A stretch of DNA of 64,000 nt, taken from contig JAPPHB010000106.1 in NCBI GenBank assembly GCA_028821195.1, positions 1 to 64,000 of the forward strand. Reading direction: 5' to 3'. Below, piece by piece: positions 1-64,000 of the stretch. Under the pieces are notes generated by a model. It saw nothing but the letters and a program-made list of their open reading frames with translations, searched no databases and was not told the DNA's origin. Made by a program: the position numbers and the translations under genes. This stretch comes from Gammaproteobacteria bacterium (GTDB lineage Bacteria > Gemmatimonadota > Gemmatimonadetes > Longimicrobiales > Gaopeijiaceae). Each line of letters opens with the position of its first letter. The first letter of the stretch is position 1.

Positions 1-1
1 G

Positions 2-85
2 AACCGGGACATTTTCCATGCCGATAACCGGGACATTTTCCGTGCCGATTGACACATGGAATCCGCTCGCGATTTTCCCGCCGAT
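2..85. repeat. Tandem 24-bp repeat at the left edge
   Basis: Two head-to-tail 24-bp units occupy 2-25 and 26-49. Each contains AACCGGGACATTTTCC followed by (A/G)TGCCGAT, so the units differ at one base. A third, degenerate unit (GATTTTCCCGCCGAT) lies at 71-85. I recall similar arrays near insertion-sequence ends, but no transposase is visible here and the array may continue off the left edge. No ORF covers 1-320, which otherwise holds only the palindromic element at 219-283. Confidence 0.6.
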
Positions 86-218
86 CATCCTGGTTTTCCC
101 GCTTTCGGAGCACGGTCCAGCAGCGTCCAGCCCAAGGGCAGGAGTGGCGGATCGTGCAGCCCTGATTGAACTTACGCGATCTCCTGCCGTAATTTGAGCC
201 TCGGACGTTCCGCATACC

Positions 219-283
219 CCGTGTATAACACGAAGGCTGACGAGGGGTGGCTACGCCCCCCCTTCGATCCCCCCAGAAACGCG
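219..283 (+). repeat. GC-rich palindromic element, copy 1
   Basis: An intergenic element of about 65 bp. It starts CCGTGT-AT-AACACG, then AGGCTG, then a G-run/C-run hairpin (AGGGG ... CCCCCCCTT), then a second C-run ending near AGAAACGCG. The same ordered blocks recur in reverse complement at 1836-1904 with only one small indel, so the two are copies of one element. It lies 3' of the propeller gene that ends at 321. Confidence 0.6.
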
Positions 284-320
284 CGCGCGGCGAGGGTCGC
301 GGGACCGAGCCTTCGGTCGC

Positions 321-1550
321 TCAGGCCGGACTTGGATCGGCTGGCGCGATTCGGGCTCGAACGACGTAGTTCACGTCGAACTCGTCCGTAACGATCAGCC
401 ATGCCGAGTCGGCCCGCACAGCCGGGGCGACTCGGTCCCATAGGTTGAGGCCCGTTCCCAAGCTCGCCGTTCCGAGATGGCCGCCCTCCCCCGAGTAGAC
501 ATCGAACAGAACTCCGCCGTCCGCTGACGGGGTGCGCACCCACAGGTTGCCCTCGGCCGACTGGAAGATGGCCTCGACGGCGGGCTTGACGTTGGGAATC
601 CGGGACCAGTCCCACTGGCTTGTCACACCCCTGGCCGCGAGCATTTCGCGCATCGCGGCGATCACCGAGTCGCGTTCGACCTCCGTCACGGGGACGGCAG
701 GTCTGCGGGTTTCGACGACGAGAATCGTATCCCCGCCCGGTTCCCACCGCGACAGGCGGTATGCGGGATCGCCGTCGCGCGTGGACCACATGCCGCCCCG
801 CGAATCGATGTGCCTGACCTCGCCCGCGAAGAACGGGATCCCGTACATCATGTAGCCACGGTCCAGCGCTTGGTAGAACGTGCCGGGTTGCCTCTCGGGA
901 TCGTACTCTTCGTCCTCCGGTTCATCGCTGGGCAACGGAATCGAGTCCACCAGCGTCATCGTCAGATCGTAGACGCGAATCTGTCTCCGTGTCCCGTCCC
1001 ACCATGGCCGGTGGATCAGGCTCCCATCCACTATCGCGCCATTCCACACCCAGCCGTAATTGCCGTCGTCGAACGGAAAGGACTCGACGAAGCCGTCCTC
1101 GGGATCGAAGACCGACATGCGTCCGTTGCGCCCGTCCGGGACCCAGATGCGTCCGTTGGGGCCAAGCATGAGACCGTTCGCGTCCGCGAACTCGCCGGGC
1201 CCCTGCCCCCTGCGGCCATGGGTCGCTACATGAGCGCCATCGGGGCCGAAGACACGCAGTTCCTGAACTTGGGAATCCAAGACGGCGAAGCCCCCGCCGT
1301 CCAGCGCCACGAGGCCCTTCAGATAGGCGAACGCGTCCGGTCCGGTGCCGTCGAGGGTGCCGATGCGGAGTTCCTCGACCAGCGTCCAAGCCGGAGAAGC
1401 GTTTGCCGGCGGGGTATTCGTGACCTGGACCGTGCCGGAAGGCAGTGTGTCACGCAGCGTGGTCCAGTCGCTCCGGGACTCGGAGTTCCCGCAACCGGTC
1501 AACGCCACCCACGCCCCGGCGATCAGTATCGCTTGCGTTCGTTCGTACAT
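321..1550 (-). CDS. Six-bladed beta-propeller lipoprotein
   Basis: A predicted secreted lipoprotein of 409 aa. The N-terminus MYERTQAILIAGAWVALTGC is a short signal peptide ending in a lipobox, with the lipidated Cys at residue 20. The body has the signature of the NHL/6-bladed propeller family common in Gemmatimonadota: a GDGAHVATHGRRGQGPGEF-like blade motif, then repeated 'aspartate-box' strands such as NGRIWVPDGRNGRMSVF. Ligand and function are unknown; propellers of this kind may be binding or surface-sensor proteins. Two related genes occur at 12651 and 28616. It stands alone on the minus strand and is bracketed by inverted copies of a palindromic element (219-283 and 1836-1904), which makes it look like a cassette. 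Confidence 0.75.
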   Translation of the reverse strand: MYERTQAILIAGAWVALTGCGNSESRSDWTTLRDTLPSGTVQVTNTPPANASPAWTLVEELRIGTLDGTGPDAFAYLKGLVALDGGGFAVLDSQVQELRVFGPDGAHVATHGRRGQGPGEFADANGLMLGPNGRIWVPDGRNGRMSVFDPEDGFVESFPFDDGNYGWVWNGAIVDGSLIHRPWWDGTRRQIRVYDLTMTLVDSIPLPSDEPEDEEYDPERQPGTFYQALDRGYMMYGIPFFAGEVRHIDSRGGMWSTRDGDPAYRLSRWEPGGDTILVVETRRPAVPVTEVERDSVIAAMREMLAARGVTSQWDWSRIPNVKPAVEAIFQSAEGNLWVRTPSADGGVLFDVYSGEGGHLGTASLGTGLNLWDRVAPAVRADSAWLIVTDEFDVNYVVRARIAPADPSPA

Positions 1551-1974
1551 CGTTCAACTCCGTCTTGCCATCAGCGCCACTGGCGGGGGCCACCTCGCGT
1601 CGCTGGCCGTGCCCAAGGTCGGACCTGCCACGCCTTCTCGCCACGCAGATGGTGCCACAACGCGGACCGGCCCATATTCCAATTTGGTTGCGCATGGCAG
1701 CCCTCAACAGAGGGAAGACCCTCAACCTCGTGAGGGGAAGATCCCCCCCGAAGGGACGGCGCTCGGCCACGGGCGCACCCGCGACGGGGGTCGGGAGGCG
1801 GTGTTCCCTGATCGTCCGATGCCTTGGCAGCGGCCGCGAAACGCGGGGGTTCTAAGGGGGGGCACAGCGTCCCCCTTGCCAGCCTCCGTGTTCAACACGG
1901 AGTCGGCTGGCTTCCGACCACTAACGGTCGTCAAGCCAGCCCCTCATCTCGCCCGCCACATCACTCAGGCTTAC
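1551..1974. other. Intergenic region holding the inverted element
   Basis: A 424-bp stretch with no convincing gene. Its left half is probably the promoter region of the propeller gene starting at 1550. The right half contains the palindromic element copy 2. A further G-run/C-run segment near 1728-1758 (AGGGGAAGATCCCCCCC) resembles part of that element but is too short to call a copy. Confidence 0.5.
1836..1904 (-). repeat. GC-rich palindromic element, copy 2 (inverted)
   Basis: Reverse-complement copy of the element at 219-283. On the plus strand it reads as two consecutive hairpins. AAGGGGG (1854-1860) pairs with CCCCCTT (1871-1877). TCCGTGTT (1885-1892) pairs with AACACGGA (1894-1901), and this second hairpin is clamped by GCCAGCC (1878-1884) and GGCTGGC (1905-1911). 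It lies 3' of the small lipoprotein gene at 1975 and could also act in transcript termination. Confidence 0.6.
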
Positions 1975-2466
1975 TCAGGGCCTCACGCGCCGAAGCCTCA
2001 AGCCCACGTCGTTCCGCAGGCTGTCGTTCGTGCACGTCAGTCCTCCCCTGATCAGATCAATGTCGCCGTCCGGTGAGAGGCCGCCGGTGAACGAGCAATC
2101 CGCGGTGGCTTCGCGATACCCAAGCTGGAAGTCCAAGCCCACCTCGTCGGCTAGTCGGGCCCCGAGCATCAGGCACTGCGACCCGCCTTGGACGTCGCCA
2201 CTAAGGGTATCAGCGTGCTGAACGTTGTCGAGGTGGTAGAGGTAGTCGGTGACGTAGGTCCCCCGCAGTTGGATCAGGCCCGGGGGCATGGGCTGTTCCA
2301 TGAGCTCGAACCGCCACCAGGTGCCGGGAGTGTCGTGACCCTCCCATGTGCCTTCGAGCGAGACCGGCAGGCAGTCGTTGCTGAAGTCGTCCGTCTCTTC
2401 GCAGGCCACCACGGTCAGGGAGACGGCGGGTAGCAGCGCCCACGGTAAGCAGGTTCTCGCCTTCAT
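1975..2466 (-). CDS. Small lipoprotein of unknown function
   Basis: A 163-aa predicted lipoprotein. I chose the start at 2466 (MKARTCLPWALLPAVSL...) because it begins a normal signal peptide ending in the lipobox VVAC; the longer reading to 2541 would add 25 residues before the signal. The mature part begins EETDDFSNDCLPVSLEGTWEG and contains 'GTWEGHDTPGTWWRFEL'. This resembles small lipocalin-like or calycin-like secreted proteins in which a substance is compared with an untreated form, but I cannot assign a family. Four Cys residues after the lipid Cys could form disulfides. No operon partner: the next minus-strand gene starts at 1550. Confidence 0.6.
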   Translation of the reverse strand: MKARTCLPWALLPAVSLTVVACEETDDFSNDCLPVSLEGTWEGHDTPGTWWRFELMEQPMPPGLIQLRGTYVTDYLYHLDNVQHADTLSGDVQGGSQCLMLGARLADEVGLDFQLGYREATADCSFTGGLSPDGDIDLIRGGLTCTNDSLRNDVGLRLRRVRP

Positions 2467-2931
2467 GTGTCCAGTGTACCGCCCACCTCCGTAGCGGGAC
2501 AACCAATTCCGGCCCCGCTGGGTCCACGGATCGTCTATCACCGCCCACGAGTACCCTCGGCTGGCCTTCCCGCGGATGGGTCCAGCCGTCGCGCGAGTGG
2601 CTCAACGGTGACACCGACGAAGGGTGGATGGATCGCCTCGATAAGGGTGCCGACCGATGGTTCCTTTACGGCCTGACCTAGTGGTTATCCTCCCAGAGGG
2701 TACTAGGGCGTCGATCTACATCCCGGTCAGGAAACACGAACTGATAAGGGGACAAGAGTTATCGCATATGATCTAAAGCTATGAATATCAATAGCTTATA
2801 AAATTAAACGCCCATCGAGCCATGTATTCGCCCAGCCGACGATCCGATACTTACCGGCGGCAACGGGCTCACAGCCTCTCTGGGACGCCCTTCCGGCCGC
2901 CAGGAGAACTCCCGCATCGCCGGAGTCCGGA
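2467..2931. other. Intergenic region with a possible coding remnant
   Basis: A 465-bp gap between divergent genes. In frame up to a TAG at 2679-2681, positions 2574-2681 encode a protein-like tail ending DEGWMDRLDKGADRWFLYGL-T with no adequate upstream start, which could be a gene remnant. From about 2760 to 2812 the sequence becomes strikingly AT-rich and holds a hairpin (2776-2797). Confidence 0.35.
2776..2797. promoter_or_regulatory. AT-rich hairpin upstream of the Rpn gene
   Basis: AAGCTAT (2776-2782) and ATAGCTT (2791-2797) are perfect inverted repeats around an 8-nt loop. ATAAAATT follows at once. The surrounding ~50 bp is the AT-richest stretch nearby and lies about 135 bp before the nuclease gene. 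It could be promoter/operator DNA or the edge of an inserted segment. Confidence 0.35.
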
Positions 2932-3906
2932 TTGGCTCGAAAGCACGACGAGACCTACAAACTCATCTTCTCCCAGAGAGCGGCGGTCGAAGAACTCGTC
3001 CGCAACTTCGCGGGCAAGCGGCTGGGCGACGAACTCGACTTCGATTCACTGGAACCCCTCCCGACCGATCGCATCAGCGGCGGCCTGGTCCAACGCCGAT
3101 CGGATTTGCTCTGGAAGGTGCGCTTTCGGGGCGACTGCCTGTACCTGCTGATCCTCCTGGAGTTTCAGTCGGAGAACGACCGCTTCATGGCGCTCCGCAT
3201 CCTCACGTACACCTGCCTCACCTACGAGGAGTTGATCCGCCGGGGAGAGGTCAAGCCGGGCAACGAGCTGCCGCCCCTGCTGCCGGTCGCCGTCTACAAC
3301 GGCCGGTCGCGCTGGCGGGCCCCCGCGGACGTCGCCGAACTCATCGCCCCGGTGAAGAAGCCGCTGGCGCAGTATCTGCCGAGCTTCAGGTATCTCGTGC
3401 TGGACTTGCAGCGGATCGGCGAGAAGGACCCCGAGTCGCGGGACCTGGTGACCTCGCTCGGGATAATGGAGCGCGAACCCACGCCGGAGAACCTGCAGCG
3501 GGTCAAGCAGGGCTTGATCCGTCGGTTTCGAGGGCCGGAGTTCGCCGAGTTACACCAGGCGCTCGACTCGTGGGTAGCGGGGGCTGCGGAGGCGTGGCAG
3601 ATTTCCAAAGCGGACTTGGCGGGGATGATGTCGTTCAAGGAGGACGAAGATATGTACGAAAGAGCGAAGGAGTTGAGGGACCGGGTCCACCGCGACGGGG
3701 TGCGGCAGGGCCTGGAGCAGGGCCGCATCAGGGAGCGGGCGCTTATGGTGCGGCGTTTCGCGACCATGAAATTCGGGGCGGAGACGGGCGAGCGGCTGAC
3801 GCGGATGCTGGAAGACATGGCGGATGCAGATCGGATCGACGAGGTCGTCGCTGCGATCATCGATTGTGACAGCGGAGCGGAGTTGTTTGCCCGCGTGCGT
3901 GCGTAG
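2932..3906 (+). CDS. Rpn/PD-(D/E)XK transposase-like nuclease
   Basis: A 324-aa member of the Rpn / 'PD-(D/E)XK nuclease family transposase' group, proteins linked to RecA-independent recombination and often abundant and mobile. The N-terminal ~130 residues carry the family core: a DETYKLIFS opening, a SDLLWKVRF strand with the acidic residue, then LLILLEFQSE giving the E-x-Q part of the nuclease motif. The C-terminal part (about residues 230-280) is helical and charged (DEDMYERAKELRDRVHRDG), as in relatives where repeated Arg/Glu helices follow. The start is TTG at 2932, preceded by GGAG six bases upstream; no ATG fits. A lone gene whose AT-rich upstream region suggests lateral acquisition. 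Confidence 0.75.
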   Translation: MARKHDETYKLIFSQRAAVEELVRNFAGKRLGDELDFDSLEPLPTDRISGGLVQRRSDLLWKVRFRGDCLYLLILLEFQSENDRFMALRILTYTCLTYEELIRRGEVKPGNELPPLLPVAVYNGRSRWRAPADVAELIAPVKKPLAQYLPSFRYLVLDLQRIGEKDPESRDLVTSLGIMEREPTPENLQRVKQGLIRRFRGPEFAELHQALDSWVAGAAEAWQISKADLAGMMSFKEDEDMYERAKELRDRVHRDGVRQGLEQGRIRERALMVRRFATMKFGAETGERLTRMLEDMADADRIDEVVAAIIDCDSGAELFARVRA

Positions 3907-3941
3907 CTACAGCTCCCGCGTCGTTCATCATATTCTCCCGC

Positions 3942-4991
3942 ATGAGACATCGACCAACGGCCGCATCGTCACTCGAGTTGCAAGCCGCAGCCCCTCCGCG
4001 TAGCGGCAAGCCCCGGTCCGCACCCACGCTCCCCCGCCTCCTCGCCGCTGCCTTCGTCCTGCTGGTCCCAGCCGCGTGTTCACCCGGCGGGGACGACGCC
4101 GCCTTCCCAAGCCGCCCCATCGAGATCGTCTCCTGGGCCACCCCCGGCGGCCCCTCGGACCTCCTCTCGCGGGCGTTGGCCGATGCCGCGCCGCCGCACT
4201 TCGGCGGGCAGCGCGTGACCGTGATGACCCGGCAGGGCGGGGCTGGGGCCGCCGGCATGCAGTACATGCAAGGGCGCGCGGGGGACCCCCATGTGCTCGG
4301 CGTGTTCACAGCGAGTGGGACGGTGAACATGGCGACCGGGCGGATCCCGTTTGCCCCGGAGGACTTCACGCCCATCCTCCGCATCCAGATCGATCCCTTC
4401 CTCGTCGCGGTGCGGGACGACAGCCCTTTCCGCACGCTGGGAGACCTGTTCGAGGCCGCGCACGCCCGGCCCGGCGAGGTGTCGGTGTCCGGGTTCGGCG
4501 CGGCGTCGGCCCATTTCCTCGGCTTCGCCCGGCTGCGGGCGGCGGCGGGAGATCCGGATGTCCGCTGGATCGCCTACGAGGGGTCGGCGGACGCGGTGGT
4601 CGCGGCGCTCGGCGGCCACACGGACGCGGCGCACACGAACTACAACATCGTGCGCGAGCACCTGCGCGCGGGGACGATGCGCGTGCTGGGGACCGCGATG
4701 CCCGTCGAGGCGCTCCCGGACACTCCGAGCTACGCGGACCAGGGGTACGACCTCCAGCCCGTCCACTGGCGTGGCGTGGTGGGCCCGCCCGGGCTCGACC
4801 CTGCGACGCGCGCGGACATCCGCGCCCGCCTCATGGCCGCGATCGACGATCCCGGGTTCCGGGAGTACATGGAGCGCGCCGCCCTCGAGTTCGCGACGAT
4901 GGAGGATGCGGACGCGTTCGGGGCCTGGATGGCGGAGGAAGTCACGACGAGCCGGGACCTGCTGCAGCGGCTTGGATTTCTGGATGGGTAG
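3942..4991 (+). CDS. tctC: TctC-type tripartite tricarboxylate transporter receptor
   Basis: Extracytoplasmic solute-binding subunit of a tripartite tricarboxylate transporter (TTT), 349 aa. After a long N-region comes a hydrophobic segment ending in the lipobox VPAAC, so the protein is probably a lipid-anchored periplasmic receptor. Typical TctC features follow: FPSRPIEIVSWATPGGPSD (ligand-loop), the G-A-G-A glycine turn in RQGGAGAAGMQYM, and PEDFTPILRIQIDPFLVAV. Known TctC proteins bind citrate or other carboxylates; the ligand here is unknown. It overlaps tctB by 8 bp, so the two are translationally coupled. The start is the first ATG after the nuclease gene; a later start is possible. Confidence 0.88.
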   Translation: MRHRPTAASSLELQAAAPPRSGKPRSAPTLPRLLAAAFVLLVPAACSPGGDDAAFPSRPIEIVSWATPGGPSDLLSRALADAAPPHFGGQRVTVMTRQGGAGAAGMQYMQGRAGDPHVLGVFTASGTVNMATGRIPFAPEDFTPILRIQIDPFLVAVRDDSPFRTLGDLFEAAHARPGEVSVSGFGAASAHFLGFARLRAAAGDPDVRWIAYEGSADAVVAALGGHTDAAHTNYNIVREHLRAGTMRVLGTAMPVEALPDTPSYADQGYDLQPVHWRGVVGPPGLDPATRADIRARLMAAIDDPGFREYMERAALEFATMEDADAFGAWMAEEVTTSRDLLQRLGFLDG

Positions 4992-5556
4992 CCGCTCCGC
5001 GCGCGGAAGCCCGTCGCGACGCCTTCTGACGGAGACGGGGCTGCTCGCCGCCATAGGAGCCGCGGTCCTGCTGGACTCGCGCGGCTATCCCCCGTCGCTG
5101 ACCGAGGGCGCGCCGGGCCCGGCCTTCTTCCCCCGGCTGCTCGCGGCGCTCCTCATCGCCTGCTCCGTCTGGCTCGCGATCCGGTCCTGGCGTGGCGCGA
5201 GGGAGAGAGGGGCGGGCGGCGGATCTGACTCGGGATCTGCCGGCGCGTCCGCCGACGAATCCGGCGCCGGACGTTCCCGCGGAAACGTTTCCTCGGCTTC
5301 TGCCGCGGGCTCGGAAGCCGGCAATCGAACCCCGCACCTCGGCGTCTGGATCGCCGTCGGGTGGATCGCCGCCTTCCTCCTCATCTGGCCGCGGCTCGGC
5401 ACCGTCCTCTCGGTGCCGCTCCTGGTCGTCGGCCTCATGTGGCTGACGGGCGAGCGTTCGTGGCGGACGATGGTCTCGGTGCCGCTCGCCTTCGCCGGGT
5501 TCATCTACCTGGTATTCATGGTCCTGCTCGGCGTGCCTCTGCCGGCCGGGTTCTGA
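4984..5556 (+). CDS. tctB: TctB-type small membrane subunit
   Basis: A 190-aa small membrane subunit of the TTT transporter. The ATG at 4984 lies inside the end of tctC. Four hydrophobic segments can be seen: TETGLLAAIGAAVLLDSRG, PRLLAALLIACSVWLAI, then, after a Ser/Gly/Ala-rich linker of about 50 residues, VWIAVGWIAAFLLIWP and the tandem PLLVVGLMWL ... FAGFIYLVFMVLLGVPLP. The C-terminal LLGVPLPAGF is typical of TctB. The linker is longer than usual. It sits between tctC and tctA, as in classic ttt operons. Confidence 0.85.
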   Translation: MGSRSARGSPSRRLLTETGLLAAIGAAVLLDSRGYPPSLTEGAPGPAFFPRLLAALLIACSVWLAIRSWRGARERGAGGGSDSGSAGASADESGAGRSRGNVSSASAAGSEAGNRTPHLGVWIAVGWIAAFLLIWPRLGTVLSVPLLVVGLMWLTGERSWRTMVSVPLAFAGFIYLVFMVLLGVPLPAGF

Positions 5557-5572
5557 CCGGGCGACGCGAGGC

Positions 5573-7069
5573 GTGACGGCCTTCCTCGACGGTCTCCTGA
5601 CGGCGCTCCAGCCGGGGAACCTCGCCGCGCTGCTGGCGGGCAGCCTGCTCGGGGTGTTCGCGGGGGCGATGCCGGGGCTGAGTTCGACGGTGGGCCTCGC
5701 GCTCGTCCTCCCGGTGACCTTCGCGCTCGATCCGACGCCGGCGCTCCTGATGATGGTCTCGATCTACATGGCGGCGGAGTACGGGGGATCCATCACCGCG
5801 ATCGCGATCGGGGTCCCGGGCAGCTCGCCCGCGCTCGCGACGACCTTCGACGGATACGCCATGACGCGCCGGGGCGAGGCGGGGCGCGCGCTGGGGATCT
5901 CCCTCTTCTCGTCCATGAGCGGGGGGCTCCTGGGAACGATTCTCCTCGTGCTGGCGCTCGGGCCGCTCTCGCGGGCGGCGATCGCCTTCGGGCCGGCGGA
6001 GTACTTCGGGCTCGGCGTGTTCGGCCTCTCCATCGTCGCGAACCTCGTGGGGCGCGATCCTCTGAAGGGGATCATCAGCGCGCTGCTGGGACTCGTTTTC
6101 TTCATCGTCGGGCTGGACGTGCTCACGGGAGCGCCGCGGCTCACGCTGGGCACGAACATGCTCATGGACGGGCTCGGGCTGGTGCCGATGCTGATCGGCT
6201 TCTTCGCCATCGCCGAGGCGCTGAAGGCGGCGGCAGGCGGGCGCAAGGCGACGGCGCCCGGGACCGGCATCACTGGGGCGCTGCCCAAGGCCCGCGAACT
6301 GTTCGGGCTCTGGCGCACGATTCTGCGCGGGTCGGCGATCGGCGGGGTGATCGGGGCCATCCCCGGCGCCGGGGCGACGATCGCGTCGATCGTGGCGTGG
6401 AACGAGGAACGGCGCGTCTCGAAGGACCGGGAGCGGTTCGGGACGGGGGTGCCGGCCGGCATCGCGGCGCCCGAAGCGGCGAACAACTCCTGCGTGGGCG
6501 CCGCCATGATCCCCCTCCTCGCGCTCGGGATTCCTGGTTCGGCCAGCGCCGCCGTGCTGCTCGGCGGCCTCACCGTCCAGGGCGTCGCGCCGGGCCCGCT
6601 GCTGATGGCCGAGCGCGCCGAACTGGTCTACGCGCTGTACGCCGGGTTCCTGGTGGCGGTGCTGCTCATGCTGGCCGTTGGCCGCCTCGGGATCCCGCTG
6701 TGGACGCGCGTCGTGCGGCTGCGCCCGTCGATCTTGATGCCGCTGGTCGTCGCCATCTCGCTCGTGGGGGTCTTCGCCCTGCGCGGGAACGCAGCCGACG
6801 CCTGGGTGGCCCTCTTCTTCGGGGTCGTCGGCTTCGCCATGCTGCGCGCCGGGTATCCGCTGGCGCCAGCCGTGCTCGGCCTCATCCTCGGTCCCATGAT
6901 CGAGACCAACTATCGGCGGGCCCTCACGCTGTCTTCGGGCTCGCACACGATCTTCCTCGAGAGTCCGATCGGTCTGGTGCTGCTCGCGCTGGCGGTGGTC
7001 AGCTTCGCGGCCCCGGCGGTCAGGAACCGTCTCGTTTCCGGAAAACGACAGGCAAAGGAGCAAGAGTGA
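5573..7069 (+). CDS. tctA: TctA-type large permease
   Basis: A 498-aa large, multi-spanning permease subunit of the TTT transporter. It begins with GTG at 5573, 16 bp after tctB. Family hallmarks are plain: GAMPGLSSTVGLALVLP near the N-terminus, YMAAEYGGSITAIAIGVPG, the second repeat IGGVIGAIPGAGATIASIV, and PEAANNSCVGAAMIPLLALG. The two G-x-x-P-G-x-G-type repeats belong to the inverted-repeat substrate site known in this family. It overlaps the following PrpD-family gene by four bases (GTGA), which ties transport to that enzyme. Confidence 0.92.
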   Translation: MTAFLDGLLTALQPGNLAALLAGSLLGVFAGAMPGLSSTVGLALVLPVTFALDPTPALLMMVSIYMAAEYGGSITAIAIGVPGSSPALATTFDGYAMTRRGEAGRALGISLFSSMSGGLLGTILLVLALGPLSRAAIAFGPAEYFGLGVFGLSIVANLVGRDPLKGIISALLGLVFFIVGLDVLTGAPRLTLGTNMLMDGLGLVPMLIGFFAIAEALKAAAGGRKATAPGTGITGALPKARELFGLWRTILRGSAIGGVIGAIPGAGATIASIVAWNEERRVSKDRERFGTGVPAGIAAPEAANNSCVGAAMIPLLALGIPGSASAAVLLGGLTVQGVAPGPLLMAERAELVYALYAGFLVAVLLMLAVGRLGIPLWTRVVRLRPSILMPLVVAISLVGVFALRGNAADAWVALFFGVVGFAMLRAGYPLAPAVLGLILGPMIETNYRRALTLSSGSHTIFLESPIGLVLLALAVVSFAAPAVRNRLVSGKRQAKEQE

Positions 7070-8466
7070 GCGCGACACGCGCGGTCATCGACTTCATCCT
7101 CGAAACGAACATCGCGGACTTCCCGGAGCGGCTGCTGAGCGAGGGTCGGCGCTGCGTGCTGGACGGCACGGGCGTGATCCTCGCCGGGTCCACGGATGCC
7201 TGCTCCCGCATCGTGCAGGACCAGATCGCGGCGCAGGGAGGGCATGCCGAGGCGACCATCTTCGGGCTGCCGGACACCCGTGCCCCGGCCCCGCTCGCGG
7301 CGCGCGCCAACGGCACGGCGGGCCACGCGATGGACTTCGACGACACGCAGCTCTCGAACGCCCCCGACCGCATCTTCGGGCTCCTCACGCACCCCACGGT
7401 GGCGCCGCTGTCGGCGGGCTACGCGATGGCGGAACGGGTCGGAGCCACCGGCGGCGAATTCCTGGAGGCGTTCCTCATCGGCTTCGAGGTGGAGTGCAAG
7501 ATCGCCGAGGCGATCGATCCCCGGCACTACCGGGAAGGCTTCCACTCGACCGCGACGATCGGCACGCTCGGGGCCTGCGCGACGGCCGCCAAACTGGCCG
7601 GGCTGGAGGCCGAAGAGCTCGCCATGGCGCTCGGTATCGCGGCGAGCCTCTCGTCGGGGATCCGGCTCGGCTTCGGCACCATGACCAAGCCGCTCCACGC
7701 CGGGCGCGCCGCCGAGAACGGCATCGTGGCGGTCGAACTCGCGGCGCGCGGCTTCACGGCCGGAAACGACGCGCTGGAGGCGCCCTGGGGCTTCTTCCGC
7801 GTGTTCGGCGGCGGCTTCGAGCCCGAACGGCTGATCGGCGCCCTCGGCGCGCCCTACACCCTGCTCGACCCCGGCGTGTCCGTGAAACCCTTCCCCTCGG
7901 GAAGCCTCGGCCACCCGAGCATGGCCGCCATGCTCGAACTCGTAACCGAGCACGACCTCGCGCCGGACGACATCGCCGGCATCACCTTCCGCGCCGGCCA
8001 CAACATCCTGAAACCGCTCAGGTATCCCGTCCCCACCAACGAGCTGGAGGCCAAGTTCTGCATCCCCTTCGTCCTCTCGAGCATCGTCCTCCGGCGCCGG
8101 GCCGGAATCCGCGAGTTCCACGACGACTTCGTCCTCTCCGAGGAGGCGGCGGACATGATGCGCCGGGTGACGGTCCGGTTCGACGAGGCCATCGACGCGC
8201 GCGGCTACGACCGCATGCGCAGCGCCATCGACGTCCACCTCCGTGACGGCACCGAACTCCACACCGAGGCCGACACCTATCCCGGCGGCCCGGAGCGGCC
8301 CCTGAGCCGGGAGGAACTGCACGCGAAGTTCCGCGACTGCGCGAGCCTCGTGATGGACGATGTGGGCATTGGTGGGGCGCTGGAAACGCTCGAGCGCGTG
8401 GACGAGCTGGGGGACATCGGGGAGTTGGTGCGTACTACCGTTCACGCCTCCGGTACTGGCCCATGA
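7066..8466 (+). CDS. MmgE/PrpD-family dehydratase-like protein
   Basis: A 466-aa MmgE/PrpD protein. Characterised members include 2-methylcitrate dehydratase (PrpD) and cis-aconitate decarboxylase; many others act on unknown hydroxy- or tricarboxylic acids. Visible hallmarks: the N-terminal helical domain with LDGTGVILAGS, the catalytic-region stretch GHAMDFDDTQ, and FHSTATIGTLGACATAAKLAG. The start is GTG at 7066, with AGGAG seven bases upstream and a 4-bp overlap with tctA. Co-translation with a tricarboxylate-type importer suggests it processes the imported acid, but the substrate cannot be read from sequence. Its 3' end overlaps the convergent serine hydrolase by 32 bp. Confidence 0.82.
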   Translation: MSATRAVIDFILETNIADFPERLLSEGRRCVLDGTGVILAGSTDACSRIVQDQIAAQGGHAEATIFGLPDTRAPAPLAARANGTAGHAMDFDDTQLSNAPDRIFGLLTHPTVAPLSAGYAMAERVGATGGEFLEAFLIGFEVECKIAEAIDPRHYREGFHSTATIGTLGACATAAKLAGLEAEELAMALGIAASLSSGIRLGFGTMTKPLHAGRAAENGIVAVELAARGFTAGNDALEAPWGFFRVFGGGFEPERLIGALGAPYTLLDPGVSVKPFPSGSLGHPSMAAMLELVTEHDLAPDDIAGITFRAGHNILKPLRYPVPTNELEAKFCIPFVLSSIVLRRRAGIREFHDDFVLSEEAADMMRRVTVRFDEAIDARGYDRMRSAIDVHLRDGTELHTEADTYPGGPERPLSREELHAKFRDCASLVMDDVGIGGALETLERVDELGDIGELVRTTVHASGTGP

Positions 8467-10066
8467 AACCCAGATCCATGACGGCTACGCCAAGCTCTGA
8501 ATCGATGGTGAAGGTCGCGAACGAACTCCGATCCATCTGGCCGTCTCCGCCGTCGAAATAGAGACGGAACACGTCGTCGTTCCAGTGCTCCATGTCGCCG
8601 GAGAAGGTGCCCGGCTCTCCGAAGTGCAGCCTTAGCCACCCGTCCTGCGCGAGCACGACCTCGGCGTGGCCGGCTCCGAGCGGGTCTGCATAACTGCCCA
8701 CGTATTCGGCGAGGGGCAAAGTGGGCAGGGTTCCCGGAACGCGGGCCGAATCCTGCGCCGCGAGGGTGCTGTCGATCTGTTCGACGATCGCGGTCTTGTG
8801 GGCCATGGACTCCCGGTGCCAGTCTCGCGGCTCGCGGTCGAGTAGGCGGGCGAATACCCACGCGCTGATTTCGTGGTGCGGGTGGAACCATGCGTCTCCG
8901 TTCGCCAGGACCACGACGCCCGCGGAGATGTCCGGAAGCAGCGCCACATACGCCGGAAAACCGAGGATGCCGCCGCCGTGGGACAGGTACGGGTGGCCCT
9001 CGAAGGTGGTGCGACTCCACCCCAGAGCGTAGGTGCCGCTGCTGGTGTCGTCCGCGAAGAGGAAGGTGGCGCCGCTCGCTACCTGGGGGGCGTGCATCTC
9101 CTCCACCGTCGCCTCCCGGAGCACGGGGCGGTCGCCGAACTTCCCCCGCGCGAGGTGCATGCGGACCCAGTTCGCCATCTCTGCGGCGCTGGACACCACG
9201 CTTCCCGCCGCCTGCATGCTGTCGAACGACTGCCAGGCCAGGACCCTGCGCATCCCCTCGCGATCGGCGCCGTGCGGCATCGCGACATTCCTGCCCGGCG
9301 CGTCGGCAATCCCCACCGTGCCCGCAGGTGCCGTGCCCCAGAAGGTGGGCGCCACGAATGGCTCCTCCCACACTTCGTAGGGGCTGGCCGCGCTGTTGTG
9401 CATCTCCATGGGCCGAAAGAGACGCTCCCGGACCCATTCGCCCCACGTCCTGCCGGTCACGGCCTCCACCACCAGCCCCGCCACCCCGTAGCCCTGGTTG
9501 CTGTAACGAAAACTCTCCCTGAGCGGGGCCTGGTTATCGAGGTGTCGAACTCGCTCCGCTGCTGCCCGCGCGTCCATGATCGCCAGCGTGGGAAAGGCGT
9601 CGCCCGGCATGCCCGACTGGTGGGACAGCAGATCGCGAATCGTCATCTCACGTGTGACCTCCGGGTCCTTCACCCGGAACCACGGCAGGTGCTCGACCAC
9701 CGGATCGTCCCAGTGGACCATCCCGTCGTCCACGAGGGCGCCGATCGCCGCGGCCGCGAATGACTTGGAGACGGAACCGACCTGGAAGAGGGTGTGGGCG
9801 TCGACCGGGTCTTCCCGTCCCAGCTCTTTGACCCCGAACCCCTCGGCGAAGACGACTTCGTCTTCGTGCACCACGGCAACCGCCAGCCCAGGCAGGTCCC
9901 AGTCCGCCATGGACGCCTGGATGTAGTCGGAAAGGCCGGCAAGTCGGCCGCCGGCAGGGTCCTCTGCGACATCGCGGCACGCGATCCCGCCAAGCGTGAT
10001 CGCCAGGCCGACTCCCAGCAACACGCGACCGCGTAGACCTCCTCGAAGTCGGGTTCGATCAACCAT
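8435..10066 (-). CDS. Serine hydrolase lipoprotein, beta-lactamase fold
   Basis: A 543-aa class C beta-lactamase-related (Beta-lactamase/esterase EstB/PBP4-like) serine hydrolase. The start at 10066 gives a signal peptide with lipobox GIAC (Cys 30); the longer reading to 10120 adds 18 residues. Catalytic motifs are intact: S98-V-S-K (SxxK), the tyrosine motif YSN in FRYSNQGYG, and the third motif HGG in LSHGGGILGFP. About 150 extra residues follow the catalytic domain, matching the C-terminal beta-barrel (DUF3471-like) region seen in such enzymes. Known members are peptidases, esterases or D-amino-acid amidases; beta-lactam hydrolysis should not be assumed. It converges on and overlaps the PrpD-family gene. 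Confidence 0.82.
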   Translation of the reverse strand: MVDRTRLRGGLRGRVLLGVGLAITLGGIACRDVAEDPAGGRLAGLSDYIQASMADWDLPGLAVAVVHEDEVVFAEGFGVKELGREDPVDAHTLFQVGSVSKSFAAAAIGALVDDGMVHWDDPVVEHLPWFRVKDPEVTREMTIRDLLSHQSGMPGDAFPTLAIMDARAAAERVRHLDNQAPLRESFRYSNQGYGVAGLVVEAVTGRTWGEWVRERLFRPMEMHNSAASPYEVWEEPFVAPTFWGTAPAGTVGIADAPGRNVAMPHGADREGMRRVLAWQSFDSMQAAGSVVSSAAEMANWVRMHLARGKFGDRPVLREATVEEMHAPQVASGATFLFADDTSSGTYALGWSRTTFEGHPYLSHGGGILGFPAYVALLPDISAGVVVLANGDAWFHPHHEISAWVFARLLDREPRDWHRESMAHKTAIVEQIDSTLAAQDSARVPGTLPTLPLAEYVGSYADPLGAGHAEVVLAQDGWLRLHFGEPGTFSGDMEHWNDDVFRLYFDGGDGQMDRSSFATFTIDSELGVAVMDLGFMGQYRRRER

Positions 10067-10454
10067 GTCGGGTGGCCTCACGTGCGGGTCTGTCTGGCGG
10101 GCCGGGATCTGCAGAATCACGCCTGTTGGTGGCGGTGCAATCGCCGATCATCCTGTAGTCAGACGCCCTGACCGCTGCGCTCGGTTGTCCGACAGGCCGA
10201 CCAGGGGGCTGACCCCAGGCAGATGGACTGCCCCTCGACAAGCCGTCTGGACGGAGCGATTCGCGCACGTACCTACCGAAAAAAGCAGAGGTCCTCCGAA
10301 GGGCCGGCCGCTCGCGCTATCAGGGCCGCCTTGGCACCGGTACGTTATCGTGCAGGGGCTCGCACGCGCTGTGGGCGAAGCACCTTACCCAGAGCAACCC
10401 AAGACGCCACGATATGATTGCGCCCAAGAGCCATATGGCGAAGGAGGCCATACC
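10067..10454. other. Intergenic region, no gene seen
   Basis: A 388-bp stretch between divergent genes. I see no credible ORF or stable hairpin. TATGAT at 10413-10418 could be a -10 element for the DUF433 gene that starts at 10455, but no matching -35 is evident. Confidence 0.4.
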
Positions 10455-10682
10455 ATGACGGACTGGCACGAGTGCCAGGCCGTCGAGCAGACCCCGGGCA
10501 GGGTGAGCGGAGCTTGGGTCTTCTCCGGCACGCGGATTCCACTTTTCGCGCTCTACGAGAACCTTGCCGCGGGCGCCACCGTCGGCGAGTTCGTCGAGTG
10601 GTTTCCGGGGGTCGAGGAACGGCAGGTCAGAGCGGTGCTTGAGCACGAGGCGAAGACGCTGAGAACGGCGTTGGCCCGTTGA
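10455..10682 (+). CDS. DUF433 antitoxin-like protein
   Basis: A 75-aa DUF433 protein, a small winged-helix-like domain that usually acts as the antitoxin of a type II pair with a DUF5615 PIN-like toxin. Visible family features: CQAVEQTPGRVSGAWVFSGTRIPL (core GTRIPL/V), LAAGATVGEFVEWFPGV and a C-terminal helix ending LEHEAKTLRTAL. I set the start at 10455, which has a perfect AGGAGG seven to eight bases upstream. The coding end overlaps the start of the toxin fragment (10679) by four bases, the normal arrangement of this pair. Confidence 0.85.
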   Translation: MTDWHECQAVEQTPGRVSGAWVFSGTRIPLFALYENLAAGATVGEFVEWFPGVEERQVRAVLEHEAKTLRTALAR

Positions 10683-10783
10683 AGCTGCTGTTCGACCAAG
10701 GCACGCCCGCGCCGTTGCGGAGATTCCTGTCCGGACACTTTGCGCCATCGGCGCCTACGACCGAGTCAGCCTCCAGAACCTGA
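10679..10783 (+). pseudogene. Truncated DUF5615 PIN-like toxin
   Basis: A 34-codon ORF from TTG 10679, overlapping the antitoxin stop. Its first 20 residues, (M)KLLFDQGTPAPLRRFLSGH, match the start of DUF5615 toxins, which are normally about 110-120 aa. After that the sequence (FAPSAPTTESASRT-stop) has no family resemblance. The break falls at about 10738-10755, where the convergent rRNA methyltransferase gene ends. Only one of the PIN-fold acidic residues (the Asp in LFDQG) survives, so the fragment should be inactive. Confidence 0.72.
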
Positions 10784-11546
10784 ACAATGCGAGCCACTGG
10801 TCGAAGGTGAGGCCGCGGGGTGGTCCGGAAGGATCGAACCTGAGATCCCGGCTCAGGCGGTAGACCTGCGTTCGCGTGAATTCGGGTCGCAGGCACCGCC
10901 TGATCGAGCGGCCGTCGCGACCGAAGCAGCTCTGGATGAAGCGCCGGTAGTCCACCGCCTGGAATCGGCCCACAAGCGGTCTTGTTCGGCGGGCGAGCCA
11001 GAGCGCGACGGCGTCGACCCCAGGAGGGGGATCGAAGTCGGTACGGCGAAAGCGCCGCGCGATCTCGATCTGCCACCACGGCTTGAGTAGCAGCGAGGAC
11101 AGGGTCTCTCGGGAATGGGGCGTACCCGCAAACCGCTCCGCCGCTTCACGTTGGACCACGAGATAGGCGTCCTGCGGTCGAGAATCGGCCTGGACAAGCC
11201 GCCGGACGATTGCAGCAGTCCGATTGAACGGAATGTTCCCCAGGACCTTGTAGGGGACATCGGGTAGCCGAAACCGGAGGAAGTCGGACCGGACAATCGT
11301 GACACGGGTGTCACTCCGGAAACGCGTACGAAGCGCCTCGGATAGTGCTCCGTCGAACTCTACGGCAACGACCTCACGGCATCGACGCGCCAGTTCTCGA
11401 GTGAGAATACCACGGCCCGGCCCGATCTCGACAACCAGGTCCTTGTGTGAGAGGGGAGCCTGGGCGATCAGGCTAGCGGCAAGCGCCCTGCTCCGAAGGA
11501 AGTGCTGTGAGAGGTCCGCACGCCTGGGTGTCCGATGCCTGGACAC
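10755..11546 (-). CDS. Erm-type 23S rRNA adenine N6-methyltransferase
   Basis: A 263-aa rRNA adenine N6-methyltransferase of the KsgA/Erm superfamily. Residues 13-17 (SQHFL) and 40-46 (EIGPGRG) form the S-adenosylmethionine site; N104-I-P-F107 is the catalytic motif. I favour Erm (A2058 of 23S rRNA, conferring macrolide-lincosamide-streptogramin B resistance) over housekeeping KsgA because of NIPFNRT in place of NLPYNI, and a C-terminus of actinobacterial-Erm style (LARRTRPLV ... LTFDQWLALFRF). The GTG start at 11546 has no Shine-Dalgarno, while an overlapping ORF just upstream has one (11473-11571). Convergent with, and apparently responsible for truncating, the toxin gene. Substrate position is inferred. 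Confidence 0.8.
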   Translation of the reverse strand: MSRHRTPRRADLSQHFLRSRALAASLIAQAPLSHKDLVVEIGPGRGILTRELARRCREVVAVEFDGALSEALRTRFRSDTRVTIVRSDFLRFRLPDVPYKVLGNIPFNRTAAIVRRLVQADSRPQDAYLVVQREAAERFAGTPHSRETLSSLLLKPWWQIEIARRFRRTDFDPPPGVDAVALWLARRTRPLVGRFQAVDYRRFIQSCFGRDGRSIRRCLRPEFTRTQVYRLSRDLRFDPSGPPRGLTFDQWLALFRFWRLTRS

Positions 11547-11571
11547 GACGAACCAACACGAACGTAGACAT
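11473..11571 (-). CDS. Candidate leader ORF upstream of the Erm gene
   Basis: A 32-codon ORF beginning ATG at 11571, preceded by GGAGAG five bases upstream. It reads MSTFVLVRRVQASDTQACG... and ends at 11473, overlapping the Erm start in another frame. The early FVLV is reminiscent of the hydrophobic arrest motifs in known Erm leader peptides (for example IFVI), and an Arg pair follows. It could instead mean that a frameshift lies near 11546 and this is the true N-terminus. Speculative. Confidence 0.35.
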   Translation of the reverse strand: MSTFVLVRRVQASDTQACGPLTALPSEQGACR

Positions 11572-11713
11572 GTACTCTCCGGCGGTGCACGAGCAAGATC
11601 GAGAGCCTTCGCACACTACGGTGGTGCATCAGGCGTTCCTCCGCAACCGATTCCGGCGCGGCTGATTAGCGTGATACTCGACCTTCAGTCTCGCATGGTG
11701 TCGCCGAGGGATC

Positions 11714-12634
11714 TCAGAACCGCGGGCTTGAGAAGCCTCCACCGGTCTCGATGTCGACGACGATGGAGCCGATCAGGTTCCCAATTGCCTTCTCCCCGCG
11801 ACGCAACGCGTAACGATACAACCCGCGCCAGCCCAACGTCGTCAGCCCGCCGACCGCCGCTCCACCAGCCAGGAAGCCCAATACCGCCGCACCGGCCGCG
11901 ATACTCCCGAGCCCGAGGGCGGCGGCTACGCCCGCGCCCGCAAAGCCGCCACCGACACCGCTCAACGACGCGGCCAACCCCGACAAGCCGCCCCCGACCC
12001 ACATATTGACCTTGTGGCTGTGGATCAGGCTCGCGCGCACCGTCAACTCGGTCGCGGGGGGATCCCTATCCAGGCGCCGGAGGCTGAAAAGCAACTGCTT
12101 GAGGTCGACCCAGGCCATCTCGTAGGCGAAGGACCGATCTCCCGGGGTTGCCGAGTAGGAGTATGCGGGCACCTTGAAAACCAGTACGCCTCCGTCGAGC
12201 GGATCGCCTCCGTGTTGATCGATAAGGCTCAGGCGGAACGGGCTCTCCGGGAGGATTCGCTGCATGGCGTGGTAGACCTCCTCCGCCGGTGCGTGGATCA
12301 CCCGGGAGACCTCCAGCGCAAGCGGCGGTTGGCCCAGGAAACGGGCTGCCATCCTTGATGGCCGGGCCTGGTCTCCTTCGGCGAGCGCCCGATTGCGAGC
12401 CTCCGCGAGCGCATGATCGACGAACGCCGGCGAGATTCCGGCTTCTTCGGCAGCGGCCCGGACATCCACAAGGCGGTACCCTTCCACCTCCGACGTGTCG
12501 GAGGGACGCCCTCGCGGAGCCAACTGCCGAGAACGCTCTTCGAGGCGACGAGCGGCGTCGGCCTGCAGCTCGGCGGCACGGTGCCAGAGCGCGCGTGCCT
12601 CCTCTTCGGAAATGCGGGTTTCGTCCTGGCTCAT
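11714..12634 (-). CDS. Predicted membrane protein, unknown function
   Basis: A 306-aa protein I do not recognise. The N-terminus is charged and helical (EEEARALWHRAAELQADAA), followed by a segment DVRAAAEEAGISPAFVDHAL that resembles short helical regions in other Gemmatimonadota proteins. The middle (about 95-205) is mixed, with a HAPAEEVYHAMQRILPESPF stretch like a START/SRPBCC-type fold. A strongly Gly/Ala-rich hydrophobic region (about 218-275, GGGLSGLAASLSGVGGG ... AAAVGGLTTLGWRG) probably forms membrane helices. It lies 16 bp after the propeller lipoprotein gene on the same strand, so they are probably co-transcribed. Function unknown. Confidence 0.6.
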   Translation of the reverse strand: MSQDETRISEEEARALWHRAAELQADAARRLEERSRQLAPRGRPSDTSEVEGYRLVDVRAAAEEAGISPAFVDHALAEARNRALAEGDQARPSRMAARFLGQPPLALEVSRVIHAPAEEVYHAMQRILPESPFRLSLIDQHGGDPLDGGVLVFKVPAYSYSATPGDRSFAYEMAWVDLKQLLFSLRRLDRDPPATELTVRASLIHSHKVNMWVGGGLSGLAASLSGVGGGFAGAGVAAALGLGSIAAGAAVLGFLAGGAAVGGLTTLGWRGLYRYALRRGEKAIGNLIGSIVVDIETGGGFSSPRF

Positions 12635-12650
12635 GGAACCATGGCAAAGG

Positions 12651-13751
12651 CTACCATTCGATCGACAGGACCGCGATGACGGTCGGAGCAGCCGCGTCGG
12701 ATATCTCCTCTACGTAGATCGTATCGCGGTGCGGTGCATCCACGATCCTGCCAAGTCCTTCAACCGTTCCGCACTCCTGCACTCGGCCGTTGTCCAGAAC
12801 GCACGTGAAGACGTGATGGACGACCGTGGCCAACTCCTCATCATGGCTTGTGTAGATCGACAGGAAGCGGTCGCGCCACACGTATGCCTCGGAGTGCATC
12901 GTCCAAGTCGATAGAAAGGCGAACATACCGGACTGCGACATACCCGCGAACGGCCGATCCTCAGGCGCTCTGTAGAACGGCGGTGCGTAGCTGAGGCTGG
13001 GCACCTCACCCTCGATCACCTGGAAGGTCGGCGAGATCGGCTGGGTGCAACTGATGGCGTCCGTAGTTGCAGTGAGATAGGAGTACTGCATCCGAGCGAG
13101 CACCCCGCCCTCCGCCTCGCTGATTGCAAAGCGGCCGTCTCTGGAGCACGAACTCGACACCCACTCACCCCCGTGGGTGAGCCGATGAGCGATGTGCCAC
13201 TGGCCGGACTTCTCCTCCGCCGGGAAAGGCGTGATCACCGCAAGCCCCTCCGCATCTGCGATGATGTCTGTCGGACTGCCCGTCACCTGCAGGTCTCGAA
13301 GCTCGATGAAGGTCCCGTCGTGCCTGAACACTGAAACTCTTCGCCCAAGCGTCGGGTCGACTACGTAGACGGTATCATCGAAGACAGCCAGCGCCATCGG
13401 ATCGCCGAACTCCCCCGGTCCACGACCCTGGCCCCCGAAGCTGTGCACGAAGGCTCCGTTCGACTCCCGGTATGCTGTTATGGTCCGGCCCATTCCATCG
13501 AGCACGAACAGCAGGGAGTCCGATCGCGCAACTTCCGTGATTGCGTTGACGAATCCGTTGCTATCCCGACCCAGGTCGATGGTCCTCGCGCGCCGAACCT
13601 GAAGCTCCCGTACGACAACGCCGGGCGGCAGGTCAATCTGGGGCAATGCGGCCATGGAGGATGCCGAGTCTTCGGAACCGCAACCACCCATGGCTATCAC
13701 GAGACCGATGGTCGGCCACACCGCTTTTGCCATGCGACAGCGTGTTGACAT
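12651..13751 (-). CDS. Six-bladed beta-propeller lipoprotein
   Basis: Second propeller lipoprotein, 366 aa from the chosen start at 13751 (MSTRCRMAKAVWPTIGLVIA). That ATG has GGAG about ten bases upstream, and the signal ends in the lipobox MGGC; the open frame continues 55 codons further upstream without a signal. Blade signatures include VHSFGGQGRGPGEFGDPMAL, followed by VFDDTVYVVDPTLGRRVSVF, nearly the same motif as in the genes at 321 and 28616. Several Cys pairs occur in the C-terminal half. Presumed envelope-anchored with unknown ligand. Likely first gene of a two-gene unit with the membrane protein at 11714, and divergent from the ABC permease gene. Confidence 0.72.
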   Translation of the reverse strand: MSTRCRMAKAVWPTIGLVIAMGGCGSEDSASSMAALPQIDLPPGVVVRELQVRRARTIDLGRDSNGFVNAITEVARSDSLLFVLDGMGRTITAYRESNGAFVHSFGGQGRGPGEFGDPMALAVFDDTVYVVDPTLGRRVSVFRHDGTFIELRDLQVTGSPTDIIADAEGLAVITPFPAEEKSGQWHIAHRLTHGGEWVSSSCSRDGRFAISEAEGGVLARMQYSYLTATTDAISCTQPISPTFQVIEGEVPSLSYAPPFYRAPEDRPFAGMSQSGMFAFLSTWTMHSEAYVWRDRFLSIYTSHDEELATVVHHVFTCVLDNGRVQECGTVEGLGRIVDAPHRDTIYVEEISDAAAPTVIAVLSIEW

Positions 13752-13978
13752 GCTGGACCAACTCCCCCGAGAGGTTCTTGCACCCAGGTGCCTGGGGTTC
13801 CAGGTCGGACCCGTGGCGGTCCTCCCTTGTTCTCCGTTTCGAGATTCCGAGTTCCAGCCTGAAGCCGCCTGCGACGCCAGCGTCGTTGGGACGCGGCGGT
13901 GCTCGCACGGGGCCATGCCGCGCGGTAGTTTCCCGCCGGAAAACCACCACCGCCATCCGAAAGGCCGCCGCTCACCCC

Positions 13979-14923
13979 ATGTTCGCCAACTACCTCGCCG
14001 GACGTATAGCCCAACTGGGGATCGTGCTGCTCCTGGTGTCGGTCGCGGTCTTCTCGATCATGCACGCCCTCCCCGGCGACCCCGTGCAGTTGATGCTCTC
14101 CGGCGCCGAGAGCGGATCGGTCACGCCGGAGCGGCAGGAGCAGCTGCGCGAGGAGATGGGGCTGAACGACCCGCTCTACGTGCAGTACGGGCGCTTCCTC
14201 CGGGGCGCGGTAACGGCCGATCTGGGAACCTCGGTGCGGCTTCGCGCACCCGTTCTCGACCTGATCCTCGACCGCCTGGGCTCGACGCTGGCCCTCAGCC
14301 TGGGCGGCATCCTCTTCGCGGTGATCATCGGGGTGACCACGGGCGTGATGGCGGCGCTCAAGCAGGGCTCGTGGATCGACGGGTTCAGCCGGGTGCTCGC
14401 CTACGCGGGGGTGTCTCTTCCGCTCTTCTGGCTCGGTCTTCTGCTGATCCTCGTGTTTGCGTTCTGGCTGCCGTGGTTCCCGCCGGCGGGCTCGGAGGGC
14501 CTCCGCTCGCTCGTGCTCCCGAGCCTGTCGCTGGGGCTTCTGTCCGCGGGGGTGATCGCGCGGCTGACGCGAGCCTCGCTGCTTGAGGTACTGGTCGAAG
14601 ACTACGTGCGCGCGGCGTGGGCGAAGGGCCTGCCCAAGCGGATCGTGTATCTGCGGCACGCGCTCCGGAACGCCTTCCTCCCGGTTCTTACCATCCTCGG
14701 GCTCCAGTTTGGGGCCATGCTCGCGGGCGCGGTCGTGACGGAAACGGTCTTCAGCCGTCCCGGGCTGGGCCGCCTGGTGGTGAGCGCGATCCTATGGAAG
14801 GACTATCCGCTGGTGCAGGGGATCGTGCTGTTCATGGCCACGGCCTACGTCCTCGTGAACCTGCTCGTGGATCTGCTGGCGGCCTGGCTCGATCCGCGCA
14901 TTCGGGACGCGACCCCGGCATGA
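13979..14923 (+). CDS. Peptide/nickel-type ABC permease (DppB-like)
   Basis: First permease of an oligopeptide/dipeptide-type ABC importer, 314 aa. Start ATG 13979 gives MFANYLAGRIAQLGIVLLLV, the usual first helix of DppB proteins; the frame is open upstream but lacks homology. Family marks: ALPGDPVQLML, LREEMGLNDPLYVQYGRFL, DLGTSVRLRAPV, and the EAA-type cytoplasmic loop YVRAAWAKGLPKRIVYLRHALRN that contacts the ATPase. Its stop overlaps an 11-codon ORF (14920-14955) that in turn overlaps the next permease. It opens a same-strand cluster running to 24908. Confidence 0.88.
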   Translation: MFANYLAGRIAQLGIVLLLVSVAVFSIMHALPGDPVQLMLSGAESGSVTPERQEQLREEMGLNDPLYVQYGRFLRGAVTADLGTSVRLRAPVLDLILDRLGSTLALSLGGILFAVIIGVTTGVMAALKQGSWIDGFSRVLAYAGVSLPLFWLGLLLILVFAFWLPWFPPAGSEGLRSLVLPSLSLGLLSAGVIARLTRASLLEVLVEDYVRAAWAKGLPKRIVYLRHALRNAFLPVLTILGLQFGAMLAGAVVTETVFSRPGLGRLVVSAILWKDYPLVQGIVLFMATAYVLVNLLVDLLAAWLDPRIRDATPA

Positions 14924-14955
14924 GCATCCCGACCCAAACCCTGACCCCGGCATGA
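14920..14955 (+). CDS. 11-codon coupling ORF between the two permeases
   Basis: Reads MSIPTQTLTPA. Its ATG overlaps the DppB-like stop (ATGA at 14920-14923), and its stop overlaps the DppC-like ATG (ATGA at 14952-14955). It lies in an imperfect 32-bp tandem repeat: GACCCCGGCATGA occurs at 14911 and 14943, and a third partial unit starts at 14975. It probably serves only to carry ribosomes between the two genes. Confidence 0.45.
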   Translation: MSIPTQTLTPA

Positions 14956-15776
14956 CCATCGCGGGCCGCACCCTGACCCCGGGTTTCATCGCGGGGAGCT
15001 GCATCCTCGCGGGATGGGTGGTGCTGGCCATCTTCGCCGCCCTCGGCTCGCCGCATGATCCGCTCGTCACGGTCTCGGGGGCGCGAGAGGCCCCGTCCGC
15101 GGAGTTCTGGTTCGGCACGGACCGGCTCGGCAGGGACGTGTTCAGCCGCGTGATCTACGGCGCGCGGGTGTCGCTCATCCTCGGGTTCATCAGCGTCGTC
15201 ATCGGCTCGGTGCTGGGCTCGGCGCTGGGGCTCGTGTCCGGCTACTACCGCGGCACGGTGGACACCGTGCTGATGCGCATGGTGGATGCGATGCTGGCCT
15301 TTCCCGGCATTCTCCTGGCCCTTGTCGTCATCGCGGCACTGGGTCCGAGCATCACTAACGTCATGGTCGCGGTCGGCGTGTCCACGATCCCGCGCTACGC
15401 GCGCCTGGTGCGGGGGACGGTGCTGACCGTGCGCGAGCAGGAGTACATCGACGCGGCCCGGCTCCTGGGCGTGCCCGACATTCGGATCATCCTGCGGCAC
15501 GTGCTCCCGAATACTGCGATCCCGCTGCTCGTGCTCTCGACGCTCGAGTTCGGACACGCGATATCGGTGGGCGCAGGACTGAGCTTTCTGGGACTGGGCG
15601 CGCAGCCCCCGACGCCGGAGTGGGGGCTGATGGTCGCCGTGGGGCGGGACGTGCTGGGGCGGGCGTGGTGGATTTCGACGTTCCCAGGGCTCGCCATATT
15701 CACCGTGGTCATGGCCACGAATCTCCTGGGCGACAGCCTGCAGGAGATGCTGGACCCGAGGCTGAAGGGCCGGTGA
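14952..15776 (+). CDS. Peptide/nickel-type ABC permease (DppC-like)
   Basis: Second permease of the importer, 274 aa. After the first helix (FIAGSCILAGWVVLAIFAAL) comes the family's conserved periplasmic segment EFWFGTDRLGRDVFSRVIYG, then four or five more helices and the ATPase-coupling loop QEYIDAARLLGVPDIRIILRHVLPN. Start ATG 14952 overlaps the stop of the 11-codon ORF before it, indicating translational coupling to the DppB-like gene. The matching ATPases lie 5.3 kb downstream (21089 and 22081), separated by four metabolic genes. Confidence 0.88.
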   Translation: MTIAGRTLTPGFIAGSCILAGWVVLAIFAALGSPHDPLVTVSGAREAPSAEFWFGTDRLGRDVFSRVIYGARVSLILGFISVVIGSVLGSALGLVSGYYRGTVDTVLMRMVDAMLAFPGILLALVVIAALGPSITNVMVAVGVSTIPRYARLVRGTVLTVREQEYIDAARLLGVPDIRIILRHVLPNTAIPLLVLSTLEFGHAISVGAGLSFLGLGAQPPTPEWGLMVAVGRDVLGRAWWISTFPGLAIFTVVMATNLLGDSLQEMLDPRLKGR

Positions 15777-15855
15777 CGGTGAACGCCGGCACCTGCCGGG
15801 TGGAGTGCCATGCGGGCGTGGAGCGAGCCGGACAGGTGATCGCTTCATATGTTTC

Positions 15856-15902
15856 CAGTAGACACCAGTAGATCATCGGTAAGTCATCAGTAGACACCAG
15901 TA
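15856..15902. repeat. 15-bp direct repeat before the TIM-barrel gene
   Basis: CAGTAGACACCAGTA occurs perfectly at 15856-15870 and 15888-15902, a 32-bp (about three helical turns) spacing. It sits just upstream of the GTG at 15928 in the 151-bp gap after the permease gene. Same-face spacing suits an activator or repressor site. Only two copies exist, so it is not a CRISPR. Confidence 0.45.
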
Positions 15903-15927
15903 CGAGAGAAGAGGAGAATCATCGACC

Positions 15928-17334
15928 GTGAGCGACAGGTGCGTAGGAGTCCAGATCGGGCCCGCGAGCTTCGTGGACGAGGGCGTGGACGCGGTGCTGG
16001 ACACATTGCAACAGCGCGTGGGCGTGAATGTGGTCTTTCTGGGAACCGTGAGCTGGCTCGGGCTCAAGATCGGGCGCAGCATCTCGTGGAAGCTCGACGG
16101 ATGGCCCGACCACGGCGTCCCCGAGCCGCTCGAGGTTCAGGGCGGGTCCTATCTCGCGCATCATCCCGAGTTCTACCGCAGCACCAGCGTCACCAACTTC
16201 CGCGCACCGGACGAGGCGATGCGCGGACGGGACATTCTGGAGATGGTCATCCCTGGCGCCCGGGAACGGGGGATGAAGGTGATCCCGGAGCTGATGGAGC
16301 CGCTCTTCAAGTATGCGGGCCACGGCTCGGCCAACACCGTGCAGATCCCCAACCTGGTGCAGCTCATGGAGGTGGACTACCTGGGGCGGATCAGCGGCGC
16401 GCCGTGCCTTGAGCATCCGGACTACCGGGGGTGGTGGCACGCGCTGATCGAGGATCACTGCCGGAGCTACGACATCGACGGCATCATGTGGTGCAACGAG
16501 CGCCGCAGCCCTCTGGACCAGCTCGTCACCGGGATGGCGCCCGGGTGTTTCTGCCCGCACTGCCTCGCGAGCATGGACCGGGCCGGGGTCGATGCCGAGG
16601 CCGCGCGACGGGCGTGCGCGGCGCTTCACGACTACTTCAGGAACGCGCGCGCGGGAGAGCGCTTCACGGATGGCGCGCTCATCACCGGGCTCCGGGTTCT
16701 CCTCGACAATCCCGAGTTCCTGCTGCTGGAGCGGCACTGGGTGGAGCGCAACAAGGACCTGGACCGCGAGCTGTACGGGCTCGTGAAGTGGTGCGATCCG
16801 GCGCTCGAGTTCGGGCTCAACGTGTGGAACCGCAACCACTTCAACCCGTTCCGCAAGGCGCAGTGGCCGTGGGCCGAGACGAAGGACTACGCCGACTGGG
16901 TGAAGCCGATCACCTATCAGCATCAGTCGGGCGGCATCTACATCAACGAGATGACGCAGCTGCACGCGTCCCTCCTGCGCGATCTGGCGCCCGCGGAGCT
17001 GACCCCGATCATGTACCGGATTCTGGGACTCGACGAGGCGCCGTGGGATGAGCTGCTCGGTGTGGGCATGTCGCCCGCGAGCTATGTTGGCGGGCAGTGC
17101 CGGGACACGATCGAGGCGCTGGACGGCGAGCTTCCGGTGCTGATGGGCGTCGGCGTGGACGCGCCCCGCTCCAGCCCGGATCAGGCGGCCTGTACCCCCG
17201 AGATCGTCTACGAGAGCGTGCACGCGGCGTACGGGGCGGGAGCCGCCGGCGTCATCTACTCGCCCAACTACGCGAGCATGAAGCTCACCAACCTGGACGG
17301 CGGTGCCCGGGCTCTCGCGGAGCTGGGGATCTGA
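15928..17334 (+). CDS. TIM-barrel hydrolase-like protein
   Basis: A 468-aa protein resembling hypothetical glycosyl-hydrolase-like TIM-barrel proteins; I cannot name its family with certainty. It has no signal peptide and is probably cytoplasmic. Notable segments: MKVIPELMEPLFKYAGHGS, DIDGIMWCNERRSPLDQL (Glu at a barrel strand end), a CFCPHC cysteine motif that could bind metal, and FGLNVWNRNHFNPFRKAQWP. The start is GTG 15928, with GAGGAGA ten bases upstream. It is the first of four metabolic genes between the two halves of the ABC importer, and so probably acts on the imported compound. The 15-bp direct repeat upstream may control it. Confidence 0.6.
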   Translation: MSDRCVGVQIGPASFVDEGVDAVLDTLQQRVGVNVVFLGTVSWLGLKIGRSISWKLDGWPDHGVPEPLEVQGGSYLAHHPEFYRSTSVTNFRAPDEAMRGRDILEMVIPGARERGMKVIPELMEPLFKYAGHGSANTVQIPNLVQLMEVDYLGRISGAPCLEHPDYRGWWHALIEDHCRSYDIDGIMWCNERRSPLDQLVTGMAPGCFCPHCLASMDRAGVDAEAARRACAALHDYFRNARAGERFTDGALITGLRVLLDNPEFLLLERHWVERNKDLDRELYGLVKWCDPALEFGLNVWNRNHFNPFRKAQWPWAETKDYADWVKPITYQHQSGGIYINEMTQLHASLLRDLAPAELTPIMYRILGLDEAPWDELLGVGMSPASYVGGQCRDTIEALDGELPVLMGVGVDAPRSSPDQAACTPEIVYESVHAAYGAGAAGVIYSPNYASMKLTNLDGGARALAELGI

Positions 17335-17346
17335 GGAGGAGAAACC

Positions 17347-18603
17347 ATGCCCGAAGCACCAGCCTGGAAGTTCCAGCCGGTCCTGCAGGACCTGGCCCCG
17401 AGAGAGCCTGCGTCGGTGACGCTGCGGGGCCGGGTGATCACAGGGGTGGGGCGCGAGGTGATCGAAAACGGTCACGTGACCCTTGAGGACGGCGTGATCA
17501 CCGCGGTCGGAGAAGGCGGCGGGCCCGCAGGGGATGGGCGCGCGGTGGTGGAAACCGGCGGGACCATCCTCGCCGGGCTGATCAACAGCCACGCCCACCT
17601 CGCCTGGGACGGCATCCACGACCTGGCCGCCCAATCGCTCGGAGACGCGCCCGAGATCAGCGCCTACAAGGCGGCCGCCAACATGCTCGCCTGCCTGCGC
17701 GCGGGGATCACCCTGGTGCGCGACCTGGGCATGAACCGGAGCGGGTCCTTCGCCAAGCAGGCGGTGGAACAGGGGGTGTTCGCGGGCCCGCGCCTGCTGA
17801 TCGTCGCCGAGGCGATCGTCCAGACCGGCGGCCACACCTACTGGTGCTGCCGGGAGGCCACCGGCGCCGACGAGATGCGGCGCGCCGTCCGCGACCAGGT
17901 CAAGGACGGGGCCGACCTCATCAAGATCATGATGTGCCACGACCTCCTGGAGTTCACCGACGAGGAACTCGAGGCCATCGTCGACGAGACCCATCGCAGC
18001 AACCTTCCCATCACCGCCCACGCCACCTTCGACGCCTGCATCGAGCGGGCGGTCGACTTCGGCATCGACACGGTCGAGCACGGCGGCAGCATGTCCGACC
18101 GGACCATCGGCAAGCTGGTCGAGCGCGGGGTTCCCATCATCACCACCTTCTCGCCCGTCCTGCTCCAGTCGAAGCCCGAGATCGCGCGCAGGTACAACAT
18201 CCCGGAGTGGAAGATCAGGGAGCGCCAGCGGCTCGTGGCCGACAAGAGCCGCTACGACGGGCTGCTGAGAGCCGCCCGCGCCGGGGTGCGCATCGTGTTC
18301 GGGACGGACGCGGGCAGCCCGGCGGTGCGGCACGGCGTGGTGGTACCTGAGATGGAGTTCATGATCGAGGTGGGCGTGGTCGCGGACAATCACGCGGCCA
18401 TCATGAGCGCCACCCGCGAGGCCGCCATCATGAACCGGCTCGACGGCCGCATCGGCACCGTGGAGGAGGGCAAGGAAGCGGACGTCATCGTGGTGGACGG
18501 CAACCCGCTCGACGATCTCCGCGACCTGGAGCGCGTGCAGATGACATTCGTGCGCGGAAGCTGCCTGTACGCGCGGCCGCCGGTTGCCGCGGAGGCGGTT
18601 TGA
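17347..18603 (+). CDS. Metal-dependent amidohydrolase
   Basis: A 418-aa cytoplasmic amidohydrolase-superfamily enzyme of the imidazolonepropionase/Xaa-Pro-dipeptidase-like group. Metal-site marks: N-S-H-A-H-L (HxH, after the AGLINSHAHLAW strand), a Lys in DLIKIMMCHD that may be carboxylated, H in ITAHATFDA, H in VEHGGSM and Asp in VFGTDAGSP. Such enzymes cut C-N bonds of cyclic or acyl amides or dipeptides. A strong ribosome-binding site (GAGGAG) precedes ATG 17347, 12 bp after the TIM-barrel gene. There is no signal peptide, unlike the amidohydrolases at 51271, 57860 and 61427, so the substrate is likely imported. Confidence 0.82.
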   Translation: MPEAPAWKFQPVLQDLAPREPASVTLRGRVITGVGREVIENGHVTLEDGVITAVGEGGGPAGDGRAVVETGGTILAGLINSHAHLAWDGIHDLAAQSLGDAPEISAYKAAANMLACLRAGITLVRDLGMNRSGSFAKQAVEQGVFAGPRLLIVAEAIVQTGGHTYWCCREATGADEMRRAVRDQVKDGADLIKIMMCHDLLEFTDEELEAIVDETHRSNLPITAHATFDACIERAVDFGIDTVEHGGSMSDRTIGKLVERGVPIITTFSPVLLQSKPEIARRYNIPEWKIRERQRLVADKSRYDGLLRAARAGVRIVFGTDAGSPAVRHGVVVPEMEFMIEVGVVADNHAAIMSATREAAIMNRLDGRIGTVEEGKEADVIVVDGNPLDDLRDLERVQMTFVRGSCLYARPPVAAEAV

Positions 18604-18643
18604 TGCGCGTTTGCTCCAATCACCGATCCACGGCGCGACTCCG

Positions 18644-19825
18644 ATGATCCGGGCTGTCCGCGAATCCCATCTGGCCGCCCGCGCCGTCAGCGTGAAGTCC
18701 AGCTTCCGCACCCGCATGCTCGAGTTGTCCGCCGGCCTGGACGGCATCATCGCCCTCGGCCGGGGCGACCCCGACTTCGACACGCCACCGGACATCGTCG
18801 CGGCGGGGGCGGAAGCCCTGGCGGGCGGCTACACCCACTACACCGCTCCTCCAGGTCTCCCTGAACTGCGCGACGCCATCTCCCGCAAGCTCAAACGCGA
18901 CAACGGTCTCGAGTATCCGGCCAACCGGATCATCGTCACCAACGGGGTCCAGGAGGCGCTCCTCATCTCCATCCTGGCGCTGGTCGATCCCGGCGACGAA
19001 GTCGTGCTCCAGGCGCCGCGCTTCAACGCTTTCGACTACATGGTCAACCTGGCCGGCGGCCGGGTGGTCGAGGTGCCGACCCTGGAGGAGGACGACTTTG
19101 CGCTCAGGGCCGACGCCATCCGCCACGCCCTGACGGAGCACTCGAAGCTCCTCGTCATCGCGAACCCGAACAATCCCACCGGCGGACTTACGCCGCGCGA
19201 CGAGTTGGCGCGCATCGCGGCGCTCGCCGAGGAGCACGATCTCCTCGTCATCTCCGACGAGATCTACGAGAAGCTGATCTTCGGCGGGCGGGAGCATGTC
19301 AGTCTGGGCACCTTCGGCAACCTCCCCGACCGGACCGTCACCGTGAACGGCTTCTCCAAGGCGTACGCCATGACCGGGTGGCGCATCGGCTACCTGGCCG
19401 CGCCCGCGTGGTTCATGGAGCCCGCCGTCGAGATCAAGCACACGCTGAGCATCTGCACGCCCCCGGCCCTTCAGCGCGGAGCGCTCACGGCCCTGGAAGG
19501 GGGAGACGTGGCGGTCGCCTCGATGCTGGCCGAGTACGAGCGCCGGCTCGACCTCGTGCTCCGGAGCCTGGACGACATGGGGATCTCGTATGGCCGGCCG
19601 GGCGGCGGGATGTACGTATACGCCAACATCTCGAGCACCGGGCTCGACGCCGAGACGTTCTGCCTGGAGTTGTTGCGACGGGAGAAGGTGATGGTCTTCC
19701 CGGGGACCATGTTCGCGGATCCCGCCAACCGGCACATCCGCATCACGTTGCTGTCTCCCTATGCCTCCATGGAAGAAGCCCTGGGGCGGATGAAGCGTTT
19801 CGTCGAAAGGACGCGCCGGTCGTGA
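18644..19825 (+). CDS. Fold-type I (class I/II) aminotransferase
   Basis: A 393-aa PLP-dependent aminotransferase of the aspartate-aminotransferase fold. Start 18644 (MIRAVRESHLAARAVSV) is chosen because the longer reading to 18584 overlaps the amidohydrolase. Key residues are present: ALGRGDPDFDTP, THYTAPPGLPELRDAI, NPNNPTGG (Asn contacting PLP), SDEIYEKLIF (Asp), NGFSKAYAMTGWRIGY with the Schiff-base Lys, and a C-terminal IRITLLSPY carrying the carboxylate-binding Arg. Amino-donor specificity cannot be told. It resembles the enzyme at 42954 (same THY-like, SKAYAMTG and VMVFPG segments). Confidence 0.85.
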   Translation: MIRAVRESHLAARAVSVKSSFRTRMLELSAGLDGIIALGRGDPDFDTPPDIVAAGAEALAGGYTHYTAPPGLPELRDAISRKLKRDNGLEYPANRIIVTNGVQEALLISILALVDPGDEVVLQAPRFNAFDYMVNLAGGRVVEVPTLEEDDFALRADAIRHALTEHSKLLVIANPNNPTGGLTPRDELARIAALAEEHDLLVISDEIYEKLIFGGREHVSLGTFGNLPDRTVTVNGFSKAYAMTGWRIGYLAAPAWFMEPAVEIKHTLSICTPPALQRGALTALEGGDVAVASMLAEYERRLDLVLRSLDDMGISYGRPGGGMYVYANISSTGLDAETFCLELLRREKVMVFPGTMFADPANRHIRITLLSPYASMEEALGRMKRFVERTRRS

Positions 19826-19844
19826 AGTCGGGATCGCTCCCGCC

Positions 19845-21092
19845 GTGGAGCTGCTCCCCGCGGGATGGGGCGCCGTGAAGGGCCCGACGGGAAGCGAAGG
19901 CGTGCGCATCCTCCTCGTGGGCGCGGGCGTCCGGGGCGCCAAATGGGCGCGCGTCATCGCCGAAGCACCGGACGCAACCCTGGCGGGCATCGTGGATCTT
20001 GACGAGGCACGTGCGCGGCGAGCCCGGGACGAGCACGCACCGGATACCCCGGTTGAACACGATTTCGCTTCGGCCCTCACCCGCGTCGCGACCGACGCCG
20101 TAGTCGTCGCCACCCCGCCGGACAGCCACCATGCTCTGGTGAGCCAGGCGTTCGCACGGGGCCTCGACGTCCTCTGCGAGAAGCCGCTCTCCGACGAGAT
20201 GGACGAAGTCCTCGACCTCATCGCCAGGTCGGAGGAGGCCGGACGCCATCTCCTGGTCGGGATGAACTTCCGCTACCTACCGACCTCCCAGAGGATCCGC
20301 CATTACGCGCAGAGCGGTGAACTCGGCGACCTCAGCTACGGCCATTTCACCTACCACCGCCAGCGGGACGGCAACCGCCACGACCTGAACGACTACGTGA
20401 TGACGATGGCGCATCCGATGCTGCTGGAGCAGAGCATCCATCACTTCGACCTGCTGCGCTACTGCTACGACGCCGAGGTCGAGTCGCTGGTGTGCGATAC
20501 CTGGCGGCCGTCGTGGAGCACCTACGAGGACGACTGCTGCGTCTCCGTGCTTTTCCGCTTCGAGAACGGAGTTCGCGCGAACTACCTGGGCACCTGGACC
20601 GCGGCCTGGAATCGCATGGACTTCCGCTGGCGCACCGAGTTCGAGGGCGCGGCCCTGATTCAGCGCGAGCAGTTCGAGGACTTGGTTCGCGTCGATTTCG
20701 ATCGGGGCCTGGGACTCCGAGGCAGCAACTTCAAGGGAGACGCCGAAGCGGAGACCCCGGTCCCGGAGCCGCTCGCGCCGTGCACGGCGTTCATCGACGA
20801 CACGCGCGAGCTGCTGGCCGAGTTCCTGCGCGCCGTCCGCGGCGAAGCCGAGCCCGTGACCACCGCCCGCGATCATCTGAAGACGCTTCTCGTCGTTCAG
20901 GCCTGCATCGAGTCAGAGCAGAGAGGGGGATGGGTCGTGTTGCGTGAGATGGAGGAGCACTTCCGCGCGTCCGCGCCGCCTGTCAACACCAACACGGACG
21001 AGGGGCGCTCCGATGCCGATGCGGGCTCTGCTCGGCGACAGATCGCCGAGAATGTCGGGCGCTCCGATGAAGAAACGGGCTTCCCCTCATGA
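19845..21092 (+). CDS. Gfo/Idh/MocA-family oxidoreductase
   Basis: A 415-aa NAD(P)-dependent oxidoreductase. An N-terminal Rossmann domain (VRILLVGAGVRGAKWARVI) is followed by the family's VVVATPPDSHHALV, the conserved DVLCEKPLS (Lys of the EKP motif), and the substrate-domain helix with HPMLLEQSIHHFDLLRY carrying the conserved His. Such enzymes oxidise or reduce sugars, inositols and related polyols. The start is GTG 19845; a GTG ten codons later is also possible. The C-terminal ~35 residues (after EHFRASAPP) are low-complexity and extra. The stop overlaps the ATPase gene by four bases. Confidence 0.82.
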   Translation: MELLPAGWGAVKGPTGSEGVRILLVGAGVRGAKWARVIAEAPDATLAGIVDLDEARARRARDEHAPDTPVEHDFASALTRVATDAVVVATPPDSHHALVSQAFARGLDVLCEKPLSDEMDEVLDLIARSEEAGRHLLVGMNFRYLPTSQRIRHYAQSGELGDLSYGHFTYHRQRDGNRHDLNDYVMTMAHPMLLEQSIHHFDLLRYCYDAEVESLVCDTWRPSWSTYEDDCCVSVLFRFENGVRANYLGTWTAAWNRMDFRWRTEFEGAALIQREQFEDLVRVDFDRGLGLRGSNFKGDAEAETPVPEPLAPCTAFIDDTRELLAEFLRAVRGEAEPVTTARDHLKTLLVVQACIESEQRGGWVVLREMEEHFRASAPPVNTNTDEGRSDADAGSARRQIAENVGRSDEETGFPS

Positions 21093-22084
21093 CACCCGAG
21101 CCTCCCGGCGACGCACCCCGCGACCTGCTCAGGGTCCGTGGCTTGCACACGCAGTTCCTCTCCGACCGGGGCCTCGTCCATGCGGTCAACGACGTGAGCT
21201 TCTCCGTCCGCCGGGGCGAGGCGCTTGCCCTGGTGGGCGAAAGCGGGTGCGGCAAGACCGCCTCCATGCTCTCCGTGCTCCGCCTGCTGCCCCCGCACCG
21301 CACCCGCGTCCGCGCCGACGAGGTGAGCTTCAAGGGCCGGGACCTGCTGGGGCTCGACGATGAAGAAATGAGACGTGTGCGCGGACCCGAGATCGGGATG
21401 ATCTTTCAGGACCCGCGCGCATCCCTCAATCCAGTGCTCACCATCGGCCGGCAGCTGACCGAGAGCCTGGAGATACATCTCGGCCTGGGGCGCCGCCCCG
21501 CCCGCGACCGCGCCATCGAGTTGCTCGGATCGGTAGGCATCCCGCGGCCCGCCTCCCGGTTCGACGACTACCCGCACCAGTTCTCCGGCGGCATGTGCCA
21601 GCGGGTCATGATCGCGATCGCGCTGGCCTGCGAGCCCAGCCTCCTCATCGCCGACGAGCCGACCACCGCGCTGGACGCCACCATCCAGGCTCAGATCCTG
21701 GACCTGGTCTCCGAACTGCGGGCGACGCGCGAGATGGCGATGATCTGGATCACCCACGACCTGAGCGTGGTCGCGAGTCTGGCCGACCGAGTCGCGGTGA
21801 TGTACGGAGGGTCCATCGTGGAGACGGCCGCCGCGCCGCGCCTGTTCGACGCGCCGGCCCATCCCTACACGCAGGGACTTCTGGCCTCCCTGCCCGCGAT
21901 CGCCGACGACGGCCAGGGGCGCCTGACTGCGATTCCGGGTCAGCCGCCGGACATGGCGCGGCTTCCGACCGGGTGCGCGTTTGCGGCGCGCTGCCCGCAC
22001 GCCTTCGGCCGCTGCGGCGAGGAGCGGCCGCCCCTGCTGCCGGCTGAGAAGGAAGCGCGCGCCGCCTGTTGGTGGGACGGATGA
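21089..22084 (+). CDS. Peptide-type ABC importer ATPase (DppD-like)
   Basis: A 331-aa ATP-binding subunit. Walker [10 protein letters not shown]-loop [11 protein letters not shown], signature [12 protein letters not shown] (LSGGQ equivalent with Met for Gln), Walker [13 protein letters not shown] and switch His in THDLSVV are all intact. The oligopeptide-type C-terminal extension is present, including the [12 protein letters not shown] segment and Cys residues of [13 protein letters not shown] ... AACWW that in relatives bind an iron-sulfur cluster or structural metal. Start ATG overlaps the previous stop by four bases. Its permease partners are the genes at 13979 and 14952. Confidence 0.9.
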
Positions 22085-22878
22085 CTCCCCTCCTCGAAGT
22101 CGTGGACCTCAAGAAGCACTTCCCGGTGCGTCGGGGAATGATGCAGCGCCGGACCGGGTCGGTGCGCGCGGTCGATGGCGTCAGCTTCCGGCTGCGTCGC
22201 GGCGAGACGCTCGGCCTGGTGGGAGAGAGCGGCTGCGGCAAGACCACCGTCGCTCGCACCATCCTCCGGCTCACCGAACTCACGTCGGGGCGCATCGTTT
22301 TCGACGGCGTCGATCTCGCAGCCGTATCCCCGGCGGAGCTCCGCGCACTCCGTCCGCGCATGCAGATGATCTTTCAGGACACCTATTCGTCGCTGAATCC
22401 GCGCTTGAGCGTCGGTCGCTCCATCGCCGAGCCCCTGCTCGAGCACACGAGCATGAGCCGCGGGCAGCGACAGGACCGGGTCGGGGAACTCATGAGCGTC
22501 GTCGGGCTGGACTCGAAGCTCGCCGGACGCCTGCCGCACGAATTCTCGGGCGGCCAGCGCCAACGCGTCGGCATTGCGCGCGCCCTCGCTCTGAAGCCGG
22601 ACCTGATCATCTGCGACGAGCCCATTTCGTCGCTCGACATCTCCATCCAGGCCCAGATCGTCAACCTTCTCGCTGACATTCAGCAAGAGTTCGGGCTGAC
22701 CTATCTCTTCATCTCGCATGACCTGAGGATGGTCAAGCACCTGTGCGACCGGGTCGCGGTCATGAATGAAGGCAAGATCGTCGAGATGGCCTCGGCCGAG
22801 GCGCTCTTCCGCGAACCGGGACACCCGTATACGCGCGCGCTGCTGTCTTCGCTGCCAAGAAGGCCCGGACGGTCGTAA
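22081..22878 (+). CDS. Peptide-type ABC importer ATPase (DppF-like)
   Basis: Second ATPase, 265 aa, paired with the DppD-like subunit. I place the start at 22081 (ATGA overlap with the previous gene) rather than 22069. Motifs: Walker [25 protein letters not shown], signature [12 protein letters not shown], Walker [13 protein letters not shown], switch SHDLRMV and the C-terminal [12 protein letters not shown]. It is shorter than many DppF proteins because the C-terminal domain stops straight after that motif. No substrate-binding protein accompanies the system anywhere in the window. Confidence 0.9.
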
Positions 22879-22880
22879 CC

Positions 22881-24326
22881 GTGCCGCCGACAGGCATATC
22901 GCACGTCCGGAACTTCGGGGGAAACATTCGTTTCCGCCCGCGCAGTCGATACCTGCCCAGGGACGAAAAGGATGTGCTGCGCATCCTCGACGAGCACCGG
23001 AGCGGCACGGTCCGCGTTATCGGCGCGGGCCATTCCTGGAACGGAGGCATCGAGACATCCGATGCGCTCCTGGACCTGCGCCACCTTCGGCAGATACGCG
23101 TTCACGCCGATCGCGGCCGGGTCTCCGTGGGTGGAGGATGCCGCATCGCCGAAGTCTTGGCGCATCTCGCGCCCTGCGGGCTCACCCTCCCGTCCATCGG
23201 CCTGATCGCCCGGCAGTCCGTGGCAGGCGCGGTCGCCACAGGGACGCACGGGTCGGGAAGGCACTCGATGTCCCATTACGTCGAGTCCATGCGCATCGCC
23301 TGTTACGACGCAGACGGGGAGGCGGAGGTGCGCACCGTCGATTCCGGCCAGACCCTGCGGGCGGCCCGATGCTCCGTTGGGGCGCTTGGCGTCGTCGTCG
23401 AAGTCACCCTGAAGTGCGTGCCGCAATACTACGTTTGCGAACGATGCGTCTGGCGCCCGGATCTGGACGCCGTCCTGGACAACGAGTCGGCCGCGCCCCT
23501 GCAGCAGTTCTATCTCATGCCGCGCACCTGGGCGTATCTGGAGCACGAGCGGAGCGTGGCCTCGGACAATCGCCGGTCGGGCGCCGCCATGCTCTACCGG
23601 GCGTATTGGCTGGTCGTCATCGACGTCCTTCTTCATCTGGGCATCAAACTCACCGCCTCGCTGCTGCGAAGCCGGCGCCTGGTGGACGTTCTGTATCGGC
23701 ATCTTCTGCCCGCCTGCATCTTCCCGAAGTGGCAGGTCACCGACCGTAGCGACCGCCAGCTCCTCATGCGCCACGACCTCTTTCATCATCTGGAGATGGA
23801 AGTCTTCGTGCCGCGCGACAAACTCAAGCCGGCGCTCGACTTTGTGTCGGAGGTGCTGCGGGTGGCCGACAACGCCGACTACGAGGCATCGGCCGGCGTG
23901 CACGACCGGATCCGGGCCCTGGACATGCGGGATTCCTTCGAGAGGATTCGGGGTTCGTACAGCCATCACTATCCAATCTGCGTCCGGCGCATCCGTCCCG
24001 ACGATACGCTGATCTCGATGGCATCCTGCCACTGCAGGGAAGAGCAGGATTGGTACGCAATCAGCCTCATCACGTTCACGGATCCCCGGCTGTCCTTCCG
24101 GAATGTCGCTCGCTTCCTGGCTACGACCATGGCCCGATCACTGGGCGCCCGGCTGCATTGGGGGAAATGGTATCCGCTTGAGGCGGGACAGATCGAGGAC
24201 AGCTGTCCGGGCCTCGCCCCTTTCCGGGCGATCAGCGCGCAGTTCGACTCGCGGGGCGTGTTCCGCAACCGGTTTATCGAGAAAACCATGTTCCGCACGC
24301 CTGACTATCATAGTCCACAATATTGA
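22881..24326 (+). CDS. FAD-linked oxidase, aldonolactone-oxidase-like
   Basis: A 481-aa flavoprotein of the vanillyl-alcohol-oxidase/D-arabinono-1,4-lactone oxidase group. The FAD-binding PCMH domain has VIGAGHSWNGG and the family loop SVAGAVATGTHGSGRHSMS. The C-terminal ALO-type domain ends with the conserved HWGKWYPLEAGQI, where HWGK is the isoalloxazine-proximal motif. Known members oxidise aldonolactones, alditols or related sugar alcohols using oxygen. A hydrophobic segment near 235-285 (LVVIDVLLHLGIKLTASLL) may associate with membrane. It begins with GTG two bases after the ATPase stop. The 3' end carries a short palindrome (24303-24315). Confidence 0.78.
   Translation: MPPTGISHVRNFGGNIRFRPRSRYLPRDEKDVLRILDEHRSGTVRVIGAGHSWNGGIETSDALLDLRHLRQIRVHADRGRVSVGGGCRIAEVLAHLAPCGLTLPSIGLIARQSVAGAVATGTHGSGRHSMSHYVESMRIACYDADGEAEVRTVDSGQTLRAARCSVGALGVVVEVTLKCVPQYYVCERCVWRPDLDAVLDNESAAPLQQFYLMPRTWAYLEHERSVASDNRRSGAAMLYRAYWLVVIDVLLHLGIKLTASLLRSRRLVDVLYRHLLPACIFPKWQVTDRSDRQLLMRHDLFHHLEMEVFVPRDKLKPALDFVSEVLRVADNADYEASAGVHDRIRALDMRDSFERIRGSYSHHYPICVRRIRPDDTLISMASCHCREEQDWYAISLITFTDPRLSFRNVARFLATTMARSLGARLHWGKWYPLEAGQIEDSCPGLAPFRAISAQFDSRGVFRNRFIEKTMFRTPDYHSPQY
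24303..24315. repeat. Short palindrome near the ICMT-like gene
   Basis: GACTAT-C-ATAGTC is a perfect 13-bp palindrome in the last codons of the flavin oxidase, 27 bp before the next ATG. A related ATATCATAGTCATAT string recurs at about 24385-24399, inside the unusually AT-rich start of the next gene. It may be a regulatory site or a junction scar. Confidence 0.3.
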
Positions 24327-24341
24327 GGAAGGACAATAACT

Positions 24342-24908
24342 ATGACTATAGATTATACGTTGACAACAATAATATTCCTAACAAATATCATAGTCATATC
24401 TATTCTGCTGGCCACCGTCGTCTGGTCCGTGGTCCGGCCGGATCGCCGAATCTGGCCGCCGCCGGGACGCGGCTCCTGGCAATATGCCCTGACGTGGATC
24501 GGGTGGTCTGCGGCCATTGCACTCAACGCGTGCCTGCTGTTTCTGGACTGGAACTCCTGGATCCTTGGTGGCGACCTGCGGTTTCTCCTCGGCATGCCTC
24601 TGGCTCTGCTGGGCGGCCTGTTGGCGTTATGGGGAATCGCCACGATCGGCTGGACGAACTCGACGGGCGGCAAGGACGGCTTCCTTCCCTCCGGCCCCTA
24701 CCGGTTTACGCGCAACCCGCAATACGTCGGGGACACCGTCCTCTTCCTGGGGCTGAGCATCATCGCCAACTCGCAACTCCTCTGGATCACCCATGCGCTC
24801 CTGGCCCTGTGGTTCATCATCGCGCCCCTCAGCGAAGAGGTGTGGCTGAAGGAGCAATACGGGGAGGAGTACGAACGGTATCGACGTGAGGCGCCGCGAT
24901 TCCTGTGA
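24342..24908 (+). CDS. ICMT/PEMT-like membrane methyltransferase
   Basis: A 188-aa integral membrane protein with about four or five helices, ending in the conserved methyltransferase block PYRFTRNPQYVGD ... EEVWLKEQYGEEYERYRREAPRF. This is the signature of the isoprenylcysteine carboxyl / phospholipid methyltransferase group, where the R-x-P-x-Y and C-terminal E residues bind S-adenosylmethionine. The bacterial substrate is unknown. Ribosome-binding site GAGGAAGG lies 11-15 bases before ATG 24342. The first ~20 codons (MTIDYTLTTIIFLTNIIVIS) are very AT-rich, in sharp contrast to the rest, suggesting a transferred or remodelled 5' end. Last gene of the 14-25 kb cluster. Confidence 0.75.
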   Translation: MTIDYTLTTIIFLTNIIVISILLATVVWSVVRPDRRIWPPPGRGSWQYALTWIGWSAAIALNACLLFLDWNSWILGGDLRFLLGMPLALLGGLLALWGIATIGWTNSTGGKDGFLPSGPYRFTRNPQYVGDTVLFLGLSIIANSQLLWITHALLALWFIIAPLSEEVWLKEQYGEEYERYRREAPRFL

Positions 24909-25010
24909 GTTCCAAAGGGAGTGTCGTCGGGCCCAACGCGTGATCCGCAAATGCCTTCCCATTGTGCAACGCCATCTCAGGCGAGAGCGATGCGGATCCA
25001 TCACGAGGTT

Positions 25011-25040
25011 CTTGACAAATAAACCTGTCAAGGCGTTAAT
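25011..25040 (+). promoter_or_regulatory. Promoter with overlapping operator, apparently leaderless
   Basis: CTTGACA (25011-25017) and TGTCAAG (25026-25032) form a perfect 7-bp inverted repeat with an 8-bp spacer. The left arm contains a consensus -35 (TTGACA, 25012-25017). Seventeen bases later GTTAAT (25035-25040) is a fair -10. Transcription would begin close to ATG 25047, implying a leaderless mRNA. The operator between -35 and -10 suits autorepression by the regulator encoded next. Confidence 0.6.
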
Positions 25041-25046
25041 ACCACC

Positions 25047-25649
25047 ATGCTCGACGTTGCCGTCATCGAGGAGCCCGCCGCCGCGGTCGTTACCCTGGAC
25101 CCTAAGCGGGCCCGGCTCCTCTCCGAACTGGTGGAGCCGGCCTCGGCGGCCGCGCTCGCAGCCCGCCTCGGGCTTCCCCGGCAGAAGGTCAACTACCACC
25201 TCCGGACGCTGGAGAAGCACGGGCTCGTGCGGGTCGCCGAAGAACGCCGGTGGGGCGGCCTGACCGAGCGCCTGCTGGTGGCGACCGCCCGGTCCTACGT
25301 GGTGAGTCCGGCGGCGCTCGGGCCGGTGGCGAGTGACCCGGAGCGGACGCGCGACCGGCTGTCGGCGAGCTACCTCATTGCGCTCGCCGCGCGCATCGTG
25401 CGCGAAGGAAGCGCGCTGCTGCGCCGTTCGGCCGAAACGGGAAAACGGCTCGCCACCCTTTCCATCGACACCGAGATCCGGTTCCGGTCTCCGAAAGCCC
25501 GCGCCCGGTTCAGCGAGGAGCTGGTCGCTGCGGTTTCCGAACTGGTCCGGCGCCATCACGACGATTCCGCGCCCGGCGGACGGCCTCACCGCCTGGTGGT
25601 CGTCGCCCATCCAGCGCCGGGGGATCCATCCGCCCAGGAGGCATCATGA
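25047..25649 (+). CDS. ArsR-like winged-helix regulator
   Basis: A 200-aa transcriptional regulator. Residues about 15-75 make a winged HTH: LDPKRARLLSELVEP, AALAARLGLPRQKVNYHLRTLEKHGLVRV, then wing EERRWGGLTERLL. This is the arrangement of ArsR-family proteins that use 'NYHLRTLE' recognition helices. The remaining ~110 residues are helical with no visible metal-binding Cys cluster, so an organic ligand or redox-independent signal is likely. Transcription probably starts at the ATG itself (promoter 25011-25040), and the palindrome there is a likely autoregulatory site. The stop overlaps the next gene's start (ATGA), a common ArsR-SRPBCC pairing. Confidence 0.78.
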   Translation: MLDVAVIEEPAAAVVTLDPKRARLLSELVEPASAAALAARLGLPRQKVNYHLRTLEKHGLVRVAEERRWGGLTERLLVATARSYVVSPAALGPVASDPERTRDRLSASYLIALAARIVREGSALLRRSAETGKRLATLSIDTEIRFRSPKARARFSEELVAAVSELVRRHHDDSAPGGRPHRLVVVAHPAPGDPSAQEAS

Positions 25650-26449
25650 GCATCAAGCACGATCCATCCGGCCGCCGTTCGATCCAGGCCGAGGCCGAGG
25701 TTCCCGGCTCCCCGGAGGAAGTCTGGGAGGCCATCGCCACCGGCTCCGGCATCTCGTCGTGGTTCTATCCGACGGATGTCGAGGAGCGGGTCGGCGGAAC
25801 GCTCCGGTACCACACCGACTCGCAGATGGACCACGTCCCCGCGAAGGTGACCGGGTGGGACCCGCCGCACCATTTCCGCCACGAGGGCAAGGACTGCGGC
25901 GCGGACGGGCCGCCGACGGCCACCGAGTGGACCATCGAGGCGCGCGCCGGCGGCCGCTGCCTCGTCCGCGTGGTGCACAGCCTCTTCGCCAGCACCGACG
26001 ACTGGGACGACCAGCTCAGGAACTTCGAAGCCGGCTGGCCGCAGGCCCTCGCCATCCTGGGGCTGTACCTCACCCACTTCAGGGGCCAGCGTGCCACGAT
26101 CGTCCGAGCGTACGGCGAAATGGACGGGTCCGTGGAGGAGACCTGGAACGCGTTTTCCGGCGCGCTCGCCTCCGGCGGGCTCCCGCCCGGCGATTCATGG
26201 GCGCTCCCCGGATCGGGCAGCGGAGACCTCGCGGGCGTTCTCGCGGAGAATCGGCCCGGCGGGCGTCAGCCCTGCGTGCTGTTCCGGCTCGACCGGCCGG
26301 CTCCGGGAATCGCGGCGGCGTGTGCCTACAAGATCGCGGAGCGGGCGACCGTGGTGATCAGCATCTACCTCTACGGTGCCGACGGGCCGGCGGCGGCCGC
26401 GCGTGGCGAGGCCGCCTGGAAGGAGTGGATGGGCGCGCGCTTCGCATAG
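25646..26449 (+). CDS. SRPBCC (AHSA1-like) domain protein
   Basis: A 267-aa protein whose first ~145 residues form an SRPBCC/AHSA1-type ligand-binding fold: IQAEAEVPGSPEEVWEAIA, WFYPTDVEERVGGTLRYH, PPHHFRHEG, WTIEARAGGRCLVRVVHS, and a closing helix WPQALAILGLYLTHF. A second, weaker helix-grip-like segment follows (about 150-265, RAYGEMDGSVEETWNAFSGAL), so the protein may be a degenerate tandem. Such proteins often pair with ArsR regulators and bind hydrophobic ligands. Translationally coupled to the regulator by ATGA. Confidence 0.75.
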   Translation: MSIKHDPSGRRSIQAEAEVPGSPEEVWEAIATGSGISSWFYPTDVEERVGGTLRYHTDSQMDHVPAKVTGWDPPHHFRHEGKDCGADGPPTATEWTIEARAGGRCLVRVVHSLFASTDDWDDQLRNFEAGWPQALAILGLYLTHFRGQRATIVRAYGEMDGSVEETWNAFSGALASGGLPPGDSWALPGSGSGDLAGVLAENRPGGRQPCVLFRLDRPAPGIAAACAYKIAERATVVISIYLYGADGPAAAARGEAAWKEWMGARFA

Positions 26450-26498
26450 CCGTGCCCCGCGAAGACCGACCCGCCGCGCTGAAGGAGCTACCCACGCC

Positions 26499-27434
26499 GT
26501 GCCCGTAAACGCCCTCGCCCTCGTCCTGGCCGCAGGACTCCTGCACGCCTCGTGGAACCTGATCCTCAAGCGCTCCACCGAGCGGGTTCTGGTCGCGGCG
26601 TGGGCGATGCTGCTCGGTGCCGTCGTCTTCATCCCGACCCTGGTGCCGGCATGGCCGCCTCCCGCGGGGGTGTGGCCCTTCGTGGGCGCGAGCGCGGTCG
26701 TGTACGTGGCGTACTACGGGTGCCTGGCGCGGGCGTACGGAGACGGCGACTTCTCGCTGGTCTATCCGATCGCGCGCGGGACGGCCCCCGCGATGCTCGC
26801 CCTGTGGGCGGTGCTATTCCTGGGCGAGCGTCCGTCCCTGGGCGGAGTGCTCGGGATCGCGACGATCCTCTGCGGGCTGATCGTGCTCAGCGGGGCGCCG
26901 CTCTGGTCGCGGGTCGCCGGGGCGCGGGCGGGAGCGGGGAATGACGTCCGCCCCGGGTCCGATTCCTCCATCCGAACGCCCGCCAGACGTCGTTGGCGCC
27001 AGTTGCGCGCCCACGCGCGGGGCTCGGGATCCGCCTTCCTGGTCGCGTTCTTCATCTCCGTGTACTCCACCCTGGATGGTGCGGCGGTCCGGCAATGGCT
27101 CCCGTTGCCGTACCTCGTGCTCGTGTTCGGGATCTCCGGATTGGCGTTCGTGGGGATGCTGGCGGCCCGTGACGGCAAGCGGACGTTTCGGGTCCTGCGC
27201 ACGCACTTCCGTCCCATCGCGATGATCGCCGTTATGACCCTGGTGGCCTACGCACTCGTTCTCCGGGCCTTCCAGATCGCCCCCATCAGCTACGCCGGAG
27301 CCGCGCGCGAGGTGGGCATCGTCTTCGGGGCGCTGGCGGGATGGCTCCTTCTGGGAGAGCGGTTCGGACGTATTCGCACCATCGGAGCCCTGCTCGTCTT
27401 CGCCGGCATCGGGTTGCTGGCGCTGGCCGGGTGA
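26499..27434 (+). CDS. EamA/DMT-family transporter
   Basis: A 311-aa drug/metabolite transporter with ten predicted helices in two EamA-like repeats. The first repeat begins LALVLAAGLLHASWNLILKRS; the second begins after a ~35-residue polar linker (GAGNDVRPGSDSS...) and ends ISYAGAAREVGIVFGALAGW then LLLGERFGRIRTIGALLVFAG, the usual EamA ending. Such proteins export amino acids or metabolites, or import in some cases. I place the start at GTG 26499, with AAGGAG upstream; the open frame extends further but runs through the end of the SRPBCC gene. It follows that gene by about 50 bp. Confidence 0.8.
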   Translation: MPVNALALVLAAGLLHASWNLILKRSTERVLVAAWAMLLGAVVFIPTLVPAWPPPAGVWPFVGASAVVYVAYYGCLARAYGDGDFSLVYPIARGTAPAMLALWAVLFLGERPSLGGVLGIATILCGLIVLSGAPLWSRVAGARAGAGNDVRPGSDSSIRTPARRRWRQLRAHARGSGSAFLVAFFISVYSTLDGAAVRQWLPLPYLVLVFGISGLAFVGMLAARDGKRTFRVLRTHFRPIAMIAVMTLVAYALVLRAFQIAPISYAGAAREVGIVFGALAGWLLLGERFGRIRTIGALLVFAGIGLLALAG

Positions 27435-27584
27435 CCTGCCTATTGTGGACGGCCCAACGCCAACGTCGGGTCACTTGGCGGCCTTCCCATCCCGCTCATT
27501 GAGCACTGGCTCACCACGCCGGAGTCGTTCCATGCACCATGCGCTGTTCAGCGGTACCGGCATCCTCCCCGGTCGGGCGGCAAC

Positions 27585-28595
27585 ATGAAGGAGGGCGACA
27601 CCACGGCACCCGGGCCCCTCGCCAACGGCAACGGCCTCACCCTCAACCGGGCCGACTTCGAAGCCGCGTACCGGAACGTGGCGCCCTACGCCTACCGCAC
27701 GCCCATGCTGACCAGCCGATCGCTGAGCGAGGAGTGCGGGCTGGACGTGCGCCTTAAGGCCGAACTCTTCCAGCGCGGCGGCTCCTACAAGCTGCGCGGG
27801 CCGCTGAACAAGATCGCCAGGCTGAGCGAGGAGGAGCGTGCCCGCGGCGTCATCTGTTCCTCGGCGGGAAACCACTCCCAGGGCGTGGCCCTCGCGGCGC
27901 GCCAGTACGGCGTGCGCGCGGTGGTGGTCATGGCCAAGAACGCCACCCGCTCCAAGATCGCCGCCACCGAAGGCTACGGGGCCCGCGTCGTCCTCCACGG
28001 CAACATCTGGGACGAGGCCAACGAGAAGGCGCTGGAACTCGTGGAAGCCGAGGGTCTGACCTACATCCACCCGTTCGACGACCCGGAGCTGATCGCGGGG
28101 CAGGGGACCCTCGGGCTCGAGATCATGGACCAGTTGCCGGAGACCGAACTGCTGATCGTGCCCATCGGAGGCGGCGGTCTCATCTCGGGCGTTTCGATGG
28201 CGGCAAAGTCCGTCAACCCGTCGGTCCGGATCATCGGAGTGGAGTCCGCCGGGGCCCCGGGGATGAAGCGAAGCGTCGAGGCGGGCGCAAGCGTGGTCCT
28301 CGACGAGGTTGACTGCCTGATCGACGGGCTCCGCGTCAAGAAGGTTGGCAACCACACCTGCTCCGTGGTCTCGCGCTTCGTCGACGAGATCGTCACCCTG
28401 CCGGACTCGCAGATCTTCGATGCGATGCTGTGGCTGATGACGCGGGCCAAGGTTGTGGTCGAGGGCGCCGCCGCAGCTCCGGTCGGAGCCCTGCTTCAGG
28501 GGCTCGTCGATGCGCCCGCGGGAACCCGCACCGTATGTGTGCTGAGCGGCGGCAACCTGGACGTGGAGGGGATGCGGGGGCGCTCCTGGAACTAG
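27585..28595 (+). CDS. Threonine dehydratase-like PLP lyase
   Basis: A 336-aa fold-type II PLP enzyme. The Schiff-base Lys lies in GGSYKLRGPL, the carboxylate loop is SSAGNHSQG, and the phosphate loop is the tetraglycine GGGGLISG, so the catalytic machinery is complete. The length and lack of a C-terminal ACT domain match catabolic or allosterically unregulated serine/threonine ammonia-lyases, which turn threonine to 2-oxobutyrate or serine to pyruvate; related racemases are possible. A -SGGNLDVE- ending is conserved. ATG 27585 follows an unremarkable upstream region (AACATGAAGGAGG). Confidence 0.85.
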   Translation: MKEGDTTAPGPLANGNGLTLNRADFEAAYRNVAPYAYRTPMLTSRSLSEECGLDVRLKAELFQRGGSYKLRGPLNKIARLSEEERARGVICSSAGNHSQGVALAARQYGVRAVVVMAKNATRSKIAATEGYGARVVLHGNIWDEANEKALELVEAEGLTYIHPFDDPELIAGQGTLGLEIMDQLPETELLIVPIGGGGLISGVSMAAKSVNPSVRIIGVESAGAPGMKRSVEAGASVVLDEVDCLIDGLRVKKVGNHTCSVVSRFVDEIVTLPDSQIFDAMLWLMTRAKVVVEGAAAAPVGALLQGLVDAPAGTRTVCVLSGGNLDVEGMRGRSWN

Positions 28596-28615
28596 AACCC
28601 GTGGATCGAACGATC

Positions 28616-29863
28616 ATGAGGCATGAGGTCGAGCCCATCGGGCGCCACGGTCATCGAGTCCTCCCCGCATTGTTCCTGATCTTCGGCGCGGCATGCGCCG
28701 GCGACGGCGGGCAGGGCGATGCTCCGTCCACGACCGTTCGGGACAGCGCGGGCATCGAGATCGTCGAATCCACGCGACCGCTCTGGTCGGACTCGGACGG
28801 GTGGCGCGTCGAGTCGGCGCCAGTCCTGGACCTGTCGGCGTCCGGCGCGGGGCCGAATCACGAGTTCTTCCAGGTTCGGGGCATGAGGCGGCTGAGCGAC
28901 GGCTCGCTGGCGGTGGCCAACGGAGGCTCGAGCGAGGTCCGGCTGTACTCGGCGGAGGGCAGCCACATTGCTTCCCTGGGCGGTGAGGGGGATGGTCCCG
29001 GCGAGTTCCGCGCGATCGTGGGACTCGACAACGCCGGCGATTCCGTGATCGTCCTTGATGCCAATGGCCGCGTGACCTTCTTCGCGCCGGACCTGGCTTT
29101 GCTTGGGACCTACAGCGTTCCCTTGCCGTCCGGCGTGATCGCGGAATCAAACGCTGTGGTCCATCTCGCGAATGGCGAGATCGTCATCGAGACGCGTATC
29201 CGCTTCATGTTCGGGTATGAGGGCGAGAGCGCCATCCTCAGGCAGCCCGGCGGACTGTTCCGCGTCGACGCGGCCGGTGGGACGGTCGACAGCATCGGCG
29301 TGACGGCGGGCAACGAGGTCTTCATGCACCGTAACAGCGGTGGCGGGGCCTTCGCAGGTATTCCTCTCTTCTGGCGCGACGCCTTCGTGGCCGCGCACGC
29401 GGGGAGGATTCTCCTGGGAGACGCCGTCGACATGCAGGTCGAAGAGGTGACGGCCGACGGCGTGCCGGCTCGCATCCTTCGCATTCCCGGATACCCGCTG
29501 GAGCTGTCGCCGGACGTATTCGAGAGGGAGCGGGAGGCGCGCCTGCAGGAGAACCCCGACGAGATTCCGCCGATGATGCTGGAGTTCTTCCAGGATCTCC
29601 CTGTCCCCGACCGGCGGCCGGCCTACGCGGACATGAAGGTGGACCCGGCGGGAGCGGTCTGGCTGAGACCGTTCCTCGGGCCGAACGAAGGCGACGGCCC
29701 GGAAGCATGGCAGGTGCTGGGGCCCGATGGCGCGTGGCTGGGCGGCGTCGAGATTCCCGCCGACCTCTCGGTCATGGAAGTCGGGATGGACTTCGTGCTT
29801 GGCGTCTACCGGGACGAACTGGACGTCGAGCATCCGCGGATGCTGCGCCTGCACCGGGACTGA
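28616..29863 (+). CDS. Six-bladed beta-propeller lipoprotein
   Basis: Third propeller lipoprotein, 415 aa from ATG 28616 (MRHEVEPIGRHGHRVLPALFLIFGAAC); GTG 28601 is an alternative. The lipobox is FGAAC. Repeats share the family pattern: HEFFQVRGMRRLSDGSLAVAN, VRLYSAEGSHIASLGGEGDGPGEFRAI, DAGVRTFF-like strands. The opening TTVRDSAGIEIVES closely parallels sister lipoproteins in this phylum. It begins 20 bp after the threonine dehydratase-like gene, so could be co-transcribed. Function unknown; presumed envelope-anchored. Confidence 0.75.
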   Translation: MRHEVEPIGRHGHRVLPALFLIFGAACAGDGGQGDAPSTTVRDSAGIEIVESTRPLWSDSDGWRVESAPVLDLSASGAGPNHEFFQVRGMRRLSDGSLAVANGGSSEVRLYSAEGSHIASLGGEGDGPGEFRAIVGLDNAGDSVIVLDANGRVTFFAPDLALLGTYSVPLPSGVIAESNAVVHLANGEIVIETRIRFMFGYEGESAILRQPGGLFRVDAAGGTVDSIGVTAGNEVFMHRNSGGGAFAGIPLFWRDAFVAAHAGRILLGDAVDMQVEEVTADGVPARILRIPGYPLELSPDVFEREREARLQENPDEIPPMMLEFFQDLPVPDRRPAYADMKVDPAGAVWLRPFLGPNEGDGPEAWQVLGPDGAWLGGVEIPADLSVMEVGMDFVLGVYRDELDVEHPRMLRLHRD

Positions 29864-29870
29864 GAGGGCC

Positions 29871-31340
29871 CTACTCCCTCCACGGATACTCCGGCCGCCG
29901 CCGGTGCCAGTCCGTCTCGCGCTGATAGCCCATTCCCAGATCCAGCACGGCCTGATCGTCCATCGACGAGCCGCAGATCTGCAGCGAAAGCGGCAGCCCC
30001 TCCTCGTCGAATCCGCACGGGATGGCGAGCCCCGGAAGCCCCACCAGGTTGGCGATGTAGTTGAGGCGCGGTGTGCGCGCGCTCACGTCGTCCGGGGGCT
30101 CCCACTCGTTGCGCGCCGGGATGGGCCAGCCCTCGCTCACCTCGCGCATGGCGGCGCCGTTGGGCCAGGTGGGGGCGATGACCGCGTCGTAGCGAGAGAG
30201 GATGTCGTCGGTCTCGCGCACCAGTTGGTTGCGGATGCGCTGGGCCGTGAGATAGTCGGCGGCGGGAAGCATGCGCCCGGCCATCCAGCCCGCGCGCCGG
30301 TCCTCGTTGAACGAGAACATGTTGGCCGCGCTGCCGTCATCGAAGAGCGCCTTGAAGTTGGTGCCGCTCTCCACGGTGACGATGGTGGTGAAGAGGGCGC
30401 CGGTGGGCCGAAGGGGCAACTCCACATCCTCCAGCACCACGCCCATCTGCTCGAAGACGTCGAGCGCCTCCTGGAACACGCGCCGGGTCGTCTCCGAGCC
30501 CGAGAGCAGGAATTCGGGCCGGTGGACGCCCAGCCGCCGCCCGCGCATCGCGCCCGGATCCGCGCGGAAGACGAACGGGCGGTCGACGGTGCTGTTGTCG
30601 CGCGCGTCGTATCCGGCGATGTACTGGAGGATGTGACCGCAATCCTCCGCCGAGCGCCCGACGGGACCGATCTTGTCCAGGCTCCACGAGAGCGCCATGC
30701 AGCCAAAGCGGCTGACCCGTCCGAAGCTGGGCCGGAGCCCCGACGCGCCCACCGCGGAGGCCGGAAATACTATGGAGCCGCCCGTCTCCGTGCCGATTCC
30801 GAAGCCGATGAGGCCGGCTACCGCCGCCGACACCGTCCCGCTGGAAGAGCCGAAGCTGGTGCGGTCGAGCTTCCACGGATTGAGTGCCGAACTGGTGTTG
30901 CCGCCCGCGAACTCCCCGAGTGAGTTCTTCGCCATGAGCACCGCGCCGGCCCCTTCGAGCATGTCGATGACCGCTGCGTTGCGGTCCGGCACCCGGTCCC
31001 GGAAGATGCCCGAGCCCCACGTGGTGCGGATGCCGCGGGTGTCGAGCAGGTCCTTCACGCCGTAGGGGATCCCGTGCAGGATGCTGCGGCGATTCCCGGC
31101 GGCCAGCTCCCGGTCTGCGCGCTCGGCGGCCTCGAGGGCGTGGTCGCGCGCGATGGTGACCATGGTGGCCAGCTTGCCGTCGTGGTCGGTGCGGGGCTCG
31201 CTGGGCAGCTCGAAGGGGGGTACGTCCAGCTCCTCGGCGCGCGCGAGGTAGGCCTCGGTCAGCTCGACAGAGGTGATGGAGCCGTCGGCGAGCAGGTCGG
31301 CCAGTTCGCGGACCGTCAGGAAAAACGTCGATTCCTGCAT
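29871..31340 (-). CDS. Amidase-signature family hydrolase
   Basis: A 489-aa amidase-signature enzyme. The Ser-cisSer-Lys triad is recognisable: Lys in IPYGVKDLLD, cis-Ser in TSFGSSSGTVSAAV and the nucleophile Ser in GIGTETGGSIVFPAS. The rest fits the family (LRPSFGRVSRFG, SLDKIGPVGRSAEDC). Known members hydrolyse aliphatic or aromatic amides, urethanes, or glutaminyl-tRNA in GatA; here the metabolic setting favours a catabolic amidase. It lacks a signal peptide and lies three bases after the small Tat-signal protein, so the two are co-expressed. Confidence 0.85.
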   Translation of the reverse strand: MQESTFFLTVRELADLLADGSITSVELTEAYLARAEELDVPPFELPSEPRTDHDGKLATMVTIARDHALEAAERADRELAAGNRRSILHGIPYGVKDLLDTRGIRTTWGSGIFRDRVPDRNAAVIDMLEGAGAVLMAKNSLGEFAGGNTSSALNPWKLDRTSFGSSSGTVSAAVAGLIGFGIGTETGGSIVFPASAVGASGLRPSFGRVSRFGCMALSWSLDKIGPVGRSAEDCGHILQYIAGYDARDNSTVDRPFVFRADPGAMRGRRLGVHRPEFLLSGSETTRRVFQEALDVFEQMGVVLEDVELPLRPTGALFTTIVTVESGTNFKALFDDGSAANMFSFNEDRRAGWMAGRMLPAADYLTAQRIRNQLVRETDDILSRYDAVIAPTWPNGAAMREVSEGWPIPARNEWEPPDDVSARTPRLNYIANLVGLPGLAIPCGFDEEGLPLSLQICGSSMDDQAVLDLGMGYQRETDWHRRRPEYPWRE

Positions 31341-31343
31341 GGC

Positions 31344-31625
31344 TCAGCCCCTCCAGAAGACGAGAAGGGGGGGCTCGTCGGGGTCGAGCGGGAACTCGCG
31401 CAGCGTCTGCTGCACGTTGACCATGTTGGCGATAGCCGCCTTCAGCCGCTCCAGCTCCGCGGCGTCTTCGTAGATGCCGCGCGGTCCCTGGTGATCGAGC
31501 AGCGTGTTGGCGGTCGCGGTCGAGACCTCGCCGGTCTCGGCCACTTCGGTGCAGGCCTGCGCCCACGCCAGCGCCATCGCGCTTGCGCCGGCGACTGCGG
31601 TGAACTTTCGGCGATCCATGGTCAT
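31344..31625 (-). CDS. Small Tat-signal protein beside the amidase
   Basis: A 93-aa protein beginning MTMDRRKFTAVAGASAMALA-WAQAC. The twin-arginine motif (DRRKF) and a hydrophobic stretch ending in AQAC indicate Tat export and possibly lipid anchoring. The mature ~70 residues are acidic and helical (YEDAAELERLKAAIANMVN) and end LDPDEPPLLVFWRG. I do not recognise a family. The start at 31625 is preferred because GAGGAG stands seven bases upstream. The unexpected feature is coupling of an exported small protein to an amidase that lacks its own signal, which suggests a possible cofactor or partner. Confidence 0.55.
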   Translation of the reverse strand: MTMDRRKFTAVAGASAMALAWAQACTEVAETGEVSTATANTLLDHQGPRGIYEDAAELERLKAAIANMVNVQQTLREFPLDPDEPPLLVFWRG

Positions 31626-31880
31626 GGACGGGCTCCTCGACATGGCTGTTAGGGACACCAGGGTGATCGCGGGATCCGGCGTCGCGACGTCACACGGCCG
31701 GCGTCCGCTCCGCGCCCCCTATTGTCATTCGCCGCAACCTACGGGGAGCCTCGCGGCATATCCAGCCCCGCGATTCCGATGTGTGGTGGTCCCGCGTCGC
31801 CCCATCGTTTGACGCGGGAATGAAGCCCGGGTAGGTTGCCGCCCGCGACGACCGCTGGATCACCGCTGCGCCACGGGGAA

Positions 31881-33176
31881 ATGGATCGAAAGGCAGGAGA
31901 AAGTGGGGAGCGGCTCGACCGGGCTGCCCTCGAACGCGAGCAACTCCGCAAGCTGCGTGCCATGCTGGAGCCGGTCCTGCGGAGCAACGTGTTCTACCGG
32001 GAGAAGCTGGGCGCGGCCGGACTGGAGTCCGCCGCCGATCTGACCGGCATGGAGGCCTACCGTCACCTGCCGTTCACCACCAAGGGCGAATTGGCCGCGG
32101 ACCAATCCCGCACGCCGCCTTACGGGACGCTGCCGACCTTTCCGCTGGAGCACTACGTACAGGAGCACCACACCTCGGGCACGACCGGACAGGGGCTGTG
32201 CTGGCTCGACGACGCCGAGAGCTGGGCATGGTTCGGGCGGTGCTGGGCGAACGTGTTCCGGGCCGCGGGCGTCACTGCGGCCGACCGCGTCTTCTTTCCC
32301 TTTTCCTTCGGCCCCTTCCTCGGGACATGGAGCGGCGTCGAGGGCGCGCGGCACCTCGGTTGCCTGATTCTGCCGGGCGGCGGCATGTCGGCGCGGGTCC
32401 GGGTCGACGCCATCACGGCCTGGCGGCCGACGGTTCTTGTTGCCACCCCGACACACGCCCTGCGCATGGCCGAGGTCGCTGCAGAGGCAGGGGTGGACCT
32501 GGCCGCCTCCGCGTTGCGGATCAGCATCCACGCCGGCGAACCGGGCGCGAGCCTGCCCGCGACGAGGACGCGGCTGGAGGACGCGTTCGGCGCCAGAGTG
32601 TTCGACCACGCGGGCGCCACCGAGGTGGGCGCGTGGGGGTTCCAGTGCGAGGCCAGGGAGGGCCTCCACCTCAACGAGAGCGACTTCATCTTCGAGGTGA
32701 TCGATCCGGAGACGCGCGCCCCTTCGCGGAAAGGGGAGCTGGTCATCACCAACCTTGGCCGCGCGGGCATGCCTGTGATCCGCTACAGGACCGGCGACGT
32801 CGGGAGGCTGGAAACGGGGCCGTGTCGGTGCGGTAGCGGGTACCGTCGCCTGCAGGGCGGGGTGGAGGGCCGGCTGGACCAGAAACTGACCGTCCAGGGC
32901 GTGGCCTTTTATCCCGGCGCGGTTGAGAATGTCATTCGGAGCTTCGTCGAAGTCCGCGAGTTCGCCGTGGATGTCCGTGGGCGCGGCACCCGCGACGACA
33001 TCGAGGTGCAGGTCGAACTCTGGACAGGTGACGCCGACCGCGTCCGGGCTCTCTTGGCTCGCGCCATGGGCGAAAGGATGGGGCTGCGGGCGGAGGTGTT
33101 CGCCGTGCCTGCGGGCACTCTTCCCAGGTTCCCGGTCAAGGCGCGCCGCTTCACGGACCATCGGGCGCACGACTAG
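31881..33176 (+). CDS. PaaK-like acyl-CoA ligase (adenylate-forming)
   Basis: A 431-aa adenylate-forming enzyme of the phenylacetate-CoA ligase type. I set the start at ATG 31881 ([15 protein letters not shown]). Motifs: [13 protein letters not shown] (A3 phosphate loop), [12 protein letters not shown] (A5) and the [20 protein letters not shown] (A7) segment, then a zinc-like [12 protein letters not shown] insertion and the C-terminal domain with [18 protein letters not shown] and a Lys in FPVKARRF. Specific acid unknown; PaaK relatives activate aryl or aliphatic acids with ATP and CoA. Alone in its locus. Confidence 0.78.
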
Positions 33177-33339
33177 CTCGCTCGCGTGCCGGACCCCTCC
33201 CGCCAACGCCGGCCGGAGGGCCTGTTTCGTGCGGCTCGCGGCGACGATTAGTCCGCTCGCTCGCCGCGTCCCTCCCGCTCCTTTTTGTATCCCCCGCCCC
33301 ACTTGCGTGTCCCACGGATTAGTATATCATACTCATATC
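33177..33339. other. Gap with hairpin before the VapBC pair
   Basis: A 163-bp gap. CGCGGCGA (33237-33244) pairs with TCGCCGCG (33261-33268), and a T5 tract follows 14 bp later (33282-33286), so it is a weak candidate terminator of the ligase gene. The right end becomes AT-rich and holds the VapBC operator. Confidence 0.35.
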
Positions 33340-33346
33340 ATGAGTA
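33324..33346. promoter_or_regulatory. VapBC operator spanning the start codon
   Basis: TACTCAT (33330-33336) and ATGAGTA (33340-33346) are a perfect inverted repeat around ATC, with the vapB ATG inside the right arm. ATATCAT is also directly repeated at 33324 and 33335, an 11-bp period. A TATCAT -10-like element (33325-33330) would put the transcript start at about the ATG, so the message is probably leaderless. The layout suits autorepression by the antitoxin-toxin complex. Confidence 0.6.
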
Positions 33347-33753
33347 AGAGACTGCAGGTGGTGCTGTCCGAGGCGGAACTCGAGGAGATCCGCGACGCCG
33401 CGAAGCGGAATCGCGTCACCGTGTCCGCGTGGGTCCGGAGGACGTTGCGCGAAGCGCGGGAGCGAGAGCTGCGCGGGGGAGCGGCCGCGGTGCGGGAAGC
33501 CCGCCCGGAATACCACGCCCCCGAATCCGCCCACTACCCGTTCGTCAGCCTCGAAGTCAGGCTGCCCGAAGCCGATCTGGAGGCGGTCAGACAGCGCTAC
33601 GGGCTTCGCAATTGGACCGCGGCCGTGAAGGAGGCGGTCCTGCGTCAGGCGATCGTGCCGATGACGAAGGAAGAGGCGCTTGCGATGCGTGGGGTCGGCT
33701 GGGACGGGGATCTGGACGAGATGCGCCGGGATCGCCCCCCTGACATCTGGTGA
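33340..33753 (+). CDS. VapB-like antitoxin with two RHH segments
   Basis: A 137-aa putative antitoxin, longer than the usual 70-90 aa. Residues 4-40 ([19 protein letters not shown] ... [12 protein letters not shown]) look like one ribbon-helix-helix DNA-binding unit. Residues 68-103 ([19 protein letters not shown] ... [10 protein letters not shown]) look like a second, and residues 117-132 ([16 protein letters not shown]) are the classical VapB C-terminal tail that inhibits a VapC PIN toxin. It overlaps the toxin gene (GTGA), and it probably binds the palindrome across its own start codon. The tandem RHH arrangement could be a fusion of two antitoxins. Confidence 0.75.
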
Positions 33754-34163
33754 TCGTCGACACGTCGGCGTGGGTCGAATACCTGCGGCGTACAGAGAGC
33801 GCCTTCGACCTGTTCCTGGATGACGCGGTCCGGGCGGGCCGACCCATCGCCACGCCAGCCTCGGTGGTGATGGAGTTGCTGGCGGGATGCCGAACGGAGC
33901 CCGAGGCGCGTCAGCTGCTCAAGTTGATCTCGCGCTTCGAAATCCTGATCCCGGATTCGCTGGGACACTTCCAGCAGGGCGCCCTCGTCTACCGCGCCTG
34001 CCGCCGCGCCGGCTCCACGATCCGTTCCATGGTTGATTGCATGGTCGCGGCGAGCGCCATCGACGAGGGCCGTCCGCTCCTGGCCCGCAACCGCGACTTC
34101 GAGAGCATCGCCCGCCACACGGAACTGGAGCTGGTGGAGCCGGAGACCGACTGCGAACGCTGA
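33750..34163 (+). CDS. vapC: VapC-type PIN-domain toxin
   Basis: A 137-aa PIN-domain ribonuclease toxin. The first acidic residue is in [10 protein letters not shown], followed by VVMELLAGC (Glu in the second motif) and [11 protein letters not shown] (Asp in the third), with a fourth acidic position in [10 protein letters not shown]. All catalytic positions are intact, so the toxin is probably active against tRNA or rRNA as in other VapC proteins. The start is GTG 33750, overlapping vapB by four bases, which couples translation of toxin to antitoxin. Confidence 0.85.
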
Positions 34164-34224
34164 CGGATCGCGCTCCCGCGCTCCAAGCGTCCTTTCGGGC
34201 CCTCGCCGGTTCGGGGAAACCCTC

Positions 34225-35529
34225 CTACCCAAACATCGCCTGCGGCAGGAACGTTGCGATCCCGGGCGCGAGCGCCAGCAGCACCAGCATCGCCAGCATC
34301 GCGAACCAGAACGGAATGATGCCGCGGAAGATCGCACCCATCGGAACGTCCGGGGCCACCACCTTGACCACGAACGTGTTCAGCCCGACGGGCGGCGAGA
34401 TCAGCCCCATCTCCAGGGTGATGACGATCATCACGCCGAACCAGATCATGTCGACGCCCAGTGACGTGAGAATCGGCTGAACCAGCGGAATCGTCAGAAC
34501 CAGGATCGCGAACCCGTCCAGGAAGGTGCCCAGCACGATGAACATCGCGAGCACGAGCGCCACCACCTGGGGCCCCGACCATCCCTGATCGCCCACCCAG
34601 CGCGCCATCGCGAACGGTGTTCCGGTAAAGCCCAGGAACACCTTGAAGACGTAGGCCCCGATCAGGATCAGGAAGACCGTGCCACAGGCGCGGAGGGTCG
34701 AAAGGACGAGTTCGCCGAGGGCATCGCGGGTGAGGGAACGACGCGCCAGCGCCGCGAGCAGGGCGAGAAACGCGCCCACGCCCGCGGCCTCCATCGCGGA
34801 GAAGACTCCGGCGTAGATGCCGCCGAGAGTCACGACGGCGAGGCCCAGGATCCAGTATGCCCCCGCAGGCGTGCGCCCTCGTTTCCCCGGCGCGTGCTCC
34901 GGCTCTCCCCGGGGCGCCCGCTCGGGATGCAGGGTTGCGATGATGACGACGGTCAGGACGAAGAGCGCCGCGAGCAGGATCCCGGGAAGCAATCCGGCCA
35001 TGAAGAGGCGGCCGATGCTCTGCTCGGTGAGGATGCCGTACAGGACCAGCCCGGCCGAGGGCGGAATCAGGATGCCTAGGGTGCCACCCGCCGCTACGGC
35101 CCCGGCCGCGAGCGACTTGTCGTAGTTGAAGCGCCGCATCTCGGGCAGCGCGACGCGCCCCATGGTCAGGGCGGCGGCCAGCGACGAGCCGGACAGAGCC
35201 GAGAAGCCCGCGCACGCGACGATCGATGCCGCGGCCAGGCCGCCCCGGATGCGGGCCAGCCAGAGGTTGGCCGCGAGGTAAAGGTCCCGGCTCATCCCCG
35301 AGGCCACGGTCAGACTCCCCATCAGCATGAAGAGTGGGATGATGGTGAGCGCGGTCCGCGATGACACCGCGAACGTCTCGCCGGCGATGACGGCGAGCAC
35401 CGCCTGGGGCCGGATCAGCGCGATGCCGGCTGCGCCCGCGATGAGCATGGAGAGCCCGACGGGTACGCGGATCAGCAGAAGGACGAAGAGGGCGACGACG
35501 CCGAGCAATGCGGCCGCGGACCCCTCCAT
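34225..35529 (-). CDS. dctM: TRAP transporter large permease (DctM)
   Basis: A 434-aa large permease of a TRAP (tripartite ATP-independent periplasmic) importer, sodium-driven in known systems. About 12 hydrophobic segments. Typical DctM marks are ALTIIPLFMLMGSLTVASG, ACAGFSALSGSSLAAALTMGR, AGGTLGILIPPSAGLVLYG and the second-half GTFLDGFAILVLTIPLVQP with EMGLISPPVGLNTFVV. It follows dctQ with a 1-bp overlap. Substrate is determined by the DctP protein and cannot be inferred here. Last gene of the minus-strand operon. Confidence 0.9.
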   Translation of the reverse strand: MEGSAAALLGVVALFVLLLIRVPVGLSMLIAGAAGIALIRPQAVLAVIAGETFAVSSRTALTIIPLFMLMGSLTVASGMSRDLYLAANLWLARIRGGLAAASIVACAGFSALSGSSLAAALTMGRVALPEMRRFNYDKSLAAGAVAAGGTLGILIPPSAGLVLYGILTEQSIGRLFMAGLLPGILLAALFVLTVVIIATLHPERAPRGEPEHAPGKRGRTPAGAYWILGLAVVTLGGIYAGVFSAMEAAGVGAFLALLAALARRSLTRDALGELVLSTLRACGTVFLILIGAYVFKVFLGFTGTPFAMARWVGDQGWSGPQVVALVLAMFIVLGTFLDGFAILVLTIPLVQPILTSLGVDMIWFGVMIVITLEMGLISPPVGLNTFVVKVVAPDVPMGAIFRGIIPFWFAMLAMLVLLALAPGIATFLPQAMFG

Positions 35530-36074
35530 CAGATGCCCCTGGCCCGGGAGTCGTCCTCCTCACGCGGGGGCCGCCGCCGAACCAGCCGGGACGCGAGCAA
35601 CAGCGAGTACGTCGCCATGCATGCGCCAAGCGCGTAATAGAACGGCGTGTGGACGATGGCGATGGTGCCGGTGATCTCGCCGCACTCGATCCCGCAACTG
35701 CCGTTGGCGAAGAGGGCGACGGCCGTAACCGCAGTCGCCGCGGCCCCCAGGACCCGTGCGACCGCGTCGGTTGCCCGCGTGACGCGACGGCCCGCAAAGC
35801 GCTCGATGAGTTCCACGGACACGTGTGTCCCGTCCTGGGCCGCACAGACCACCGCGGCGGCCACGAGCACCGTAAGGCCCATGGAGGTGAGATCCTCCGC
35901 GCCCAGCAGGGGAGCGCCGAAGAGGTGGCGCGCGACGACCTCGACGACGGTCACGCCCAGGAGCAGGAGCAGCGCCACGCCCCCGGTGACGGCGAGCCCG
36001 GCAGTCAGCCACCGGCGAAGCGCCTCATGGACCCGACTGGGGTCCCGAACCGGGTCCTGGTCCGAGGGCGTCAA
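35529..36074 (-). CDS. dctQ: TRAP transporter small permease (DctQ)
   Basis: A 181-aa small membrane subunit with four helices. The first helix region LAVTGGVALLLLLGVTVVEVVARHLF with its Arg, the DLTSMGLTVLVAAAVVCAAQ helix and the VSVELIERF loop are typical of DctQ. It bridges dctP and dctM in the operon and overlaps both by 1-4 bp. The C-terminus is Arg/Glu-rich (RLVRRRPPREEDDSRARGI). Confidence 0.87.
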   Translation of the reverse strand: MTPSDQDPVRDPSRVHEALRRWLTAGLAVTGGVALLLLLGVTVVEVVARHLFGAPLLGAEDLTSMGLTVLVAAAVVCAAQDGTHVSVELIERFAGRRVTRATDAVARVLGAAATAVTAVALFANGSCGIECGEITGTIAIVHTPFYYALGACMATYSLLLASRLVRRRPPREEDDSRARGI

Positions 36075-37105
36075 TTGCCGCGGAAGAGATCGATGATCTC
36101 GGCGACCGTCGCGTCGCCGATCCTGCGGGAGAGCTGCGCCTGGTAGACGTCCGCGACCGCCTCCAGGAAACGCGCCTTCTCTTCCTCGGAGAGATCGATG
36201 AGTTCGACACCCGCGTCGCGGGCGATCTGGAGCCCGCGTGCCCCGGCGAGTTCGTACGCCTGCCCGCCCGACTCCGACAGCCAGGAGTCCGAGGCCTCAT
36301 CCAGCCAGCTCTGCTCCTCCGCGGATAGGGACTCGTAGGCGCCGCGGTTCATCAGCAGCGAAAAAGGAGTCGCGGAGAGGGGCAGCCACGTGGTGAGGTA
36401 TTCGGCCGGCTCCTGCAACTGATACGCGGAAATGCCCCCTGCGGTGATCACGACGCCGTCGATCACGCCCGTGTGCAGATTCTGCTGAATCTCCGAGACC
36501 GGCTGCATCACCGGGGTTGCTCCCAGTGCTTCGACAAAGGGCATTTCGATGCGCGACGAGACCCTGAGCTTGAGCCCCTGAAGGTCCTCCAGTCTTCGGA
36601 CGGGCCTTTCGCGGGTGAGGAGCACGGGGGGAGTGGTGGACCACATCGCCAGCACCTTCGCCTCGTACTCCTGCTCGAGGACCGGGCCGGCGCGCTGCAG
36701 CGCGGCCGTGCACTCGATCGCGCTGCCGCAAACCCCCGGATAGGCGCTCAGCGTGGTCCTGGGGAAGGTCACGGCCGTGTACCCCGGGATCACCATGGCT
36801 ACGTCCGCCACCCCCTCGAGCAGCATGGAATAGTATCTCCGGGGATCGGAGCCGAGGGCGCCCCCCATGTACTCCGTTGCCGTCAGCCTGCCTCCCGACA
36901 CCTGCTCCAGTCGTTCCGAAAACGGGATCACGACCCCGGACCTGACGGTGCTGAGCGGCGGCACGAAGTGCGCGAGGACCAGCGACCTGCTCCCCGACGG
37001 GCCATCCGGGGAGGGCGAACAGGCGGAGACCACGAGAAGCAGGACAGGGATCAGCGCTGCGATACGAACCGGCTGAAGTCGACGTGAAGCAACACTCGAA
37101 CGCAT
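36071..37105 (-). CDS. dctP: TRAP transporter solute receptor (DctP)
   Basis: A 344-aa periplasmic receptor. The N-terminal region ends with lipobox VVSAC, so it is a lipid-anchored receptor. Family features: SLVLAHFVPPLSTVRSGV, GGRLTATEYMGGALGSD, LQGLKLRVSS (with the carboxylate-clamp Arg in KLRVSS) and the MQPVSEIQQNLHTGVIDGV loop. Most such receptors bind organic-acid carboxylates. It overlaps the upstream NAT permease by one base (TGATG). Confidence 0.87.
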   Translation of the reverse strand: MRSSVASRRLQPVRIAALIPVLLLVVSACSPSPDGPSGSRSLVLAHFVPPLSTVRSGVVIPFSERLEQVSGGRLTATEYMGGALGSDPRRYYSMLLEGVADVAMVIPGYTAVTFPRTTLSAYPGVCGSAIECTAALQRAGPVLEQEYEAKVLAMWSTTPPVLLTRERPVRRLEDLQGLKLRVSSRIEMPFVEALGATPVMQPVSEIQQNLHTGVIDGVVITAGGISAYQLQEPAEYLTTWLPLSATPFSLLMNRGAYESLSAEEQSWLDEASDSWLSESGGQAYELAGARGLQIARDAGVELIDLSEEEKARFLEAVADVYQAQLSRRIGDATVAEIIDLFRGN

Positions 37106-38868
37106 CAGCGCCGTCCCGCCGCCTGCCGATCAGGGGCAACCCTCAGGGTGACGATGTCCACGTTGCGAAACTGCTGGTGCCGGACGGACGAAGCCAGATG
37201 CCGGAGCAGCCGCAGCGAGATTTCCGTTTCCGCCGGTTCGGCCCGGGCCTCGTCCCCGAGCCACTCCAGCCGATCCTGGAGGTTGAGTTCTTCCTGTCCC
37301 GCAGCGGCCGCCTTGAATTGCAGCACGGCGTGCCCGGCCTCCCAGTACGCCGTGACCAGGAGGGCGCGCTGTCCGTGCGCCGGCTCGTCTCCCGGCGACC
37401 CGCCTGTGCCGTGGGGCTCCAGGAGCATCAGCAGCGTCTCCTCGCACGCGGCCTCCATGCGCTCCACCGACGCCTCCAGACCGGTGCGGCGGGCGAACCT
37501 GCGGATGAAATCGCCGATCCCGGGCAGTTCGGCCACGTCGAGCCGCCCGCTGAACCGAGCCACGCGCGGCATCGTCAGGACCGCAAGCAGGATGGCGATC
37601 GTGCCGCCCGCCGTCATTCCGTTGTCGAAGAGGCCGCCCGCGAAGTTCGCAAAGAAGTCCGGAAAGACAACGTCGAACTCGACGGCGATGCCGACCCAGA
37701 CCGCGAGTCCGGCGATGAGGCCGTTTCGCGGATTGCTGCCGGTGCCGGAGACCACCTCGCGCATGCCGACCACGAAGAACGTGGCCATGATGACGGCCAT
37801 CGCCGAGGCCACGACGGCGTCCGGCATCGCGACGATCACCGCGACCAGCTTGGGCAGGCAGGCCAGGGCGATCAGCGCGAGCCCGGCGATGACGCCCAGG
37901 CTGCGCGCGGCCACGCCGGTGGTCTCGATCGTAGCGATGGGCGTGGGATGCAGGGTGTTGGGGATCCCGCCTGTCAGGCCGGCCAGAATGTTGCCGCCGC
38001 CCTCGGCCGCCACCGCACCCTGTACGGAGCGAAAGTCCACGGCGCGCGCGCGGTGCCACGATACGCGCTGGGTGGCGACGGCGACCCCCACCGACTTGGT
38101 GGCCCCGACGAGCGCGATGAACAGGAAGGCCGGAAGAAGCGCCCAGAAGGCGGGGCTGAAACTCAGGTCCAGCCCGGGGGGACGGCCCGCCGGCAACCCG
38201 ATCCAGGCTGCGTCAGCCACGAGCCCGACCTCGTAGATCCCGAAGAACCCGCCCACGACGGATCCGGCCGCGAGCCCGGCGGCGGGGGCCCAGAGACGAA
38301 GCCTGCCCGTGCCCTTCAGGTGGATCCCGGCGGCTGTCGCCACCGTCGCGCAGGCGCACAGCGGACCGGCCACGGCCGGGGCACCGGCCGGCAGGTCGTT
38401 CAGCATGCGGAAAAGGACGGGCATGACCGTGACCGGCAGAAGCATGATCACCGTGCCCGTGACCACGGGGGTGAGGATGCGGTGCAGCAGGGCAAGGCGC
38501 TCGGAGAACGCCGCCTGCACCAGTCCCGACACCACCACCAGCGTCGCGAGCAACGATGGCCCGCCCTGAACCAGAGCCACGACGCACACGGCGATGAACG
38601 GCGAGGAGGCACCGTGGAGCATCTGGTAGCCGGCGCCGAGACGTCCCGGCCGGACCGCCTGCACCGCGGTCATGACGCCGCACGCCAGCATGCCGGCGAA
38701 GACCGCCCACAACAGGAATCCTTCCGCGTCGGCGGCCCGGAAGACGATGGTGGGCAGCAGCACCGCCGAGTTCAGGCTGAGAATGGCGAGCTGCAGTCCG
38801 AGCCCGAGACCGACCGGCCGCGCGACCGGGTCGGTGGCTTCGTAGCAGAGACCCTGGTCCGGTCTCAT
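37105..38868 (-). CDS. NCS2/NAT nucleobase permease with extra C-terminal domain
   Basis: A 587-aa member of the xanthine/uracil permease superfamily. I place the start at 38868 (MRPDQGLCYEATDPVARP). Core: QLAILSLNSAVLLPTIVF, the repeat QMLHGASSPFIAV, AEGGGNILAGLTGGIPNT (substrate-site stretch) and ATIETTGVAARSLG. The membrane core ends near residue 445. About 140 more residues follow, soluble, with EETLLMLLEP and EISLRLLRHLASSVRHQQ, faintly like a degenerate GHKL-type ATPase domain. First gene of a four-gene operon with the TRAP importer. Confidence 0.8.
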   Translation of the reverse strand: MRPDQGLCYEATDPVARPVGLGLGLQLAILSLNSAVLLPTIVFRAADAEGFLLWAVFAGMLACGVMTAVQAVRPGRLGAGYQMLHGASSPFIAVCVVALVQGGPSLLATLVVVSGLVQAAFSERLALLHRILTPVVTGTVIMLLPVTVMPVLFRMLNDLPAGAPAVAGPLCACATVATAAGIHLKGTGRLRLWAPAAGLAAGSVVGGFFGIYEVGLVADAAWIGLPAGRPPGLDLSFSPAFWALLPAFLFIALVGATKSVGVAVATQRVSWHRARAVDFRSVQGAVAAEGGGNILAGLTGGIPNTLHPTPIATIETTGVAARSLGVIAGLALIALACLPKLVAVIVAMPDAVVASAMAVIMATFFVVGMREVVSGTGSNPRNGLIAGLAVWVGIAVEFDVVFPDFFANFAGGLFDNGMTAGGTIAILLAVLTMPRVARFSGRLDVAELPGIGDFIRRFARRTGLEASVERMEAACEETLLMLLEPHGTGGSPGDEPAHGQRALLVTAYWEAGHAVLQFKAAAAGQEELNLQDRLEWLGDEARAEPAETEISLRLLRHLASSVRHQQFRNVDIVTLRVAPDRQAAGRR

Positions 38869-39002
38869 GGCAGCATGGTCCGCTTGATAAGCGCCGAGCT
38901 TCCCCCCATTCTCATGCGCGCGCCTCTCCCCGGGGGCGCATGCATCGCTTCGCCAGCTCTTCCGCCCCCATTCGCGGCCACTATAGCCAACGGGATTCCA
39001 CC
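38869..39002. promoter_or_regulatory. Divergent promoter region
   Basis: A 134-bp gap between the NAT permease operon (minus) and the 2-hydroxyacid dehydrogenase series (plus). It must hold both promoters, so the two operons may share control. I see no strong palindrome. Confidence 0.35.
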
Positions 39003-40025
39003 GTGCGAGCACTCCACATCGAACCCATTGCGGACTGGATCCAGGGCCTCTTCCAGCAGGCGGCGGACGAGGCCGGCGTCGAGGTGACGTGGGGCGGCGG
39101 GATGGATGAACGGGAATTGCGCGCGGCTGCGGCCGGCGCGGACGCCCTCGTGACCGCGAAGCGGCGCATTGGCGCGGACCTGATCGACGCGTCCCCGGGC
39201 CTTCGCCTGATTCAGGTGCAGGGGCGGGCGCCCTGGGCGGTGAATCGGGACGCCGCGACTGCGGCCGGAGTGCCGGTGTCGGTGCTCCCGCACCGGGGCG
39301 CGATCGCCGTCGCGGAGCAGACCGTCGCGCTGATGCTGGGCCTCTACCGCAAGCTGGTGCCCGGGCATATGGGCACCCGGGATGCGGAATACCTGGAACT
39401 CGGCGTCGAGCCCGTGCGCACCACGGAGCGCAAGATTGCCTTCAACTGGCTGCGCTACCCCGACGTCTGGCAGCTTCACGGCAGGACGCTCGGATTGGTC
39501 GGGCTGGGCGACATCGCGCTCGAGGTCGCGCGGCGCACGCGCGCGTTCGATATGGAAGTGGTCTACCACAAGCGCTCGCCTTTGCCGCGCGAGCACGAGG
39601 AGATGGTTGGGGCGCGGTCCGTGCCGCTCCGGGAGCTCCTCGCCGCGAGCGACGTGGTCAGCCTGCACGCGCCCCATACCGACCGGACGGAGCGCATGAT
39701 CGACGCCGCGGCCCTCGCGCTCATGAAGCCCACGGCCATCCTGGTGAACACCGCGCGCGGCGGGCTGGTCGATGAAGATGCGCTCGCCGACGCCCTTCGG
39801 GACGGCCGCATCGCCGGGGCGGGGCTGGACGCCTTCCTGTACGAGCCGCTGCCCGAGGGCAGCCCGCTGGCCGATGCGCACAACGTGCTCCTGTCACCCC
39901 ATGTGGGCGGCGGGACCGGCGGTGGGCAGCGGGGAATGATCGACGATGTGGTCGGCAATCTCGTCGCGGTGACCGAAGGCGGGGCGGTGCGGGGGCTGGT
40001 GAACGGTACCCATCCACAAACCTGA
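39003..40025 (+). CDS. D-isomer 2-hydroxyacid dehydrogenase
   Basis: A 340-aa NAD(P)-dependent dehydrogenase of the phosphoglycerate/hydroxypyruvate family. I place the start at GTG 39003, which gives VRALHIEPIADW; the open frame starts at 38940. The Rossmann segment is LGLVGLGDIALEVARRT, followed by NTARGGLVDEDALADAL and the catalytic His in LLSPHVGGGTGG. The active-site Arg of NTARGG and Glu in GLDAFLYEPLPEG are in place. Substrate is unknown; glyoxylate, hydroxypyruvate and similar acids are common. Confidence 0.83.
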   Translation: MRALHIEPIADWIQGLFQQAADEAGVEVTWGGGMDERELRAAAAGADALVTAKRRIGADLIDASPGLRLIQVQGRAPWAVNRDAATAAGVPVSVLPHRGAIAVAEQTVALMLGLYRKLVPGHMGTRDAEYLELGVEPVRTTERKIAFNWLRYPDVWQLHGRTLGLVGLGDIALEVARRTRAFDMEVVYHKRSPLPREHEEMVGARSVPLRELLAASDVVSLHAPHTDRTERMIDAAALALMKPTAILVNTARGGLVDEDALADALRDGRIAGAGLDAFLYEPLPEGSPLADAHNVLLSPHVGGGTGGGQRGMIDDVVGNLVAVTEGGAVRGLVNGTHPQT

Positions 40026-40038
40026 GTCCGGAGCCTCC

Positions 40039-41268
40039 ATGCTGAGAGACCCGCTTCTGGTTGTCGCCTTCATGCTGGCCGTGGTGGCGTTCGCGCGCTG
40101 GCTGGAAGAGCGCTACGACGTCATCAAGAAGATCAGCTCCGCCGTAGTGTGCACCCTGCTCGGCATCACGTTCGCCAACGTCGGTGTGATCGAGCACACC
40201 GGCCCGGCACACGAAGCCGTGTTCACCTTCGCCATCCCCTACGCCATCGTGCTCGTCATCATGGGCACGCAGATGAGGGAATTGGCCCACGCGGGAAGAC
40301 CCTTGCTGATCGCGTACCTGGCCGCGTGCGGGGGCAGCTTCGTTGGCGGGGCCGTGGCGGGCGCGACCATGGCGGGATGGGTCGGGCCGGAAACCTGGAA
40401 GCTCTCGGGGGCGTTCTCGGCCGCCTTCGCGGGCGGCGGGATGAACTTCGCCGCCGTCGGGCAGGGGCTTGAGGTGGAGCCGAGCACCTTCGCCGCCGCC
40501 GCACTGGCCGACAACATGTCGACGGTCCCCTACCTGCTGTTCCAGGTGTGGCTGGCGGGTGTTCTGGCGGCCATCTTCCTGCGCCGAAGCGGTGCGGGGC
40601 TGGCCACGGCGCCGGCCACCGACGCCGCGGAAAAGGCAGATCAGGAGGCGCAGGAAGAGGCGATGCGCCGCCGCTGGACCGACACCGACATCAGCATTAC
40701 GGATTTCGCCATCCTGGGCGGCCTTCCCCTGGTCGCGCTCTGGCTGGCGCGGATCATCAGCGAAGCCTTCGCGGAGCGGCTTGCCGCCATGTCGGTGGGT
40801 TCACCCGGGTACGGACTCGTGGAGTTCTTCGGCGACGTGCCGGAAGTCCTCTGGCTCACGACGATTGCGCTCATCGTGGCGCAGCTTCCGTGGGTGAGGA
40901 AACTGCGCGGGGCGGAGGTGCTGTCCTACTTCGCCCTCCACATCTTCTTCATCGCGCTGGGCGCGGCCTCCGATCTGGCGACCATCGTCGACGCCGGCGT
41001 GCCCATCTTCAGCTTCATGATCGTCATCATCGGCATCCACGTCGTCGTCGCGTACGGGATCGGATGGCTCTTCCGCATCGACCTGGCCACCGTCTCGATC
41101 GCCAGCCAGGCCGCGATCGGCGGGCCGGGATCGGCCCTGGCCATCGGCATGGCGATGAAGTGGCATAAGCTCGTGGCCCCCGCGGTCATCGTGGGCATCT
41201 TCGGATACGCGCTAGGGAACTACCTTGGCTTCTTCTGCGCGCGGGTCGTGGATGCGCTTGTGGGTTAG
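40039..41268 (+). CDS. DUF819 multi-spanning membrane protein
   Basis: A 409-aa DUF819 protein (YjcL-like), a poorly characterised family with structural similarity to sodium-coupled carriers. About ten helices; conserved Gly/Pro-rich segments are AGGGMNFAAVGQGL, ALADNMSTVPYLLFQVW, and the late SIASQAAIGGPGSALAIGMAMKW. An Ala/Glu-rich soluble loop (about 200-225, ATDAAEKADQEAQEEAMRRR) divides the two halves. It follows the dehydrogenase by 13 bp. A hairpin follows its stop. Confidence 0.77.
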   Translation: MLRDPLLVVAFMLAVVAFARWLEERYDVIKKISSAVVCTLLGITFANVGVIEHTGPAHEAVFTFAIPYAIVLVIMGTQMRELAHAGRPLLIAYLAACGGSFVGGAVAGATMAGWVGPETWKLSGAFSAAFAGGGMNFAAVGQGLEVEPSTFAAAALADNMSTVPYLLFQVWLAGVLAAIFLRRSGAGLATAPATDAAEKADQEAQEEAMRRRWTDTDISITDFAILGGLPLVALWLARIISEAFAERLAAMSVGSPGYGLVEFFGDVPEVLWLTTIALIVAQLPWVRKLRGAEVLSYFALHIFFIALGAASDLATIVDAGVPIFSFMIVIIGIHVVVAYGIGWLFRIDLATVSIASQAAIGGPGSALAIGMAMKWHKLVAPAVIVGIFGYALGNYLGFFCARVVDALVG

Positions 41269-41270
41269 TG

Positions 41271-41295
41271 CCGGGATCGGGTCCGCCGATCCGGG
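41271..41295. terminator. Hairpin after the DUF819 gene
   Basis: CCGGGATCGG (41271-41280) can pair with CCGATCCGGG (41286-41295) with one mismatch around a 5-nt loop. No T tract follows, so it may be a weak Rho-independent element, a stabilising hairpin or an attenuator before the SDR gene at 41348. Confidence 0.35.
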
Positions 41296-41347
41296 ACCGG
41301 TGGCCCGCATCCCCTCGAACCGACGTGCGCGCACCTTTCGATAGGGC

Positions 41348-42175
41348 ATGCTCGCATCCAGCGTTCCAGGTCCGCCAGGCATCGCGGGCATCGACGTCCT
41401 CGTGACGGGAGCCGGCCGAGGTCTGGGTCGCGGCATCGCGCAGGCGATGGCTGCGGCGGGCGCGCGCGTGTGGCTGGTGTCGGAGGTCCGGGAGGAGCTT
41501 GAGTGGACTGCGTCCGACATCCGTGCGGCGGGGGGCGAGCCCCACATTCTCGTCACCGATCTCGGGCGCGACGATGCACGAAAGGGACTGGTGCGCACCC
41601 TCTGCGAGCAGGCCCCGCGGTTGCGGGTGATCGTCAACAACGCCGGAGTGCTGGAACGCGAGCCGGTCGCTTCAGTGGACGCCGCCCACTGGCGGCGCAT
41701 CATGAGCGTGAACCTGGAAGCCCCGGTGTTCCTGACGCGGGATCTACTGCCGCTCCTGGGGGACGAGGGCGGATCCATAGTCAACGTCTCCTCGCGCGCC
41801 GGGACCGCTGCCTTCGCACGCCAGGCGGCATATTGCGCGTCCAAATTCGGCATGGAGGCATTTACGCGATGCCTCGCGCTGGAGCTGGCGGGGTCGCGCG
41901 TCAGCGCCAACACGGTGACGCCGGGGCTCTCGATCAAGCCGACCTCCCTGACGCAAAGGGACGCGGAAAGCGCGGATGCGGCTACGCGCACAGGATGGCG
42001 GGATCCCGTTAGACTGGGGCCCGCGTTCCTCTTTCTCGCCGGGCTGCGCGGACAGGTCAGCGGCTGTCGCTTCGACGCCTGGACATTGACGCAGGCGCTG
42101 GAGCAATGGGGCACGCGGGGAGTGATGAACCGCATTCACGAAATCGCCGAATACACGCCGGAGGCTGTCGGATGA
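41348..42175 (+). CDS. Short-chain dehydrogenase/reductase
   Basis: A 275-aa SDR-family oxidoreductase. Cofactor motif TGAGRGLGRGIA (TGxxxGxG), structural NNAGVLE and catalytic S-x(n)-YxxxK with SSRAG ... YCASKFGME are all present. Acidic residue after strand 2 is not evident (WLVSEVREE), so NAD versus NADP is uncertain. Substrate unknown. The C-terminal tail (YTPEAVG) overlaps the start of the next gene (ATGA), so it is coupled with the unusual aminotransferase-like protein. Confidence 0.83.
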   Translation: MLASSVPGPPGIAGIDVLVTGAGRGLGRGIAQAMAAAGARVWLVSEVREELEWTASDIRAAGGEPHILVTDLGRDDARKGLVRTLCEQAPRLRVIVNNAGVLEREPVASVDAAHWRRIMSVNLEAPVFLTRDLLPLLGDEGGSIVNVSSRAGTAAFARQAAYCASKFGMEAFTRCLALELAGSRVSANTVTPGLSIKPTSLTQRDAESADAATRTGWRDPVRLGPAFLFLAGLRGQVSGCRFDAWTLTQALEQWGTRGVMNRIHEIAEYTPEAVG

Positions 42176-42957
42176 CCGAACCAGGTAACGGAAGCGGGCC
42201 CGAGGGAACTGCAGGGGCCGCCATGGAGGCAGCCGTCTCCCAACGGGCTGGGACCGCGGTGAAGTCCTTCGCGAGCATCGAGTCGGCTCAGCGGCGGGCA
42301 CCTACGCGGGCAGGCCCTAGCGAGGGACTTCTCGCCGGCCTGCGCCATCACCTGCTGGCCGGGGAAACCCACTATCCGGACCGCCCCGGAATGGGGGAGC
42401 TGCGCCGGCGCGTGGGCGAAGCCCTGCCCGACGTGGGCTTCCCCGTCCGCGAACCCGACGGCGTGCTCATTACCCAGGGAGAAGGGGAGTCGCTCTTCGC
42501 GACCATCCTGGGCCTCGGCGGGGGAGAGCGGGCCGCGATCGTCGCACGACCCGGAAGTCGGCATCAGCGCCTGCTCGACTGGATGCAGGTGCGCGTGATC
42601 GAACCCGGCACCGATGCTGCGTCCGAGACCGAGGCAGCATTTCGCCTGATCGAGTACGAGCGGGGGGCGGCGGTCCCGGAAAATGGGAGGGCGGCCGGCA
42701 CGCCGGGTCTCACCCAGGTACATGCCATCGGTGACCGCCTCTTCGGCGGCCCGGGCGAGGCTGCCGCCGCCCCCGCCGACGCCATCGTGATCGGCTCGCT
42801 GGACGGTCTCGAGGGAATGCACCCGTTCTCGCTCGGCTTTGTCGCGGCGCCGGTGGACGTACGGCCGCGAATCGCGAAGTGGAAGCAGGCGTCGTCGATC
42901 TGCTCTCCGGCTCCGTCGCAGCGCGCCGCCTTGTGGGCATTGGGGATACGGCCATGA
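42172..42957 (+). CDS. Degenerate fold-type I aminotransferase-like protein
   Basis: A 261-aa protein that lines up with class I/II aminotransferases but has lost catalytic features. Residues about 55-150 (ETHYPDRPGMGELRRRVGEAL, LITQGEGESLFATILGLGGGERAA) match the N-lobe. Residues 204-257 (VIGSLDGLEGMHPFSLGFVA ... PSQRAALWAL) match the PLP-lysine region of the downstream enzyme, but the Schiff-base Lys position is Gly212 and the phosphate-binding Arg is a Ser. The NPxNPTG and SDE regions and the whole C-terminal domain are missing. Start 42172 overlaps the SDR by ATGA and its stop overlaps the next start. Likely a non-enzymatic partner. Confidence 0.72.
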   Translation: MTEPGNGSGPEGTAGAAMEAAVSQRAGTAVKSFASIESAQRRAPTRAGPSEGLLAGLRHHLLAGETHYPDRPGMGELRRRVGEALPDVGFPVREPDGVLITQGEGESLFATILGLGGGERAAIVARPGSRHQRLLDWMQVRVIEPGTDAASETEAAFRLIEYERGAAVPENGRAAGTPGLTQVHAIGDRLFGGPGEAAAAPADAIVIGSLDGLEGMHPFSLGFVAAPVDVRPRIAKWKQASSICSPAPSQRAALWALGIRP

Positions 42958-44156
42958 GCGCCCCGATGAAGTCCCGGGAACGCGCGGGCTCCGCTTCGCT
43001 GCGCAAGGGGGAGGCGGCCACCTCGCTTCGTTACAAGATGATGGCGCTCGCGCGCGAAAGAGAGAATGTCATCTCGCTGGGGCGCGGCGATCCGGATCTG
43101 CACACCCAGCCGGCGATCGTGGAGGACGGCCTGGCTCGTTTCGCCGAAGCGGCGGGCGCGGAGATGGCCGCAGGGGACGGAGGACCGGTGCGTGGCCTGC
43201 TCCCGCTGCGCGAGGGCATCGCCCGCCGGTACGCCCGGGAGAAGGGCGTGGACATCGATCCCGCCACGGAAATCGCCATCACCAACGGCGCCCAGGAGGG
43301 GCTGTTCCTGGCCATGCTGGCGCTCGTCGACCCGGGCGACCGGGTCGCCTGCCAGGACCCGCGCTACAGCTCGTACGACCAGGCGATCGGGACCGCGGGC
43401 GGCGACATCGTGCCCGTCCCAACCGGAGGCGATCGGCCCTTCGAGCTCGGGGCCGCCGAACTGAGACAACACGCGCGCGGGTGCAAGCTGCTCGTCTTCG
43501 TGAATCCTTCGAACCCGACCGGATCCTGCGTCGGCCCGCAAGGCGTCCGCGATCTGGCACGGGCCGCGGGCGACCTCGACATGGTGGTGGTGTCCGACGA
43601 GATCTACGAGGACGTGGTCTTCCGCGAGGAGCCCTTCCTGTCGCTGCTCGCCGCGGATGGCGCCCGCGGGCGCACCGTGGTCCTTTCGGGATTCTCGAAG
43701 GCCTACGCGATGACCGGCTTCCGGGTCGGCTACCTGATTGGCCCGCCGGCTTTCATCGACGCGGTGGAGGCCATCAAGAGCACGACGTCGGGCCCGTGTC
43801 CGGCATTCTCGCAGTACACAGCCCTGGCCGCCCTTGAGGCCGATCCGGACCCGCGTCCGGAGTACCTGGCGCGGTATCGGCGGCGGCGCCAGGCGCTGAT
43901 CGACGGCTTCGCGGACCTGGGCGTCCCGCACGGTCCCCACGGGGGAGGCCTGTTCATGTGGGCCGACGTTTCGCGCTTCGGAATGGACGCCGAGAACTTC
44001 TGCTACCGCCTCCTGGACGAGGCGGGCGTTCTGATGTTCCCCGGGGCCTCCTTCGGCGCGAGATGGCGCAACTGGGTCCGGGTTTCGCTCCTGTGTCCCG
44101 AGGCGCGCATCCTCGAGTCGATGGAGCGCATACGGAAGTTCGCCAGCAGCCTGTAG
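42954..44156 (+). CDS. Fold-type I (class I/II) aminotransferase
   Basis: A 400-aa PLP-dependent aminotransferase. Start 42954 (ATGA overlap with the upstream gene) is chosen over the ORF start 42879. Motifs intact: LGRGDPDLHTQP, PSNPTGSCVG (Asn), VVSDEIYEDVVF (Asp-Tyr), SGFSKAYAMTGFRVGY with the Schiff-base Lys and C-terminal VRVSLLCPEA Arg. It is a close relative of the gene at 18644. The immediate upstream degenerate copy suggests a recently duplicated or heteromeric enzyme. Confidence 0.85.
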   Translation: MSAPMKSRERAGSASLRKGEAATSLRYKMMALARERENVISLGRGDPDLHTQPAIVEDGLARFAEAAGAEMAAGDGGPVRGLLPLREGIARRYAREKGVDIDPATEIAITNGAQEGLFLAMLALVDPGDRVACQDPRYSSYDQAIGTAGGDIVPVPTGGDRPFELGAAELRQHARGCKLLVFVNPSNPTGSCVGPQGVRDLARAAGDLDMVVVSDEIYEDVVFREEPFLSLLAADGARGRTVVLSGFSKAYAMTGFRVGYLIGPPAFIDAVEAIKSTTSGPCPAFSQYTALAALEADPDPRPEYLARYRRRRQALIDGFADLGVPHGPHGGGLFMWADVSRFGMDAENFCYRLLDEAGVLMFPGASFGARWRNWVRVSLLCPEARILESMERIRKFASSL

Positions 44157-44281
44157 GATGGCTGGATGGAAGCCTGGCTTCTGGTGGGGAACCGGCAACC
44201 CCGTGTGGCGTAGTCCCGGTTCGGCGGCTACGCTGTGCGAGCCCGCCGGCATCTGCACGCGAACCGGTACCAGGAGGATCC

Positions 44282-44941
44282 ATGACCCTGCGAATCAACG
44301 ACGAAGCACCCGATTTCACCGCCGAGACCACCGAGGGCACCATCCGCTTCCACGACTGGATCGGGGACGGATGGGCGATCCTGTTTTCCCATCCGAAAGA
44401 CTTCACGCCCGTCTGCACCACCGAACTGGGCACCGTGGCCGCGCTCAAGGACGAATTCACGCGCCGCAACTGCAAGATCATGGGCATCAGCGTCGACGGC
44501 GTCGGCGACCATCACGCCTGGTCGGACGACATCGCGTCGTTCGGCGGGCACGCCATCAACTATCCGCTGGTGGGCGACCCGGAGCTGAGCGTGGTCAAGC
44601 TCTATGACATGCTTCCGGCCGATGCGGGCGACACCTGCAAGGGACGGACTCCGGCCGACAACGCCACGGCACGCTCGGTCTTCATCATCGGACCCGACAA
44701 GAAGATCAGGGCCACGCTCACCTATCCCATGAGCACGGGCCGGAACTTCGCCGAGATCCTGAGGCTTCTGGATTCCTGCCAGCTCACCGCCAACAAGCAG
44801 GTGGCCACCCCGGCCAACTGGGAGCACGGCGAGGACGTGATCATCCTCCCCACAGTGTCCAACGAGGACGCGGAGGCGAAATATCCGGACGGCTGGGAGC
44901 AGCCGCTTCCCTACATCCGCATCGTACCGCAGCCCGAGTAG
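44282..44941 (+). CDS. 1-Cys-type peroxiredoxin (Prx6-like)
   Basis: A 219-aa peroxiredoxin. The active-site segment is SHPKDFTPVCTTELG with the peroxidatic Cys in TPVCTTE, and the following Pro/Thr/Arg environment is normal. The length and C-terminal domain (ANWEHGEDVIILPTVSNEDA) fit the Prx6 subfamily, 1-Cys enzymes that use external thiol reductant. AGGAGG stands six bases upstream of ATG 44282. It follows the aminotransferase by 125 bp with no shared coupling. Confidence 0.9.
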   Translation: MTLRINDEAPDFTAETTEGTIRFHDWIGDGWAILFSHPKDFTPVCTTELGTVAALKDEFTRRNCKIMGISVDGVGDHHAWSDDIASFGGHAINYPLVGDPELSVVKLYDMLPADAGDTCKGRTPADNATARSVFIIGPDKKIRATLTYPMSTGRNFAEILRLLDSCQLTANKQVATPANWEHGEDVIILPTVSNEDAEAKYPDGWEQPLPYIRIVPQPE

Positions 44942-45027
44942 CGATACCCGGGTCATCGCAAGAGGCATTCACCGGCCCCCGGGCTCGCGCACATCAGGAA
45001 ACGCGCGGGTCCGGGGGTCATGAGCAC

Positions 45028-46437
45028 ATGGGAGCGCCCGTGAGCGAACTGCTGATCGCCGGCGGCACCGTTGTAACGGCCGACCGCATGGAGCCGGCCG
45101 ACGTCCTGATCCGCGACGGGCGGATTGCCGATGTCGGACAGGACCTGACCACCGAAGGCGAGGTCCTGGACGCGACCGGCCACTGGGTCATGCCCGGAGG
45201 CATCGACACCCACACCCACCTGGCCCACCCCATCGACCGGCTGGGGATCACTACCGCCGACGACTTCTTTACCGGCACGGTCGCGGGAGCGTGCGGGGGC
45301 GTCACCACCATCATCGACTTCTCGCTGCAGCGGCGGGGCGAGACGTTGGCGCTGGCGCGTGATCGGCGCCTGGGCGAAATCGCGCCCGACGCCGTCATCG
45401 ACTATGGCTTTCACACCATCGTCACGGATGTCCGCGACGATGTCATCGCGGAAGTGCCGGAGCTGATCGAGGGAGGATTCCCGTCGTTCAAGGTCTACAT
45501 GACGTACGGCGACAAGATCGTCAACGACGACGGGCTGTTGCGGCTGCTGGAAGCGACCGGCGCCAACGGCGGGCTGGTCTACGCCCACTGCGAAAACGAC
45601 TGTGCGGTCACATACCTGATCAACCAGCACCTCAGCGACGGCAAGACCGGTCCCGCCTACCACGCCCCCAGCCGCCCCCCGGTGGTGGAGGCGGAAGCGA
45701 CCCATCGGGCCATCATGCTGGCCGGGGTTGTTGATGCGCCCCTGTGCATCGCGCACGTCACCTCGTCAGGTGCGGCGGGTCACGTGGCCGCCGCCCGCGA
45801 GCGCGGCGAACCGGTTGTGGCCGAGACCTGCCCGCAGTACCTGGTGCTCGACGAGACGGTCTACGACCCCTGCGGCGGGTTCGAGGTCGCCAAGTTCGTG
45901 TGCAGCCCCCCGATGCGGGCCGCCGAGCACCGCGACGCCCTCTGGAGCGCTCTGGCGGACGGATCCATCCAGCAGGTGTCCTCCGACCACGCCCCCTTCC
46001 GCTACCACGACCAGAAGACCACCGGGCGCGACAACTTCACCCGCATTCCCAACGGCCTGCCGGGGATCGAGACCCGCCTCCCGCTGGTGTTCGCCGGCGG
46101 CGTGTCGACCGGCCTGATCTCGCCCCAGCGCTTCGTCGAACTCGCCTCCACCAATCCGGCGCGCATCTTCGGAATGTACCCGCGCAAGGGCACGCTGGAC
46201 GCCGGAGCCGACGCGGACGTCATCGTCGTGGACCCGGAGGCGGAGACGGAAATCGACGCCGCCAGGCTCCACTCCGCCGTCGACTACAGTCCCTTCCAGG
46301 GGATGCGGGTGAGCGGCTTCCCGACCTGGACGCTTTCGCGGGGTGAAGTCATCGTCGATCGCGGGGAGCCCGTCGCGGAGCGGGGCAGGGGACGCCTGGC
46401 CGAGCGCGGGCGGATTGATCCGGCGGCGCTGCCGTGA
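45028..46437 (+). CDS. Dihydropyrimidinase/hydantoinase
   Basis: A 469-aa amidohydrolase-superfamily cyclic imide hydrolase. Metal-site motifs: GIDTHTHLAHP (HxH), SFKVYMTYG with the carboxylated Lys, YAHCENDC and IAHVTSSGA His residues and SSDHAPF Asp. Known members open dihydrouracil, hydantoins or related rings. A GTG four codons in is an alternative start. It lies in the same region as a nucleobase permease (37105), hinting at pyrimidine or hydantoin use. Confidence 0.87.
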   Translation: MGAPVSELLIAGGTVVTADRMEPADVLIRDGRIADVGQDLTTEGEVLDATGHWVMPGGIDTHTHLAHPIDRLGITTADDFFTGTVAGACGGVTTIIDFSLQRRGETLALARDRRLGEIAPDAVIDYGFHTIVTDVRDDVIAEVPELIEGGFPSFKVYMTYGDKIVNDDGLLRLLEATGANGGLVYAHCENDCAVTYLINQHLSDGKTGPAYHAPSRPPVVEAEATHRAIMLAGVVDAPLCIAHVTSSGAAGHVAAARERGEPVVAETCPQYLVLDETVYDPCGGFEVAKFVCSPPMRAAEHRDALWSALADGSIQQVSSDHAPFRYHDQKTTGRDNFTRIPNGLPGIETRLPLVFAGGVSTGLISPQRFVELASTNPARIFGMYPRKGTLDAGADADVIVVDPEAETEIDAARLHSAVDYSPFQGMRVSGFPTWTLSRGEVIVDRGEPVAERGRGRLAERGRIDPAALP

Positions 46438-46500
46438 GCGTGCCGAAGTCGCGGGCGTGTTCCGCCCCGTGAAGTCCGAGCCGGGTTCGGAGACTGTTCC

Positions 46501-47625
46501 GTGAACCTGGACGGTATCCGCGCGCAATTCCCGATCCTCCATCGCCGCAACTACCTGAATTCCTGCTCGCTGGGCGCCCTCTCGACCCGTGCCGAGGAGC
46601 GCCTGCAGGACTTTCTGGACCGCTGGCACGACATGGGCGCCTCGGCATGGTACGAGCACTGGTGGGGGCTGCTGGCGGAGTTGCGGCGGCGCGTGGTGGC
46701 CCTCTTCGCGGCCCCCGCGGGGACGGTCGGGCTCATGCCCTCCACCTCCGCGTGCCTCGCGGTCATCTCCGAGAGCCTCGACTGGTCGAAGCGCAACCGC
46801 ATCGTCACCACCGAGCTCGACTTTCCCACGCTCCTGTACCAGTGGAAGGTGCGCCCCGGGGTGGAGATGGTCGTGCTGGAGAGTCCGGACGGCGTCCGGG
46901 TCGACCCGCAGCAGTTCGAGGACGCCGTCGACGAGCGCACGCTGGCCATCGCCACCAGCCATGTCTTCTTTACGACCGGCGCAATCCTCGATCTGAAGTC
47001 GATCGCAGAGATCGCGCACCGGGCCGGTGCATATTGCCTCGTCGACGGCTATCAGGGCGCGGGCCAGATTCCCGTGAATCTCCCCGCGACCGGCGTGGAC
47101 TTCTATACTGCCGGCCCGCTCAAGTGGCTATGCGGAGGCCCGGGGCTCGCGTATCTCTACGTGCGCGACGACCTGATCCCGGCCCTCGAACCGAGAATCA
47201 CCAGCTGGTTCGCCACAGAGGACCAGTTCCGCTTCAACCCCGGCGAGTTCCGCTATCATGCGGATGCGCGCCGCTTCGAACTCGGAACCCCGGCTCTGGC
47301 CACGGTTCACACCGCACTCGGCGGTCAGGATATCATCGAGGAACTGGGCGTCGAGGCGATTCGGGCGCGCAACGTGATGCTGGCGGAACGACTGATCGAA
47401 GGCTGCCTGGTCGCCGGTCTCTCGCCCCGAGTCGCGCGCGGCCCGGATGACCGCTCCGCGATCGTCCCGGTTCGTCATCCAGCGCCTGCGGACGCGGTCA
47501 AGCAGCTCGCCGGCCGCGGAATCATCGTGGACAGCCGTCCGGGCGTGGTTCGGGCGAGCCCGCACTTCTACAACACCGCGGAGGAAGCTGACGAATTCGT
47601 GAGTGCGCTCAGGAAGACCGTGTGA
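46501..47625 (+). CDS. Class V aminotransferase, kynureninase-like
   Basis: A 374-aa PLP enzyme of the class V (NifS/kynureninase) fold. Marks: YLNSCSLGALSTRA near the start, TTELDFPTLLYQWK, DLKSIAEIAHRAGAYCLVDGYQGAG (Asp of the pyridine contact) and the Schiff-base Lys in AGPLKWLCGGPGLAY. Kynureninase, cysteine desulfurase and glycine/serine transaminases share these; the substrate cannot be fixed. Begins with GTG 46501, 63 bp after the hydantoinase. The 3' end overlaps the convergent histidine phosphatase by 17 bp. Confidence 0.78.
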   Translation: MNLDGIRAQFPILHRRNYLNSCSLGALSTRAEERLQDFLDRWHDMGASAWYEHWWGLLAELRRRVVALFAAPAGTVGLMPSTSACLAVISESLDWSKRNRIVTTELDFPTLLYQWKVRPGVEMVVLESPDGVRVDPQQFEDAVDERTLAIATSHVFFTTGAILDLKSIAEIAHRAGAYCLVDGYQGAGQIPVNLPATGVDFYTAGPLKWLCGGPGLAYLYVRDDLIPALEPRITSWFATEDQFRFNPGEFRYHADARRFELGTPALATVHTALGGQDIIEELGVEAIRARNVMLAERLIEGCLVAGLSPRVARGPDDRSAIVPVRHPAPADAVKQLAGRGIIVDSRPGVVRASPHFYNTAEEADEFVSALRKTV

Positions 47626-48220
47626 CGGCGCGACGAACGAACCTCGTCGACGCGCCATAGCCGTTGCCTTCATTGTGCGCTCGGGTCCAACCAGCTCGCT
47701 TCAGTTGACGTCCGATGAGCCGGTTGAAGAACCCGTGACCAACGAGCACCACGCGGCCGCCCTCGGTCGCGGAATCCGCAAGTCTCTCGGCAGCACGCCG
47801 AGCTCGCGCCCTGGCCATGGCGTAGCTTTCGACCTGTTGGTGAAGTCCCAGCATCCAAAGGCTGCGCGCAATTGCAACGGCGACGGAATATGGCAATGAC
47901 AAGCCGGGGACAGGTATCCTGGCCGGCAATTCCGCTTCGCGATAGAGCGGGTCGCCCGTGGTTTCCTCGATATGCGGGAAGAACAGCCTGGCCGACTCGA
48001 TGGAGCGCCGCGAGTTGCTTGTCAGGATTCTGCACTCCCCCCCTTTCGCGTCACTACAATAGGTCTTCGTCTTTCGCGTGCGCGGATCCGTGTGACGGTG
48101 ATCGATCCCTGCGCTCTCATACGCGGCAAGAAAGTCACGCATGTCGGACGTCCGGACTCGGGCCCGGGTGTCAAAGCGGGGTCGGGCGTGCCGGATCAAC
48201 AGTATCTCATCCGATAGCAT
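47609..48220 (-). CDS. Histidine phosphatase superfamily protein
   Basis: A 203-aa protein with the phosphoglycerate-mutase-like catalytic motif LLIRHARPRFDT (RHA in place of RHG) and a second catalytic His in VVLVGHGFFNRLIG. An Arg in TSNSRRSIESARLFF fits the third catalytic site. Start at 48220 (MLSDEILLIRHARP) is chosen because the ORF upstream has no homology. Phosphatase function is likely; substrate unknown. It lies 61 bp downstream of the aspartoacylase-like gene. Confidence 0.75.
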   Translation of the reverse strand: MLSDEILLIRHARPRFDTRARVRTSDMRDFLAAYESAGIDHRHTDPRTRKTKTYCSDAKGGECRILTSNSRRSIESARLFFPHIEETTGDPLYREAELPARIPVPGLSLPYSVAVAIARSLWMLGLHQQVESYAMARARARRAAERLADSATEGGRVVLVGHGFFNRLIGRQLKRAGWTRAHNEGNGYGASTRFVRRAVTRSS

Positions 48221-48281
48221 TCGGCTTCTCCGGCAAAGCCGGGAGGATTGGCGCTCCGTCGAGCCTCGGATCAGCCGCTTC

Positions 48282-49283
48282 CTACCCCAGCAGGTCGTCC
48301 CGCACCTCGTCGATGATGCCGTAGAAGCAGCACCATTCGCCCTCAATCACCGCGGGACGCGAGCGCAGGCCGAACACCACGCCCTCCTGCGGGGCCACGA
48401 CTGCAGCGCACTCATCGCCGTAAAGATCGAAGACCCGCCCCAGCGGCGTTCCCGCCGGGATCGACGTCTCGAAAGGCACGTTCGGCTCCCCGACCCACAT
48501 CCCGGAGGCCGGAGCCAGCAGCGCCTGCTGGTGCCCCATGCGCCACCTGGCGGCATGGCGCGCCTCGCCCTCGAGCATGCTGTAGTGGCACATCACGTTG
48601 CGGTAGCTGGCCGCCAGGTCCTCGGCCACGGCATGGAAGTCGGAGGTGAGGGTGCGGCAATTGCCCCCCAGCTCGATCGTGATCCCGGCCTTGCCCAACT
48701 CGGCGATCTTCGAGGAGGGATTGGCGCCGCCCACGCCGCTGCGGAACACCAGGTCCCATTGCGGCCCCATCGCCGCTGCGAGCTCGAAGCTGGGCGGGTT
48801 GTCGGAGGCGAAGATCATGTGCGCGAGGTAGGAGTGCTCTCCCCCCGAATGCACAGCGATCTGGAGGTCGCAGGTGTCCTTCATGGCCTGCCAGTGCGCC
48901 CACGCCGCCCGTTCGGTCGGATAGCCATCGGCCCGCCCCGGATAGATGCGGTTCATGTCGTATGAGAAGGTGTCGAGCGGGTCACCGCGCTTGCCTGCCT
49001 CGAACGCGGGCACGTTCATCGCCGGAACCCCGACCACCGTCCCGCTCACCTCAGTGGCATCGAGCGTCGCGAACAGCTTGAAGATCGAGAGCGCGCCCTC
49101 CGGCTCGTCCCCGTGGGTGGCGCCGTTGATCCAGAGGATCGGGCCGTCGGATGCGCCCCGGCATATCAGGATGGGAATCTCGCGCGCGACCGCGGCCACG
49201 TCCGATCCGACCGGTATCGCGCCCCGGGTGATCGTCCCGGGAGCCGCCTCCGCGCTCCCGATCACCAGCGTTTCGTTACTCAT
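48282..49283 (-). CDS. Aspartoacylase/succinylglutamate desuccinylase-family hydrolase
   Basis: A 333-aa zinc-dependent deacylase or carboxypeptidase of the AspA/AstE (M14-related) family. Zinc ligands: ATHGDEPEG (HxxE) and the later His in IAVHSGGEHSY. A catalytic Glu is likely in TIELGGNCRT. Members deacylate N-acyl amino acids or act as related amide hydrolases. It starts with ATG 49283, overlapping the LDH2-type dehydrogenase gene by four bases; so their products are coupled. Confidence 0.82.
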   Translation of the reverse strand: MSNETLVIGSAEAAPGTITRGAIPVGSDVAAVAREIPILICRGASDGPILWINGATHGDEPEGALSIFKLFATLDATEVSGTVVGVPAMNVPAFEAGKRGDPLDTFSYDMNRIYPGRADGYPTERAAWAHWQAMKDTCDLQIAVHSGGEHSYLAHMIFASDNPPSFELAAAMGPQWDLVFRSGVGGANPSSKIAELGKAGITIELGGNCRTLTSDFHAVAEDLAASYRNVMCHYSMLEGEARHAARWRMGHQQALLAPASGMWVGEPNVPFETSIPAGTPLGRVFDLYGDECAAVVAPQEGVVFGLRSRPAVIEGEWCCFYGIIDEVRDDLLG

Positions 49284-50305
49284 GTACGCTCCAGTGAGAA
49301 TGGCACCCCCAGCTCTTCGGCCAGCGCCCGCAGCCGCACCACCGTCTTCGGATCCATCGGGATGCCGTGCTTCAGTCGATGCCGCGCCCGCTCCTGTTCC
49401 GCCTGCCCGGGCAGCTGAACCGGTTTGTCCGGATCGATCGGCGATGCGCCGAGCACATCCGCGATCAGCCGCTCGAGCCTGTCCTCGAACTCCCCTCGCT
49501 CCATGAACGCCTCGATGTCGATGGCGATCATGGTATGGGCCACATCGTAGTTCTCGTCGTCCTGGAATACCTGCGCCCCGAAGAGCGACCCCGTCAGCAC
49601 GCCCGTGAGAATGTCTGTGATGAGGCTGAGGCCGTAGCCCTTGTAGTCGCCAATGGGGAGCAGGGGGCCCTTCATGGCCGTGTGGGGGTCCGTGGTGCGC
49701 GCGCCCGCGGGCGTGAGCGCCCAGTGGTCCGGCATCGGCAGCCTCGCGCGCCTCAGCCAGCGCATCATCCCCTTGCCGGACTGTGTCAGCGCCATATCCA
49801 GCACGATGGGGTCCCGCCCGCCGGCCCTCGGAACCGCCATGCCCCAGGGGTTCGTGCCCAGGATCGGCCGGGTCGCGCCCCATGGAGCCATCTCTGCGCC
49901 CGCGTTCGTCATCGAAATCCCGATCAGGCCAGCGTCCGCCGCACGCTTGGCGTGGAAGCCGGCGATCCCGAAGTGGTTGCTGTGCCGCACCCCGACCATC
50001 GCCACCCCTGCCTGCCGCGCCATCTCCACGGCCCGGTCCATGGCCCGACGCCCGGCGACGTATCCGAGTCCCTTGTTGGCATCGAGGAGTGCTGCGGCGG
50101 ACCGCTCCCGCACCCAGGTCATCGGCGCATCGGGGAGAATCCCCCCGTTGCGCATGCGCCTCGCGTAGCGAAACAGCTTCTCAAGTCCCTGGTGCTGTCC
50201 CGGATGCCACCAGAGCGACGCCGTCACGACCCCGTCGGCGTTGATGCGGGCTTCCTCGTCGCTCGCCCCCAGCGCCCGCAACACGTCTTCAGCGAATCCG
50301 CGCAC
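49280..50305 (-). CDS. LDH2/malate-ureidoglycolate dehydrogenase family
   Basis: A 341-aa NAD(P)-dependent dehydrogenase of the malate/L-lactate/ureidoglycolate (LDH2) family. Features: VGVRHSNHFGIAGFHAKRA (catalytic His), TNAGAEMAPWGAT, LGTNPWGMAVP and DYKGYGLSLITDILTG. With GTG 50305 it lacks about 18 residues at the N-terminus that relatives carry. In frame, ATC at 50359 is preceded by GGGGAG seven bases upstream and gives ITYHLDERVAVERFRELS-V, so a rare start codon is plausible. No ATG, GTG or TTG lies between. Confidence 0.82.
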   Translation of the reverse strand: MRGFAEDVLRALGASDEEARINADGVVTASLWWHPGQHQGLEKLFRYARRMRNGGILPDAPMTWVRERSAAALLDANKGLGYVAGRRAMDRAVEMARQAGVAMVGVRHSNHFGIAGFHAKRAADAGLIGISMTNAGAEMAPWGATRPILGTNPWGMAVPRAGGRDPIVLDMALTQSGKGMMRWLRRARLPMPDHWALTPAGARTTDPHTAMKGPLLPIGDYKGYGLSLITDILTGVLTGSLFGAQVFQDDENYDVAHTMIAIDIEAFMERGEFEDRLERLIADVLGASPIDPDKPVQLPGQAEQERARHRLKHGIPMDPKTVVRLRALAEELGVPFSLERT

Positions 50306-50386
50306 CGAGAGCTCGCGAAAGCGCTCGACCGCGACCCGTTCGTCCAGGTGGTAGGTGATGGCAGTGCTCCCCGGTCCGCGGCTCGG

Positions 50387-51274
50387 CTACTCCCCGAACC
50401 CCCAGCTGTGGGCGTGGGGCTGGATCAGCTCCGCCGTCATCCCGGGCAGTTGATCGGGATAGACGAAGGCCTCGTAGCCATCGTTGGCGTCGAAGATGGT
50501 GTCCTGGAAGAAGGGGATCCCGCGCTCGCGCAGCCCCGCGACATCTCCGTCGATGTCGCTCGTCTGGAGCGCAATGTGGTCCAGCCCCTCGCCCCGTGAG
50601 TTGAGGAAGCGGTTCACGCGCGACTCCGGGTCCCAGTTCTGCACCAGGTGCAGCCAGCACTGGTTGGGGAAGAGGATGCGGGCATCGAGCTGCTTTCCCT
50701 TGCCCTGGTCGTTGCGGTAATCCTGGGCGACGAGCCCGAAGTAGCGCTCGAAGCGTTCGCACGCGTCCGCTAGGTCGTGCACGCACAGCCCGATGTGCTG
50801 CAGGCGGAAGAGTTCCATCGAGTCGCTCACGGGCTCGCCCACGGCTTCCGGCGGATAGTACCAGCTCCTGTCGTGCGACTGAATGAGTTCGATGGTGAGG
50901 CCGGGCAGCCTGTCCGGGTAGACGAAGGCCTCGTAGCCGTCGTTGGCGTCGAGGATGCGGTCCTCCCATACGCCCACGCCGATCTCGCGGAGATGGGCGA
51001 CATCGGCTTCGATATCGTCCGTTTCCAGGCAGATGTGCTCCAGCCCCTCGCCCTTCTCGCGGAGAAACCGGTTCACGCGCGACTCCGGATTCCAGTTCTG
51101 GACGAGGTGCAGCCAGCACTCGTTGCCGAGCAGGATGCGGGCGTCGAGCTGCATGCCCTTGCCCTGGTCGTCCCGGTAATCGCGCGCCTTGAGCCCGAGA
51201 ACGCGCTCGAAGCGCGCGCAGGCGTCCTCGAGATCACGCACCACCATGCCGATGTGCTGGACCCGCAGGATCAT
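50387..51274 (-). CDS. Tandem VOC (glyoxalase-fold) protein
   Basis: A 295-aa protein made of two VOC-superfamily modules (about 1-140 and 155-290). Both contain QHIG... DL..AC.RFER..GL, DYR-DQGKG-QLDARIL, CWLHLVQNW-PESRVNRFL, and DANDGYEAFVYPD-LPG. The modules are far more alike than usual for a tandem VOC. Each keeps the family's metal-binding His (QHI), a central His (LEHICL / LDHIAL) and late Glu (IELIQ / AELIQ), so both halves may be active. Known relatives include methylmalonyl-CoA epimerase and 4-hydroxyphenylpyruvate-like dioxygenases; function unassigned. Confidence 0.8.
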   Translation of the reverse strand: MILRVQHIGMVVRDLEDACARFERVLGLKARDYRDDQGKGMQLDARILLGNECWLHLVQNWNPESRVNRFLREKGEGLEHICLETDDIEADVAHLREIGVGVWEDRILDANDGYEAFVYPDRLPGLTIELIQSHDRSWYYPPEAVGEPVSDSMELFRLQHIGLCVHDLADACERFERYFGLVAQDYRNDQGKGKQLDARILFPNQCWLHLVQNWDPESRVNRFLNSRGEGLDHIALQTSDIDGDVAGLRERGIPFFQDTIFDANDGYEAFVYPDQLPGMTAELIQPHAHSWGFGE

Positions 51275-52596
51275 CGCCCCGCCCCCACGGGATCGTTGCG
51301 GTACACCCGGCCCGCGCGCATCACGAAGACCACCCGCCCGAGCGCCCCGATGTCCGCGGACGGATCGCCCGCCACCGCGATCAGGTCGGCCTCGTATCCG
51401 GGTTCCACCGCCCCCAGCGACCCGCCCAGCCCGAGCGACTCCGCCGCCAGGCTGGTGGCCGAGACGACCGCCGCCATCGGGTCCTGGCCGCCCTCCTCGA
51501 CGCGGTAGACCAGCTCCCGCCAGTTGTTGCCGTGCGCCCCCGCCACGGCGTCGGTGCCGAAAACGATGTCGAGACCCTCGACGGTCAGCGCCTCCCGGAA
51601 GGTGGCCAGCGCCACCGGCACGGCTGCGCGCATCTGCGCGAACCCCTCTTCCGTGTAGTTGCCGATGCCCAGGTATCGCTCCGCGTTGGCGAAATAGTTG
51701 TCAAAGATGACGTGGATGTGCGGGTCGTAGTAGAGCCCGCGCTCGGCGAGCAGCTCGAGGGTGGCGCGGTCCAGCAGCGCTCCGTGTTCGATCTGCGAGC
51801 ATCCCGCCCGCGCCGCGCGGCTCGCGCTCTCGGGTCCGTGGGCGTGCACCACCGTGCGCAGGCCGTGCTCGCTCGCCCGGCCGCAGGCGGCGTCGAGCTG
51901 CTCCTGGCTGAGCGTGGGCCCGCCGCCCACCCGGATGCTCTCCGAGGCGAAGATCTTGATCACGTCCGCGCCCGCGGCCGCCATCTCGTCGACGTGGGCC
52001 CGCATCCCGGCCGGCCCGCCGGTTCCGGCGCTGATCGGCCGGATGGACGTCAGGATGCGCGGCCCCGGGAGCATTCCTCCCGCGACCGCATTGCGGACCG
52101 GGATGTCCTCCGGTCCGCCGACGCTCTGGACGGTGGTGACCCCGCTATGGAGCATCTTCCACGCGTTCTCGGCCGCGTAGAGCGCCTGATCCTCGGGGCT
52201 GTCGGTCGATTCCGCGGTGTGCAACCGCCCGGTCTCGCGGTCGAAGTGCCACCCCAGGTGCACGTGCGTGTCGATCAGGCCGGGCAGCACGGTCGCCCCG
52301 GACAGGTCGTAGACGGTGGCCCCGGTTGTGCTGCCCGCCTCGGCCACCGCCTCGACGCGGCCGTCACGCACCACCACCTCCCGTCCGTCCATGGTCCCGC
52401 CGCGCCCGTCCAGCACCCGGTCGGCGCGCAGCACGACCACGCCCTCTTCCTCGCCGCCGCCGCCCGGCGGCCCCCCGGCCGCGTCGCCCTGGCCGCTCTC
52501 CGGCGCGCCGCCGCCGCAGCCCGCCAGCAGCCACGCGACCGTCCCGATCCGCCATGCCGGCGCCCGCCCGCCAGTGTCGCGTCGAATCGTCGTCAT
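51271..52596 (-). CDS. Lipoprotein amidohydrolase
   Basis: A 441-aa exported metal-dependent amidohydrolase. I favour the start at 52596 (MTTIRRDTGGRAPAWRIGTV), giving a signal with lipobox LLAGC; earlier in-frame ATGs at 52608, 52617 and 52656 are possible. A Gly/Glu-rich linker (GGGGEEEG) follows the lipid Cys. Metal motifs: LIDTHVHLGWH (HxH), VIKIFASES (Lys), VVHAHGPES, IEHGALLD (His) and VFGTDAVAG (Asp). It is related to the exported enzymes at 57860 and 61427. Overlaps the VOC gene by four bases. Confidence 0.8.
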   Translation of the reverse strand: MTTIRRDTGGRAPAWRIGTVAWLLAGCGGGAPESGQGDAAGGPPGGGGEEEGVVVLRADRVLDGRGGTMDGREVVVRDGRVEAVAEAGSTTGATVYDLSGATVLPGLIDTHVHLGWHFDRETGRLHTAESTDSPEDQALYAAENAWKMLHSGVTTVQSVGGPEDIPVRNAVAGGMLPGPRILTSIRPISAGTGGPAGMRAHVDEMAAAGADVIKIFASESIRVGGGPTLSQEQLDAACGRASEHGLRTVVHAHGPESASRAARAGCSQIEHGALLDRATLELLAERGLYYDPHIHVIFDNYFANAERYLGIGNYTEEGFAQMRAAVPVALATFREALTVEGLDIVFGTDAVAGAHGNNWRELVYRVEEGGQDPMAAVVSATSLAAESLGLGGSLGAVEPGYEADLIAVAGDPSADIGALGRVVFVMRAGRVYRNDPVGAGR

Positions 52597-52820
52597 CGGT
52601 CGCCGCATCGGCCGCATCCGGCCGCCCTCGAGTGCTGGACTGGTTTCATCGCTCATCGCTCCATCACGGGAATTCGCCACGGCCCGCGCCAACTCGGTTG
52701 CGCACCCGCCGGGTCCCGATCCGCTCCCCTCACCGCTTCCAACGATCCCCGCTTGCCGCCATCTTTCGCCCGGCAAGATGCAACGTTACCCGAGGGGACG
52801 CGAGTCAGGGGACGGGACCG

Positions 52821-54578
52821 GTGGCGCACGACAAAGGAAAGAAGCGAATCTCCGGCGCCAGCCTCAGGCACGCATTCCATGAGATCATCTGGCCGCGGCG
52901 CAAGCTGGTTCTGTTCGGCCTCGTCCTCATCCTGATGAACCGCCTGGCCGGGCTCGTCCTTCCCATCGCCACGCGCCCCCTCATCGACGACGTGATCGCC
53001 ACCGGCGACCTGCCCGGCCTGTTCCGGCTCCTCGGCGCGGTGGCGCTGGCGGTGGTCGTGCAGGCGGCCACCTCGTACACGCTGACCATGAGGTTGAGCG
53101 TGGAAGCGCAGCATCTCATCGCCGATCTGCGCACGCAGGTGCAGCGGCACGTCCTGAGCCTGCCCGTGCGCGTCTTCGACAACACGCGCTCGGGGGACCT
53201 GGTGTCGCGCATCATGGAGGACGTGAGAGGCGTGCGGAACCTCGTCGGCACCGGCCTGGTGCAGCTCGTAGGCGGGGTGATCACCGCCGTGGCGGGCTTT
53301 GCGTACCTGCTCAGCATCTCTCCCACGATGACGCTGCTGACCGTGGGGCCGCTCGCGGCCTTCGCCTTCATCTCCACGAAGGCCTTCCGCACGCTGCGGC
53401 CCGCGTTTCGCGAACGCGGCAAGATCCGCGCTGAGGTCACGGGCCGCCTCACCGAGTCGCTCGGCGGCATCCGCGTTATCAAGGGCTTCCACGCCGTGAA
53501 GGCCGAGGGGACGATCTTTCGCGACGGCGTTCTGCGCATCTTCCGCAACATCAGGAAGACCCTCACCACGTCCAGCCTGGTGACCAGCGCGGGCACGTTC
53601 TTCATGGGGATGGCGGGGGTGCTGGTGATGGGGTACGGCGGGTGGCTCATCGTTCAGGGCCAGCTCACGGTTGGCGAGCTCTTCTCCTTCACCTTCCTGC
53701 TGGGCTTTCTGATCGCGCCCGTGATCCAGATGGCCAACATCGGCACCCAGATGACGGAGGCCTTCGCCGGTCTCGACCGCACCGCCGAACTGCTCTCCTG
53801 GCCGACGGAGGACGACGATCCGAAGCGGGTCGCGCAAATGCCGGCCATCCGGGGCCGGCTGCGCTTCGAGGATGTCCACTTCCGGTATGAGGAAGACAAG
53901 CCCGTGCTGCGGGGCATCAGCTTCGACGTGGAACCCGGCACCGTGGTGGCGCTGGTGGGGAGCTCGGGATCCGGCAAGTCCACCATGGCCAGCCTGGCCG
54001 CTTCCTTCCTGACGCCCGACGAGGGCCGCGTGCTGGTTGACGATGTCGACCTGAGCGAGGTGCGGCTGCCGAGCTACCGCAAACAGCTGGGGCTGGTGCT
54101 CCAGGACGACTTCCTCTTCGATGGCACCATCAGCGAGAACCTGCTCTTCGCGCGCCCGGACGCGAGTCGGGATGATGTGCGGCATGCCGCCGGGCAGGCG
54201 TTCGTCACCGAGTTCAGCGACCGCTTCCCGGAGGGACTCGACACGGTCATCGGCGAACGCGGGGTCAAGCTCTCGGGCGGCCAGCGCCAGCGGGTCACCA
54301 TCGCCCGCGCGATTCTCGCCAACCCGCGTCTCCTTTTTCTCGACGAGGCGACCTCCAGCCTGGACACCGAGAGCGAAGCCCTCATCCAGGCGTCCCTCGC
54401 CCAGCTTCTGCGGGGACGCACCACGCTGGTAATCGCGCACCGGCTGTCGACCATTCGGCGCGCCGATCTCATCCTGGTTCTGGAGGAGGGCCGCATCGTC
54501 GAACGTGGCCGGCACGAAGATCTCATCTCGCGCCGGGGACGCTACCACGAACTCTACACGGTCCAGGCGAGGATTTGA
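52821..54578 (+). CDS. MsbA-like ABC half-exporter
   Basis: A 585-aa single-polypeptide half-exporter: a six-helix membrane domain (residues about 20-320) fused to an ATPase domain. ATPase motifs: GSSGSGKST (Walker A), LVLQDDFLFDGTISENL (Q-loop), [26 protein letters not shown] and AHRLSTIRRAD. It probably homodimerises to export lipid, peptide or drug. The start is GTG 52821, giving MAHDKGKKRISG; the open frame upstream has no homology. Gene stands alone, divergent from the amidohydrolase. Confidence 0.87.
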   Translation: MAHDKGKKRISGASLRHAFHEIIWPRRKLVLFGLVLILMNRLAGLVLPIATRPLIDDVIATGDLPGLFRLLGAVALAVVVQAATSYTLTMRLSVEAQHLIADLRTQVQRHVLSLPVRVFDNTRSGDLVSRIMEDVRGVRNLVGTGLVQLVGGVITAVAGFAYLLSISPTMTLLTVGPLAAFAFISTKAFRTLRPAFRERGKIRAEVTGRLTESLGGIRVIKGFHAVKAEGTIFRDGVLRIFRNIRKTLTTSSLVTSAGTFFMGMAGVLVMGYGGWLIVQGQLTVGELFSFTFLLGFLIAPVIQMANIGTQMTEAFAGLDRTAELLSWPTEDDDPKRVAQMPAIRGRLRFEDVHFRYEEDKPVLRGISFDVEPGTVVALVGSSGSGKSTMASLAASFLTPDEGRVLVDDVDLSEVRLPSYRKQLGLVLQDDFLFDGTISENLLFARPDASRDDVRHAAGQAFVTEFSDRFPEGLDTVIGERGVKLSGGQRQRVTIARAILANPRLLFLDEATSSLDTESEALIQASLAQLLRGRTTLVIAHRLSTIRRADLILVLEEGRIVERGRHEDLISRRGRYHELYTVQARI

Positions 54579-54830
54579 GAGCGGTATGAGACTTGCGTTT
54601 CCGGTGCATTGCCTGAAAACTGATGTTAGCCCCGACGGGTGTCCGAAGCATGTGGCCGGAGGCATTATGTCGCTTCCAGAAGGCGTTTTGTCGTTTTCCC
54701 GGGAACCTGTCCGTAACTCCTGGGTGTGCAATCCAAACATCGCGACCCGAAGTTGCCGTCTTGCGGCAGGTCGGAGTCGCTGAGTCGCATTGATTACGTC
54801 CCGTTTTCATTCATCAGGAGGGTCTTCCGA
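54579..54830. other. Upstream region of the TonB receptor gene
   Basis: 252 bp without a gene. It ends CAGGAGGG ten bases before the receptor ATG, a good ribosome-binding site. I see no convincing promoter or operator. Confidence 0.4.
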
Positions 54831-57770
54831 ATGAGCTTGCCCGCAAGTAACTCGAATCGATTCCTCAAGCTGGCCGCGTTCATGCTCTTGTTCGCGGCGC
54901 TACCCGCAGCGGCACACGCCCAGGGCTCCCTCGAGGGCACGGTGCGCGACGCCGCTACCAACCAGGGAGTCGTCGGCGCGCAGGTGTTCATCTCCGCGCT
55001 GAACATCGGCAGCCTGACCGGCAACGACGGCTCCTTCAGCATCGGTGGTGTTCCCGCCGGGTCGCACATCGTCGAGATCCAGCTGATTGGCTACGCCGCC
55101 GAACGGCAGGAGGTGACCATCACGGACGGGCAGGCGACGCAACTGGACGTGATCCTGAGCGAGGAGGCCATCACGCTCGGGGGCATCGTCGCCATCGGAA
55201 CGCGGGCGCGGCCGCGCACCGTGACCGAGTCCGCGGTGCCCATCGACGTAATCCCCAACGCGGAGATCGTCAACCAGGGCGACAACGACTTTGCCAACCT
55301 GCTCCGCAACGTGGTGCCGTCGTTCAACGTGAACATCCAGCCCATCAGCGACGCGGCCACCTTCGCCCGTCCGGCCAACCTGCGCGGCCTCGCGCCCGAC
55401 CACACGCTGATTCTGTTGAACGGCAAGCGGCGCCACCGCACGGCGGTCATCACCTGGTACGGCAACGGCCTGGCAGACGGATCGCAGGGCCCGGACATCG
55501 CGATGATTCCGGGGTTGGCGCTGGAGCAGGCCGAGGTGTTGCGCGACGGCGCGGCGGCCCAGTACGGCTCCGACGCCATCGCGGGGGTGATGAACTTCAT
55601 CCTCAAGAACGACCGTTCCGGCGGCGCCATCGAGATCAAGACGGGCGGAAACATGATGTCGCGGACCGGGGCGCGCTTCGAGGACGGCACGATCCCCGGG
55701 GACGGTGAGATGTACAGCATCGCGGGCAACTTCGGCCTGCCGCTCGGGGAGAACGGCTTCCTCAACCTGACCGGCGAATACGGCAACGCCAACCCCACCG
55801 ACCGCAGCTCGCAGCGCCGGGACGCGGTAGGGTTGGTCGTCCACGAGGGCAACACCAGCGTGCGCACGCCCGCGCAGATCTGGGGCTCCCCCCAGGTCAG
55901 CGACGAACTCAAGATCTGGGCGAACACCGGCTACCTGTTCAGCGACGCCCTCTCGTTCTACGGACACGCCAACTACGTGAGCAAGCAGGTTGAGGGCGGG
56001 TTCTACTTCCGGAACCCCGGCACCCGCAGCGGCGTGTTCGCCACCTCCGGCTGCCCGCGCTATTTCGGCGACCAGCCATGCGATCCGGAATGGGAGCGGT
56101 CCATCCTTCTGGTCGGAGACCTGCTCGAGGCCCAGGGCGGCATGATGGGCGCGGCCGGTTGCCCCAGGGTGCTGGTCGACCCCGCCAGCGGGACCATCAG
56201 GGACCGTGAGGCGTTCGACCAGGTCATGGCCAACCCCAACTGCTTCACCTTCCGCAAGATCTTCCCCGGAGGCTTCACGCCTCAGTTCGGCGCCTACGTG
56301 CTCGACGGCTCCGCAGTGGCGGGCCTCAGGGGCACCAGCGGGCGCCTGGACTGGGACGGCAGCGTGGCCTGGGGCAAGTCCAACATGGACTTCTACATGT
56401 ACAACACGGTCAACGCCTCCCTCGGGCCGGACCAGCCCTGCAGCGCCGAGGGCACCTCGGTCGCGGTTCCGGACCAGCCCTGCACGCCGTACTTCAACCC
56501 GGGCATCTACGACCAGCAGGAAGTCAACCTGAACTTCGACGTCTCCTACGCGGTGAACGAGCGCGTGAACCTCGCGGGCGGCGCCGAATGGAGGAACGAG
56601 CGTTTCGAGATCGTCCCGGGCGACCAGGCTTCCTGGACCGAGGGACCGCTCGCCAGCCAGGGCTTCACTCCGGGGTCGAACGGGTTCACCGGCTTCGGTC
56701 CGCTGACCGAGGGTGTGTGGAACCGGAGCAACGTGGCGACCTACGGCGACCTGGAGATCCGGGAGCCGGAAGGTGCGTGGACCTTCGGCCTGGCGGCCCG
56801 CTACGAGAACTTCTCGGACTTCGGCAGCACGCTGAACGGCAAGATCTCCGCCCGCACCAGGGTCTCTGAGGGCTTCGCCCTTCGCGCTAGCGCGAGCACG
56901 GGGTTCCGCGCCCCCACGCCGGGGCAGTCCAACGCGTTCAACATCTCCACGATCTACGACCCGGTCATCATGGACCTGACCAACAACGGCACCATCCCCT
57001 CCACCTCCGATCTGGCCGTGGAGTACGGGGGCGAACCGCTGGTGCCGGAGACCTCGGTCAACCTGGCCGTGGGCGCCGTGGTCGAGAGCGGCAACTTCAA
57101 CATGTCGTTCGACGCCTATCAGATCAGCATGTCCGACCGGCTGACCTTCACGCAGGACTTCAGCCTCAGTCCCATGGACATCGACCGCCTGCTCGCCGAA
57201 GGCATCATCCGCCCGGGCGGCGTGCTCGCCAGATTCCGCTTCTTCATCAACGACTTCTCGACGCGCAGCCAGGGCATCGACTGGGTGGCCGCGTACCGGG
57301 TGGCGGGCGGCGACGGTTCCGGCACCACCTTCAGCACCGCCTGGAACGTCAACCGCACCACCGTGACCGAGTTCAATCCGCAGACGCTGAGCTCGGGCCG
57401 AATCCGCATTCTGGAGGAGGGACTGCCGAATCTGCGCGCCAACGTCTCGGTGAACCACAACTTCGCCAGCGGCATGCGCCTCCTGGTGCGGGCCAGCCAC
57501 TGGGGCGGCTACTACGATGGCGAGCAGCCCTACTACGAGAGCGACTCCAGCAACACGATCGACTACCCGTCCCGCGTCCTCTTCGACGTGGAGGGGGCCT
57601 ATTCCCTCAGCGACAACTGGATGCTGACGGTGGGATCCCAGAACGTCCTCAACACGAAGCCTCAGGAATACCCGGGCGCGGCGGACGGCGTCGGCAACCG
57701 GTTCGGCCAGTTCACGCCCTTCGGCTTCAACGGGGCCTTCGTCTACACCAAGCTGGGGTACACGTGGTAA
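54831..57770 (+). CDS. TonB-dependent outer-membrane receptor
   Basis: A 979-aa outer-membrane receptor. A clear signal peptide ends AAAHAQG. Residues about 32-115 form a carboxypeptidase-regulatory-like domain (GSLEGTVRDAATNQGVVGAQVFIS, GNDGSFSIGGVPAGSHIVEI). The plug follows (residues ~130-260), with RPANLRGLAPDHTLILLNGKR and VLRDGAAAQYGSDAIAGVMNF, the conserved plug region. The remaining ~700 residues form the barrel, ending in an aromatic C-terminus (TKLGYTW). Cys pairs in the loops (SGCPRYFGDQPCD, PCSAEG) suggest disulfide-stabilised ligand loops. Substrate unknown. The start at 54831 has a strong ribosome-binding site. Confidence 0.9.
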   Translation: MSLPASNSNRFLKLAAFMLLFAALPAAAHAQGSLEGTVRDAATNQGVVGAQVFISALNIGSLTGNDGSFSIGGVPAGSHIVEIQLIGYAAERQEVTITDGQATQLDVILSEEAITLGGIVAIGTRARPRTVTESAVPIDVIPNAEIVNQGDNDFANLLRNVVPSFNVNIQPISDAATFARPANLRGLAPDHTLILLNGKRRHRTAVITWYGNGLADGSQGPDIAMIPGLALEQAEVLRDGAAAQYGSDAIAGVMNFILKNDRSGGAIEIKTGGNMMSRTGARFEDGTIPGDGEMYSIAGNFGLPLGENGFLNLTGEYGNANPTDRSSQRRDAVGLVVHEGNTSVRTPAQIWGSPQVSDELKIWANTGYLFSDALSFYGHANYVSKQVEGGFYFRNPGTRSGVFATSGCPRYFGDQPCDPEWERSILLVGDLLEAQGGMMGAAGCPRVLVDPASGTIRDREAFDQVMANPNCFTFRKIFPGGFTPQFGAYVLDGSAVAGLRGTSGRLDWDGSVAWGKSNMDFYMYNTVNASLGPDQPCSAEGTSVAVPDQPCTPYFNPGIYDQQEVNLNFDVSYAVNERVNLAGGAEWRNERFEIVPGDQASWTEGPLASQGFTPGSNGFTGFGPLTEGVWNRSNVATYGDLEIREPEGAWTFGLAARYENFSDFGSTLNGKISARTRVSEGFALRASASTGFRAPTPGQSNAFNISTIYDPVIMDLTNNGTIPSTSDLAVEYGGEPLVPETSVNLAVGAVVESGNFNMSFDAYQISMSDRLTFTQDFSLSPMDIDRLLAEGIIRPGGVLARFRFFINDFSTRSQGIDWVAAYRVAGGDGSGTTFSTAWNVNRTTVTEFNPQTLSSGRIRILEEGLPNLRANVSVNHNFASGMRLLVRASHWGGYYDGEQPYYESDSSNTIDYPSRVLFDVEGAYSLSDNWMLTVGSQNVLNTKPQEYPGAADGVGNRFGQFTPFGFNGAFVYTKLGYTW

Positions 57771-57809
57771 CGCGCAGCTGACCCGCCGCGGGCGGAAGCA
57801 GCATCACAA

Positions 57810-57851
57810 GGCCCCGGAAGGTTGCACGGCGACCTTCCGGGGCCGTTCTTT
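57810..57851 (+). terminator. Rho-independent terminator
   Basis: GGCCCCGGAAGGT (57810-57822) and ACCTTCCGGGGCC (57832-57844) form a perfect 13-bp stem with a 9-nt loop. GTTCTTT follows. It should end the TonB-receptor transcript. The next gene starts only nine bases later, so that gene needs its own promoter within or after this region. Confidence 0.82.
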
Positions 57852-57859
57852 GCAGGGTG

Positions 57860-58951
57860 ATGTCTCTGTCCAGGCCCATCGCCCGCCTCCCGGCCATCGC
57901 GCTGCTCGCCGTCTCCGGCTGCGTTTCGTCTTCGGTGCTGGAACTGTATCGGACCGGCGAAACCGCCTGCTACGATCGCTCGCTCGAGCCCCAGACGGCC
58001 GTCGTCGATTCCCACCTTCACTTCCGTCCCTTCGGGGGTCCGGAGATCCCGTTCGAGGAACTCGTCGAGTACCTGGAGGAGACGGGTGTGCTGTTCGCCA
58101 ACGTCTACGGGATCGGCCAGACGCTTCCGGACTTCTCGTCCTGCACCTACTACCTGGACTGTCCGGGCACACCGTTGACGCCGTCGCCGCAAAACGATGT
58201 CGCCAACGCAGCCGGGTACCTGGCAAGCCCATCCCCGCGCGTGCATCTCACGATGTCGATGACGTTTCCCGATCTGGCGCGCCCCGCCACCATCCTCCCT
58301 GAAATGCGGCGCCTGGAGGAGGAATACCCGGACGTCTTCTCGTGGATGGGCGAAGTCAACCTGGCGAAGCAGGCCGTGTTCGCGAACGGCCGGCGGCCGG
58401 TTCCGCGGGAGGTGCTGGACGATTGGGCGCCGTTCATGGCGGCGCTCCGGGACCGGGACATGCCGCTTGCGATCCACTCCGACCTGGGCAACGACGAAGA
58501 TCCGACCCTCTATCTTCCGCTGATGGAGGAGGCGCTCGGCCTGTATCCGGACAATGACATCGTGTGGGTGCACATGGGCCTCTCGCGCGAGCTGACGCGG
58601 ATGGCCCCGGCCGAGCACATCGCGATCATGGAGTCGATGCTGGACCGCCATCCCCGCCTGATGCTCGATATCTCCTGGCGGGTCCTGGACGACGCCTACT
58701 TCTCGGATCCGGAGGCGAGGGCACCCTACGTGCGGTTTCTGAACGAGTACTCGGAGCGCGTTCTTCCGGGGACGGACTTTCTGGCCTCCAGGGACAAGGA
58801 CTTCGAGGTCTACCGCACCGAGCTGGAAGTCACCAGCCGAATCCTGCGCTACCTGGACGACACTGCTTTCCGCAACATCGCGCTCGGCCGGAACTACTTC
58901 CGCCTGCTTGGGCTGGACTACACGGCGCCGAGGATTTGCGCGGGGGCCTGA
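57860..58951 (+). CDS. Lipoprotein amidohydrolase-like TIM-barrel hydrolase
   Basis: A 363-aa exported amidohydrolase-family (amidohydrolase_2-like) protein. The signal (MSLSRPIARLPAIALLAVSG) ends in lipobox VSGC. VVDSHLHFRPFGG gives the HxH motif; other His and Asp ligands are likely in LAIHSDLGND, IVWVHMGLSRE and the LPGTDFLASRDKD region. Start at ATG 57860; GTG three bases earlier is possible. The gene lies immediately after the receptor's terminator. Confidence 0.7.
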   Translation: MSLSRPIARLPAIALLAVSGCVSSSVLELYRTGETACYDRSLEPQTAVVDSHLHFRPFGGPEIPFEELVEYLEETGVLFANVYGIGQTLPDFSSCTYYLDCPGTPLTPSPQNDVANAAGYLASPSPRVHLTMSMTFPDLARPATILPEMRRLEEEYPDVFSWMGEVNLAKQAVFANGRRPVPREVLDDWAPFMAALRDRDMPLAIHSDLGNDEDPTLYLPLMEEALGLYPDNDIVWVHMGLSRELTRMAPAEHIAIMESMLDRHPRLMLDISWRVLDDAYFSDPEARAPYVRFLNEYSERVLPGTDFLASRDKDFEVYRTELEVTSRILRYLDDTAFRNIALGRNYFRLLGLDYTAPRICAGA

Positions 58952-58994
58952 GAGCGCCCCGGAACGGCGGCAGCGGCGCCCGGCGGGGTTGCCT

Positions 58995-59789
58995 CTACAG
59001 CCGGGCCCGTATCTCCCACAGGTCCGGAAACACCGGCTTGTTGAGCGTCGTGGCCAGATAACGGGATCCCGCGGATCCGCCGGTTCCGGGCTTATGGCCG
59101 ATGGTCCGCTGCACCATCTTCATGTGGCGGTAGCGCCATTCCTGCAGCCCCTCGTCCAGGTCCACCAGGCGCTCGCACACCTGTGCGTTGCGGGCGTCCC
59201 CGCGATAGATGCGGACCAGGACGTCCTGCATGGCCTCGTCCGTCACCACCGGTCGCGTCACGTCCCGCTCCAGGCTTGTGCCCGGAACGTCGTATCCCTC
59301 CGTGGCCAGGTAGCGGAGGAAGCAGTCCCACAACGTGGGCGCGCTCCAGCGGCGCTCCAGATCCAGCCGCGCGCGGCTCCCCGGTTCGAAGCGCTTCATG
59401 GTGGCCCGGTGCTTCCAGCCGAGACAGTATTCGAGGGCGCGGAACTGGTCGGACTGGAAGCCGCTCGCGGTGTCGAGATGGTCGCGGAAGGTCAGGAACT
59501 CGACGGGGCTCATTGTCTCGAGGATATCGAGCTGCGCGACCAGCACCTTGAGGATGGTGAGGATGCGCTTGAGCGTATGCTGGGCCCGGGGCGCGTCTCC
59601 TTCTCCGAGCAGGCGACAGCAGTAGTCCATCTCGTGGAGAAGCACCTTGAACCACAGCTCGTAGACCTGGTGGATGACGATGAACAGCATCTCGTCGTGT
59701 TCGACGTCGTCCCTCGGCTTCTGGAGCCGTAGCAGCTCATCCAGCCTGAGGTAGCGCTCGTAGTTGACGGCTTCCGGGTTGCGGGTCAC
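58995..59789 (-). CDS. kynA: Tryptophan 2,3-dioxygenase
   Basis: A 264-aa heme enzyme that opens the indole ring of tryptophan to N-formylkynurenine, first step of the kynurenine pathway. Distal-pocket motif FIVIHQVYELWFKVLLHEMD, GFQSDQFRALEYCLG, and the heme-ligand region EWRYRHMKMVQRTIGHKPGTGGSAGSRYL fit bacterial TDO. The length is normal. It is coupled to a small upstream ORF by ATGA overlap. A kynureninase-like gene is at 46501, but no formamidase was found. Confidence 0.93.
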   Translation of the reverse strand: MTRNPEAVNYERYLRLDELLRLQKPRDDVEHDEMLFIVIHQVYELWFKVLLHEMDYCCRLLGEGDAPRAQHTLKRILTILKVLVAQLDILETMSPVEFLTFRDHLDTASGFQSDQFRALEYCLGWKHRATMKRFEPGSRARLDLERRWSAPTLWDCFLRYLATEGYDVPGTSLERDVTRPVVTDEAMQDVLVRIYRGDARNAQVCERLVDLDEGLQEWRYRHMKMVQRTIGHKPGTGGSAGSRYLATTLNKPVFPDLWEIRARL

Positions 59790-60004
59790 TCGCTGAGCCT
59801 CGGGGGTTCCTCCAGGTAGCCCTCCTCGATGAGAATGGCCTCGATCTCATGCCAGACGGCGAGCTGGCTGTCGTGGGCGCCGTCATGTTCCAGCGCCACC
59901 TCGGAGATGCGCCCTTCCCATTCGTTGACGAGATAGAGCGCGTCCAGGACCTCGTCGTCCTCTTCCGACTCCGCGGCGCCGTGCGCCTCCAGAACCAGAA
60001 GCAC
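59786..60004 (-). CDS. Small acidic protein coupled to tryptophan dioxygenase
   Basis: A 72-aa acidic protein (LLVLEAHGAAESEEDDEVLD, ...VALEHDGAHDSQLAVWHEI) overlapping the dioxygenase start by ATGA. From GTG 60004 it lacks the likely N-terminus: in frame, CTG at 60037 gives LSFAYHVTPADVLLVLEAHG, preceded by GGGAGG six bases upstream, so CTG may be the true start (83 aa). I recall similar short proteins with HVTPADVL beside kynA-like genes but cannot assign a function. Confidence 0.6.
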   Translation of the reverse strand: MLLVLEAHGAAESEEDDEVLDALYLVNEWEGRISEVALEHDGAHDSQLAVWHEIEAILIEEGYLEEPPRLSE

Positions 60005-60262
60005 GTCCGCGGGGGTGACATGATAGGCAAAGCTCAGGTCGCACCTCCCGCGGATCGTGCCTCCGGCAGGCCCTCAGTCGGCCGCCGTGATCGTGGCCCT
60101 CAGCAGACGCCCCTCGGGAAGGATCCGGTGACAGCCCGGTTAATCTAAAGCGACGGGCCGGACTCCGCTTCCCCGCGGGCGCGGATCGTCCCGAATACGC
60201 ATGCGGTCGGCTGACATGCGGTATTGGGTCCCGCGGAGTCCTGTTTCCCGCTGGTCCGGTGC

Positions 60263-61153
60263 CTATCTGCGCCCGGCGTTCCTCTCCGACGCGATGCGCT
60301 CGACCCGTTCCGCCAGCCGCGCATCCCCCAGCGACTCTGCGACGCGCTCGAAGCCGGGGGTCGCGCCACTCCAGCGGAGTTCCTCGAGGTCATCAAACAG
60401 TCCGGCGTCGTCCCGGAGCGTGGCCAGATCCCGGAACAGCAGCGCATTCCGCCATCCGGCCCGGAGGTTCTCCTGCAGGCGGGCGGCGCCCCGCACGGCA
60501 ACGCCCCACGGGAGGCTTCGGAGCGGGATGGCCTCCAGGTGCCCGTAATGCGCGAGCACCGCGGAGGTCGACTTGGCGCCCCAGCCCGGAATGCCCGGGA
60601 ATCCGTCCGCGCTGTCGCCCACGAGCGCCAGGTAGTCGGGGATGGAGGCCGGCCGCACTCCGAACTTGTCCACCACCCCGTCTTCGTCGCGCAGCGCGCG
60701 CTGGCGCCGGTCGAACTGGACGATGCGCGTCCCCGAGACGCACTGGCTGAGGTCCTTGTCGGGCGTGCAGATGAAGACCCGCTCGACGGACGGGTCTGCG
60801 CCCGCCAGCCGCGCCGCGGAGGCAAGCCCGTCGTCGGCTTCCAGCTCGACCATCGGCCACACCGCGACCCCCATCGCCGCCAGCGCGCCTTCAAAGGGGT
60901 GGAACTGTGCCCGGACCGCGGGATCGATGCCTGCCGAGCTCTTGTAGCCCGGCCACAGATCGTTTCGGAAGGACTCGATGACGTGATCCGTGGCGACCCC
61001 GATATGCGTCGCGCCCGCCTCCAGCATCCCCAGCAGCGAGTGCAGCACGCCAACGAGGGCGCCCACCTCGCGGCCCGCCCGGTCTTCCCGCGACGGGACC
61101 GCGTAGAAGTGGCGGAACAGCTCGTAGGTGCCGTCGATGAGGTGGACGTTCAC
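60263..61153 (-). CDS. 5'-3' exonuclease/flap-endonuclease-like protein
   Basis: A 296-aa stand-alone 5'-nuclease of the PolI N-terminal exonuclease/FEN family. N-terminal VHLIDGTYELFRHFYAVP gives the first metal Asp, with Asp-rich sites VELEADDGLASAA and ICTPDKDLSQCV, and the H3TH region LVGDSADGFPGIPGWGAKSTS. The start is GTG 61153, within a tandem repeat that duplicates the translational start (61148-61198); the ORF runs further upstream without homology. Probable role: DNA replication/repair flap processing. Confidence 0.82.
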   Translation of the reverse strand: MNVHLIDGTYELFRHFYAVPSREDRAGREVGALVGVLHSLLGMLEAGATHIGVATDHVIESFRNDLWPGYKSSAGIDPAVRAQFHPFEGALAAMGVAVWPMVELEADDGLASAARLAGADPSVERVFICTPDKDLSQCVSGTRIVQFDRRQRALRDEDGVVDKFGVRPASIPDYLALVGDSADGFPGIPGWGAKSTSAVLAHYGHLEAIPLRSLPWGVAVRGAARLQENLRAGWRNALLFRDLATLRDDAGLFDDLEELRWSGATPGFERVAESLGDARLAERVERIASERNAGRR

Positions 61154-61198
61154 GGGCAGGCGGATGTTCGGGTGTTCACGGGCGGGCGGATGTTCGGG
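61148..61198. repeat. 25-bp tandem repeat at the exonuclease start
   Basis: Two 25-bp units, 61148-61172 and 61174-61198, differ at one base (GTTCACGGGC-A/G-GGCGGATG...). On the minus strand each contains a GTGAAC, the start codon of the exonuclease, so the initiation site is duplicated 26 bp apart, out of frame. Probably slippage; it may affect start choice. Confidence 0.5.
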
Positions 61199-61426
61199 GG
61201 CCGGGCCGGACGATCGTGACGGAGGAAACCATGTGGGCTGGACGGTCCAGTGCGCAAACACGCCGCGAGCGTCGAAGCGGGCGCCCTTGATACACACCGG
61301 TCACCGATTGACACGCGATTCGGCGGGCAGCCTTTTTGACGAAGGGACTCCGATGCCAAAGCGCCCTGGTGTGCGGCAGCATCCCCCGATGTGCGGCATC
61401 GCCCGATCATTAGAGGAGGTATCGAC

Positions 61427-62761
61427 ATGCATGCTCCCGCCCCCCGGACCATTCTCGCCGCGGCATGGCTGGCCATCGCCGGCCTTGCCCTTCCTGGTGA
61501 GACGCGCGCCCAGGTGCCGCCGCAACGCACCACCGCCTTCGTCAACGCGAACGTCGTGCCCATGGACCGCGAGGGCATGCTCACCGATCATACGGTCGTG
61601 GTCTCCAATGGGCGCATCGTGGACATGGGCCCGTCGGCATCGGTCGACCCGCCCGCCGGCGTCATGGTCATCGACGCCGCCGGCAAGTATCTCATGCCCG
61701 GCCTCGCAGAGATGCACGGGCACATGCCCGGCGGCAACATCGAGGAAACGGTGATGTTCCTCTACGTGGCCAACGGCGTCACCACCGTGCGCGGCATGCT
61801 GGGGCAGGACGGGCATCTGGCATTGCGCGAGCGGGCCAACGCCGGGGAGATCGTCGCGCCGACACTCTACATGGCCGGCCCGAGCTTCAATGACGGGAGC
61901 GTAAACTCCCCCGCGGAGGCGGAGCAGCAGGTACGTCGGCAGAAGCGTGAGGGTTGGGATCTGCTGAAGATCCATCCCGGACCCACGCTCGACGAATACA
62001 ACGCCATGGCGGTCACGGCTCAGGAGGTGGGGATCCGCTTCGCCGGACATGTGCCGGCCGATGTGGGGCTCGAGCATGCCATCCTCATGGGCCAGGAGAC
62101 CTTCGACCACCTCGACGGCTACATCGAGTTCCTGGACGCCTTCGAGGGCGAGGTCGATGAGGACCGGCTCGAATACATCGTGCAACTGACCCGAGACGCG
62201 GGCGCCTGGGTTGTCCCCACCATGGTCCTCTGGGAGGTAGGCATCATCGGCCGGGGCGACGCCGCCGAAATGGCGCGCTACCCGGAGATGCGCTACTGGC
62301 CCGGATTCCAGGTGGAGGGTTGGGAAGGCCGGCAGCGGGCCGCGGCGTCCCGGACCAGCCCCGAGCGGGCGGCGCAGTGGACGGCGAACCGCAACCGCGT
62401 GTTGAAGGCTCTGTCGGATGGCGGCGCGGGCATTCTCCTGGGCACCGACTCGCCCCAGATCTTCAGCGTGCCGGGCTTCTCGATCCATCGCGAGCTGAAG
62501 GCGATGGCGGAGGTGGGGATGTCGGCCTGGGAGATCCTGCTCAGCGGGACCCGCAACGTGGGCGAGTACTTCCAGGGGAGGGACTCGTTCGGCACGGTGG
62601 CGGTTGGCCGGCGCGCGGATCTCCTGCTGCTGAACGCGAATCCGCTGTCCGACGTGGCCAACGTGGCCGATCGAGCAGGCGTCATGTTCCGCGGCCGCTG
62701 GCTGGCCGAAGAGGAAATCCAGAGACGGCTGGAGGAGATCGCGGATGAGATGGGGAACTGA
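61427..62761 (+). CDS. Exported amidohydrolase
   Basis: A 444-aa secreted metal-dependent amidohydrolase. Start ATG 61427 has GAGGAGG upstream and begins a signal peptide (ILAAAWLAIAGLALPG-ETRAQ). Metal motifs: LAEMHGHMPGGN (HxH), LLKIHPGPT (Lys), FAGHVPADVG and FDHLDGY (His) and LLGTDSPQI (Asp). Of the exported amidohydrolases here (51271, 57860), this is the only one with an ordinary Sec signal, not a lipobox. The stop lies 61 bp before the next hydrolase. Confidence 0.8.
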   Translation: MHAPAPRTILAAAWLAIAGLALPGETRAQVPPQRTTAFVNANVVPMDREGMLTDHTVVVSNGRIVDMGPSASVDPPAGVMVIDAAGKYLMPGLAEMHGHMPGGNIEETVMFLYVANGVTTVRGMLGQDGHLALRERANAGEIVAPTLYMAGPSFNDGSVNSPAEAEQQVRRQKREGWDLLKIHPGPTLDEYNAMAVTAQEVGIRFAGHVPADVGLEHAILMGQETFDHLDGYIEFLDAFEGEVDEDRLEYIVQLTRDAGAWVVPTMVLWEVGIIGRGDAAEMARYPEMRYWPGFQVEGWEGRQRAAASRTSPERAAQWTANRNRVLKALSDGGAGILLGTDSPQIFSVPGFSIHRELKAMAEVGMSAWEILLSGTRNVGEYFQGRDSFGTVAVGRRADLLLLNANPLSDVANVADRAGVMFRGRWLAEEEIQRRLEEIADEMGN

Positions 62762-62822
62762 GCCGAGGGATCGGCGCCGGATGTTGCGCAGAGCCAGTAC
62801 GTCGTCGGGTCATCTGTCAACA

Positions 62823-63968
62823 ATGAAAACGGCTTACGCCACCGCCGCGCTGCTCGCAACGTTTCTTGTTGCGCGCCCGGCGATCGCCCAGGGCGTCGAC
62901 GCCGACGCGTGGAACGCCGCCATCTCCCGCTTTGAGCAGAAGATGGAGGCGCAGGTGGCGGCCGACGATGTCGGCGGGGTCAGCGCCGCCGTTGCGAGGG
63001 GCAGCGACGTTGTATGGGCGCGCGCCTTCGGTTGGGCCGACCGCGACCGCCGCATCCCGGCCGGTGTGGGCTCCATCTACCGGACCGGTTCCATCTCCAA
63101 GACCGTCACCGCCGTGGCGATGATGCGGGCGGTGGAGCGGGGCTACATCGATCTCGACCAGCCGCTGAGCGAGGTCTTTCCCGCCACCACCCGCTTCCCC
63201 GGGGCGATGGCGGGCGCTCCGGCGCCCACCGTACGTCAGTTCGCAAGCCACACTTCCGGGCTGGTGCGCGAGCCGGACTGGGACATCGCCGCCTCCGGGC
63301 CCATCGGAATCTGGCAGGAGCGCGTCGTGGCCTCGATTCCGCTGAGCCGCTTCCAGAGCGCGCCGGGAGCGGAGTACTCCTATTCCAACATCGGCTACGG
63401 CACGCTGGGGCTGGCCGTGGCGAGAGCCGCGGGGCGGCCGTTCATGGAGTTCGTCGAAGAGGACGTCTTCAAGCCGCTGGGCATGACCAGTTCCACCTTC
63501 GTCATCGGACCCGAGCTCGCGTCCCGGCTGACCGTCGGCTACGTGAACCGCGGGGACGGAAACCCGGATCCGGAGCAGCCGACCCGCGAGCATGCCGGCC
63601 GCGGCTACAAGGTGCCCAACGGTGGCGTCTACTCTACCGTCGGTGACCTGGCCCGCTTCATGGGCGCGCTGCAGGGGAGGGCTTCGCCCGCCATCCTGTC
63701 CGAAGAAAGCATCGCTGAGATGAGCCGGGTTCAGACGCCGGAGGATCCCGACAACGGCTATGGCCTCGGCGTGATGATCCGCACCACGGACGACGGAGCC
63801 CGGCTCATCGGTCACTCGGGTTCGGTGGCCGGCTACAACGCCTACATGCTCTTCGAGCCGGAGTCGGGGCTGGGCGTGGTCCTGCTGCGCAACTACAACC
63901 AGGGCGAGGCCAGCCTGGGCGCGGCGGGGCAGGAACTCCTTGTGGAGCTGCTGGGGGCGCTGCGCTGA
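62823..63968 (+). CDS. Secreted serine hydrolase, beta-lactamase fold
   Basis: A 381-aa secreted class C beta-lactamase-related hydrolase, shorter than the one at 8435. Sec signal (MKTAYATAALLATFLVARPA-IAQ). Catalytic motifs: GSISKTVTAVAM (SxxK), YSYSNIGYG (YxN) and LIGHSGSVAGYN (HSG in the third site). It ends near the family core with no extra C-terminal domain. Start ATG 62823 is chosen for the signal; the frame runs upstream into the amidohydrolase. Likely peptidase or esterase. Confidence 0.85.
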   Translation: MKTAYATAALLATFLVARPAIAQGVDADAWNAAISRFEQKMEAQVAADDVGGVSAAVARGSDVVWARAFGWADRDRRIPAGVGSIYRTGSISKTVTAVAMMRAVERGYIDLDQPLSEVFPATTRFPGAMAGAPAPTVRQFASHTSGLVREPDWDIAASGPIGIWQERVVASIPLSRFQSAPGAEYSYSNIGYGTLGLAVARAAGRPFMEFVEEDVFKPLGMTSSTFVIGPELASRLTVGYVNRGDGNPDPEQPTREHAGRGYKVPNGGVYSTVGDLARFMGALQGRASPAILSEESIAEMSRVQTPEDPDNGYGLGVMIRTTDDGARLIGHSGSVAGYNAYMLFEPESGLGVVLLRNYNQGEASLGAAGQELLVELLGALR

Positions 63969-64000
63969 GTCAGCCCGCGTCGAACAGGCGCATCTGACCG

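What the first reader, a model, noticed from the sequence alone, without database searches (positions are those of the whole stretch)
42172..44156. A dead aminotransferase translationally fused in order to its live relative
The 261-aa product at 42172-42957 aligns with the downstream aminotransferase in two blocks: ETHYPDRPGMGELRRRV and VIGSLDGLEGMHPFSLGFVA...SQRAALWAL. The PLP lysine is Gly212, the phosphate Arg is Ser, and the NPTG/SDE region and the C-terminal domain are absent. Yet the frame is intact and has ATGA overlaps with both neighbours, so it is not an obvious decaying pseudogene. A stable pseudo-subunit regulating or heterodimerising with the live enzyme would be new.
Basis: partly seen in the sequence, partly recalled or inferred. 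Interest (0 to 1): 0.72.

Follow-up and report, generated by a model that had tools for sequence, protein, structure and literature searches.

The report
Dead aminotransferase half completing live partner
Next to a working-looking aminotransferase gene these bacteria keep a shortened, lysine-less copy whose best-preserved parts include a residue the working enzyme has lost, so the two proteins probably join into one enzyme with a single shared active site.

Summary
Window 42172-42957 encodes a 261-aa class-I aminotransferase relative without PLP lysine, NPTG motif or C-terminal domain, in ATGA overlap with both neighbours. It is not a decaying gene: 23 of 23 distinct sequences (window included) lack the lysine, end at the same point and precede the same live aminotransferase. 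Of 395 phylum genomes, 20 carry it; 19 have the live partner next to it, and in one the contig ends inside the partner. dN/dS is 0.03 in its two best-kept blocks (whole protein 0.23, live gene 0.07).

New here: those blocks match the segments a fold-type-I subunit lends in trans to the other subunit's active site (Tyr70* and the +31/+32 loop; Tyr63*, Phe278*, His279* of human KAT-I). The live partner lacks that Tyr (0 of 22) while keeping its own PLP residues. The dead protein has it in 23 of 23, and so do 16 of 16 aminotransferases found without it. This reciprocal pattern points to an obligate heterodimer with one composite active site, working like SPT LCB1/LCB2, but in a class-I aminotransferase and with a dead subunit reduced to a large domain. 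Complex, activity and substrate are inferred.

The parts
42172..42957 (+). Pseudo-aminotransferase subunit (261 aa): lysine-less, minimal fold-type-I large domain, no C-terminal small domain
42361..42393 (+). Conserved block 1, GETHYPDRPGM (residues 64-74), holding Tyr68 = the Tyr70*-type residue lent to the other subunit
   Evidence: invariant in the 21 rows of A1 (HYPDRPGM was one of the scan patterns); THYPARPGM and THYPERPGM in the two further members; dN/dS 0.026 for residues 49-79
42805..42807 (+). Codon of Gly212 at the place of the PLP-binding lysine
   Evidence: alignment with the live enzyme and 2z61
42880..42924 (+). Conserved block 2, WKQASSICSPAPSQR (residues 237-251); Ile243/Cys244 lie +31/+32 from the lysine place, like Phe278*/His279* of human KAT-I from Lys247
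42954..44156 (+). Live class-I aminotransferase partner (400 aa) with the cis PLP residues, lacking the Tyr70*-type Tyr
43176..43199 (+). Loop DGGPVRGL (residues 75-82) of the live enzyme, where class-I enzymes carry the trans Tyr; model pLDDT below 50 at 71-78
41348..42175 (+). SDR oxidoreductase, upstream, 4-nt overlap with the pseudo-subunit
40039..41268 (+). DUF819 permease of the same conserved cassette
38940..40025 (+). D-2-hydroxyacid dehydrogenase of the same conserved cassette
45028..46437 (+). D-hydantoinase/dihydropyrimidinase (TIGR02033 above cut-off) of the same conserved cassette

Best explanation
The 42172 and 42954 products form an obligate 1:1 heterodimer of the fold-type-I (class-I aminotransferase) kind, with a single active site. 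The live subunit supplies the PLP lysine and the cis residues (Asn187, Asp215, Tyr218, Lys249, Arg257, substrate Arg376). The pseudo-subunit, reduced to a minimal large domain, takes the place of the second subunit of an ordinary homodimer and lends in trans Tyr68 (Tyr70*-type, PLP phosphate) and the Ser-Ile-Cys loop (residues 242-244, substrate pocket). Its own pocket is dead, so the live subunit no longer needs the matching trans Tyr and has lost it. Overlapping start/stop codons keep synthesis coupled. Shown: homology, Lys loss in every member seen, retention of the trans-type Tyr in the pseudo-subunit and its absence in the live subunit, purifying selection, co-occurrence, gene overlap. 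Inferred: physical complex, stoichiometry, lack of activity of the live subunit alone, and transamination of some amino/keto acid handled by the neighbouring genes.
For: Pseudo-subunit: Lys absent and Tyr present in 23 of 23 distinct sequences (21, two more). Live partner: no Tyr in the loop in 22 of 22 distinct sequences (in two of them, four loci, a Tyr lies further upstream, before the invariant Phe63), while Asn187, Asp215, Tyr218, Ser248, Lys249, Arg257 and Arg376 are invariant in the 20 aligned. Controls found without the pseudo-subunit: Tyr in 16 of 16 class-I relatives examined (L064-L074 and window 18650-19804: 12 of the 24 paralogue matches; four more from the own genome: together with the window's two, 6 of the 10 matches). 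Block 2 of the pseudo-subunit (SSICSPAPSQ) resembles the normal paralogue of the window (LSICTPPALQ), whereas the live partner has TSGPCPAFSQ. Trans origin of these positions: KAT-I Tyr63, Phe278, His279 come from the other subunit, Lys247 being the PLP lysine (PMC4926479, PMC12808825; passages); AspAT Tyr70 binds the PLP phosphate and is named as Tyr70* of the adjacent subunit (PMC6715241, passages). Selection, pooled over 10 pairs of five same-genus sequences: dN/dS 0.026 (residues 49-79) and 0.033 (231-261), against 0.35 (114-203), 0.48 (1-48), 0.23 (whole) and 0.070 for the live gene. Co-occurrence in 395 genomes: 20 with pseudo-subunit; 19 with the partner (60-100% identity) adjacent, one cut by a contig end; none with such a partner only. 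(A/G)TGA overlap of pseudo-subunit and partner in 20 of 20 loci and the window.
Against: No complex was modelled or measured. The AF2 model of the pseudo-subunit is only moderate (pLDDT 69; residues 1-45 and 241-246 below 50) and Foldseek TM-scores are about 0.5. Members whose kinship the tool gave come from three genera of one family, so the pattern may rest on one Lys loss and one Tyr loss. The donated loops are not the only constrained parts: residues 80-113 (0.053) and 204-230 (0.086) are also well kept, which trans donation alone does not explain. Block ratios are compared with a whole-gene mean of the live gene, and dS of short blocks is noisy; one pair, L010/L011, has an overall ratio of 0.68. 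A live homodimer without that Tyr could still have activity. The phosphate Arg of the dead pocket is kept in 9 of 21 members, so that pocket may not be without a role.
Confidence: 0.72

Rival explanations
1. The live aminotransferase works as an ordinary homodimer that happens to lack Tyr70*, and the pseudo-subunit is a separate regulator or stabiliser that binds it (or the SDR) without contributing to catalysis.
For: The live enzyme keeps its own dimer-type segments, including the PxxSQ loop, and a complete small domain. Coupled translation and conservation would fit any complex partner.
Against: A regulator need not keep the two trans-type segments as its best-preserved parts (dN/dS 0.026 and 0.033, whole protein 0.23), and the reciprocal Tyr pattern (23 of 23 against 0 of 22) would be a coincidence.
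Confidence: 0.18
2. The pseudo-subunit is a decaying duplicate that is still translated only because it sits between coupled genes.
For: N-terminus (dN/dS 0.48) and middle (0.35) evolve fast, with length changes; one pair (L010/L011) has an overall ratio of 0.68.
Against: Open frame with the same C-terminal end in 23 of 23 distinct sequences, down to 39% identity to the window copy; blocks under very strong purifying selection; no stops inside any of the 22 matches.
Confidence: 0.02
3. The dead protein has a new role of its own (for example binding a ligand or partner with the conserved WKQASSIC and HYPDRPGM surfaces), and the Tyr loss in the live enzyme reflects a changed substrate.
For: The blocks are longer than donation of a few side chains would need (11 and 8 consecutive invariant residues), residues 80-113 are also constrained, and the live loop has its own conserved RGL motif.
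Against: The pseudo-subunit was not seen without the live gene in 395 genomes, apart from one cut by a contig end.
Confidence: 0.08

Closest known systems
Serine palmitoyltransferase LCB1/LCB2 heterodimer (fold type I, alpha-oxoamine synthase family)
   Same: Only one of the two homologous subunits has the PLP lysine; the other contains further residues predicted to be involved in catalysis, hence the working hypothesis of a single active site (PMC3794620, passages).
   Different: Different subfamily and reaction; the human core enzyme is membrane-bound. Here the enzyme is a class-I aminotransferase relative, the dead subunit has no C-terminal small domain, and the live subunit has lost the trans Tyr.
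Two-subunit glycine decarboxylase GcvPA/GcvPB (Thermus 1WYT)
   Same: Bacterial two-gene PLP enzyme pair. Only a table entry naming the two subunits was seen (PMC6522883); that one of the homologous halves is catalytically dead is recalled.
   Different: A glycine decarboxylase, not a class-I aminotransferase; not compared here.
Class-I aminotransferases (T. thermophilus AspAT 1gck, MJ0684 2z61, human KAT-I)
   Same: Fold, both conserved blocks, position of the lysine and of the trans residues.
   Different: KAT-I and AspAT are described as dimers whose active sites take residues from both subunits; that both chains are identical and carry all residues is general knowledge of the family.
GntC (NF041364, guanitoxin cyclodehydratase)
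   Same: Best-scoring NCBIfam model for both proteins.
   Different: Far below its cut-off of 415 bits (246.9 and 30.4), and all 14 control genomes also match it below the cut-off, so it only marks the general subfamily.

Membership tests
Class-I/II aminotransferase (PF00155), live protein | Profile match and PLP residues Asn, Asp, Tyr, Lys, Arg | tested here: met
   PF00155 E 4.4e-58; Asn187, Asp215, Tyr218, Lys249, Arg257, Arg376 invariant in 20 rows
Class-I/II aminotransferase (PF00155), live protein | Tyr70*-type Tyr lent to the other subunit | tested here: not met
   absent in 22 of 22 distinct sequences
Class-I/II aminotransferase as an enzyme, 42172 product | PLP-binding lysine | tested here: not met
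   Gly or Ser at the place in 23 of 23
Fold-type-I superfamily, 42172 product | Homology and fold of the large domain | tested here: met
   2z61 E 6.4e-11; best Foldseek hits are class-I aminotransferases, query TM about 0.5; seven strands in order in the model
Fold-type-I superfamily, 42172 product | C-terminal small domain | tested here: not met
   all members stop at the end of the large domain
Dead/live heterodimer of the SPT kind (works like) | Homologous subunits, one without Lys, the dead one keeping trans-type residues | tested here: met
Dead/live heterodimer of the SPT kind (works like) | Physical heterodimer with one active site | not testable with these tools
   no complex prediction offered; needs co-expression or a structure
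Pseudogene | Relaxed selection, broken frames | tested here: not met
   dN/dS 0.23 overall, 0.03 in the blocks; no stops inside the matches
GntC guanitoxin cyclodehydratase (NF041364) | Score above the curated cut-off of 415 | tested here: not met
   246.9 and 30.4 bits

The most novel reading that the evidence does not exclude
A class-I aminotransferase that has become an obligate heterodimer by reciprocal degeneration: the live chain lost the residue it used to lend, the dead chain lost its lysine, its NPTG motif and its whole C-terminal domain, and a half-subunit of about 220-290 residues survives only to complete its partner's active site.
Probability: 0.62. Interest if true: 0.75.

Novelty: new variant of a known kind. 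Interest (0 to 1): 0.68.

Why it matters
Class-I aminotransferases are known as homodimers with two shared active sites. A natural pair in which each chain has lost what the other supplies would show how such sharing can ratchet into an obligate heteromer, and would make the contribution of trans-donated residues testable with natural parts. It also warns annotators that a gene with no Pfam match beside a 'complete' aminotransferase can be a needed half of the enzyme.

Tried and rejected
Rejected: decaying pseudogene. Rejected: the similarity is chance. Single-sequence BLASTP and Pfam suggested that, but the family profile and fold search overturned it. Rejected: membership in GntC.

Led nowhere: a maximum-likelihood tree on 124 block columns (57 sequences; PS_L012 and duplicates dropped) put the pseudo-subunits and the live partners each in one clade (splits with support 92-100 and 100) but did not settle whether the pseudo-subunit came from a duplication of the live gene, because its branch is very long. 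Literature: searches (8 papers listed; 1; 25 of 4,369 listed; 15 of 55 listed) showed nothing on point in their listings, and the five exact phrases (heterodimeric aminotransferase and the like) occur in no held paper. Listings are not readings, and only the open PMC library was searched, so this is weak evidence of absence. Passages of PMC9081730 and PMC9309667 gave nothing usable. The metabolic role was not resolved: neighbours are a D-2-hydroxyacid dehydrogenase, DUF819 permease, SDR, hydantoinase, an AstE/AspA-type hydrolase and an Ldh_2 dehydrogenase.

Biases told: HYPDRPGM and PRIAKWKQ were among the scan patterns, so invariance of HYPDRPGM in those loci is partly by selection. The searches (live protein; profile) do not need that exact pattern and brought in two members with THYPARPGM and THYPERPGM. 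Among outgroups, L033-L044 were found through the pseudo-subunit's block 1 and so favour Tyr (7 of 7 aligned; L034 dropped for length, L038 without a match; L041-L043 are family members); I count only the 16 found otherwise, and did not look at the other 12 of 24 paralogue matches or the other 4 of 10. In one search, 20 of 59 genomes matched at E 1e-3, but only 12 (same genus plus G023) are true members; the other 8 are weak matches. L012 begins near a contig end, so its pseudo-subunit N-terminus is incomplete. Start codons of the pseudo-subunit in the more distant loci were chosen by me; the L020 row of A2 starts a few codons before the overlapping GTG. That G162 is the genome of L016 rests on equal coordinates and contig end.
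Full report
What is there. The frame at 42172-42957 encodes 261 residues and the frame at 42954-44156 encodes 400. Both junctions are 4-nt ATGA overlaps. The 400-aa protein is a plain class-I/II aminotransferase (PF00155, E 4.4e-58). The 261-aa protein has no Pfam match and does not align to its neighbour by BLASTP; NCBIfam gives weak aminotransferase matches to its two blocks.

The homology is real. A scan of species genomes returned 20 loci. A profile of 21 sequences matches the solved aminotransferase MJ0684 (2z61) at E 6.4e-11 with both blocks in order. The AF2 model (pLDDT 69, pTM 0.70; N-terminal 45 residues unreliable) has Thermus AspAT as best Foldseek match, E 2.2e-9. The 50 hits listed, out of 796 at E 0.001 or less, are aminotransferases and related PLP enzymes by title, or by recall for BacF, DapX and Pyrococcus protein A1; query TM-scores are about 0.5 and rmsd 5-12, so the overlay is loose. 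The model keeps seven strands in order, with shorter connections than in the live enzyme's model (pLDDT 78.7). The protein ends where the large domain ends.

It is a conserved family, not a relic. In 20 of 20 loci and the window the pseudo-subunit is followed by the live aminotransferase through an ATGA or GTGA overlap (in L016 only the first residues of the partner are on the contig). Where the contigs allow, the order is D-2-hydroxyacid dehydrogenase, DUF819 permease, SDR, pseudo-subunit, aminotransferase, peroxiredoxin in some, hydantoinase. Searching 395 genomes of the phylum with the live protein gave 19 genomes with an orthologue at 60-100% identity, clearly separated from paralogues near 40%; all 19 have the pseudo-subunit adjacent. 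Searching 395 genomes with the pseudo-subunit profile gave 20: those 19 and G162, whose contig ends inside the partner gene (it is L016 by coordinates). Over 10 pairs of five same-genus sequences, dN/dS is 0.48 for residues 1-48, 0.026 for 49-79, 0.053 for 80-113, 0.35 for 114-203, 0.086 for 204-230 and 0.033 for 231-261, 0.23 overall; the live gene has 0.070. So the dead protein as a whole evolves about three times faster than the live one, and some of its parts slower than the live average. One pair of another group, L010/L011, has an overall ratio of 0.68, 0.27 in block 1 and 0.12 in block 2.

The key pattern. In class-I aminotransferases some active-site residues come from the other subunit. 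In human KAT-I these are Tyr63, Phe278 and His279 (PMC4926479 and PMC12808825; passages seen), Lys247 being the PLP lysine. In AspAT, Tyr70 binds the PLP phosphate and is labelled Tyr70* of the adjacent subunit (PMC6715241; passages). The equivalence KAT-I Tyr63 = AspAT Tyr70 is recalled. The pseudo-subunit's block 1, GETHYPDRPGM, puts Tyr68 at that place (alignments). Its block 2, WKQASSICSPAPSQ, puts Ile243 and Cys244 exactly 31 and 32 residues after the dead lysine place, as Phe278 and His279 stand to Lys247. In the alignment, ungapped there, the normal paralogue of the same window (18650-19804) also has Ile-Cys, and the live partner has Gly-Pro.

Reciprocal loss. The pseudo-subunit has the Tyr in 23 of 23 distinct sequences and the lysine in none (21; G168 and G118). 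The live partner has no Tyr in that loop in 22 of 22 distinct sequences (in two of them, four loci, a Tyr lies further upstream, before the invariant Phe63), whereas its cis residues Asn187, Asp215, Tyr218, Ser248, Lys249, Arg257 and Arg376 never vary in the 20 aligned. Controls that were not chosen through the pseudo-subunit have the Tyr in 16 of 16 examined: eleven paralogues and the window's own paralogue (12 of the 24 paralogue matches), and four further aminotransferases of the own genome (with the window's two, 6 of the 10 matches). So the parts that the live chain should receive in trans are kept in the dead chain, and the Tyr that the live chain would lend to a dead pocket is gone.

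Interpretation. The simplest reading is an obligate heterodimer with one composite active site, made in coupled fashion from overlapping genes. The dead chain needs mainly the interface and the two donated loops, which would explain the loss of the C-terminal domain and of the NPTG region and the rapid drift of the middle; the constraint on residues 80-113 and 204-230 must then reflect fold or interface, which I could not test. [quoted passage not shown] passages), yet it is a different subfamily, and I saw no report of such a pair among aminotransferases in the listings of searches, some of them capped. What was not shown: the complex itself, its stoichiometry, whether the live chain alone is inactive, and the substrate. 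The neighbours (hydroxyacid dehydrogenase, SDR, hydantoinase, and in the three groups looked at also an AstE/AspA-type hydrolase and an Ldh_2 dehydrogenase) suggest catabolism of an amino or keto acid, no more.

Limits. Members whose kinship the tool gave belong to three genera of one family, so the reciprocal pattern may rest on few evolutionary events, even though it has been kept over a divergence down to 39% identity in the pseudo-subunit and 59% in the partner. The invariance of HYPDRPGM is partly a product of the scan pattern; and the two variants are free of that. The origin of the dead chain could not be resolved.

Noticed in passing
window 18650-19804: A second class-I aminotransferase, 38-39% identical to the live partner, with the usual features including the trans-type Tyr and an SIC loop; a natural homodimer-type control in the same window.
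   Followed up: partly
window 48282-50305 (minus strand), also L015 9249-11335 and L018 10370-12464: An AstE/AspA-type hydrolase and an Ldh_2 dehydrogenase face the cassette in the three groups looked at, so the conserved neighbourhood is wider than the operon.
   Followed up: partly
L001, L004, L007: Records titled Gammaproteobacteria that match, by identity or coordinates, the genomes G008, G002 and G010, placed by the tool in the same genus as the window, while most other loci of the family are titled Gemmatimonadetes or Gemmatimonadota; the record titles look outdated or wrong.
   Followed up: no
L017 7222-7758: A chorismate-mutase type II domain gene directly after the hydantoinase in this locus; its link to the cassette is unexplained.
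   Followed up: no
L005, L008, L009 pseudo-subunits: The fast middle region makes these members 28 residues longer than the window copy, with stretches rich in Ser, Ala and Pro.
   Followed up: no
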